DNA from: Candidatus Omnitrophota bacterium
Lineage (GTDB): Bacteria; Omnitrophota; Gorgyraeia; 2-01-FULL-45-10
NCBI GenBank assembly: GCA_028715235.1
Contig: JAQUSE010000001.1
Span: forward strand, 1-37,600
DNA: 37,600 nt
Reading direction: 5' to 3'
Positions 1 through 37,600 of this stretch are shown in pieces. The position numbers and the translations under genes were made by a program. The stretch's first letter is position 1; every line of letters starts with the position of its first letter. The notes under the pieces are model-generated. The model was not told the DNA's origin. It was given only the letters and a program-made list of their open reading frames with translations, and made no database searches.

Positions 1-224
1 CGCATTTCATTATCGCCTATACCCAGGGCGACAGAGAGATCCTTCCTGCCCTCCAGATACTTCCAGTCTCCCAGGACCTTAAAACCGTTTATAATAGAGC
101 CTGCCTTTTGTATATCCTCATCGATAAAACCGGCTGTATCGGCGCCTGCCTCCGCGAGGATATCGAGGACTACCCTGCCATGCCCGCCGGCGCCGAATAT
201 CACGATCTTTTCCCTTTTCTTCAT
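1..224 (-). CDS. neuD: NeuD/PglD-type sugar O/N-acetyltransferase, N-terminal part (runs off window)
   Basis: Open frame of 74 codons from an ATG at 222-224 to the window edge; the rest of the gene lies outside. The start is preceded by AGGGG four bases upstream, and only 8 nt separate it from the neuC stop. The translation begins MKKREKIVIFGAGGHGRVVL, a Rossmann-type glycine-rich motif followed by a flavodoxin-like segment. This is the N-terminal sugar-binding domain of NeuD/PglD acyltransferases; the left-handed beta-helix catalytic part is not visible. NeuD-family enzymes acetylate sialic acid or an aminosugar precursor, using acetyl-CoA in the cytoplasm. Position as the last visible gene after neuA-neuB-neuC supports a role in nonulosonate modification. 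Whether it O- or N-acetylates cannot be told from this fragment. Confidence 0.8.
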   Translation of the reverse strand, partial: MKKREKIVIFGAGGHGRVVLDILAEAGADTAGFIDEDIQKAGSIINGFKVLGDWKYLEGRKDLSVALGIGDNEM

Positions 225-232
225 TTTGCCCC

Positions 233-1378
233 TCAATAGGTCAATTGCTTAACAAGCAGTTCTTTGTTCAGGCGTATTGCGGCCAGTCTGTCTGCTATAC
301 GTTGCCCTGCGTGACCGTCGCCGTAAGGATTATTGCAATGTCTCACCTTATTCCTGAATTTCTTATCGAAAAGCGCCTTTTTGATCGCCCTTAAAATTGC
401 GTTCATCCCATGATCGGCGTCTATGACGTTACCGCAACGCTCGCGGCCCCTTTGTCGATCGCCAATATTTACGACCGGAAGCTTGAACGAAGCGGCTTCG
501 ATAATACCGCTTGAAGAATTTCCCACCAGGACGGACGATATTCTCATAAGCCCCAGGTAGTCTGCGTGCGGTATGCTCTTAAAGGCTTTTATGAGCGAAT
601 GCCTCTCGTATCTTTTTATCACATCGATCATCTTCCTGCCTCCGGCGTCGGCATTGGAGTATATTACAATAGTCTGTATCTGTAACTCTTTGACCGCTTC
701 CAGCGTCGTCCGCATATGCGACGCCGACTTGCCTGTTTCGGCGCTTACAGGATGCTGGACCACGATCAATGTCGGACCGTCATTGAGGCCGTATTTCTTA
801 AGAAGTTCTTTCTTGCCCGCGTAACGGCCGGATAGTACACTATCCAGGGCAGGCGCGCCGACTTTAAAGACCGTATCCGGCCTCTCACCCAGCTTTTTTA
901 TCCTTTCTTTCGCCTTATCCGTAGCGGGAAAGTGTATGTTGGACAACTTCGTTATAGCGTGCCTGACAAGTCCGTCTATGTGCCCCGACACCTCGCCTCC
1001 GTGAATGTGCGCGACGGGTATATTCATATAATTCGCGGCGATGGCCGCGGCAAGCATCTCTCCTCTATCGCCCAGCACCAATACTATATCGGGCTTCAGC
1101 CGGAGAAAACTGTCAGAGAACATCGATACGGCCTTCCCGACGGAGAACGCCATTGCATGGCCGGTATCCTCCCAATACGAAATGTTTATCCTGTTGTTTA
1201 TATGAAAACCGTCTTTCTCTATCTCGCGGACCGTATAGCCGAATTCCTTCATCAGATGCATGGAAGTGGCGATAACAAAGAGTTCCAGGCGCTTAGATTT
1301 TTTTATCGCCTTCATCACCGGTTGGAGAATCCCATAATCCGACCGCGACCCTGTTATAACGCAGACTTTACGTTTCAT
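233..1378 (-). CDS. neuC: UDP-GlcNAc 2-epimerase (hydrolysing), NeuC family
   Basis: 381 residues, the usual length for the family. It converts UDP-GlcNAc to ManNAc plus UDP, the first committed step to sialic acid; LegG-type relatives do the same with diacetylated bacillosamine nucleotides. Visible family motifs are GSRSDYG (residues 10-16), LGDRGEM (102-108), HIHGGE (124-129), SNADAGG (241-247) and GNSSSGIIE (286-294), followed by NIGDRQRGR. The ATG overlaps the neuB stop in an ATGA junction, so translation is coupled. No LegB-type dehydratase is present in the window, which favours the plain ManNAc route. The neighbouring genes to the left are not visible, so a legionaminic-type substrate is not excluded. 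Confidence 0.9.
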   Translation of the reverse strand: MKRKVCVITGSRSDYGILQPVMKAIKKSKRLELFVIATSMHLMKEFGYTVREIEKDGFHINNRINISYWEDTGHAMAFSVGKAVSMFSDSFLRLKPDIVLVLGDRGEMLAAAIAANYMNIPVAHIHGGEVSGHIDGLVRHAITKLSNIHFPATDKAKERIKKLGERPDTVFKVGAPALDSVLSGRYAGKKELLKKYGLNDGPTLIVVQHPVSAETGKSASHMRTTLEAVKELQIQTIVIYSNADAGGRKMIDVIKRYERHSLIKAFKSIPHADYLGLMRISSVLVGNSSSGIIEAASFKLPVVNIGDRQRGRERCGNVIDADHGMNAILRAIKKALFDKKFRNKVRHCNNPYGDGHAGQRIADRLAAIRLNKELLVKQLTY

Positions 1379-2421
1379 ATCATATCCGAGGTCAAGACCT
1401 CGTCCTTCTTTATGCGTAGTTTGGCTTTCTTTCCATCCAGAATATACAGGTATTTAGGACTCAAACCTGTCCCTGGCCTCTTCACCGTAAGCATGCTCCG
1501 TCTTATTGTTCGGCCTTTTGGGATATCTTCAAGCGCCACGACGCTCTTCCTTGCTATCCTCTTCACTTCTTCCTCGGCGGAGGCAGGGGCTTTTATGCCG
1601 CCGCCCATGGACTTTTCGGTATTTCTGACAGACCTCACCAGATCCTCCAGCCCCTTAACGTCTAAGGACGCCTTATGGTCCGGGCCCTTCATGGCTCTGT
1701 CCAGGGTAAAATGTCTCTCGATAACACAGGCTCCTAATGCCGTCGCCGCAATCGACGCCTCCAATCCTTCTGTGTGATCCGAATATCCTACCGGACAGTC
1801 AAAATTTTTCTGAAGCGTAACGATCGCCCTTAGATTGGCGTCTTCGTAACGCGCCGGATAATTAGAAGTGCAGTGCAGCAGTATCAGGCGCCTGTTGCCG
1901 GCCGAATAAATTACATCAACGGCTTCCCTCACCTCACGTAGAGTTGACATGCCGGTAGAAAGGATGATCGGTTTCCCGTATCCGGCTGCCTGTTTTAGTA
2001 AAGGGGTGTTGGTTATCTCACCCGAACTGATCTTAAAGGCGGACACTCCAAGCCTATTCAAGAGAGTGGCGCTTTGAAGATCGAACGGAGTAGAGAGGAA
2101 TAGTATCTTTCTTTTTTTGCAGTGATCGGATAATCTTTTAAACGCTTCTTCGGAGAGCTCAAGCGACTTGAGCATCTGGAACTGCGATTTCCCGGGGACC
2201 GCCCTCTTTTGATAAGCGGCTTTCGGCGCGTCCTTCACCACAAGCTCCTCTGCCCTAAAGGTCTGGAATTTAACGGCGTCGGCGCCGGCGTTTTTAGCCG
2301 CGTCGACCATCTTCATCGCTATGGCAAGGCTGCCATTATGGTTCACGCCGGCCTCGGCTATGATAAATACCGGCCGGCCTTCTCCTATCTTCCTTCCCGC
2401 AATCGTAACATATCTTCGCAT
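1375..2421 (-). CDS. neuB: N-acetylneuraminate (nonulosonate) synthase, NeuB family
   Basis: 348 residues from the ATG at 2419-2421. It condenses PEP with ManNAc or a related six-carbon sugar to give a nine-carbon 2-keto acid. A longer in-frame start lies at 2472, but it would run 52 nt into neuA; the internal ATG sits in a TAATG junction with the neuA stop and is preceded by a G-rich site, so I chose it. The TIM-barrel part carries IAEAGVNHNG (residues 21-30), KFQTF (51-55) and STPFD (110-114). Candidate metal-binding histidines are H216 in GYSDHTEG and H237 in ERHFTLD, matching the spacing in characterised NeuB. Residues about 290-348 form the antifreeze-like SAF domain. Neu5Ac, legionaminate and pseudaminate synthases share this fold, so the exact sugar is uncertain. 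Confidence 0.9.
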   Translation of the reverse strand: MRRYVTIAGRKIGEGRPVFIIAEAGVNHNGSLAIAMKMVDAAKNAGADAVKFQTFRAEELVVKDAPKAAYQKRAVPGKSQFQMLKSLELSEEAFKRLSDHCKKRKILFLSTPFDLQSATLLNRLGVSAFKISSGEITNTPLLKQAAGYGKPIILSTGMSTLREVREAVDVIYSAGNRRLILLHCTSNYPARYEDANLRAIVTLQKNFDCPVGYSDHTEGLEASIAATALGACVIERHFTLDRAMKGPDHKASLDVKGLEDLVRSVRNTEKSMGGGIKAPASAEEEVKRIARKSVVALEDIPKGRTIRRSMLTVKRPGTGLSPKYLYILDGKKAKLRIKKDEVLTSDMI

Positions 2422-3053
2422 TACTGTCTGCCCCCGCCGGCGCGTTTCGACAGGATCTCTCCCGCCATCCATAATTCAAATTCATCGTCTATCTCTACGT
2501 TCTCTTCTTTCGAGGTAAATATACGTCCAGCCTTTTTACCGAATATCTTTCCCTTCTTTATCAGGTCTGCCTTTATAACATATACATTGCCGTCGTCGTA
2601 GAAAAATCCTTTCAGGTCCTGGCGCCTCTTATTTATATACGAGCCATACTCCATGAATTTGCATATAAATCCTGTCGCGAGATTGTCCGCTTTCGTCCTG
2701 CGAAACTTCTTTATACACCTGTCTATCAATCCCGGGCTACGGACCGGGGAAGTAGGTTGGAGCAGCACTACCGTGTCCGTGTCGATCAGCGAAAGCACAT
2801 GCTGCAACGCGGAAAGCGTCGTCGCTTTATCCGTCGCCAGTCTCGCGGGGCGATTTATAACGTCCGCTCCGCACCGTTTTGCGATATTGGCTATTACCGC
2901 GTCGTCCGTCGAGACCACAAAGCGATCCAATAGTTTCGACTTCTTCGCCGCCTCAATAGTCCATGCGATCAGGGGCTTACCTGCTACCATCTTTATATTT
3001 TTTCGCGGTATGCCCTTAGACCCTCCGCGGGCCGGTATTATACCTAACGTCAT
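2421..3053 (-). CDS. neuA: CMP-nonulosonate cytidylyltransferase, NeuA family
   Basis: 210 residues, somewhat short because only the catalytic domain is present, with no C-terminal esterase-like domain. It activates a nonulosonic acid with CTP to give the CMP-sugar used by sialyltransferases. The nucleotide-binding signature IPARGGSKGIPRKN occupies residues 6-19; VVSTDD, LLQPTSP and the late acidic segment ENVEIDDEFEL follow, as in NeuA/LegF/PseF proteins. The ATG overlaps the stop of the upstream aminotransferase (ATGA), and its own stop overlaps the neuB start (TAATG). KdsB, the CMP-Kdo enzyme, is related, but the RGGSKG...RKN signature and the adjacency to neuB fit NeuA better. Confidence 0.88.
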   Translation of the reverse strand: MTLGIIPARGGSKGIPRKNIKMVAGKPLIAWTIEAAKKSKLLDRFVVSTDDAVIANIAKRCGADVINRPARLATDKATTLSALQHVLSLIDTDTVVLLQPTSPVRSPGLIDRCIKKFRRTKADNLATGFICKFMEYGSYINKRRQDLKGFFYDDGNVYVIKADLIKKGKIFGKKAGRIFTSKEENVEIDDEFELWMAGEILSKRAGGGRQ

Positions 3054-4225
3054 AAAACCTCTTTAGCTATCTCTTTTACAGACCCAACGATCCTGTCGAT
3101 CTGTTCGCCGGACATCTTTATATTGATCGGGAGCGCTATCGTCCTCCTCAAATGGTCGTAAGATCTCGGCCACAACCCGGTGAGGTCTTTCCCTTTATAT
3201 GGGTCCAGGCCGGAGAGCAGATGGTCCCACGTCCCCGAAAAATGCCAATTGAACGCGTCCGGCAGGTTCTTAGTGCCTACCTTCTTCTCCTTAAGTTTCT
3301 CTACGAACTTTTTAGCTTTTTCGACGCTCTCCACGGTAAAAGTAAGCGTATCGGCAGTCTCGCCTTCCGCGTCGTTAAAGGACCTGAACTTGAGCCCTTT
3401 CACATTTTTAATCCCCGCCATTATCTCCGCTTTATTCTTTTTCTGCTGAGAGATTGCGTAGTCAAGCTTGGCAAGCTGGACGATCCCTAACGCGCCCTGC
3501 AGTTCCATCATGCGATAGTTGAATCCGGCCTGCCGTCTCGTGTCCTCGCCCCTGGGGAAGTTCGGGTTGCACTGGTGGCCGTGATCGGCAAACTCCATCG
3601 CCTTCTGGTATATCTCTTTGTCATCCGTAATGATCATCCCACCCTCGCCGCAGGTGACCGCTTTCCCGAAATCGAAACTGAACGCCCCCGCGTCTCCTAT
3701 CGAGCCCAGGAGCTTTCCCTTATATTTCCCGCCTATCGCCTGCGCGCTGTCTTCCAGGACCTTGAGCCCCGCGTCTTTCGCTATCTTCATTATCTTATCC
3801 ATGTTGCAGGAAGCGCCGTACATATGGACCGGTATCACCGCCTTTGTCTTCTGTGTGATCCTGCGTTTAAGGTCCTCAGGATCCATGGTAAGGGTCTCGT
3901 TCACTTCCGTAATTACGGGGACGGCGCCGCATTCCATTATAGCTTCGACCGTGGCTACAAAGGTGAAGCTCTGTGTTATCACCTCGTCGCCGGGCCTGAT
4001 CCCGAGAGCCTGCAGCGCTACCTTCAGCGCCACCGAGCCCGAAGTAACGGCCTGCGCGTATCCTGAACCGAATTTCTTCGCGAAAACCTTCTGGAATTCC
4101 TGGACTTTAAAAGAACCGTTGCGCATTCCGTCAAATCCGTGCTTGAACAGGATACCGCCGTACTTATCAAATATATCGAGTACCGCCTGGCGTTCCTCCT
4201 TGCCCACCAATTCAAATCCTGGCAT
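3050..4225 (-). CDS. PLP-dependent sugar aminotransferase, KdnA-like (DegT/DnrJ/EryC1/StrS family)
   Basis: 391 residues, fold-type I aminotransferase. The PLP lysine is K188 in SFDFGKAVTCGEGG, and the pyridine-binding aspartate is D159 in LEDSAQAIGG. The start MPGFELVGKEE, the segments DGMRN, FTFVATVEAI and ETLTMDP, and the late DHGH motif resemble Shewanella KdnA as I remember it. KdnA converts 8-oxo-Kdo to 8-amino-3,8-dideoxy-manno-octulosonate (Kdo8N) with glutamate as amino donor. It follows the iron-type alcohol dehydrogenase gene with a 14-nt overlap, the same pairing as kdnB-kdnA. Its placement in front of neuA and neuB raises the possibility that the aminated substrate is a nonulosonate rather than Kdo. 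The family is secure; the KdnA assignment is moderately secure; the substrate is inferred. Confidence 0.75.
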   Translation of the reverse strand: MPGFELVGKEERQAVLDIFDKYGGILFKHGFDGMRNGSFKVQEFQKVFAKKFGSGYAQAVTSGSVALKVALQALGIRPGDEVITQSFTFVATVEAIMECGAVPVITEVNETLTMDPEDLKRRITQKTKAVIPVHMYGASCNMDKIMKIAKDAGLKVLEDSAQAIGGKYKGKLLGSIGDAGAFSFDFGKAVTCGEGGMIITDDKEIYQKAMEFADHGHQCNPNFPRGEDTRRQAGFNYRMMELQGALGIVQLAKLDYAISQQKKNKAEIMAGIKNVKGLKFRSFNDAEGETADTLTFTVESVEKAKKFVEKLKEKKVGTKNLPDAFNWHFSGTWDHLLSGLDPYKGKDLTGLWPRSYDHLRRTIALPINIKMSGEQIDRIVGSVKEIAKEVL

Positions 4226-5396
4226 CTTTAAGGTCCCTTTCCTCTCTCATCCTGCCGAGCATATCCGATAAGTCTTTTTTACTTATGTCGACAGGGTTTT
4301 GCTCAATGGCCTTCTTCAAAACATCATATTGATCTATCAAAAAAGAGACATCACTCTCTTTCAGCCCCAGCGCTGAAAGCTTCGAGGGGATACCCATCTT
4401 CTCGTCCAAGGCTTTCATATATTCGACGAAAGCTTCGTTCTTCTCTTTTATGGAAAGTCCCCTGACAGAGCCCTCTATCAGGTCGTAAAGCTCGGCGTAA
4501 TCCTGGTAACCGCGCGAGACGTTAAATTCCGTAACGGTTGAAAGAAATACCGCGCCCGCCATCCCGTGCGGCACTTTATAATGCGCACCCAACGGATATG
4601 AGAGCGCCCCCGACGGGCCGGAGCCGGCGTTGATAAGCGCTATCCCCGCCAGATATGCCCCCCATTGCAACCTTGAGCAGATCTCTATATCGTGCGGCTT
4701 ATCAGGCATAACCATCAGGCTGTTAAATATTAACCTGAAGGCCTCTTTCGAAAAAATTCTGGATATCGGCGTATGGTCCTTATGGACAAAACTTTCGAGC
4801 GTATGTGTAAGCGCGTCCATCCCGGAAGATACGGCGACGCTCTTCGGACAATTCAGGATGAATGACGGGTCCAGAATGGCGAGAACAGGAAAGTTATATT
4901 CGGAATTGATGCCGAGCTTCTTCTTCTGGGCGGCGTCTGTAAATACGGCATTATACGTTGCTTCACTCCCGGTCCCGGCTGTGGTGGGGATGGCGCTCAC
5001 TGGAAGCGGCTTGGACTTCAGCGCCGGAAACCCTCTATATTCGATAGCCTTGCCCGGATTCGTGACCAGAGTGGCTATTCCTTTTGCCAGATCCATTGTG
5101 CTGCCGCCGCCTATGCCTATTATCACCTCGAACCCCTTATCCATAAACCCGGCCTTATAATTCTCGAGATAATCGTAGTCCGGCTCGGCAACATCGTTTA
5201 TAAACGTCTCTACGTACAGCCCTTCATTCTTCAAACTTGAGGCGGCTTTTGCGGTAGCATCCAGGCTCTTGACTCCGGCATCTATTATAATCGCGGCCTT
5301 ATGGAAACCCAATTCCTTTACAAATATCCCCAGCCTGGCTGAAACGCCTACCCCGTATTTCAAATTTGTCCTTACCCTAAATCCGAAATCTTTCAT
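4212..5396 (-). CDS. Iron-containing alcohol dehydrogenase-like oxidase, KdnB-like
   Basis: 394 residues. The NAD-binding motif GIGGGSTMDLAK covers residues 94-105. The segment TNPG...EYRG followed by KKLGINSEY (159-167) resembles Shewanella KdnB, which oxidises the C8 hydroxyl of Kdo before amination by KdnA. Two usual metal ligands are visible, D194 and H198 in GMDALTHTLE, as is H277 in VPHGMAG. The position of the third histidine ligand is glycine (G263), and the nearby catalytic histidine position is Y267; a spare histidine lies at H272. The protein may therefore bind metal in an altered way. It is longer than KdnB as I recall it. First enzyme gene after the regulator (9-nt gap) and overlapping the aminotransferase, it probably makes the aldehyde or ketone that the latter aminates. 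Confidence 0.68.
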   Translation of the reverse strand: MKDFGFRVRTNLKYGVGVSARLGIFVKELGFHKAAIIIDAGVKSLDATAKAASSLKNEGLYVETFINDVAEPDYDYLENYKAGFMDKGFEVIIGIGGGSTMDLAKGIATLVTNPGKAIEYRGFPALKSKPLPVSAIPTTAGTGSEATYNAVFTDAAQKKKLGINSEYNFPVLAILDPSFILNCPKSVAVSSGMDALTHTLESFVHKDHTPISRIFSKEAFRLIFNSLMVMPDKPHDIEICSRLQWGAYLAGIALINAGSGPSGALSYPLGAHYKVPHGMAGAVFLSTVTEFNVSRGYQDYAELYDLIEGSVRGLSIKEKNEAFVEYMKALDEKMGIPSKLSALGLKESDVSFLIDQYDVLKKAIEQNPVDISKKDLSDMLGRMREERDLKDARI

Positions 5397-5405
5397 ATTA
5401 CCGTC

Positions 5406-5903
5406 CTATTGTAGAAATTTTTCCGCGAGGCTCAACGCGGTCGCAGCCATAGCCTTCAACTCCTCTATCTTCTTCAACCGCTCCTCATATACCTGCGCTA
5501 TGACCTTCTCCTCATCGGTAAGCTCAGTCGCGGCGGACTTTGTTATCTTCTTGAATTCATCCGTCATGTTGGATACTTCCGCTATCCTCTTCTGCACTGC
5601 CGATCTCAGCTTGTTGGCAAATACCTTCTTTATATCAAGTTCGGCCTCATAATAGTCCTTCCTGGAACCCTTTACCCATATATTCTTTACAGCGCCCCAT
5701 TTCTCCAGTTCCCTGATATTAATACTGACACTGCCTTTACTGACTTCGAGTTCCTCAGCCATCTCATCCAGAGACAGCGGCTTGTTGCTAAGATAAAGCA
5801 CAGCATATAGTTGCGCAACAAATTTGTTAAGACCGAAGCTGCCGCATAGCTTACCTATGCTCTCTATGAATTTATCCTGAGCCATCTCCAATTTTCTATT
5901 CAT
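5406..5903 (-). CDS. GbsR/MarR-family winged-helix transcriptional regulator
   Basis: 165 residues. The N-terminal part (about 10-90) is a winged helix: FGLNKFVAQLYAVLYLSNKP, then LSLDEMAEELEVSKGSVSIN as the recognition helix-turn-helix, then the wing around WVKGSRKDYYEAE. The C-terminal part (about 95-165) is predicted to be a helical dimerisation coil. This arrangement is typical of the GbsR branch of MarR-like repressors. The start at 5901-5903 has AAAGG about seven bases upstream; a second in-frame ATG lies at 5883-5885. It is the first gene of the Kdn/Neu operon, directly behind a strong promoter with a palindromic element over the start point, so autoregulation of the whole operon is likely. 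The ligand is unknown; choline sensing, as in Bacillus GbsR, should not be assumed. Confidence 0.82.
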   Translation of the reverse strand: MNRKLEMAQDKFIESIGKLCGSFGLNKFVAQLYAVLYLSNKPLSLDEMAEELEVSKGSVSINIRELEKWGAVKNIWVKGSRKDYYEAELDIKKVFANKLRSAVQKRIAEVSNMTDEFKKITKSAATELTDEEKVIAQVYEERLKKIEELKAMAATALSLAEKFLQ

Positions 5904-5921
5904 ATTATTACCTTTCGCTTT

Positions 5922-5939
5922 GTTTAGAACATTTCAAAC
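5922..5939. promoter_or_regulatory. Candidate operator (imperfect palindrome) over the transcription start
   Basis: Plus-strand sequence GTTTAGAACATTTCAAAC. The outer GTTT/AAAC arms match perfectly, as do inner AA/TT pairs; six of nine base pairs are symmetric. It begins three bases past the -10 box and covers the expected start point, the classical position for repression. Binding by the adjacent GbsR/MarR-type protein is inferred from position and symmetry only. Confidence 0.5.
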
Positions 5940-5941
5940 GT

Positions 5942-5970
5942 AATATACCATAGTACCTGCATTATGTCAA
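5942..5970 (-). promoter_or_regulatory. Sigma-70-type promoter for the regulator/Kdn/Neu operon
   Basis: Read on the minus strand: TTGACA at 5970-5965, a spacer of exactly 17 bases, and TATATT at 5947-5942. The -35 is a perfect consensus and the -10 differs from TATAAT at one position. The predicted start point is near 5935, leaving a leader of about 32 nt with a good ribosome binding site. It sits in the 70-nt gap after the transglutaminase-like gene. Confidence 0.85.
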
Positions 5971-5973
5971 TAA

Positions 5974-6705
5974 TTATACCTCTCCGCTCTCCTTCTCATC
6001 CTCTTTCTCTATACCCAAGACTTTTTTGATCTCAAACCATATCCTTCTTGCGGGCATCTGTTTCTCGGGACGAGTCGTCCTTTTTTCATTCAAAATACGC
6101 TCCAATTCCTGTTTCAGCTCGCTAAAAGGAACTCCCCTATAAGACGAATCCCCGAAGTCCTTGCCGGACATATCATCGATAGTAGCAATCTTCCCGTCCG
6201 CGGTCATGAAATACGTCCCATTATACGAATCGAAGATAGCCCACTTGCCGTTCAATTTGACAAATGACATAATGAACATCGACTTGCGGTCGTTGTAGTA
6301 GACCCTCTCCCAGAATGCCGGCACATGAGCATAGGAACAGAGCGTAGTAAAGACGTCCTGCGATTGGCTGTCGGTGCCGTACCCCCTCACGATAATATTA
6401 TAGATATGGTCATCTACTACCGGCATGCCTTGCGGCACTTTTTTAATACTATCGCCGGTCCATTTAAAAATGGCCAATGCCTTTTCCGCGTCCGTCCTGC
6501 GGGAGGAGGCGACCTCTTTCGCGATCCTGTCGTATTCATAATGGCGCGACAGAAACTCTATCCACTTCACATAAAGCGGCATAGTGATCCTCCGCGTCTT
6601 ACCGTCGATGTTCTGCCGTATTGAAACCTGTAAGTTAAGAACGCCGGCGACTATTAACACGCACACCAGAATAATGGCCGCGCGCTTTATATTTTTCGCT
6701 CTCAT
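5974..6705 (-). CDS. Membrane-anchored transglutaminase-fold protein, apparently without catalytic triad
   Basis: 243 residues. An N-terminal hydrophobic segment (about 8-27) looks like an uncleaved signal anchor, which would place the rest outside the inner membrane. The middle part (about 75-165) resembles a transglutaminase-like core: helix, then DSQSQDVFTTLCSYAHVPAF where the catalytic cysteine loop should be, then FVKLNGKWAIFDSYNG where the histidine and aspartate strands should be. The aspartate (about D159) is kept, but serine (about S115) and methionine (about M146) seem to replace the cysteine and histidine. A charged tail rich in E and K follows. It starts 3 nt after a B12-radical SAM gene and ends that operon. 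The fold call is moderate; function is unknown, possibly binding rather than catalysis. Confidence 0.6.
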   Translation of the reverse strand: MRAKNIKRAAIILVCVLIVAGVLNLQVSIRQNIDGKTRRITMPLYVKWIEFLSRHYEYDRIAKEVASSRRTDAEKALAIFKWTGDSIKKVPQGMPVVDDHIYNIIVRGYGTDSQSQDVFTTLCSYAHVPAFWERVYYNDRKSMFIMSFVKLNGKWAIFDSYNGTYFMTADGKIATIDDMSGKDFGDSSYRGVPFSELKQELERILNEKRTTRPEKQMPARRIWFEIKKVLGIEKEDEKESGEV

Positions 6706-6708
6706 CTC

Positions 6709-8121
6709 TTATTTCCGCCTTTTGAATATATTGAAAACAACGAACACAAAGCCGCGCGCTACAAGGGACAGCTGAGTCAGGGACCTTATCCGAAGTAAAT
6801 GGCTCATCACTTTCGAGGGGCGCAGATAGAAACCGGTAAAAGCCTTCTTCTGCCACCGTATCATGTCGTCTTTTGACATCCCCGGCAGGTGATGTACGGG
6901 CTGTGTATATACTCCGTACATGTCATAATCATAATTATCTATAAGAGCTCTTTCCGAAAGGTAGCTGAATGCTTCGCTGCCGGGATAAGGCTTAAGTATC
7001 AGGAACTTTGCAAAATCCGGATCGAGCTCCTTGGCAAAATCTATCGACTCCCTGACGCTTTGTTCAGTCTCTCCCGGAAGCCCTATGATGAAAAACGCCC
7101 ACGTCTCGAAGCCGAATTTTTTGGCCAGCTTGAAAGCGCTCCTTACCCTATCCAGGCTTATGTTCTTCCTGGCGAGCTTCAACACTTCCTTATTGCCGGA
7201 TTCAACTCCGAAACCGACGTTCCTTACCTTTATCGACCTGAGCGCCTTCAATATGTCCTCATCCACGCAGTCCGCCCTGATGCCGTTCATGAACTCGAGT
7301 GTCAGGTCATAATTTCTCTGCAGGATCGCTTTGCAGAAATCAAGCACCCTTTGCTTATTTATCGTAAATGTGTCATCCGCTATATGTATCTCTTTAACGC
7401 CGTGCTGGGCGACCAGCATATCAATCTCATCCATTATATTCTTCACGCTTCTAAGCCTGACATGCCTGGTGAATATCTGTTTGGTGCAGCAAAATGTGCA
7501 ATCGCCCGGGCAGCCCCTTGAAGTCATTATGGTCGCGACCGGAGTGCGCACCGCATCGGGCGGGACATAATCATTGAGCGACCGGAGGAGGCTCCTGTCC
7601 GGGAATGTTATATCGTCGAGGTTCGCTATCAACTCGCGCGGTTTATTACGGATGACCCGCCCGCCCTCTTTATATAATATTCCGCTTATCCCGGAATAAT
7701 CGTTCTTCCCTTCATCGATCGCCTTTACCAGCTCTTCGACAGTCTTCTCGCCTTCCCCCACGACCACAAAATCTATCTCTTTCTTTTCGGCCGTAACGAC
7801 GGGATCGATAGTGGCATGTATCCCGCCTATGATAACCCTGATGGAACTGTCGTATTCTTTGACGGCGCGCGCCCAGCTTAAGGCGTCTTTGACCGTAGGA
7901 GTGACGCTCGTTATAACTATAAGTCCGGGTTTGAAGCCGGATAATTTTTCCCTGAACGATACAGGCGTCACTTTATCGATATCTATATCCAGCAGCCGAA
8001 CCTCGTGTCCTAATAGTTTAATGACAGTGCCGACGTAGAGTAGCCCCAGCGGCGGATATATCTGCGACATCTTCATCCCGTAGACTTTTTCCTGCGAAGG
8101 GTTTATTAAAAGCGCTCTCAT
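6709..8121 (-). CDS. Cobalamin-binding radical SAM protein
   Basis: 470 residues. An N-terminal B12-binding Rossmann-like domain (about 1-135) contains PPLGLLYVGTVIKLLGHEV, IIGGIHAT and VGEGEKTVEEL. The radical SAM domain follows with its cluster motif C204-x3-C208-x2-C211 (RGCPGDCTFC). The segment DDTFTINKQR, then GFGVESGN, KNISLD and GLPGET, matches the other B12-radical SAM proteins of this window. The C-terminal tail (about 435-470) ends in a hydrophobic helix, FVFVVFNIF, suggesting membrane association. Such enzymes methylate unactivated carbon or rearrange bonds using methylcobalamin and 5'-deoxyadenosyl radical chemistry. The start overlaps the upstream methyltransferase stop (ATGA). 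The substrate is unknown; a lipid-linked glycan is the inference from context. Confidence 0.88.
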   Translation of the reverse strand: MRALLINPSQEKVYGMKMSQIYPPLGLLYVGTVIKLLGHEVRLLDIDIDKVTPVSFREKLSGFKPGLIVITSVTPTVKDALSWARAVKEYDSSIRVIIGGIHATIDPVVTAEKKEIDFVVVGEGEKTVEELVKAIDEGKNDYSGISGILYKEGGRVIRNKPRELIANLDDITFPDRSLLRSLNDYVPPDAVRTPVATIMTSRGCPGDCTFCCTKQIFTRHVRLRSVKNIMDEIDMLVAQHGVKEIHIADDTFTINKQRVLDFCKAILQRNYDLTLEFMNGIRADCVDEDILKALRSIKVRNVGFGVESGNKEVLKLARKNISLDRVRSAFKLAKKFGFETWAFFIIGLPGETEQSVRESIDFAKELDPDFAKFLILKPYPGSEAFSYLSERALIDNYDYDMYGVYTQPVHHLPGMSKDDMIRWQKKAFTGFYLRPSKVMSHLLRIRSLTQLSLVARGFVFVVFNIFKRRK

Positions 8122-8888
8122 GGCCGCGTCCTCCTTACAATCGCCGTGCAGAATATCGAAGGACAGAAAGCCTCCCTGACGAATTTGGGGGCCGTGTTTA
8201 TTGCCAGGGCCGCAATGCGAAGCGTCTTTATCAGGAGCTTGTTCGCGGAGTATTCGTCCGGATCATTGATCGTCTCACCGTCCCACAGGACAGGATCGAG
8301 CCCTGCGTCTTCCATCTCGGCCTTTAGCTCTCTCATGTCATACCTGTGGTGCGCAGGCACGTCTTCCCTCAGCGCTTTCTTGTATATGAGATTATATAAA
8401 GGGTTCTTATTATTAATTACCCTTATCGAAACAACCCCTCCATCCCTTGTTATCCTCGCCATTTCCTTTATCACCTTTATCCTCTCGCCGCGGTCAAGCC
8501 AGTGCTCCACAACGCCCTCATTAAATGTAACATCGAACTCGCCGTCCGCGAACGAGGTACGTTCCAAGTCGTCCTTTAAGAACCTGATGCTAATGTCGCC
8601 GAAGTGCCGTTTGGCTATCTCCCCCAGCAGTCTAGCGGCGTTGAGAGACTCTTCCGAACAATCCATCAAAGCAACATCCCGCCCTGCTGCGGCTATGGCA
8701 ATGGCAAACCTTCCCAGCCCGCATCCCGCCGACAGGAATTTTTTACGGGATCCGTCCTTCAATAGGGATACTACCCAGCGCGATGACAATATGTCCGAAA
8801 AGAATCCTCTGTCCACATCTTTCGGGAAATAGACCCCGCCGCGGCTAAGGAATTCCTCCCATGAGTCCGACACTCTTTTTCCGGTCAT
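8118..8888 (-). CDS. Class I SAM-dependent methyltransferase
   Basis: 256 residues from the ATG at 8886-8888. A longer frame reaches 8954, but the chosen ATG forms an ATGA overlap with the upstream gene and is preceded by GGAAAGGG, so I prefer it. Motif I (FLSAGCGLGRFAIA) lies at residues 51-64, the acidic end of strand 2 is MDCSEESL, and the post-motif region is FDVTFNEGVVEHW, where UbiE/UbiG-like enzymes have a similar strand 4. The gene is sandwiched between two B12-radical SAM genes with overlaps on both sides. It could O- or N-methylate the same sugar or lipid that those enzymes alter. The substrate is not identifiable from sequence alone. Confidence 0.85.
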   Translation of the reverse strand: MTGKRVSDSWEEFLSRGGVYFPKDVDRGFFSDILSSRWVVSLLKDGSRKKFLSAGCGLGRFAIAIAAAGRDVALMDCSEESLNAARLLGEIAKRHFGDISIRFLKDDLERTSFADGEFDVTFNEGVVEHWLDRGERIKVIKEMARITRDGGVVSIRVINNKNPLYNLIYKKALREDVPAHHRYDMRELKAEMEDAGLDPVLWDGETINDPDEYSANKLLIKTLRIAALAINTAPKFVREAFCPSIFCTAIVRRTRP

Positions 8889-10324
8889 CTCGGCCCTTTC
8901 CCTTTCCTGGTTTTCCCGTAGATTACGCCTAAAAGCCGCGCCGCTTCCCTGCAATAAGCCGCGATCAAGGCGGGCGACCTCATATTCGATATGGTCCTGA
9001 GAACGAAACGCGGGTCGAGCATGACCTTCCTGAAAGCGGCCTCCTTCAGCCGGCCCAGCCTCTCGCGCTTCATGTAATGCGTATCCGCGACGGGCTCGAA
9101 AAACCCGTAAGTCTTCAGATCCTCGTCGGACTTCAGGAGCCCTTTCTCTTTCACATATTCATACAACTCCGTCCCCGGAAATGGGTATGAGATGCTGAAA
9201 TTATACATATCCGCCTTTAACGACTTCGCGAACCTTATCGTCTCTTCGAAAGTCTCCTCGCTTTCCCAGGGAAGCCCTACGATGAAGTTAAGGTAGGTCT
9301 TTATCCGGTGCTTTCGGCACATCTCCACGGCCCTGCGCGACTGCTCCAGGGTTATACCCTTCTTCATCCTGTCGAGAAGTCCCTGGTTGCCGCTCTCTAT
9401 GCCGAAACCTATTACCGTGCAGCCTGAACGTTTCATCGCGTACAGCATCTCATCGTCTATCCTGTCCACGCGGCTGTTCGTCATCCACTTTATATGCAGC
9501 CCCTTATCTGTGATAAGACGGCATATCTCGGCAACCCACTTCTTATCGAAAGTGAACGTGTCCGCCCTCATCCAGAAATCCTTTATGCCGAACCGCGTCA
9601 TGCATTCTTCAAGCTCGCGGACGATGTTCTCCGGCGATCGCAGCCTCAGGTGTGCGCCGCCGACCTTACCTGCCATGCAATAAATGCATTTGAACGGACA
9701 GCCCCTTCCTGTCAATATGGTCGTGAACCGTCTGCGCGTGTCCGGCATCCTGTATAATTCGTTCCTTATCAGGTGCCTGGCAGGCAGAGGAAGAGAATCG
9801 AGATCGTCCCCAAAAGGCCTGGGCTGGTTTGTGAAGGTCCGGCCGTATGCCCTATAGCTTATGCCTCTTATATCCTGCAGGCGCGATAGAGAAACTATCT
9901 CCCGAATCACGAATTCCGGTTCGTTATTGATAAATATATCCAGGTTCCCGTTGACCCTGAGCAGCGCCTCGCTGTCATCCCCTACATATCCTCCTTTAGC
10001 GACCGTTAGACAGTCAGGTTTAATGCCCTTAGCCATATCGCAGGCCTTCAAGTCCTCTTTCAGCGTAGACATCGTTGTGCTCACAACGAGCACGGAAGGC
10101 AGCTCTCTCTCGAGGTCCAGGCGCACATCGGCCCACCCTTTCTTTTCGATGGTATAGTCCCTGACAAAGCATCTGTATCCGGCCTTCTCCAATACAGCGG
10201 CCATATAAAGTATGTCCATCGGAGGAGAGACCAAAGCCCCTGTTTCACTCTCCAGGTACGACTGGCAGCGGTCCGACCTGTCGTACAATCCGGTAGGCGG
10301 ATATAAAAGGAACGCCTTTTTCAT
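8885..10324 (-). CDS. Cobalamin-binding radical SAM protein
   Basis: 479 residues from the ATG at 10322-10324, which makes an ATGA overlap with the upstream GT-C gene; an in-frame ATG eight codons earlier is less likely. The B12-binding part (about 1-150) holds SPPMDILYMAAVLEKAGY and KGGYVGDD. The cluster motif is C209-x3-C213-x2-C216 (GRGCPFKCIYC). RADTFTFDKKW, GFGIESGN, MKKGIT and GLPWESEET follow, as in its paralogues here. The last 60 residues form a basic, helical tail ending in KTRKGKG. It lies between GT-C and methyltransferase genes. It probably acts in the cytoplasm or at the membrane face on a glycan or lipid intermediate; the reaction (methylation or C-C bond chemistry) is not known. 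Confidence 0.87.
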   Translation of the reverse strand: MKKAFLLYPPTGLYDRSDRCQSYLESETGALVSPPMDILYMAAVLEKAGYRCFVRDYTIEKKGWADVRLDLERELPSVLVVSTTMSTLKEDLKACDMAKGIKPDCLTVAKGGYVGDDSEALLRVNGNLDIFINNEPEFVIREIVSLSRLQDIRGISYRAYGRTFTNQPRPFGDDLDSLPLPARHLIRNELYRMPDTRRRFTTILTGRGCPFKCIYCMAGKVGGAHLRLRSPENIVRELEECMTRFGIKDFWMRADTFTFDKKWVAEICRLITDKGLHIKWMTNSRVDRIDDEMLYAMKRSGCTVIGFGIESGNQGLLDRMKKGITLEQSRRAVEMCRKHRIKTYLNFIVGLPWESEETFEETIRFAKSLKADMYNFSISYPFPGTELYEYVKEKGLLKSDEDLKTYGFFEPVADTHYMKRERLGRLKEAAFRKVMLDPRFVLRTISNMRSPALIAAYCREAARLLGVIYGKTRKGKGPR

Positions 10325-12135
10325 TTTATCTTCCGGTTCTTTTCCCATTTTTTAATACAATCCCATACATAATAGAAACCTATCACGAACAGCATAATAA
10401 AGAACGGATGGAGCGGCGCCCTGTGGCGGCCGGTCCTTATGGTAAAAAACAGAGGATGCGATATGAAATAATACACAAAGATCAGGAAAAACAGCCAGAC
10501 GAGGTCCCGCCTGTTTTTTTTCGAGAACCACAGGAATGCGCCAAGTATGATAAAGATGTATATGTAGGAAAGCATGTACGAGCCGAAAGCGTTATAGTAC
10601 CTGGACGGCAGGACGAGAATAAAAGGATTGAAGAACCCGAAGAACGTTATGAAAAAGAAGGCATGGATGTTGACCGCTACTTTCTTAAGGAATATGGTGG
10701 GGATCTCGACGGGATGCTCCTGGAGCGCCTTTATCGAGCCTGTGATACTGGCGAACGGGTTGAAGCCGAGCTTGTCGAGTTCCGAATGATGGTGCCTGAA
10801 CGTCCCCACCCCCTGGCTTATGACGAGCGTATTTGCATCTTGCGTAAAATCGGCGTTCCGGTATTTTGAGTACATGTATTCCGCCGGGTAGGTCGCGATG
10901 AACGTAACGGCGAGGAACAGTATGAAGTTGACCACCTTCGACCTCAGGCCCATGCTTTTTACAAAAAAGAGAAGCCATATAAAGGCGAACACCGGAAAGA
11001 GGACCATTATGGACCGCACGCCGTTCATGAGGCCGAAGACGAGCCCTGTTAGTGCCGATATACCTATAATATTTTTTCCTTTTTCGGAATAGCCTGCCAG
11101 TAAAAGCACATACAGGTATAATAGCGGTATCATGAGAGCCTCGGGCTGGAGCACCGCGGCAAGATATACAAGCGACATGCACAATGCCGTCAATATGGCG
11201 GCAAGCCTGGCCATCCTCTCCTGGCTGGTCAGTTTGAGCATAATATAATAGACCAGCGGCGCCATGAAAGAGGCCAGGATGCTCTGTATGAAAGATACCG
11301 CATAGAAGTTCCTGCCGAATATTTTATAAATAAGGCCTAAGAATATCCAATAGTAGGGACCGAATACGACGAAGACGAGCGAGCCGTCAAAAAGGGATTT
11401 GAAATCCTTGGCTATCATCTGCGCGTTCTCGTCGTAGCTGAGTCCGTCGCAGCTGGCGACGGTAAAACGCTCCCCAGTCTGTATTATGAGTATCACCCCG
11501 AACATGATGCGAAGAATGACCGCCAGCAGATACACAAATACAAGGAATTTCCATCTCTTCTCAAAGAATTTCGAAACTGTGCGCGCTGCTCTTCCGAATG
11601 TGACGCCGGCGTCAACGACGAACGACGCGCCGAACGCTCCAACCATCGCCAGAAGCCCCGCAACAAATCCGCTTTTCAAAAGAATGCCCGAAAGCGCAAT
11701 GAATGTCATAAGATATATTAATCCGATGTCAAATAAACCGCTCTTTTTTGTAAAGCAGTCTTTCGCAAAACACGCGGCAAGATACCCCACAAGGGCAAAA
11801 ACGGCCAGCATAACAGCAATCACGTATACCATATACACCTTGTTAAGCGGATTTGAAGCGCCAAGCCTGACATGAAGATCGACCAGCAAAACGGCCAGCT
11901 CCGCCAGGAGCCAGGGCTTTATTATACGAGCCAGGGAGTTCTTAAAACCGGCCTTAAACAACCTGCTATGGGTGAATGCGTATAGAACAGCCAATCCCCA
12001 ATATATTACCGGGAGCGGCATCTTCCAAAATATTCCTTGTATGTATATCGACTTTATCTCGAGCGTAAAAAGGGTCGTGAGAAAACCAGCCGCAAACAGA
12101 CATACGAAAGCCGCCACGTATGATATGTATGACAT
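10321..12135 (-). CDS. GT-C (GT39/PMT-like) polytopic membrane glycosyltransferase with extra N-terminal module
   Basis: 604 residues from the ATG at 12133-12135, preceded by GGGAGGTG; the upstream stop TGA lies inside that ribosome binding site. An earlier ATG at 12159 would overlap the upstream gene and lacks such a site. About a dozen or more hydrophobic segments are visible. The GT39-like core begins near residue 195 and carries D230 and D235-E236 (CDGLSYDENAQMIA) in the first large outside loop, where these enzymes keep catalytic acids. The region before it, about 190 residues with several membrane helices, is an addition to the usual fold. RHRAPLHPFFIM near the C-terminus is also typical. 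It should transfer a sugar from a polyprenyl-phosphate donor on the outer face of the inner membrane. Confidence 0.8.
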   Translation of the reverse strand: MSYISYVAAFVCLFAAGFLTTLFTLEIKSIYIQGIFWKMPLPVIYWGLAVLYAFTHSRLFKAGFKNSLARIIKPWLLAELAVLLVDLHVRLGASNPLNKVYMVYVIAVMLAVFALVGYLAACFAKDCFTKKSGLFDIGLIYLMTFIALSGILLKSGFVAGLLAMVGAFGASFVVDAGVTFGRAARTVSKFFEKRWKFLVFVYLLAVILRIMFGVILIIQTGERFTVASCDGLSYDENAQMIAKDFKSLFDGSLVFVVFGPYYWIFLGLIYKIFGRNFYAVSFIQSILASFMAPLVYYIMLKLTSQERMARLAAILTALCMSLVYLAAVLQPEALMIPLLYLYVLLLAGYSEKGKNIIGISALTGLVFGLMNGVRSIMVLFPVFAFIWLLFFVKSMGLRSKVVNFILFLAVTFIATYPAEYMYSKYRNADFTQDANTLVISQGVGTFRHHHSELDKLGFNPFASITGSIKALQEHPVEIPTIFLKKVAVNIHAFFFITFFGFFNPFILVLPSRYYNAFGSYMLSYIYIFIILGAFLWFSKKNRRDLVWLFFLIFVYYFISHPLFFTIRTGRHRAPLHPFFIMLFVIGFYYVWDCIKKWEKNRKIK

Positions 12136-12137
12136 GT

Positions 12138-12887
12138 TCACCTCCCTTTTGTTTTGCATATATCTTCCCGCAGTTCCCGCCTGAACTTGAATATCTTTAT
12201 TACATAATCGGCAATATCCTTTGAAAATCTTACGGTACTGGGCTTGTGCGGTAATTTTACAAATAGAGCCGGCACCTCGATGATCTTTTTATCGGCGAGT
12301 CTCGACCGGCAGACGACCTCCGTGTCCCAGAACCAGTGGCCGTCCTTGACGCTATTTATTACCCCCATCATCGTCTTCCTGTTAAAGAACTTAAACCCGC
12401 TTTCCGAATCTATCCCCTTCATGCCTAGGACCATGCCGGAGAACCTGATATAGCCCTTGCTCACTATGAACCGTACGATGGAATGATAATTGAGGTCGAA
12501 TAATCTTCTGGCAATGACAAAGTCGGCGCCTTTTTCTATTTCGAGCAGCACCGAAGGTATATACCTTGCGTGTATCTCGAGGTCGATGTCGAGATATCCC
12601 ATGATCCTCCCTTTCGCGGCGATAAATCCGTCGGTAACGCTGCGGCCTCTTCCCATATTCTGTTCGTGGAATTTTTTACTCAGGCGCCGGCCGGGATGCT
12701 CGGCGATGATCTGATCTATCATATCCCTGGAATTATCGCGGCTCTTGTCGTCTACAAATATGATCTCGTATGAGTATCTGGTCGTATCCATTATATCCAT
12801 GATCTGGCCGACATTGTTCTTTAGATGAGGGGCGTCATTATAACAGGCTACGATTATGCTGACATCTACGTTATTATTTTCGCTCAT
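12138..12887 (-). CDS. GT2 glycosyltransferase, polyprenyl-phosphate sugar synthase-like
   Basis: 249 residues from the ATG at 12885-12887. Another ATG two codons earlier has almost no spacing to the GGAGAGG site, so I chose the later one. The GT-A fold motifs are VSIIVACYND near the N-terminus, IIFVDDKSRDNS for nucleotide binding, and YLDIDLE as the metal-binding D-x-D. The later segment SESGFKFFNR and WFWDTEVV are typical of the DPM1/ArnC-like group that loads sugars onto undecaprenyl phosphate. There are no C-terminal membrane helices. Its neighbour downstream is a GT-C enzyme that would use exactly such a lipid-phosphate sugar donor, so the two probably form a donor-transferase pair. Confidence 0.85.
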   Translation of the reverse strand: MSENNNVDVSIIVACYNDAPHLKNNVGQIMDIMDTTRYSYEIIFVDDKSRDNSRDMIDQIIAEHPGRRLSKKFHEQNMGRGRSVTDGFIAAKGRIMGYLDIDLEIHARYIPSVLLEIEKGADFVIARRLFDLNYHSIVRFIVSKGYIRFSGMVLGMKGIDSESGFKFFNRKTMMGVINSVKDGHWFWDTEVVCRSRLADKKIIEVPALFVKLPHKPSTVRFSKDIADYVIKIFKFRRELREDICKTKGR

Positions 12888-13845
12888 GGACATCCTCTCC
12901 TTGCGCAGTTCGCGGCAGAACTCTGGCTACTATGAGCACCATATGACCACTCAGGTGGTTAAGCTTGCCGATCGTCGATCTATACAACAATCTTTCTCTG
13001 TTCTCCGTAACGAACAGGTCATACATCGTGTCCCTTATCGCATTATTACGTCCCATTCCGGCCCTTACCATCTGGCCGGCGGATACTGTCTTCTGCGGCG
13101 CTGTCCCCGACGATGCGCGTGGCGATACCATAAACCGGCGCAGCAGGGAACCGATTTCACCCCATAAAAAATCCGTAGGGTAGACCTTCTTCACTTTAAA
13201 CCCGTTATTCTCAAGATAAAAACTTATCGAGCCTGCGTCAAAAGCGTATTCGCAAAATAATAGGCCCGGACAGCTGTCCGTATCTACACCGCACTTCTTA
13301 ACCACTCTATGGAAAAGTCCGCCGGCCTTCCTCTTGCCTGAAATACAAAGCCGTGTCCTCCGAATGACATTGACATAAGGAACGGTCATAAGCAATATAC
13401 CGCTCCCTTTTTTCAGGACCCTGTGCGCTTCCCTAAGCGCCCTGTCGGGGCCGTCCTCGAAATGCTCCATTACGCCGCCGGATAAATAGCAGTCGAACGC
13501 ATCGTCTTTGAACGGAAGGGCCGTTATATCAGCTGTTTGGACGGGATAATCCTCACCCATCTCCGCCTTGATGCGCCTGATAGTCTCCTCGGAGAAATCC
13601 ACCCCCGTAATGTCATATCCTTTTGACCTGTACGATATCACATATCTGCCCGTGCCGCATCCGCCGTCGAGTATCCTGGCGGGCGGGCGCGGAAAATATT
13701 TCTTCAGGAAGAAAGAGAGGTGGTTTCGGTCTGTGCCTTCCGCGCCCCGGGCCAGGTTTTGCACCTTATCCCAATCCTCTGTCCAGGACGAGATGTCCTG
13801 GCCGGCGGCCCCTCTGTCTTTTAACCTGTATGTCTTTACGATCAT
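12874..13845 (-). CDS. Class I SAM-dependent methyltransferase
   Basis: 323 residues. Motif I (ILDGGCGTGRYVI) is at residues 58-70, followed by GVDFSEETI and a strand-4 region LPFKDDAFDCYLSGGVMEHF as in Methyltransf_11 proteins. The C-terminal 100 residues are longer than in the minimal fold and end in a basic helix. The start ATG is preceded by GGAAG seven bases upstream, after a 90-nt gap that is the longest inside this operon. The 3' end overlaps the GT2 gene by 14 nt. O-methylation of a sugar is the simplest role, but nothing in the sequence fixes the substrate. Confidence 0.85.
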   Translation of the reverse strand: MIVKTYRLKDRGAAGQDISSWTEDWDKVQNLARGAEGTDRNHLSFFLKKYFPRPPARILDGGCGTGRYVISYRSKGYDITGVDFSEETIRRIKAEMGEDYPVQTADITALPFKDDAFDCYLSGGVMEHFEDGPDRALREAHRVLKKGSGILLMTVPYVNVIRRTRLCISGKRKAGGLFHRVVKKCGVDTDSCPGLLFCEYAFDAGSISFYLENNGFKVKKVYPTDFLWGEIGSLLRRFMVSPRASSGTAPQKTVSAGQMVRAGMGRNNAIRDTMYDLFVTENRERLLYRSTIGKLNHLSGHMVLIVARVLPRTAQGEDVHERK

Positions 13846-13935
13846 TGCCGTCTTCCGCTATGATACATGTTCATAGCTTTTTTCCGAGAACATCCTGACC
13901 GCTTCCCTTAGAAGCCTTATGAAACTTGTGCCCGT

Positions 13936-15279
13936 TTATCTGTAATACATGAAAGCGTAGCATAAAAATCCGATAACATCATACAGGGCATTATTTGGAA
14001 ACCGTATCAATATTTTGACCAGCGGCGACAGCGACGGATACTTGACCGTTATTATGAAGAATTTTTGGAGGTTTACGATGCGTTTTATGTCCGGCATATT
14101 CAGAAGGCTCGTTTTGTATGACCCCCCTATCTTCAGACTCCCATCCTTAGGAATATACCCCTCTGCTATGGCCATATCCGTAAGCTCGAGTTTTGGGAAC
14201 GGCTGGAATATCGAGCACCAGCTGAAATTCGGCCTGAGTTTAATGTTGACATCGAGGGTCCTCAGCGCTTGGTCAATCGTCTCTCCCGGCAGGCCCAGCA
14301 TATTTGTGGTCCTGAACATAAGTTTGTGCTTCCGGAATAACCGGGCCGCGTTCTCCAGATCGAAATCCGTTATCCCTTTTTTCAGTATCGCGTTGCGGCG
14401 CGCCTCATCACCGGTCTCGACCCCCATATCGACCACCCTGCAGCCCGCATCCTTTAGCTTGAAAGCGAGTTCATCATCGACCATATTGCCCCGCACATAA
14501 GCTATGAAGGGAAGCCTCACCTCTTTTTTATATCGCGGCAGGAATTCATACAGCCATTTTTTGTTAAGCACCCATGTGTCGTCCTGGAAGTATACGAGCT
14601 CAAGGCCGTATTTACTCTTCACATCGATAAGCTCCCTGATCACGCTCTCCACCTTCCGATATCTTACGAACGGCCCCTTGTCCTTGTAAAGACGCATGTA
14701 TATATGGTTGAAACAGAAGGTGCAGTTATAAGGGCATCCCCTGCCGCACATGAACGATTTCTCAGGGCTTTTCGCCAGAAAAGGATACTTGTAGTAGAGC
14801 GCCCTGTCAGGCGGCGGCAGGGTATCGATATCGGACACGAAGTCCCTGACCTCGTTTTTATAGACCCTGCCCCCTGGTTTTACATGCAGGTTCTTTATAG
14901 CCGTGATATCCTTCCCGGCGTCTAGGGCGTCGGCAAGCTCCGACAAAGCGAGTTCACCTTCTCCGACGCATATCACATCGACAGATTTCTCTTCTATCAT
15001 TTCAGGGAAAAATGTCGGATGCGCGCCGCCGAAAGCTACGACGATATCGCTGTTACTTCTCTTTATCTTCTCGGCCAGGGCTATGGCCCAGGGAAACTGC
15101 GCCGTCATGACGGAAAAGCACGCTATGTCCGGCCTGTAACGCGTGATCTCATCCAGTATCCTGTCCTCCCTGCCTATGAACATTTCGCATTCGTGGCCGC
15201 GGGCCTTGACCGACGCCGAGAGATACATGGGGCCCATTGTCTCGTACCATATATGCTGAAGGAACGCTATCCTAGCCAT
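13936..15279 (-). CDS. Cobalamin-binding radical SAM protein
   Basis: 447 residues from the ATG at 15277-15279 (GGGAAG upstream); a GTG two codons earlier is possible. Residues about 1-125 form the B12-binding domain (MYLSASVKARGHE, AFGGAHPTFFP, CVGEGELALSEL). The cluster motif is C182-x3-C186-x2-C189 (GRGCPYNCTFC). QDDTWVLNKKW, DMGVETGD, LKKGIT and GLPGETIDQ are the shared motifs of the group. The C-terminal tail ends in a hydrophobic helix, GFLCYAFMYYR, just before TAA. The frame then stays open for another 25 codons (see findings). It overlaps the stop of the upstream GT4 gene by 8 nt. Reaction and substrate are unknown. Confidence 0.87.
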   Translation of the reverse strand: MARIAFLQHIWYETMGPMYLSASVKARGHECEMFIGREDRILDEITRYRPDIACFSVMTAQFPWAIALAEKIKRSNSDIVVAFGGAHPTFFPEMIEEKSVDVICVGEGELALSELADALDAGKDITAIKNLHVKPGGRVYKNEVRDFVSDIDTLPPPDRALYYKYPFLAKSPEKSFMCGRGCPYNCTFCFNHIYMRLYKDKGPFVRYRKVESVIRELIDVKSKYGLELVYFQDDTWVLNKKWLYEFLPRYKKEVRLPFIAYVRGNMVDDELAFKLKDAGCRVVDMGVETGDEARRNAILKKGITDFDLENAARLFRKHKLMFRTTNMLGLPGETIDQALRTLDVNIKLRPNFSWCSIFQPFPKLELTDMAIAEGYIPKDGSLKIGGSYKTSLLNMPDIKRIVNLQKFFIITVKYPSLSPLVKILIRFPNNALYDVIGFLCYAFMYYR

Positions 15280-16351
15280 TTTCACTTCCCGCCGCTCTCA
15301 ATGTCCTGAGAAAAACCGGCTCATAAGTTTTCACCGAATATTTTTTTTCCACAAGGGCCCTGGCCGAGGCGGCCATCCTTTCCCTCAGGCCCCTATCCTC
15401 TATGAGGGCCGATAGTTTCCCGACCCATTCGCTCTTGTCGTTGGCCAGGTAACCGTTCACCCCGTCCTGCACGACCTCCGTATTCACCCCAACGGGAGAG
15501 CAGACCGGCACGATACCGCATGCCATATACAGTATCGCCTTGAAAGCGCACTTCCCGCGCGTCCATTCATCGTCCGGCATCGGCATTATGCCGATATCGA
15601 ATGTCCCCAGGAGCTCTATCTCTCTTTCCATGGACCATTCAATATTCACGACGTTCTTTAATTCGGAGTGATGATAACCGCCGACGATCTTGAATACCAG
15701 ATTGTCGTAACGGGCGGACAATTCTTTGAATACGTCCTCCATATCCCGCAGGAACCTTCTTGTCGTATTGCTCCCTATCCATCCTATGACCACTTCTTTT
15801 TTGTCCGGCCGCCTGGCCGGCGGACGGTACATATCGGTATCTATGGTGGTGGGTATTATTATAACATTTATATTAAATCTAGCCGCGAAATCGCGAAGAT
15901 ACCGGTTGCCGGCTATGACATACCGGCTTAGGCTTACTATCCCCGATATCTTACCCGGATTCTTAAACCTCTCGATGTAATTATTTATACCGCTCGTATT
16001 GCGCAAAAATATCGCGTCGTCGAAATCGTATATGATCGGCTTGCCGAGACAGCGGAATATATGTTCGAATACGGGCGGGCCGAATGGATACGCCTCGCGG
16101 TGAATAAATATTATATCATGCGCCATGGCCCTGAATATGTCCGAGATCCTGGCCACTGTGGCAAAAATGAAGAACAATATCTTCTTCAAGTATTTATGAC
16201 GCAGGTATAATATCCTGTAAAAGCCCCTTCCGATAAACGGCCTTAAGGTATATTCTATGCCGTTCGCTCTTAAATACGGCAGGAACTGCTCCACCCTGAG
16301 ACGGTTAGAGGCGCCTTCGTTCGGATACGGAACTATAAATAACACTTTCAT
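15272..16351 (-). CDS. GT4-type glycosyltransferase
   Basis: 359 residues with two Rossmann-like halves of GT-B fold. The N-terminal half starts MKVLFIVPYPNEGASNRLRV, a typical acceptor-domain opening. The C-terminal half carries GWIGSNTTRRFL (donor-domain start), then GKCAFKAILYMACGIVPVCSPVG, the conserved donor-sugar loop of group 1 transferases, and ends in the helix ARALVEKKYS. The ATG overlaps the stop of the B12-radical SAM/GT4 fusion gene (ATGA). The enzyme likely adds one sugar to the lipid-linked glycan on the cytoplasmic face; the donor is not identifiable. Confidence 0.88.
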   Translation of the reverse strand: MKVLFIVPYPNEGASNRLRVEQFLPYLRANGIEYTLRPFIGRGFYRILYLRHKYLKKILFFIFATVARISDIFRAMAHDIIFIHREAYPFGPPVFEHIFRCLGKPIIYDFDDAIFLRNTSGINNYIERFKNPGKISGIVSLSRYVIAGNRYLRDFAARFNINVIIIPTTIDTDMYRPPARRPDKKEVVIGWIGSNTTRRFLRDMEDVFKELSARYDNLVFKIVGGYHHSELKNVVNIEWSMEREIELLGTFDIGIMPMPDDEWTRGKCAFKAILYMACGIVPVCSPVGVNTEVVQDGVNGYLANDKSEWVGKLSALIEDRGLRERMAASARALVEKKYSVKTYEPVFLRTLRAAGSENG

Positions 16352-19053
16352 ACCTTGATCAGGCTTTCGTATATTTTGTAATATTTATTAACGCCTTCTT
16401 CCAGCGATAAATAACTTCTTGCAGTGTCCCTGCACCGTTCTTTCAGTCCGCCGTCCCCGGCGAGGAGGTCCGTTATTTCTTTGACCCCTCTTACATAATG
16501 TTCACTGTCGAATTTATCAACGACTACACCGACGCGGTTCGACCTGACTATCTCCTCGGTATCGCCGACCCCCGGATTTATTATAACCGGGATACCGGAA
16601 GAAAGGAACTCTCCCATCTTTATAGGCGACGATCCTGTTTTTTTGTACGGGTTGATGAAAAATATCCCGGCGTCGGCAAGATTAAGATATTTGGGCATCT
16701 CATCAAATTCAGCGGTCATTATCCTGATGTCCTGCGGATCTATACCGTGGTCTTTTGCCGACGCGGCGATAAGCTCCTTGGCGTCTTTGGTCAATACTAA
16801 AAACAGGCTTTCGGGTATAAGTGCTTTGGCGCACTTAAAGAACTCCATCATTTCGTCCATAAGATAGAACGTCCCTATCTTACCGGGATACATGAAGACG
16901 AACCGGCTGCCGATGCCGGTCTCTTTTCTGATACGCTTAGCCTCCGCGGCGTCCGGTTTGAATCGACCGAGGTCTACGCAGCATGGCACGACCTCCATAG
17001 GTTTTGAACCCGGCTTCACGGAACCGGAAGCCCCGTTAAACTCATAGTGCTTGTTAGTAAGAACTGTGACGGCGTCGGCGCGTTTTAAAAGACTCTTCTC
17101 GAGACGCTTTACCATATTATAGATAACGCTTCCCTCTTTCCATATCCCGCCGGCGGCATATTCTTCCGCCAGGAAACCCCTCATATCGAAAATTATTTTA
17201 ATCTTCCTGATATGGGACAGGGCGAGCGCGATAAAACCGGGCGTAACGCCCCTAACATGGACCACTCTGATATTATTCGCTATCATTAAAAAATACGACC
17301 ATAACACGCCCATCGTAAGATCGAATACGGTCGATATTATCGGTGGATATTTATGATACCTCAGGATATGCCATTCTATACCTTCTTTTTTAAGGCTCTC
17401 TTTCAGGTCTTTTATTCCGTTCCTTCCGGCCTTTCTCAGGTCTTTCTCTTTCTCATACGTCAACAGGACAAAACTCGCTCCTTTTTTGCTCAGCTCTTTC
17501 ATATAAGACAAACCCTGGGATGGCAGTATAGGCTCTAAAAGTCCGTTGTAAGACAGGAATAATATATTCATGCGGGAAACAACACGTGTTTTCCGTCTTT
17601 TAACACCGAGCATCGCCGGAAACGCCCGCATGGTTTTGACCATTATCCCGCCGAACTGCGTAGTGAGGACACTGAAAAGCCTGGCGGGGTTGGCGATGTT
17701 ATCTTTTACGAAATTATAAAAATTTATCGGCAATATCGTCGTGAATCTGGCCCTTAGATACATCTTTTCGAATACGCCCTCACCCATATCCGCGTAATTG
17801 ACTTGAGTCTTCTCCTGATCGCCGACATCCTGCCAGTCCGGCAGCTCCCTGCCAGCCGCTTTAAGGTCTCTGTAACTCTGTGTTCCCGGAAGCGGCATAA
17901 ATATGTTAAAGCCGATCATGTTAGGCCTGGTCTTTTTGATAAGCTTAATGGTCATATTGAAGTCTTCCGGTTTTTCGCCCGGATACCCCACTATGATATT
18001 CGCCTGGAATCTCATGCCGGCCTTCTTCGCCAGGCTCGCGGCCCTTACACTCTCTTCCACTTTCATCTTTTTGTTCATTAGATCCAGGACGCGCTGCGAG
18101 CCGGATTCGAACCCGTATTCTACGCCTATGCACCCGGACCTCTTCATGAACGCCAGGAGGTCTTCCGTGATGACGCTCGCCTTAGCCTGGGCGACCCACC
18201 GCAGCCTCTTGTCGAGGCCCTTTTGTATAAAAAGATTGAGCACCTCTTCGGCCCTCTTCTTATTGCTCAGGAACATATCCTCCGCAAAATATAAGGCTTC
18301 GACAGCATACCTGTCTGCAAGTTCCTCGGCCTCCTTTACCACCCTTTCAGGCGAATGATACCTGACCTTTCCGTTGAATATAAGCGGCCCCGCGCAGAAA
18401 TTACATCTATACGGGCATCCTCTGGCCGTAAATATCGAAGTAGTCCTAAGGCTCAGGTTCCTGCTCGTGAACCTGCTTGGCCTTGTGTAATAAGACATCT
18501 CGAGAAGATGTCTTGCGGGAAGAGGCAATTTGTCCAGGTCGGATATCGGCTCGGCGTCAGGCGTCGATATAATATCGGCTCCTTTCCTGAACGTCAGTCC
18601 ATTTATATCCTGCCAATTTAACCCATTTGCCAGGCTTACAACGATATTCTCACCTTCGCCGCGGGCGACGAGATCCACATTCTTCAACTCCTCTATGGAA
18701 AGCTCGGGCTCGCCTGTCGCGTGGGTGCCGCCCAAAACTATCGGTATATCCCTGTTCTTCTTTATAACGCCTGAAATATGGTCGACGTCCGGCATATTAG
18801 GGGTCGTTGCGCTTATCCCCACCATATCCGAGCGGAATTGCCCTATCCTGTCTATCATTATAAGATCTGTTTTCCCAAAATCGAGAGAGTTCTGCCTCAA
18901 CACTATATCCCTGTCTATTATCTGGACGCTGTGTCCGGCGTCTTCGAGCACAGAGGCAAGATATGCCAAACCCAGCGGCGGCCAGAACTGCTTATTCTCG
19001 TCTACAGAGGCGCGCCTTCTTGATAACAGCGGATATATTAAAGTTATGCGCAT
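16348..19053 (-). CDS. Fusion protein: cobalamin-binding radical SAM enzyme + GT4 glycosyltransferase
   Basis: 901 residues in one uninterrupted frame. Residues 1-140 are a B12-binding domain (WPPLGLAYLASVLEDAGH, LGGTHATGEP, GEGENIV). Residues about 200-400 are a radical SAM barrel with C213-x3-C217-x2-C220 (RGCPYRCNFC), the shared AEDMFLSNKKR and GFESGS, and a helical tail to about 490. A complete GT-B transferase starts at M495: MNILFLSYNGLLEPILPSQG, donor-domain FMYPGKIGTFY at 720-730, and SSPIKMGEFLSSGIPVIIN at 808-826. No ribosome binding site precedes M495 (codon at 17569-17571), so a separate start there is unlikely. The first ATG has AAAGAAAG upstream and overlaps the GT2 stop by 10 nt. 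The fusion suggests that sugar transfer and radical modification act on one intermediate. A lost stop codon between two formerly separate genes is the alternative. Confidence 0.88.
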   Translation of the reverse strand: MRITLIYPLLSRRRASVDENKQFWPPLGLAYLASVLEDAGHSVQIIDRDIVLRQNSLDFGKTDLIMIDRIGQFRSDMVGISATTPNMPDVDHISGVIKKNRDIPIVLGGTHATGEPELSIEELKNVDLVARGEGENIVVSLANGLNWQDINGLTFRKGADIISTPDAEPISDLDKLPLPARHLLEMSYYTRPSRFTSRNLSLRTTSIFTARGCPYRCNFCAGPLIFNGKVRYHSPERVVKEAEELADRYAVEALYFAEDMFLSNKKRAEEVLNLFIQKGLDKRLRWVAQAKASVITEDLLAFMKRSGCIGVEYGFESGSQRVLDLMNKKMKVEESVRAASLAKKAGMRFQANIIVGYPGEKPEDFNMTIKLIKKTRPNMIGFNIFMPLPGTQSYRDLKAAGRELPDWQDVGDQEKTQVNYADMGEGVFEKMYLRARFTTILPINFYNFVKDNIANPARLFSVLTTQFGGIMVKTMRAFPAMLGVKRRKTRVVSRMNILFLSYNGLLEPILPSQGLSYMKELSKKGASFVLLTYEKEKDLRKAGRNGIKDLKESLKKEGIEWHILRYHKYPPIISTVFDLTMGVLWSYFLMIANNIRVVHVRGVTPGFIALALSHIRKIKIIFDMRGFLAEEYAAGGIWKEGSVIYNMVKRLEKSLLKRADAVTVLTNKHYEFNGASGSVKPGSKPMEVVPCCVDLGRFKPDAAEAKRIRKETGIGSRFVFMYPGKIGTFYLMDEMMEFFKCAKALIPESLFLVLTKDAKELIAASAKDHGIDPQDIRIMTAEFDEMPKYLNLADAGIFFINPYKKTGSSPIKMGEFLSSGIPVIINPGVGDTEEIVRSNRVGVVVDKFDSEHYVRGVKEITDLLAGDGGLKERCRDTARSYLSLEEGVNKYYKIYESLIKV

Positions 19054-20009
19054 CTTTCTTTCCTATTTATTAAGAAATACTTCACCATGCCTGAGAACAT
19101 GGCTGCATCTATAAGAAGCATGCAGAAAAATACCACGGCGAATTGCATAGGATCTAGCTTATGCCAAAGCCCGCCCTCTTCCCTCTCCAGGATAAGCCCG
19201 AAAGCTCTTGCCATGAGAAGCAATAGAGGCGCGTAAAAAAAGAGCGGCGAAATGACTATCCCCATAGCGGCCATGAGCAAGAGAACGGAATATATCCGGA
19301 TCACCGGTATATGCCAATCCTTCATCCTTCCGGCCCGCGCGCCGTGATACGAATAGAGAAAAAACCTGCCGAATAATTCTTTCGGCCCCCTCGGTATGTC
19401 CCAAGTCACAAGCGCGTCGGGAGCGAAGAGCGTCTTATATCCCTTCGCTTTTATCTCTTCCATGAATATCCTGTCTTCCGCTGACCTCAGGTCTTCCGGC
19501 AATCCTCCGATGTCCCTCCAGACGCGCTTCTTAAGCAGCATAGAGGCAAGGAAGAACGTCCTCATCTGCCTGCCGTCAACGTGCCTCTTCGGCGGCACGA
19601 ACGCTATAGAGGAATACCGTTTAAAGATCGTGTCTTTTTTTGGCTCAAATACTCCATATACGACATCTACGGAAGCGTCTTCCTTAATCTTTTTGTATAG
19701 ATTCTCAAGCCACGCCTTATCGACCGTGATACCCGCGTCGGTCATCGCTATGAGCTCATTGCGCGACGCCTCTATCGCGATATTCCTGGCCTTCCCCGGA
19801 TAAGCGTCGCCCGACTTTATAAAATTTACCGGATATCCCTTATCTATAAAAGACCGCACTACCTCAGGCGTCCTGTCGGTCGACCCGCCGTCCGCAATTA
19901 CAACCTCATCAGGTATCCGGCTCTGTTCGAACACCGATGCCAGCAAAGCGTTTGCCGAGCCCTCTTCGTCCCGCATCGGTATAATAAGACTTATCTTATC
20001 TTCTGCCAT
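19044..20009 (-). CDS. GT2 glycosyltransferase with C-terminal membrane helices
   Basis: 321 residues. The GT-A domain (1-220) opens SLIIPMRDEEGSANAL, with VVIADGGSTDRTPEV for nucleotide binding, GKARNIAIEAS, and AMTDAGITVDKAWL where the metal-binding D-x-D region lies. PEDLRSAEDRIFMEEIKAKG is the usual acceptor-side ED motif. About 230-310 hold two or three hydrophobic segments, so the protein is membrane-attached. It overlaps the flippase gene upstream by 14 nt and the fusion gene downstream by 10 nt. It probably extends the lipid-linked chain; the donor sugar is unknown. Confidence 0.86.
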   Translation of the reverse strand: MAEDKISLIIPMRDEEGSANALLASVFEQSRIPDEVVIADGGSTDRTPEVVRSFIDKGYPVNFIKSGDAYPGKARNIAIEASRNELIAMTDAGITVDKAWLENLYKKIKEDASVDVVYGVFEPKKDTIFKRYSSIAFVPPKRHVDGRQMRTFFLASMLLKKRVWRDIGGLPEDLRSAEDRIFMEEIKAKGYKTLFAPDALVTWDIPRGPKELFGRFFLYSYHGARAGRMKDWHIPVIRIYSVLLLMAAMGIVISPLFFYAPLLLLMARAFGLILEREEGGLWHKLDPMQFAVVFFCMLLIDAAMFSGMVKYFLINRKERCA

Positions 20010-21483
20010 AGCTCAATTTGGACCTTATATATCCGAACACCTTTCCTCTTTCATGTTCCGTCAATATGAAATAGATGCATACCGCGGTAAAGACTGTCTT
20101 GAGAAGAGCGCCCAAAATTCCGAAGTCGCCGGTGAAAAATACCGCCCCCAGCACCAGCGCGCCCTTAACGGCCAATTTCAAATTATCATGAGATATTTTT
20201 ACGCCCAGGACCCTGCTGTGATAAAACACGAGGATAAGAGCTGCGGCCATGTTTGAGACCATATACGAGAAGGTAATAGCCCTCAAGCCCATATGCCCTG
20301 CGGCACATAGAAATACCACGACAAGGCAGGCGTTGTATACGAGCCCTATGCCCAGGTACATCTTCAATTTCTCCCTGGCCAATAGCGATGCGCATAACAG
20401 ATAAAAGATCAGGTAGAACATGTCTCCCGCAAGCTGTGTAGAAAAAAGGTCCGCGGCCGGAAGGAATTTCACCGAGAATACTACCCTTATGACAACATCG
20501 CGCAAAATATATAAGCATACGGCGAACGGGATAACCCCGACAAGGCAGAACCTCAAAGCGTTATTCAATTCATTCATATACTCCTGCTTGTCCGGGCCGG
20601 CGGACAGAGAAGAGACCTTGGGGAAAAAGTAGGCCCATATCCCGTTGGTAAAGAGCGTCAGGTAGTTCGCGGACATGGCGAATACGACCTGATAAAGGCC
20701 GTTTGCTTCAGGGCCGAAATAGTTAATGAGTATAGTCCTTAAGAAGACTACGCAAAAAAGCCCCAGCCCTCCCGTAATAAAAGACGTCGCGCCGTATGAC
20801 AGGATCATCCGGCTCAAGCCCTTATCGTACCTCTTTATTAAATTACGGAAATCAAATATAGAGGCGAACACCTCCCTCGGCACTTTGCGGTATATCAGGT
20901 AGTATCCTATGCCGAACGCTATAAGGGAACTGGCTAAAAGATACGGGAATGTCCCCCTGAATCCCATGAAATATATGAAGCCGAATAACGGCACAAGAGA
21001 AATAAGGGCCGCCGCAACCCTGCCATACGTAAAATTTTTATAGTGGCCAAATCCTACAAGCACCGCCTCAAACGTGCCGGATAAGACTATCAGAGGGATG
21101 CTTACCGCAAGAAAAAGCACAAGTCTCGAATAACTTTCCGAAAGGAATAGGTAGCGCGATACAAAACCGGAAAAAACGACCATCAAAACAGCCAGCGCCA
21201 CCGTAGCCGCAAGCTGCGTCATAACCGCGAAAGAGATCGTATACGACGTCTTTTCTTCCTTATCCTGCGCGGAAAATGTGGAAACGTACTTAGTGACTCC
21301 CCTGCCTATGCCCAGAGACGCTACCGTTATGGAAAAGTTCAACAGATTGAACGCCTGGGAAAAAAGCCCTACGCCCGAGGTTCCGAGAACAACAGCCGTA
21401 AACTTGGACCTAACCAGCGCCGTAAAGATATTGGATACGGTTATCGAGCTTGCCGTAGCCGTCGCTTTAAGCATCTTTTTCAT
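19996..21483 (-). CDS. Wzx-like polysaccharide/lipid-linked oligosaccharide flippase
   Basis: 495 residues, almost entirely hydrophobic, with about 12-14 predicted membrane helices, the usual size for the MOP/PST transporter family. It starts MKKMLKATATASSITVSNIFTALVRSKF and has GTSGVGLFSQAFNLL in the first repeat, a common opening of polysaccharide biosynthesis proteins. It should flip undecaprenyl-diphosphate-linked repeat units from the cytoplasmic to the periplasmic face. A 12-nt gap separates it from the upstream GT4 gene. No clear Wzy polymerase is recognisable in the window, although one of the GT-C-like membrane proteins could be mistaken for one. Confidence 0.86.
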   Translation of the reverse strand: MKKMLKATATASSITVSNIFTALVRSKFTAVVLGTSGVGLFSQAFNLLNFSITVASLGIGRGVTKYVSTFSAQDKEEKTSYTISFAVMTQLAATVALAVLMVVFSGFVSRYLFLSESYSRLVLFLAVSIPLIVLSGTFEAVLVGFGHYKNFTYGRVAAALISLVPLFGFIYFMGFRGTFPYLLASSLIAFGIGYYLIYRKVPREVFASIFDFRNLIKRYDKGLSRMILSYGATSFITGGLGLFCVVFLRTILINYFGPEANGLYQVVFAMSANYLTLFTNGIWAYFFPKVSSLSAGPDKQEYMNELNNALRFCLVGVIPFAVCLYILRDVVIRVVFSVKFLPAADLFSTQLAGDMFYLIFYLLCASLLAREKLKMYLGIGLVYNACLVVVFLCAAGHMGLRAITFSYMVSNMAAALILVFYHSRVLGVKISHDNLKLAVKGALVLGAVFFTGDFGILGALLKTVFTAVCIYFILTEHERGKVFGYIRSKLSYGRR

Positions 21484-21495
21484 AATAAGACCGCC

Positions 21496-22800
21496 TTATT
21501 CGAACCGCTCAAAAGCGGCACGTTCTATGCCGGATATCACATCTCTGGTAAAGTAGGAAAGCGCGAATTTCCTTCCAGCTGAACCAAGAGACGCAGCGCG
21601 CTCTTTATCATTCAATATTTCCGTAACACAGCGCGCCAGGGCGCGGAAATCCCTGAATTGCGCCAACAGCCCTCTCTCGTTATATCCTGTTACTTCCCCC
21701 GCCCAGTCATGGTCATAAGCTACCACAGGTTTTTCAGCGAGCAGGGCCTCCACGATAGTAACGCCGGCATGCGTAAATAGTATGACATCGGCTGTGTAAT
21801 AAAGGTCCACCAGACGGTCCCGGGAAACTTTCCCGAGAAACAGGGTCTTATTCTCCAAGCCGGATCGTCTTGCCATGGCTTTCAGGTCCTCTCCCAGGCT
21901 GCCCATCCCGGCGATCACAAGCCTTGCGTCATCCGCTAAAACCGCTACTTCCTTAAAACACAGGATGAGGTCTTCCACGAACTTTACCTTTTCCAACCTT
22001 CCCACATAGAGTATAACGCGCTTGCCTGAAAGGCCCAGCTCGCCTTTCAGGTCCTTGCGGAGAGCGGGTTCCTTCAAATGGGCTTTCCCGGCCGGCATCC
22101 TGGATGAAAAAACGCTTTCAGGCATGGCGCCGTGAGACAGCGCGTAGAATTTATAATTGGCGCATCCGGCGGTCACAAATAAGGCATTTTTCAATATCAT
22201 CCGCTCGATGCCGTTCTCAACGGACCTAAATATAAAAGGAGGAAAGACTATCCGCTGGACGCGTCTTGTCGAGATATCGTAGTTTTGGAGCACATGTATG
22301 GTATACGGGATCCCTGCAATAGCGGAGCAAAGGAAAGCCGCAAGCCCCAGCATATGCGGATCCTGAGCCCTGAAAAATGTCGCCTTCTCTTCCTTCGCCG
22401 CCTTGACGCATTTAGACAAAAGCCGTATAACGCTCAATGCAAAGTTGGTCTTACTAAAACCGAGACGCCTCAATATGCCTTCCGGCTGCTGAGGGACGCT
22501 GATTATCCGATGGAAAGGCTTGTATATTTTATCCGACTCCTTTGTATCCGTAGTTGAAAAAATGACCGTGACTATATTTTCAAAATAGCCCCCGAGGTCA
22601 TATTCAAAGACCGGATGTGACAGCCCCTCACGCTCTATATCGTTAATATTGTAATGCGCCAATTCCAGCATTTTTTTGCCTATCTTCTTCTTGCGCGGAT
22701 TGAAAGCGGAGTATACCGTTACCACGGCGAGCCAGAGCGCGAGAGCGCAGTATAACACCAGGAAAATAACCGCATCTATAGGAAAAAATATTTTTTTCAT
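21496..22800 (-). CDS. GT4-type glycosyltransferase with N-terminal membrane segment
   Basis: 434 residues. A hydrophobic helix at about 7-30 (IDAVIFLVLYCALALWLAVV) precedes a GT-B fold, so the enzyme is probably anchored in the inner membrane. The donor domain starts with RVILYVGRLEKVKFVEDLI, and the sugar-nucleotide loop is FTHAGVTIVEALLAEKPVVAYD with the conserved E of group 1 enzymes. The ATG overlaps the stop of the next GT4 upstream (ATGA). It is a chain-building transferase; neither donor nor acceptor can be read from the sequence. Confidence 0.87.
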   Translation of the reverse strand: MKKIFFPIDAVIFLVLYCALALWLAVVTVYSAFNPRKKKIGKKMLELAHYNINDIEREGLSHPVFEYDLGGYFENIVTVIFSTTDTKESDKIYKPFHRIISVPQQPEGILRRLGFSKTNFALSVIRLLSKCVKAAKEEKATFFRAQDPHMLGLAAFLCSAIAGIPYTIHVLQNYDISTRRVQRIVFPPFIFRSVENGIERMILKNALFVTAGCANYKFYALSHGAMPESVFSSRMPAGKAHLKEPALRKDLKGELGLSGKRVILYVGRLEKVKFVEDLILCFKEVAVLADDARLVIAGMGSLGEDLKAMARRSGLENKTLFLGKVSRDRLVDLYYTADVILFTHAGVTIVEALLAEKPVVAYDHDWAGEVTGYNERGLLAQFRDFRALARCVTEILNDKERAASLGSAGRKFALSYFTRDVISGIERAAFERFE

Positions 22801-24137
22801 TCTAATTTACCCGTATCGGCGACAAGTGAATCGAAAAGGCCGGCCAATTCTCCGGCCTTGATCGCCCTGGTATGTTTTTGTATCTCCAACTCGTTCCCGG
22901 TATAATCAACATACCCCTTAGCTACATACTCTGTATATAATCCCAATATGCTCTCCCGCAGATCGTGATCGCCGTAAACTGCGGCACCGCATGATGTGGC
23001 CCGCACCAGATCTTTCATAACGCCTCCCCTGGTCGTCAAGGCAATCACAGGCCTCCTCGCTCCCAGGTAATCATACAGCTTCGCGGTATGGCACCCTTCG
23101 CCGCCCTTACCGATCCATTGTATTAAAAGCAGGGCATCGGACGCCTTCTGTATCTTAAGGGACTCGGAATAGCTGACTTTTGCGGACTCTCTTACCACGT
23201 CGCTGAGCCCGTACATCTTTGCGATAGCCGTTATATCCGGCTTGTCATAACCCATTATAAAAAAATCTACAAATATTTTGTTCCTGTCTATGCGGCCTTC
23301 CGCTATAAGATCCCTGAGCGCTTTGAAAAAAGGATCTACCCTCTGATACTCCCTGTGCAATTTCCCGGTATAGCTTATGGTGAATTTCTTATTTCTGCCG
23401 TACCGCATGGAAGCGAAATCATTGTCGTCAAAAGCGTTTGTTATCACCTTAACATCGGGGCAGCTTTTGCCCAACGAAGTCCGCAGCGTCCGGGCCCATG
23501 GCTCCGATACCGTTACCACGGCATCGGCGTCTCTCAACGTATTCCTTTCTATGAATTTTAACATTACCTTTTTAAATATAGTTCTGGGCCTAAAATGGTC
23601 GTCTGCCCAAAGGTCCCTTAGATCGGCGACCCACGGGATACCATATTCTTTTTTCATCTTTCGGGCAATCAGATGGGCGGTCTCGGGAGGCGATGTGCTG
23701 AAAACGATATCAAACCTATTCTTCTGCAGGACTTCCATCCCCAATTGAACGGCAAAAGGATACCACCCTATCTGGCCGTCCGGCATCGTTATGAGTTCCC
23801 GCATAAAAGACGGAACAGTATTTTTTCTCCTCTTTTTTTCCGGATCCCGATTAGAACTGCCGCTATGCGCGAGGCCGCTCTTCTTAGTAATCCTGAAAAT
23901 CCGCCTGATATCTTCCGCGCGATCCCTGTATTCAGACCTGAAAACTTTTGTGCCGGCTTGAACAAAGCCCTCGTCGCACGATGAGCTGTCCGCCGCTGTT
24001 TTTACGGTTAATATGGACGCCTCCCATCCGTACAGCGGCAGGTATTGAGCGAACTTCAACACCCGCAAAAGGCCGATGCCTTCCATCGGCGGCCATGCGT
24101 AAGATATGAGAAGCGCTTTCCGTTTTCGTGATCCCAT
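22797..24137 (-). CDS. GT4-type glycosyltransferase
   Basis: 446 residues. The acceptor domain opens KALLISYAWPPMEGIGLLRV, a characteristic beginning of group 1 transferases near polysaccharide loci. DLRDLWADDHF is a conserved acceptor-domain segment, FTISYTGKLHREYQRVD starts the donor domain, and GEGCHTAKLYDYLGARRPVIAL is the donor-binding loop. Three bases separate the upstream stop from its ATG. No membrane helix is evident, so it acts in the cytoplasm, perhaps bound to the membrane surface. Confidence 0.88.
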   Translation of the reverse strand: MGSRKRKALLISYAWPPMEGIGLLRVLKFAQYLPLYGWEASILTVKTAADSSSCDEGFVQAGTKVFRSEYRDRAEDIRRIFRITKKSGLAHSGSSNRDPEKKRRKNTVPSFMRELITMPDGQIGWYPFAVQLGMEVLQKNRFDIVFSTSPPETAHLIARKMKKEYGIPWVADLRDLWADDHFRPRTIFKKVMLKFIERNTLRDADAVVTVSEPWARTLRTSLGKSCPDVKVITNAFDDNDFASMRYGRNKKFTISYTGKLHREYQRVDPFFKALRDLIAEGRIDRNKIFVDFFIMGYDKPDITAIAKMYGLSDVVRESAKVSYSESLKIQKASDALLLIQWIGKGGEGCHTAKLYDYLGARRPVIALTTRGGVMKDLVRATSCGAAVYGDHDLRESILGLYTEYVAKGYVDYTGNELEIQKHTRAIKAGELAGLFDSLVADTGKLE

Positions 24138-24140
24138 GCT

Positions 24141-25679
24141 CTAGTCCACTTCATGCGCGACAAGGCGCTTAAGGTCCAGAAATATTCTTTTACCCTGCGC
24201 CTTCCGCTCGCATCCGCCTTTTTTCGCTCCCCACGTCCCGTCGGGCAGCCGCGAGAAATAAATCCCCCTCTTAAGATTGATATTATCAACGCTCTTTTTA
24301 TACCGATGTCTGTATACGATCGACTGCTTCAGGCGCTTCGATATATTGGCAAGATCGTATCTCAATATCAATATCCATTTTTTTATCTTGAAAATAACGG
24401 GATGCAGGCCCGGCTCATTATAGCTGCCGCTCTTTACATTTAAGATCATCCGCGCACGCACCCTCTCCTTCGCGGAGAATTCGTTCGTCTCGAACGCGAT
24501 ACGGTCATACCGCGTTCCTATCGAGGATATGTTATACGAATCCTCCAGGCTGACAGCATTCGCCTTCACCCATTTCTCCATGGCTGTCCCGGTAAAAGGG
24601 ACGCATGACGAGTATGCCAGGACATCCAGATCGAGCTTTCGGGCATTTTCAAATGACCGTAAAGTTTTCTTGAATGTATCTCCCGGTAAACCCATCAACA
24701 TGTATCCAAAGATCTCCATATCGTACTTCTTCATCAGCGCAATGCTATTTTTTATCTGGTCTATCGTTTCCCCTTTATTGATATTTTTGAATACATCCTG
24801 CTCGAGCGTCTCTATACCCACCCATATGCGCCTGCAGCGCGCGTCATGAAGCCGCTTTACCATTTTTTCAGTTACCCTGTCCGCCCTGAACCCCTGTATA
24901 ACCCAGGGCATGTCGATCTTATTTTCTATCAGCAGGTCGCAGAACCTCTCCACCCGGTTTATGTCTACGTTAAATGAGGCGTCGGTTACATGGAACATTT
25001 TTGCGCGATAAACTTCTTTAGCCGTTTTTATCTCTTTTAAGATGTTCTCCGGGGTCCTGGGCCTCCATTTCTTGCCAAGATGCGAAAAACAGAATATGCA
25101 CCCATAGGGGCAGCCGCGGCTTGTTATAATAGGATAAACGTCCATGGCATCTACGCCGAAGGCGGCATACTGCGGGAAAGAAACTGAATCCAGATCCATG
25201 ATAAAAGGGCGCGGAGGATTGGCCGTTATCCTGCCGAGACTGCGCCAAACCAGCCCTTGGACGGACGACAGGTCCTTTTCTCCTTCGAGAGCGCTTAACA
25301 GCTCAGGAAGAGTTCTCTCTCCCTCGCCGATAACCGCCATATCCGCCTCCGGCATCATCTCCAGCGACCTGGAGCCCAGCACCGTTATCTCAGGCCCCCC
25401 CAGCAATATCTTGCCTTTAAAATAACGCTTCATATCTTTTATACAGGACCTGGAGTTGTTAAAACTCATGTTAGTTATCGAGATCCCTACAATATGGGGA
25501 TCCAGGCTTTTCACAGCCGCCTCTATGCGTTCGAACGGGTCATGCTGCCGCAGATTCACCATATCCAGGATGCTGACCGTATGGCCTCTCTCAATCAGGC
25601 TCACCGCGCAATACGCTATCCCTATATTCAGGCCGGTCGATTCCTCATCGCCCAATGGATCTATAAAAAGTATTCTCAT
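24141..25679 (-). CDS. Cobalamin-binding radical SAM protein
   Basis: 512 residues, the longest single-function member of the group here. The B12-binding domain (about 1-145) has IGIAYCAVSLIERGHT, LLGGPEITVLG and VIGEGERTLPEL. The cluster motif is C190-x3-C194-x2-C197 (SRGCPYGCIFC), followed by DASFNVDINRVERFC, WVGIETLE, NKGETI and GLPGDTFKKT. The C-terminal 100 residues are basic and extended beyond its paralogues, ending KRLVAHEVD. It lies directly before two GT4 genes and 8 nt after a SPASM radical SAM gene. The chemistry is unknown beyond the family; C-methylation is the commonest activity of characterised B12-radical SAM enzymes. Confidence 0.87.
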   Translation of the reverse strand: MRILFIDPLGDEESTGLNIGIAYCAVSLIERGHTVSILDMVNLRQHDPFERIEAAVKSLDPHIVGISITNMSFNNSRSCIKDMKRYFKGKILLGGPEITVLGSRSLEMMPEADMAVIGEGERTLPELLSALEGEKDLSSVQGLVWRSLGRITANPPRPFIMDLDSVSFPQYAAFGVDAMDVYPIITSRGCPYGCIFCFSHLGKKWRPRTPENILKEIKTAKEVYRAKMFHVTDASFNVDINRVERFCDLLIENKIDMPWVIQGFRADRVTEKMVKRLHDARCRRIWVGIETLEQDVFKNINKGETIDQIKNSIALMKKYDMEIFGYMLMGLPGDTFKKTLRSFENARKLDLDVLAYSSCVPFTGTAMEKWVKANAVSLEDSYNISSIGTRYDRIAFETNEFSAKERVRARMILNVKSGSYNEPGLHPVIFKIKKWILILRYDLANISKRLKQSIVYRHRYKKSVDNINLKRGIYFSRLPDGTWGAKKGGCERKAQGKRIFLDLKRLVAHEVD

Positions 25680-25687
25680 AAATATTT

Positions 25688-26764
25688 TTACCTTAAAATA
25701 ACGCCTTTATTTTCAGGGCATACGCGGCATGGCTCGGGGAGCAGCCCGGCGCTGTCCGAGAGGAAGGTCTTCCGCATATTTCTGAAGAACGCGTTGTTCC
25801 ACACGCCGTAATCCCATACGCGGCCGCTACCTTTCATATTCAAGAGCATTATAGAGCAGCTCGACGCCCTTCCTTCACCGTCAATGCGTATCTGCGTAAA
25901 ATATGTATTACAGCCGTTCTTGGTCCTGCCAGGATCGATCGCGTCGGGAAGACTGATCTTTTTTTTCATGACCGGATCCAGCCGCGAATAGACGCCCCTC
26001 ATAAAATCGATTTCTCTCAAATCATAGGTAAATATCATGCGCTCGTCCGCAGTAAACCCCTTGTAAGGGGCCGGAAGAAAGTTACAGAAAAATATCGAAT
26101 CCGCGCCGAGGCGCTCGCCTGTTTCTATCATCAACGGCATATTCACATAATTTACCCTGTCTATTATGAATGAGAGCTTGACCTTGACCTTCGAGCCTGA
26201 ACTATCGCGCGCCTTTATTAGCCTGGCCGTAGCGTCATATATCCTGGAATATGTCTCTTTGGGGCATCCCGTCATTCGGCTGAATTCCTCTGGAGAATGG
26301 CCGTTGAGGCTTATGGTAATACCGTCAAGCGGCGAGTTGATAATGTTATCGATGTTCTTCTCTATCGTAGTGCCGTTTGAGAATGTCTTTACCTTCATGC
26401 GCTTTTTAACGGCCGCATATTCGGCTATCCTGAAAAAGTCCCTGTTCAAAAGCGGCTCGCCGGAGCCTATTATATGGACATGTAAAGCCCTGGGGAGCGC
26501 GTCCACCGCTCGCTTAAAATCCTCGAATGAAATATCTTTCGAAGGACTCTGAATATGCGGGTAGTCTTTAGGCATTTTCTTCGAGTGCGTAGGGCACATG
26601 TCGCAGGAAAGGGTGCAGCGTCCCGTAGCTACGACAGAAATCACTATCGGTTCGTAGCCCAGGGTCTCCTCTTTCGCGGAAAAACGGTATTTCAGATAGT
26701 TCATCTTTTGACGGAAAGAATAATTTGCGCGGAATACATTTAGAACGTCTTTCATGCTATTCAT
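25688..26764 (-). CDS. Radical SAM/SPASM-type protein without B12 domain
   Basis: 358 residues. The cluster motif appears early, C50-x3-C54-x2-C57 (GRCTLSCDMC), without a preceding B12-binding domain. GSGEPLLNRDF is the usual SAM-binding GGEP-like strand. A second set of cysteines, C285, C303, C346 and C349, fits a SPASM-like auxiliary iron-sulfur site. A second in-frame ATG three codons on is possible as start. SPASM proteins oxidise or crosslink peptides, or dehydrogenate alcohols on sugars as in BtrN-like enzymes; I cannot choose among these. No small peptide substrate gene is seen nearby, which makes a sugar or lipid substrate more likely. Confidence 0.83.
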   Translation of the reverse strand: MNSMKDVLNVFRANYSFRQKMNYLKYRFSAKEETLGYEPIVISVVATGRCTLSCDMCPTHSKKMPKDYPHIQSPSKDISFEDFKRAVDALPRALHVHIIGSGEPLLNRDFFRIAEYAAVKKRMKVKTFSNGTTIEKNIDNIINSPLDGITISLNGHSPEEFSRMTGCPKETYSRIYDATARLIKARDSSGSKVKVKLSFIIDRVNYVNMPLMIETGERLGADSIFFCNFLPAPYKGFTADERMIFTYDLREIDFMRGVYSRLDPVMKKKISLPDAIDPGRTKNGCNTYFTQIRIDGEGRASSCSIMLLNMKGSGRVWDYGVWNNAFFRNMRKTFLSDSAGLLPEPCRVCPENKGVILR

Positions 26765-26773
26765 GTCCTGCCT

Positions 26774-28645
26774 TTAGTTAAAAAATCGCCTGAACCAAAG
26801 CTCCAGGTTAATCCAACTCCATATAGTAAATGACAAGTCCCTCTTTCCGGAAAAATGCGCGTAGAGCGCTTCGTCCACGCCTTTCTTATCGAATATTCCT
26901 CTCTTTTTGAAATCGGAGGAATTGAATATCTCCAATATATCGTCTTTAAGCTCGCGCCTGAACCAGACGCCGGTAGGCGTGACGAAACCCATCTTGTCGC
27001 GCCGAGTCCTTATGCTCTCCGGCAAGCGGCCCTTTAACGTCTCGCGCAATATGTATTTCGTATAGCCATTGGATATCTTCATGTCGTACGGCAGCGAAAA
27101 GAGAAATTCTACAAGCCTGTAATCCAGGAACGGCGTGCGTGATTCTACCGAATGGGCCATGCTGTTCCTGTCGTCTATGTGCAGGAGTGACGGGAGCGGC
27201 GACACTACCAGAGAATTATACAATTCCGTGTCTGTGAAGGATCCGAAACCGGCCCGTCTGCGGTCTTTCTTATTGACCGGATCTGCGCCCGGGAAATCCC
27301 TGTCGAGGAATAACGGACGGCGATCAAAACCCCCGTTTATACCTTCCTTGATCCATGCGGGGCACCACTTGGAACCCATCACTTTCATCGTTGAGAAAAA
27401 AGCGCTCGATAGTGAATAGCCGGCAACCGAGCTTAGGGTCTTCAGCTCCATGGAAAAATACGGCCATCTGAACGACGCGAACAGGTCAGCCAGGTAATAA
27501 GGATAATATTTGTAGTAACCTCCCAGGGTCTCGTCCCCTCCCTGGCCGGTCAAGAGCACCTTTATCCCTTTTTTATGAGCCTCTTCCATAACCCGCCACT
27601 GCGAATAAACGCTGGCCCCGCTGTACGGTTCGTCCTGATGCCATACCATCTTCTCGAATTCACTCATAAGCGATTTCGCTTCAGGAAAGACAAAGTTTGG
27701 AACTATCTTCTTATCCTTTAGCGTTTCGTTGATATAGGAGCGCTCGTCAAATCCTTCCATATCAAAGCATGCCGAGAAGCTCTCTATCTTCTTATCCAGC
27801 ATCCCGGACATTACTACAGCAAGCGACGACGAATCTATCCCGCCGCTCAGGGATATGCCAACAGGGACATCGCTTCTCAGCCTTAATTTCACCGAATCAT
27901 CCAGCAGAAATGAAAATTTTTCTTTAGCGCGTCCAAAATCTATGGCGTGGTCTTTATTTTCAAAATCTATATTCCAGTATCTCCTGCATTCAAAATTGTC
28001 CGCTGATACCGACAGGCAATGACCGCTCTTAAGCTGTTTAATGCGTGAGAAGAAGGTATTTTCGTCGGTATCCATATATCCGTAGCCTTTGGCGAGATAC
28101 CGGTATATGGCGTCATTGTCGGGGGCTTTAGGGACACCGTCATACTCCAGGACGGCCTTGATCTCCGAAGCAAAGACGAATTTGTCCTTATCCATAAAAT
28201 AATAGAACGGCTTTACCCCGAACCTATCGCGGCTGCAGAAAAGAGTCTTACAGCCCCTGTCCCATATGGCAAACGACCACATCCCGTTGAATTTGCCCGG
28301 ACAACCGGCTCCCCATTCTTCATATGCGTGGATTATGACTTCCGTATCCGAATGGGACCTGAATAGATGCCCGAGGGATTTGAGCTCGGCCATGAGCTCC
28401 AGATAGTTGTAGATCTCGCCGTTATGTACTATGCACAAGGTGTTATCTTCATTATGCATAGGCTGATGGCCATCGCTGGATAGGTCGATGATAGAAAGCC
28501 TACGGTGTGCCAGGCCTATATTGCCGTCAAAAAACGAGCCTTCGTCGTCGGGCCCCCTGTGAGAAAGGACCCTGCCCATCTTTTCAATGCTGGCATGGTC
28601 AACAGGCCGGTTATTTAGATTGAAGGCTCCAACTATTCCGCACAT
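26774..28645 (-). CDS. asnB: Asparagine synthase (glutamine-hydrolysing)-like amidotransferase
   Basis: 623 residues. MCGIVGAFN places the catalytic cysteine at position 2 of an N-terminal Ntn glutaminase domain (about 2-210), with RGPDDEG and HNGEIYNY loops. The synthetase domain carries the PP-loop SGGIDSS at 267-273 and GQGGDE further on. AsnB-type proteins in polysaccharide loci often amidate a uronic acid instead of aspartate, as proposed for WbpS-like proteins. Here it sits between a sugar aminotransferase (5-nt gap) and a SPASM radical SAM gene, while a nucleotide-sugar dehydrogenase lies upstream in the locus. Uronamide formation is therefore the favoured inference; true asparagine synthesis is the alternative. 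Confidence 0.88.
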   Translation of the reverse strand: MCGIVGAFNLNNRPVDHASIEKMGRVLSHRGPDDEGSFFDGNIGLAHRRLSIIDLSSDGHQPMHNEDNTLCIVHNGEIYNYLELMAELKSLGHLFRSHSDTEVIIHAYEEWGAGCPGKFNGMWSFAIWDRGCKTLFCSRDRFGVKPFYYFMDKDKFVFASEIKAVLEYDGVPKAPDNDAIYRYLAKGYGYMDTDENTFFSRIKQLKSGHCLSVSADNFECRRYWNIDFENKDHAIDFGRAKEKFSFLLDDSVKLRLRSDVPVGISLSGGIDSSSLAVVMSGMLDKKIESFSACFDMEGFDERSYINETLKDKKIVPNFVFPEAKSLMSEFEKMVWHQDEPYSGASVYSQWRVMEEAHKKGIKVLLTGQGGDETLGGYYKYYPYYLADLFASFRWPYFSMELKTLSSVAGYSLSSAFFSTMKVMGSKWCPAWIKEGINGGFDRRPLFLDRDFPGADPVNKKDRRRAGFGSFTDTELYNSLVVSPLPSLLHIDDRNSMAHSVESRTPFLDYRLVEFLFSLPYDMKISNGYTKYILRETLKGRLPESIRTRRDKMGFVTPTGVWFRRELKDDILEIFNSSDFKKRGIFDKKGVDEALYAHFSGKRDLSFTIWSWINLELWFRRFFN

Positions 28646-28650
28646 ATCGG

Positions 28651-29757
28651 CTACTTTCCAAAAAACGCCTTGATCTTATTTATCACATGATCCGCTGCCT
28701 GTCTCTTCATCTCAGGATAGACGGCAATAGAGAATGTCTGCCGCGCGGCCGACTCGGCATGGACAAGATCGCCTTCCTTATACCCGAGGTGCTTATAGCA
28801 TTCCTGCAGATGAAGAGGTACTGGATAGTAGGTCCTGGTCTCAATGCCTGAATCCGTCAGAAAGGTCATAAGTCTTTGAAGGTCGGACTTGACCCTCAGG
28901 ACATATAGATGGTAGGTATGTATATTATACGAGGGAACATGGGGCGTAGTCAGAGGTAAACCCTTAAGGCGTTCGTTGTAGTAACGAGCTTTCTGCCGCC
29001 GCATATCGAGCCATTTATCGAGACGTTTAAGTTTTACTCTTAGGACTGCAGCCTGAAGATTATCCAGCCTGGAATTCATTCCTATTTCGGAATGGATGTA
29101 TCTGGCTGCGCTGCCATGGACGCGCAGCATCTTTATCTTTTCGGCGATCTTTTCATCGTTAGTGATCACCATTCCTCCGTCACCGAAGGCCCCGAGATTC
29201 TTGCTCGGGAAAAAGCTTAAAGCTCCCGCGTCTCCCATCGAGCCGGCCTTTATGCCGTTATACTTGGCCCCTACGGCCTGGGCGCAGTCCTCTATTATCT
29301 TAAGCCCATTTTTCTTAGCCACTGTTACTATTGGGTCCATATCCGCGCACTGGCCGTATAAATGGACCGGTATTATCGCTTTTGTATTTCTGTTGATCTT
29401 CTTTTCGATGAGGGACGGGTCTATATTAAAAGTCTTTGGATCGATATCAACGAATACCGGCTTCGCGCCGACGATCGAGACCGCCTCCGCAGTCGCAAAA
29501 AAAGTAAAAGGAGACGTGATGACTTCATCTCCTTCCCTTATCCCGAGGGCCTTAAGCGATAATATCAGGGCGTCCGTGCCTGAAGCCACCCCGACAGCGT
29601 ATCTTACGTTGCAATATGACGCAATTTCGACTTCAAGCTTCTTTACATCCTCGCCCAATACAAAATTCTGGTTGTCGATAACCTTACGGATGGCTTTGTC
29701 TACGTCTGACTTTATCTGTTTGTATTGAGCCCTTAAGTCCAATAACGGTGTCTTCAC
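28651..29757 (-). CDS. DegT/DnrJ/EryC1/StrS sugar aminotransferase (WbpE/FdtB-like)
   Basis: 368 residues starting at GTG (29755-29757) with AAGGAG eight bases upstream. The PLP lysine is K186 in SFFPSKNLGAFGDGG, and D157 in IIEDCAQAVGA binds the pyridine nitrogen. GTDALILSLKALGI, PVHLYGQCADMD and NSRLDNLQAAVL are close to the WbpE group that aminates a 3-keto-uronate nucleotide, and similar to FdtB/QdtB. It converts a keto-sugar nucleotide to an aminosugar with glutamate. It is the first gene after a strong promoter. Substrate choice among 3-keto hexoses and hexuronates is open; the AsnB neighbour fits an aminouronate. Confidence 0.87.
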   Translation of the reverse strand: MKTPLLDLRAQYKQIKSDVDKAIRKVIDNQNFVLGEDVKKLEVEIASYCNVRYAVGVASGTDALILSLKALGIREGDEVITSPFTFFATAEAVSIVGAKPVFVDIDPKTFNIDPSLIEKKINRNTKAIIPVHLYGQCADMDPIVTVAKKNGLKIIEDCAQAVGAKYNGIKAGSMGDAGALSFFPSKNLGAFGDGGMVITNDEKIAEKIKMLRVHGSAARYIHSEIGMNSRLDNLQAAVLRVKLKRLDKWLDMRRQKARYYNERLKGLPLTTPHVPSYNIHTYHLYVLRVKSDLQRLMTFLTDSGIETRTYYPVPLHLQECYKHLGYKEGDLVHAESAARQTFSIAVYPEMKRQAADHVINKIKAFFGK

Positions 29758-29804
29758 GCTCGATCTCCTTTTTTTTGCGATATTAGTGTCAGATTACAAT
29801 GGGA

Positions 29805-29833
29805 ATAATAGCATTTTATCAGTAATATGTCAA
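29805..29833 (-). promoter_or_regulatory. Sigma-70-type promoter for the central operon
   Basis: On the minus strand: TTGACA at 29833-29828, 17-base spacer, TATTAT at 29810-29805. The predicted start point near 29798 leaves a leader of about 40 nt before the GTG start. It is the second of only two near-consensus promoters I found. Confidence 0.82.
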
Positions 29834-29869
29834 TATCAAAATAGAATGTACTGACCATTAGCTATTTAT

Positions 29870-29885
29870 ATAACTTGTTTGTTAT
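29870..29885. repeat. Short inverted repeat upstream of the central promoter
   Basis: ATAAC-TTGTTT-GTTAT: perfect 5-bp arms around a 6-base centre, about 36 bp upstream of the -35 box. The position suits an activator site, but such a short repeat in AT-rich DNA may be chance. Confidence 0.35.
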
Positions 29886-29947
29886 CAATTAGATAGGGAT
29901 ATTGCGATGCATTATAAAGCGGGAGTGTTTATTTTATATTAAACGAT

Positions 29948-31702
29948 TTAAATAATGTCGTAATCATCATTCCTCTTATATATATATGTTTTCGTGGCGG
30001 CGCTAGGCTCGCTTATTACCATATCTATATTGAAAGGCATCTTTGCCGGCGATATTATCGAATTGTAATAGTCATATTGTTTTTCGGAAAATGCCGCGAT
30101 ATATTCTATTCCAGGGCAGGATATATCGCCCAGAAAGCCCGACCTCCGATTAAGCCCTTTCCTTTTCATGCAATCCGCCAATCTATCTTTCTTCAATGTG
30201 AAAGCGGAAACCGGTAATAGATACATCACGCCTGCTTTATCCATTTGAACAGCGCGAAGGCCGTATTCCGGAGCGACATAGCTGTCCACCATTAATGTAA
30301 AAGGAGCGCCTCCGCTGTTATCTTTTAATATGTCGCTTATGACCAGCGAAGACCTTACATGCATCCTTTGGTGAAGTTGGATATTTTGCAACGCATATAA
30401 ACCGCTTATTGTAATTATGAAAAAAAGCCCGCAAAATAAAGCGGCCTTTAAATACTTATTCAGGTTACCGGCGACTTCGAATATCCCTAAAGTACAAAAT
30501 ATCATGACAGCGGGTATCATAGGAAGGCTGAAATCGGGTATAGTGCCTGTCAGCGAGAGCGCCGCGAAGTAAAGGAGCGCGGAGAACAGGATAAAGCCGG
30601 ACGCATATCGTATCTTAGCGGCTTTGCGGGCCGCGATGATCCCTATAATGAAAAAAGGCAGAAGATACCATTGATAAAAGATGGTGCTTGCGATAAAAAA
30701 TGATTTTTTATAGTGCGGGATGCCAAACCGTGATTCTATGAGCCGAATCTTTGAGTAAAACTCCGGTTGCGTCTGCTCCATCTTTTCAAACAGGTTCCTG
30801 TCAAATCTAAGCGGCGCGTATACAGACTCCACTTTAAAATAATCGTCCATGGTAACGAGACCTTTAACGGCCACATTCTTCACACGCTGGCTGTTATATT
30901 CTTTTCCCTTCGTTAAAAGGGTTCCTACGCCTTTTTTAGTCATATATATCTCAGAGGACAGGTATAAAAAAAGAATAAGGCATAATACCGCGATCACCGA
31001 TAACCTGCCGCGGTAGCGTAGAAAGCCTTTAGCATACTCGGGCCATGGTATATTGCGGGATATAACGAAAACTCCGAGCGCACAAATGGCAACGACGGGA
31101 AGAAGCATTGTTTCTCTGTAAAAGAAGCCGATAAGCGCTATGATAAGTGAATCGAGGAACGCTCTTATGCTGCGGGTCTTCAAAAACACGACAAAACAGT
31201 AGCTTGCGGCTGTAAGAAAAGCCGTCTCCCCCATTCCCCGCCTCAAGGATATGGCGGTATCGAAAACAATGGGATGCAGTAAAAATAATATGCTTGATAT
31301 TAACGCGTATCCCTCATTCTCGAATGTCAGATAAGCCAATTTATATATGAATACAGCCAGGAGTATGAGAAAAGCAAGATTCGTGAGGGCAAAGACAAAT
31401 TCGTGATCAAGAGGAATAAAGCTTAATGGGTACAGGTAGGATAATTGGAGCGGCGTCCATACAAAAAGCGGTTCGAGGCCTACCTGGTAATGCGCATTAT
31501 ATTTTTTGACTATCCGCAGTATCCGGGCTGCGGAGAAAGATCTCGACGAGGCGATATCCTGTGTGATCTCTTTGGCCATTACCGCAAACATTCCGCGCGA
31601 CGCGCCATCGGGATCTACAAGAACCGTCTTTTGCGAAGCATAAACTAAATTAGCCGCGATATAGCCAATGAGGAAAATAGGCAGGGCTCTTTTCCAGGAC
31701 AT
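29948..31702 (-). CDS. GT-C-like polytopic membrane protein (probable glycosyltransferase)
   Basis: 584 residues. An N-terminal helix is followed by an outside loop with VDPDGASRGMFAVMAKEI, where GT39-type enzymes keep an acidic residue, then some ten further hydrophobic segments up to about residue 430. The C-terminal 150 residues are a soluble domain likely to face the periplasm. The overall layout matches the GT39/GT83-like transferases that take sugar from polyprenyl phosphate. It starts 18 nt after a GT2 gene of the donor-making type, repeating the GT2/GT-C pairing seen at 12887-10321. It is the last gene before the 190-nt gap. Sequence motifs are weak, so the class call is moderate. Confidence 0.68.
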   Translation of the reverse strand: MSWKRALPIFLIGYIAANLVYASQKTVLVDPDGASRGMFAVMAKEITQDIASSRSFSAARILRIVKKYNAHYQVGLEPLFVWTPLQLSYLYPLSFIPLDHEFVFALTNLAFLILLAVFIYKLAYLTFENEGYALISSILFLLHPIVFDTAISLRRGMGETAFLTAASYCFVVFLKTRSIRAFLDSLIIALIGFFYRETMLLPVVAICALGVFVISRNIPWPEYAKGFLRYRGRLSVIAVLCLILFLYLSSEIYMTKKGVGTLLTKGKEYNSQRVKNVAVKGLVTMDDYFKVESVYAPLRFDRNLFEKMEQTQPEFYSKIRLIESRFGIPHYKKSFFIASTIFYQWYLLPFFIIGIIAARKAAKIRYASGFILFSALLYFAALSLTGTIPDFSLPMIPAVMIFCTLGIFEVAGNLNKYLKAALFCGLFFIITISGLYALQNIQLHQRMHVRSSLVISDILKDNSGGAPFTLMVDSYVAPEYGLRAVQMDKAGVMYLLPVSAFTLKKDRLADCMKRKGLNRRSGFLGDISCPGIEYIAAFSEKQYDYYNSIISPAKMPFNIDMVISEPSAATKTYIYKRNDDYDII

Positions 31703-31720
31703 ATCTCTCTCTCTTATATT

Positions 31721-32605
31721 TTATTCGGTATCGGAATTCTTAAGATCAATCTTTCTCATAAGATCCGCTATCAGGCCGAGACCAAATACTATAAACGACG
31801 CAAGGAATGATTCTATTGCCAGGAGTGTGAGAAAATCCAGTCCCAAAAACGCGCACGCAACGACTGCTATGACCATAACGGCCCACAGGAAACCGCATAA
31901 AAGTATGAATATCTTTATAGGGTTATAATAGAGTATCGTCTCCACTATTATCTGGAGCGACCTTAAGGTATCTCTGAAATACCTTACCTTCGAAGCGCCC
32001 TTGCGTTTGTGGTATTCGATCGGCATATATTTTATGAAATACCCTCCCAGCGACATGGCCAGAGTGATGGTCGTGGTGAACGAAAACCCCAGGCATAACG
32101 TATTAAAGTATTTCATCACAACCTCTTTCTTAAAGATCCTGAACCCGGAATTGACGTCCGGGATGCGCCTGCCGCACGCGAATTCGCTCAGCCATAAAAA
32201 AACGAGCCTGGCCGGATACTTCAAGAGCGCGCCTTTATAATTATCTCCCGTCCTCGCTCCCACCACCATGTCATATTCGCCCATATTACGGAAGAGATCG
32301 CCTATGCTTCCGACGGGATAGGAACCGTCGCCGTCAAGCATTGCTATATACGGATATTTCGCCTTGAGAATGCCGTCCTTAATGGACCGCCCGTAACCCA
32401 TGTTCTCCGGATGACGTATGATCCCGACCCTGTCTTTGTAGCTCTTCAGTATCTCGGCCGTAGAGTCCGCCGAACCGTCGTCCACAACTATTATCTCATA
32501 CGGGATTTTTATATTCCCAAGTTCCGAAATGAGGGAATCCAAAACGGCCTTTATACCGCCCTCTTCATTAAACACCGGAACTATCACGCTCAAGGATCTA
32601 TCCAT
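31721..32605 (-). CDS. GT2 glycosyltransferase, DPM1/GtrB-like with C-terminal membrane helices
   Basis: 294 residues. SVIVPVFNEEGGIKAVL, IIVVDDGSADSTAEIL and the metal-binding MLDGDGSYPVG are classical GT-A motifs of polyprenyl-phosphate sugar synthases; VNSGFRIFKKE is the usual acceptor-side motif. Two hydrophobic segments near 225-285 anchor it in the membrane, as in GtrB. The ATG lies inside the end of the upstream radical SAM gene (8-nt overlap), with GGAGGAC ahead of it. It likely makes undecaprenyl-phosphate-sugar for the GT-C-like protein encoded next. Confidence 0.87.
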   Translation of the reverse strand: MDRSLSVIVPVFNEEGGIKAVLDSLISELGNIKIPYEIIVVDDGSADSTAEILKSYKDRVGIIRHPENMGYGRSIKDGILKAKYPYIAMLDGDGSYPVGSIGDLFRNMGEYDMVVGARTGDNYKGALLKYPARLVFLWLSEFACGRRIPDVNSGFRIFKKEVVMKYFNTLCLGFSFTTTITLAMSLGGYFIKYMPIEYHKRKGASKVRYFRDTLRSLQIIVETILYYNPIKIFILLCGFLWAVMVIAVVACAFLGLDFLTLLAIESFLASFIVFGLGLIADLMRKIDLKNSDTE

Positions 32606-34031
32606 GCGTCCTCCTAAAGTTTACGACAATACTACCCGCGAAATCGAAGAATGCTTTAATATACGCGAGAAGTTCGCCGTTCTTCACACCGGCGATAAAG
32701 CGCCTTAGTATATAACCCGGCCTGAAATAGAAGTTATTATGAGCGCGGTTATAGTACATCTCAAGGTCGCTCCAGCTGATATTCTCATGCTTATATATGC
32801 ACCTCGGGGACTGCGCGAAATTATACTTGGTCCAATCCTCGGTCAGGAGCCTTCCGTCCCTCTTCAGTTTTTCAAACATTTCCGTCCCGGGGAGAGGAAC
32901 GGTTATGGAGAATTTGGCGTAATCCAGGTCCAGGCTGCGGGCAAAGGCAATCGACTTTTCCACCGATGCGACCGTCTCTCCCGGGAGGCCTATCATAAAA
33001 TAACCGTCTACTATCATCCCCGCTTCTTTCGCCCATTTTACGGCATTGTCAACCTGCTGAAGCGTTATCCCTTTCCTTATATTATCAAGAACAGACTGAT
33101 CGCCGGATTCTATCCCGTAAGGCACCCTGTAACATCCGGCGCTCTTCATCTCGCGCAGAAGATCCCTCGATACCCTGTCTACCCTTACGCCGCCGCGTAC
33201 ATACCATGGGAAGTTAAGGCCTCGCTTCTTCACTTCGCTGCATATCGCAAAAGCCCTTTCCATGTCGGTCGTAAAACCGTCGTCTATAATGTGTATTTCC
33301 CTGTATCCGGATTTCAGGATGAATTCAGCCTCATCGACGACCCTTCCCGCGCTCTTCGCCCGAAACTTGTGTCCGAAAATGGATTTATTACAGTAGGAGC
33401 ATCTCGAAAAACATCCCCTGCTCGTCTCGAGAGAGGCCACGGGATTTCTCCTTGCGGTAACCCTTGGATAGGTATACTTACCGGAATCGAACAGGTCCAC
33501 GCCGGCATAGGGAAGCTTATCAAGGTTTTCTATATATGATTTCGGTTGATTTACCATTATACCGCCCTGCGCCTTATAGGCTACTCCGTCTATCCGGCTT
33601 AATGGAACATCCAGGGCTATCTCTTTCAACGAAAGATCCCCTTCTCTCAAGACGGCTACGTCAAACTTCGAATCTTTCAGCGTCTCTTCCGGCAGTATCG
33701 ATACGTGGGGCCCGCCGCAGACCGTTATTATACCCGGGTCCGCGTCTTTTATTATTCCGGCCAAAATTTTCGCTATACCGGACAAAGGTGTTGTGAAAGT
33801 AACACCCGCAATATCCGGTTTAAATGAATTGATCTTGGATCTCAAGGTTGCTTCGGGGTCTTTAACGAGATTAAGGTCCAGTATCTCAACCCTGAAGGAG
33901 ATTTCCCTGAGAGAAGCTGCGACACAGGCCAACCCCAGAGGCATTATGCCGGGGCTCACCATCGCCCTGACCATGGATCCGGAAAATATCTGGTAAAAAT
34001 ACGGAGGATTTATGAGAAGAATTTTTTTCAT
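32598..34031 (-). CDS. Cobalamin-binding radical SAM protein
   Basis: 477 residues from the ATG at 34029-34031, 7 nt after the upstream stop. A frame reaching 34079 would add 16 residues unlike the family start MKKILLINPPYF. The B12 domain (about 1-150) has PLGLACVAASLREI, VCGGPHVSILP and LREGDLSLKEI. The cluster motif is C207-x3-C211-x2-C214 (RGCFSRCSYC), with F in place of the common P after the first cysteine. IDDGFTTDMER, PYGIESGD, IRKGIT and GLPGETVAS follow. The tail FDFAGSIVVNF is hydrophobic. It is the only B12-radical SAM protein upstream of the central promoter, placed between nucleotide-sugar and GT2 genes. Confidence 0.86.
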   Translation of the reverse strand: MKKILLINPPYFYQIFSGSMVRAMVSPGIMPLGLACVAASLREISFRVEILDLNLVKDPEATLRSKINSFKPDIAGVTFTTPLSGIAKILAGIIKDADPGIITVCGGPHVSILPEETLKDSKFDVAVLREGDLSLKEIALDVPLSRIDGVAYKAQGGIMVNQPKSYIENLDKLPYAGVDLFDSGKYTYPRVTARRNPVASLETSRGCFSRCSYCNKSIFGHKFRAKSAGRVVDEAEFILKSGYREIHIIDDGFTTDMERAFAICSEVKKRGLNFPWYVRGGVRVDRVSRDLLREMKSAGCYRVPYGIESGDQSVLDNIRKGITLQQVDNAVKWAKEAGMIVDGYFMIGLPGETVASVEKSIAFARSLDLDYAKFSITVPLPGTEMFEKLKRDGRLLTEDWTKYNFAQSPRCIYKHENISWSDLEMYYNRAHNNFYFRPGYILRRFIAGVKNGELLAYIKAFFDFAGSIVVNFRRTHG

Positions 34032-34038
34032 ACATGTC

Positions 34039-34983
34039 TTAGCATGTCTTCGACTTAAAGAACTCAATGGTCCTGCCAAGGCCCTCTTCGATGCTTACCT
34101 TCGGCTGCCATCTCAATAGCCGGCGGGCCTTCCTTATATCCGGGCACCTGACCTTCGGATCGTCGACGGGTAATGTTCTGAATACCATCCTGCTTTTGCT
34201 TCCGGTAATCTTTATAACTATACGCGCAAGTTCCAAGAGAGTCATTTCACGGGGATTTCCTATATTAACAGGGTCATGCATAGACGACACCATGAGTTTG
34301 CAAATACCCTCTGTCAGGTCTGAAATATAGCAGAAGCTCCTGGTCTGCAAACCTGCGCCGTATACAGTGATAGGCTTATTATTAATAGCCTGTGTTATGA
34401 AATTCGGTATAACCCTTCCGTCTTCTTTCCTCATCCTTTCGCCGAATGTATTAAATATACGAACTATCTTGGTATCGACTCTATGTATCCTGTGATAGGC
34501 CATAGTTATAGCCTCCGCGAATCTCTTAGCCTCGTCATAGACGCCTCTCGGGCCGATGGTGTTCACGTGCCCCCAGTAAGTCTCGGGCTGAGGATTTACC
34601 ATAGGGTCCCCATATATCTCGCTTGTGGACGCCAAAAGGAATTTGGCTCCTTTTGCTTTGGCAAGACCGAGCGCGTTATGCGTACCCAGAGAGCCGACTT
34701 TCAGCGTTTGTATCGGATATTTTATGTAATCGACCGGGCTCGCGGGAGACGCAAAATGCAGTATATAATCGACCGGGCCCTTCACATCGATATACTTGGT
34801 AACGTTATGTTTTATAAATCTGAAGTTTTTATCACGCAGAAGGTGGGAGATGTTCTCCATGCCGCCGGTTATCAGGTTGTCCATGCATATGACTCTACAC
34901 CCTTTGCGTATGTAACGTTCGCAAAGATGCGATCCTATAAAACCTGCCCCTCCGGTGATAAGAACGCTTTTTGCTCTTTTCAT
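34039..34983 (-). CDS. NAD-dependent sugar epimerase/decarboxylase, UDP-glucuronate decarboxylase (UXS)-like
   Basis: 314 residues of extended short-chain dehydrogenase fold. [10 protein letters not shown] (11-20) binds [35 protein letters not shown] and the catalytic Y-x3-K in [11 protein letters not shown] strongly resemble UXS, which turns UDP-glucuronate into UDP-xylose. The segment [14 protein letters not shown] is particularly typical. The ATG directly follows the upstream stop codon. The glucuronate could come from the dehydrogenase encoded at the right edge, if that enzyme acts on UDP-glucose. Confidence 0.85.
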
Positions 34984-35298
34984 TTAATATATCCTTTCAC
35001 CATCATTTTTATATATTTTCAGGTCGCGCAGTTTGAGAAGAGGCCTGAGCTTTTCATTGAAGAAAAACTGCAGTATGGTATCGTCCTCACCGACTCTTGA
35101 AAACGTAACGGTACTGCCCCAGTTTCCCGTACTATTTTCTACGATGTAGTAATATCTGGGGGACTGCGGTATTATTACCCTTTCGATCGCGACCTTGTTC
35201 TTCATCCGGTTATATATCTCGCCCGACCTGAATCCTATCCAGAAAAGCACAAGATATACAAGAAGGAATATTATGAGCCTCTTTATACTCTTTTCCAT
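34984..35298 (-). CDS. Small single-pass membrane protein of unknown function
   Basis: 104 residues from the ATG at 35296-35298, preceded five bases upstream by GGAGGTG; an in-frame start at 35322 is less likely. One hydrophobic helix (about 7-22, IIFLLVYLVLFWIGF) is followed by a basic stretch and a polar domain of about 70 residues rich in beta-prone residues (RYYYIVENSTGNWGSTVTFS). I do not recognise the family. Topology is probably N-in with the domain outside. It overlaps the upstream GT-C-like half gene by 16 nt and touches the UXS-like gene. Conserved coupling suggests it works with the adjacent membrane proteins. Confidence 0.7.
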   Translation of the reverse strand: MEKSIKRLIIFLLVYLVLFWIGFRSGEIYNRMKNKVAIERVIIPQSPRYYYIVENSTGNWGSTVTFSRVGEDDTILQFFFNEKLRPLLKLRDLKIYKNDGERIY

Positions 35299-35891
35299 CT
35301 CACACCTCCGTAAATGATCCATAGAACAAAACAGACAAGGAACATCCTGGTGAAGTCCTTGGAAAGCGTAATAGAATAAACTAATTGCGTGGGCAGGAAC
35401 AGCCCTATAATAAGAAATATCTTCGCCGGCGTTTCGCCGAAATGCCTGGCCGCTATCCTGAAGATGAAAAAGACGCAGGAGATGCTGAGGATGATATTAA
35501 AAATCCTCACAAAGATCGGGAAATACCCGAACAGGAAATATATGGCGCCTACGACATAAAGAAAAGCTCCTGTCTCGTTATCCACGACAGGAAGGCCTCC
35601 CTTGGTCCTTGCTATCGTTGCGGCAAGAAGTTCCCGGCTATGTGTGTCCTGCGGCGCCATGGCATCGGTGATCCGGAACGCGCTGTTGCCGTTCAACAAA
35701 ATCTGTATATACCGGCCCATCGCCGAATAGAACCTGCCGTCCGGCAGAAGGATATCCCTGCCCGTAACAGATACGCCTATATCATATACGGAAGCGAATA
35801 TGACCCGCAGCAGGAAAGCTATCAGAATAACTTTCTTGTAATCGAGTCTGTCAAACCAGCTATACCGATCGATATGTATATTAAGTCGCAT
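35283..35891 (-). CDS. Membrane protein resembling the N-terminal half of a GT-C glycosyltransferase
   Basis: 203 residues from the ATG at 35889-35891 (AGGA five bases upstream). The frame extends to 36065, but the added part has no family-like features. It has a first helix at about 20-36, then a loop with LLPDGRFYSAMGRY (D51), the position of the catalytic acid in GT39-like enzymes. GAFLYVVGAIYFLFGYFPIFVRIFN-type helices follow, paralleling GPYYWIFLGLIYKIFG in the 604-residue GT-C protein of this locus. It ends after about five helices, where a full enzyme would carry six or more. It overlaps the 180-residue upstream gene by 70 nt in another frame. Either a split or degraded transferase, or a small family of its own. 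Confidence 0.65.
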   Translation of the reverse strand: MRLNIHIDRYSWFDRLDYKKVILIAFLLRVIFASVYDIGVSVTGRDILLPDGRFYSAMGRYIQILLNGNSAFRITDAMAPQDTHSRELLAATIARTKGGLPVVDNETGAFLYVVGAIYFLFGYFPIFVRIFNIILSISCVFFIFRIAARHFGETPAKIFLIIGLFLPTQLVYSITLSKDFTRMFLVCFVLWIIYGGVRWKRV

Positions 35892-36364
35892 ACCATCCTG
35901 TGCCTCACCAGGGTTTCTACCACCGCATTCTTTACACACAAACCAAACATAGACACGATAAAAAATATTATCAGGAGCGGGACCTTCTTGAAATACCTTA
36001 TCGAGCCGTATAAGAAAAACGGCAGGAGCAGGTAATGCAGGACTACCTGCGGGGTAAAAATACACAGGAATAGAGGTTGGAAGAACGAGTTTATGAAGAC
36101 GTTCGACAATACCTGGTATGCCATGCCGTCCGTGAACCTGGTCCTGTAAAACGTAGAGTACGCTCCTTCGGGAAGAATAAAAAAAAGTCTAGCCGACGGA
36201 TATATCTCTAATTTCTTAAAATGGTAATCGTACGCCATCTCTTCGACCTGTTTCACCGCCCCGCCCAGGCGCGACTTGAAATACGGGGATGACGAAAAAA
36301 ATCCCAGCAAGACCACCAGCAGGAAGGAAAATACAACCAGAGATCTTTTAAGGATATGTGACAT
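35822..36364 (-). CDS. Membrane protein resembling the C-terminal half of a GT-C glycosyltransferase
   Basis: 180 residues. An N-terminal helix (about 8-24) is followed by a polar stretch and then by three or so helices with FFQPLFLCIF, LPFFLYGSIRYF and VRHRMVCDLIYISIGIAG. The RHR motif near the end parallels TGRHRAPLHPFFIM at the end of the 604-residue GT-C enzyme in this window. It follows the epimerase gene after 2 nt with AGGG ahead of its ATG. Its last 70 nt are shared with the next gene in a different frame. It may form a two-chain enzyme with that gene's product; no function can be assigned from the sequence alone. Confidence 0.62.
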   Translation of the reverse strand: MSHILKRSLVVFSFLLVVLLGFFSSSPYFKSRLGGAVKQVEEMAYDYHFKKLEIYPSARLFFILPEGAYSTFYRTRFTDGMAYQVLSNVFINSFFQPLFLCIFTPQVVLHYLLLPFFLYGSIRYFKKVPLLIIFFIVSMFGLCVKNAVVETLVRHRMVCDLIYISIGIAGLTDSITRKLF

Positions 36365-36366
36365 AG

Positions 36367-37314
36367 TTACCCTGTCCTTTTCGACCTCAGAAACCAGTCG
36401 ATGGTAAGACGCAGGCCTTCGCTGAAAGGCACTATCTTTTTCGGCCGCAGCAAGCTCTTCATCTTAGATATGTCCGCATAGGTAGTCCGGACGTCTCCCA
36501 TTCTCTTGGGCGCGCGGATAGCTTTAATATCCGTGCCGAGGATCTCATTCAGCTCATTCACGATCTCGTTAACTGAAATGCTCGTACCGCATGCCACATT
36601 AAATACCTCTCCGGATATACCGGGCGTAACGCAGGCCCTTAAATTCGCTTCGACTACATTTGCCACATACGTAAAGTCCCTGGCCTGCTTGCCGTCCCAC
36701 TCGACTACCGGAGGCTTCCCTTTCATCATCTGGAATATGAACATCGGTATGACGGCTGAATACTTCGACTCCGGATTCTGGCGTGGGCCGAATACGTTAA
36801 AATACCTGAGCGATACGGTCTCCAGCCCGAACGTCTTAGCAAAAGTGATGCAGTAGTTCTCAGCCGCCAGTTTCGATACGCCGTAAGGAGAGATCGGCGA
36901 CGTAAGGTCCGACTCTCTCTGTGGAAAAGTCTTAGCGTCCCCATAAACCGAGCTTGAGGAAGCGTAGACGACCCTCTTCACCTTCGCCTTCTTGCAGGCC
37001 ATCAGCAGGTTGAGCGTGCCGAATACGTTTATGTCATTAGTCGTGAACGGATCGTCAACCGATTTAGGGACTGAGCGAAGAGCCGCCTGATGGATTACAA
37101 AATCTATGCTTTTAAGAGCTTTGCCAAGCGCCCTCTTATCCCGTATATCACCTTTTACGAGCTCTATCCTGCCCATAAAAGGTTTTATATTCTCCATCTT
37201 CCCGGTGATGAAACTGTCGAGCACCCTTACCTTCGCCTTGCGCCTGACAAGCTCTTCTACTATATTCGATCCTATGAATCCGGCTCCGCCGGTAACCAGG
37301 TAACGCGCCATCAT
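36367..37314 (-). CDS. NAD-dependent nucleotide-sugar epimerase, WbpP/TviC-like (UDP-GlcNAc/GalNAc 4-epimerase group)
   Basis: 315 residues; translation may start at either of two adjacent ATG codons, the second being better spaced from [14 protein letters not shown] near the N-terminus binds NAD; HQAALRSVPKSVDDP, SSSSVYGDA, YGVSKLAAENY (catalytic Y-x3-K) and LRYFNVFGPRQNP are close to WbpP and TviC. It should interconvert UDP-GlcNAc and UDP-GalNAc or their uronates. The start overlaps the stop of the nucleotide-sugar dehydrogenase gene (ATGA), the same pairing as tviB-tviC and wbpO-wbpP, which supports a hexosaminuronate precursor. UDP-glucose 4-epimerase activity is not excluded. Confidence 0.85.
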   Translation of the reverse strand: MMARYLVTGGAGFIGSNIVEELVRRKAKVRVLDSFITGKMENIKPFMGRIELVKGDIRDKRALGKALKSIDFVIHQAALRSVPKSVDDPFTTNDINVFGTLNLLMACKKAKVKRVVYASSSSVYGDAKTFPQRESDLTSPISPYGVSKLAAENYCITFAKTFGLETVSLRYFNVFGPRQNPESKYSAVIPMFIFQMMKGKPPVVEWDGKQARDFTYVANVVEANLRACVTPGISGEVFNVACGTSISVNEIVNELNEILGTDIKAIRAPKRMGDVRTTYADISKMKSLLRPKKIVPFSEGLRLTIDWFLRSKRTG

Positions 37315-37600
37315 AACCTCACTATCTTGGTCCTGTCTTTCATGTTTTTCAATACGTTCCTCGTGTCTACCACGAGCCTCGAGTGCTTAAGCATAAATTT
37401 GTAATCCACGCTCGAATGGTCTGTGATTATGACGACACAATCCGCGTTCTCAAACGTATGCTTATCGAATTTAACGCACTTCAGGTCCATCCCGTCCATC
37501 TTCAAATACGGAAGATAGGGATCGTAATATGAAACGTTCGCGCCTTTCTGCTGTAAAATATGTATGATCTCCAGCGCCGGCGACTCTCGAAGGTCCTTTA
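37311..37600 (-). CDS. Nucleotide-sugar dehydrogenase, C-terminal part (enters from window edge)
   Basis: The frame is open to the right edge and gives the last 96 codons or so. The visible part starts KDLRESPALEIIHILQQKG, then SYYDPYLP, ADCVVIITDHSSVDY and LVVDTRNVL. This is the UDP-glucose/GDP-mannose dehydrogenase C-terminal domain, which binds the nucleotide sugar. The DLRESPAL and DTRNV motifs are typical of the WbpA/WbpO/TviB group that makes UDP-HexNAc uronates. The catalytic cysteine and NAD domain lie outside. It is coupled to the epimerase by an ATGA overlap. Confidence 0.85.
   Translation of the reverse strand, partial: KDLRESPALEIIHILQQKGANVSYYDPYLPYLKMDGMDLKCVKFDKHTFENADCVVIITDHSSVDYKFMLKHSRLVVDTRNVLKNMKDRTKIVRL

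Follow-up and report, generated by a model that had tools for sequence, protein, structure and literature searches.

A KdnA-clade aminotransferase and a modified iron-dependent alcohol dehydrogenase in a neu operon of Omnitrophota suggest a candidate route to terminally aminated nonulosonates

To our knowledge, Kdo8N is the sole ulosonate made by terminal oxidation and amination, and the only characterized KdnA acts on Kdo. The pathway in Shewanella oneidensis uses KdnB, a Kdo 8-oxidase (cd08184) of the Fe-dependent alcohol dehydrogenase (Fe-ADH) superfamily, and the aminotransferase KdnA (the function of this pair is listed in PMC5125639), followed by CMP activation. Here, we analyzed 37,600 nt of DNA from a Candidatus Omnitrophota bacterium (the whole stretch is called the window), in which genes for an Fe-ADH and a KdnA-clade aminotransferase accompany those for NeuA, NeuB, NeuC and NeuD. 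As in Shewanella, oxidation by an Fe-ADH-superfamily enzyme and amination by a KdnA-clade enzyme would precede CMP activation, and the aminotransferases of the two systems are orthologue-like. Unlike in Shewanella, the dehydrogenase comes from another Fe-ADH subfamily, the pair is linked to neuABCD rather than to kds genes, and the loop at the side of the KdnA motif differs. Neu5Ac operons share all four neu genes with the window, but the latter adds a dehydrogenase and an aminotransferase gene that overlap or abut the pathway genes, an arrangement that recurs in different families of the class. Legionaminic and pseudaminic acid operons likewise have a DegT aminotransferase and a NeuD/PglD-type acetyltransferase beside NeuB; in contrast to these, the core of the window operon lacks a 4,6-dehydratase, with a dehydrogenase in its place, and its aminotransferase belongs to the KdnA clade and not to LegC or PseC.

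Judged from the sequence, we assign a probability of about 0.6 to the reading that this operon makes a CMP-activated nonulosonate in which the terminal (C9-type) hydroxyl is replaced by an amine; Kdo8N-style terminal amination has then probably been attached to a sialic-acid-type pathway. If true, 9-amino sialic acids have a natural route of synthesis and NeuA is likely to accept them, while an amine instead of the hydroxyl at the tip of the sugar would alter surface charge and recognition. Our literature search found no published account of a neu cluster with such a pair, and it returned 9-amino sialic acids solely as synthetic analogues, with none described from nature.

Open reading frames and family models located the six-gene neu operon where the initial annotation had placed it, entirely on the minus strand and in the order Fe-ADH (positions 4212–5396), KdnA-clade DegT aminotransferase (3050–4225), NeuA-type CMP-nonulosonate synthetase (2421–3053), NeuB nonulosonate synthase (1375–2421), NeuC (233–1378) and the 5′ part of the NeuD acyltransferase (1–224). 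The overlapping or nearly overlapping layout described there was borne out by the coordinates, with neighboring genes either overlapping or no more than 9 bases apart. The NeuB reading frame opens at 2472; the probable start is at 2421 rather than 2472, with a TAATG that fuses the neuA stop and the neuB start. At window position 1, inside neuD, the window contig (C146) has an exact overlap of 59 bases with another contig of the same genome (C267), which holds the remainder of neuD and completes it in frame. There, the gene run goes on with a CBS-domain SDR and then a second DegT aminotransferase. On the other side, a gene for a GbsR/CudC-like winged-helix (MarR-like) regulator (5406–5903, minus strand; 86 bits against the NCBIfam CudC model, below its cut-off of 218) ends 9 bases ahead of the Fe-ADH gene and is probably the first gene of the operon unit. 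The 70-base gap upstream of it contains a sigma-70-like match (5942–5970, minus strand; TTGACA-17-TATATT with extended −10) that scored 11/12 in a consensus scan, a score that is no proof of promoter function. The earlier claim of one promoter for the operon gains from this strong promoter-like match, and a single promoter for the whole unit is plausible; the unit itself, however, is larger than had been claimed, beginning with the regulator gene and extending beyond neuD.

That the synthase and the CMP-transferase are of the sialic acid type, as initially annotated, agrees with the family assignments. NeuB, which includes a SAF domain in addition to the NeuB domain (Pfam), reached 456.7 bits against the NCBIfam model TIGR03569 (curated cut-off 399.65), a model that presumably may fail to separate Neu5Ac from legionaminic acid synthases. 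Within PDB, NeuA was closer to CMP-Neu5Ac synthetases (98 bits) than to KdsB (34 bits), and its score against the PseF model (133 bits) was below the cut-off of 205.7. NeuC, a hydrolysing UDP-GlcNAc 2-epimerase, scored 446.3 bits against TIGR03568 (curated cut-off 235.9). The NeuD orthologue L052 exceeds the TIGR03570 cut-off, and the nearest solved relatives of NeuD are the N-acetyltransferases PerB and PglB. Family models detected no 4,6-dehydratase among the core operon genes. The SDR encoded after NeuD was rejected as a candidate for this function, as it reads STCSVYG or SSCSVYG and is devoid of the acidic dehydratase residue. Both observations fit a sugar of the Neu type better than a legionaminic-type one. 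Terminal amination requires a C9 hydroxyl and this hydroxyl requires the absence of a 4,6-dehydratase, so the lack of such an enzyme in the core counts in favor of terminal amination.

The DegT protein can be assigned to the KdnA clade as an orthologue-like relative of Shewanella KdnA. Its best match in PDB was KdnA (5k8b, 8-amino-3,8-dideoxy-Kdo transaminase) with 285 bits, followed by a match of 182 bits, and 5k8b was also the first fold match of its structure model, a low-confidence model (pLDDT 68.5) that served for ranking only. Phylogenetic analysis with the verified Shewanella enzyme upheld the initial label of a KdnA-like aminotransferase: the two grouped together, apart from the other DegT enzymes (support 100/100), and the grouping was retained in a second tree with sister sequences and a phage homologue added (97/87), the ultrafast bootstrap thus ranging from 97 to 100 across both trees. 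All KdnA-clade sequences carry the motif [NDS]WH[YF]xxxWxH (the form of genome G452, starting with SWH, was taken from the alignment), whereas a regular-expression search of the first set's 29 remaining DegT enzymes found it in none. The catalytic-type lysine K188 is located in GK..T.GEGG. An aminotransferase of the LegC or PseC type was ruled out, with scores below both cut-offs (216 vs 420 bits and 209 vs 423.5 bits, respectively) and no dehydratase among the core genes. Beside the clade motif, the neu-linked KdnA proteins possess the loop (T/L)KNLP(D/G)A and the Shewanella Kdo enzyme GCFYWYV; judging from the DegT fold, this loop would line the substrate pocket. Among plasmid records, the best full-length KdnA matches had 31–36% identity, phage records yielded no KdnA match, and a genome-wide scan from a single KdnA-type sequence returned distant DegT relatives only.

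The dehydrogenase, initially labeled as KdnB-like, did not keep this identity. It has Pfam Fe-ADH domains and the GGGS nucleotide-binding motif, and among solved structures methanol dehydrogenase and FucO come closest to it; in the PDB ranking, methanol dehydrogenase reached 194 bits vs 81 bits for KdnB (5k8c). KdnB was missing from the top 50 fold matches as well as among the matches of the active-site profile. The PDB ranking, fold list and active-site profile rule out a KdnB orthologue, and we assign the protein to a different subfamily of Fe-ADH; its metal site is altered, and its likeness to KdnB is at the superfamily level only. Aligned with FucO, it retains the positions D196, H200 and H277 (we take D196 and H200 to be metal ligands of FucO); the metal ligand H263 is replaced by Gly and H267 by Tyr. 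Two active-site histidines, one metal ligand and the catalytic His of FucO, are therefore exchanged, leaving Gly at one of the family's four defining metal-ligand positions (one Asp, three His), which counts against our main reading. Human ADHFE1 likewise has Tyr at the H267 position and certain members of the family function without metal (PMC5125639), and for these reasons the change is compatible with activity.

From the gene content, we infer the following scheme. NeuC would convert UDP-GlcNAc to ManNAc, and NeuB would condense ManNAc with PEP to a nonulosonate. The Fe-ADH, a candidate terminal-alcohol oxidase, would oxidize the terminal CH2OH to the aldehyde, the KdnA-clade PLP enzyme would aminate this aldehyde, and NeuA would convert the aminated sugar to the CMP sugar, with NeuD possibly N-acetylating the amine. 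Alternatively, oxidation and amination may occur at C6 of ManNAc ahead of the condensation, so that the substrate of the pair would be either the free nonulosonate or ManNAc; a 9-amino nonulosonate would result from either order.

The linkage of the pair to neu genes was surveyed in a sample of the phylum and a sample of the class, 384 genomes each and overlapping. The KdnA-type enzyme was found in six genomes, the window's included, and in all six, i.e., in five of the same class besides the window's, neuA and/or neuB adjoins its gene. Because the linkage recurs in these five other genomes, it is more than chance. The full order Fe-ADH–KdnA–NeuA–NeuB–NeuC–NeuD exists in G241 and G180, which belong to two other families, and is followed there by the same SDR and DegT genes. 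The remaining three have it in part: G310 possesses KdnA–NeuA with NeuB two genes further on, on a contig without the Fe-ADH end; G357 possesses KdnA–NeuA and an Fe-ADH fragment on one contig that has no NeuB; and the divergent G452 shows Fe-ADH–KdnA–NeuB–NeuC (36%, 50%, 41% and 38% identical to the window's proteins, respectively), its contig ending within neuC. NeuA is the most conserved member of the set, with ~73% identity to the window's protein in four linked relatives. Relatives of NeuA with ~62% identity occur without the dehydrogenase/aminotransferase pair; this counts against our main reading and rules out that NeuA of this type strictly depends on KdnA.

Searching the 384 genomes of the class with an Fe-ADH profile yielded 13 matches, of which the eight best are split from the others by a branch supported at 100/100. 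Each of the eight has an aminotransferase gene nearby, together with genes for a nonulosonate synthase, a CMP-transferase or both, whereas none of the next five has nonulosonate neighbors in the stretches read (one-sided Fisher 0.0008, a value confounded by kinship). The position of FucO H267 is Tyr in 8/8 clade members and His in the five weaker matches. The partner aminotransferase is KdnA-type in four members (the window, G241, G180 and G452). In G366, G023 and G274 a different DegT type takes its place, and G131 has a class III enzyme resembling GSA aminotransferase. These partner types are interleaved in the Fe-ADH tree, where G366 pairs with G452 and G131 with the window group, which indicates that the aminotransferase has been swapped and the dehydrogenase retained along with the nonulosonate genes. 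With slightly less than even confidence, we extend our reading to the phylum, which may make terminally aminated nonulosonates through one modified Fe-ADH clade and three recruited aminotransferase lineages (KdnA-type, other DegT and class III).

In G131, the Fe-ADH adjoins a legionaminic-looking cassette whose product is expected to have no C9 hydroxyl. We count this against our main reading, and with a legionaminic-looking synthase in G131 the rule of terminal amination may not hold everywhere. The pair could instead act off the terminal carbon or on another sugar of the glycan, giving an otherwise aminated nonulosonate or amino sugar, a possibility in line with the look of the G131 neighborhood, with the altered Fe-ADH active site, with the acetamidino-forming genes in G241 and G366 (and a same-looking run in G180), and with the SDR and the second DegT enzyme that three genomes share downstream of NeuD, which stand outside our proposed pathway and likewise count against it. 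We nevertheless regard such non-terminal action as rather unlikely, as the one reaction known for the KdnA clade aminates a free ulosonate at its terminal aldehyde, the motif is retained, and a terminal CH2OH is the best fit for an aminotransferase acting after a member of a primary-alcohol dehydrogenase family.

A check for separate Kdo genes, proposed in the initial annotation, located kdsB and kdsA together on other contigs in four relatives (G241, G357, G310 and G180). In three of these, kdsD- and kdsC-like genes follow kdsA, which runs off the contig in G180, and each of the four also has waaA on a different contig. In the window's genome (88% completeness), kdsB was present and kdsA and waaA were not found. 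Since the Kdo genes are separate in the relatives and the KdnA loop differs, a substrate from the neu pathway is favored over Kdo. Synthesis of Kdo8N from free Kdo by the Fe-ADH and KdnA, in parallel to an ordinary sialic acid from merely bundled neu genes, would match the sole characterized KdnA known to us and the free Kdo that would be available from genes elsewhere in these genomes, but we consider it improbable and less likely than terminal amination of a neu-pathway sugar, as in none of the genomes seen is the pair next to a kds gene, against 6/6 with neuA or neuB alongside, the loop next to the clade motif is unlike that of the Kdo enzyme, the dehydrogenase is not KdnB-type, and the Fe-ADH clade keeps its nonulosonate neighbors while the aminotransferase changes. 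For terminal amination, our preferred reading, the conserved linkage, the high identity of NeuA, the location of the Kdo genes, the loop and the Fe-ADH clade that tracks nonulosonate genes argue that the pair belongs to the neu pathway. This is the part that stands of the initial idea of a NeuB product being oxidized, aminated and then activated by NeuA; its KdnB-type dehydrogenase had to be given up. The kds identities in G357 were confirmed by family models, and kdsB of the window's genome is located where its contig is cut off, next to the kinase gene that accompanies it in the relatives.

The first 59 bases of the window (1-59) overlap exactly with the end of another contig of the same genome, C267 (L059), which joins the two contigs and completes neuD. 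Past neuD, C267 encodes an SDR with a CBS domain as well as a second DegT protein, both of which also follow neuD in G241 and G180, two relatives that possess the whole gene order from Fe-ADH to NeuD. Further along this locus (L011, a stretch of C267), we identified a PseF gene scoring above the curated cut-off (6882-7607) and a second nonulosonate synthase, with a length of 290 aa and without the SAF domain (11665-12537). Judged from this gene content, a second nonulosonate pathway is likely encoded further along the operon's own locus.

Two KdsB-family genes were found at contig ends in the same genome, one on C267 (L011 53-844) and one on C210 (L013 6157-6933). They are near-identical and score above the PRK13368 cut-off but below that of kdsB TIGR00466. 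Probably, this pair represents strain variation or an assembly duplicate.

Within the Fe-ADH of the operon (window 4212-5396) and its closest nonulosonate-linked relatives, the residue corresponding to the metal ligand H263 of the reference FucO is replaced by Gly or Ser, and the position of FucO H267 is occupied by Tyr in all eight members of the clade. A KdnA-clade aminotransferase with 44% identity is encoded at the end of a phage-like contig, IMGVR_UViG_3300036859_001058 (L085 1-1140); this protein has the motif of the clade along with the KNLPDA loop, and its gene neighbours a terminase-like one.

In several genomes, a protein of ~400 aa without Pfam match is encoded next to the gene for Fe-ADH or NeuA (L011 16000-17214, L053 5972-7204, L165 5716-6894 and L166 2755-3942); it is a candidate CMP-nonulosonate transferase. 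In relatives, the operon is followed by the acetamidino-forming genes WbuX and WbuZ (L052 12077-14823, there with HisH; L152 13904-15864), whose presence suggests the amidination of an amino sugar. Repeatedly, a membrane-anchored, transglutaminase-core-like protein is encoded upstream of nonulosonate gene runs (window 5974-6705, L062 1183-1923, L152 664-1395 and L154 2081-2773). Also upstream of the operon, a long array of genes on the same strand (window 6709-34079) encodes B12-binding radical SAM enzymes, glycosyltransferases, an asparagine synthase-like enzyme and flippase-like proteins.
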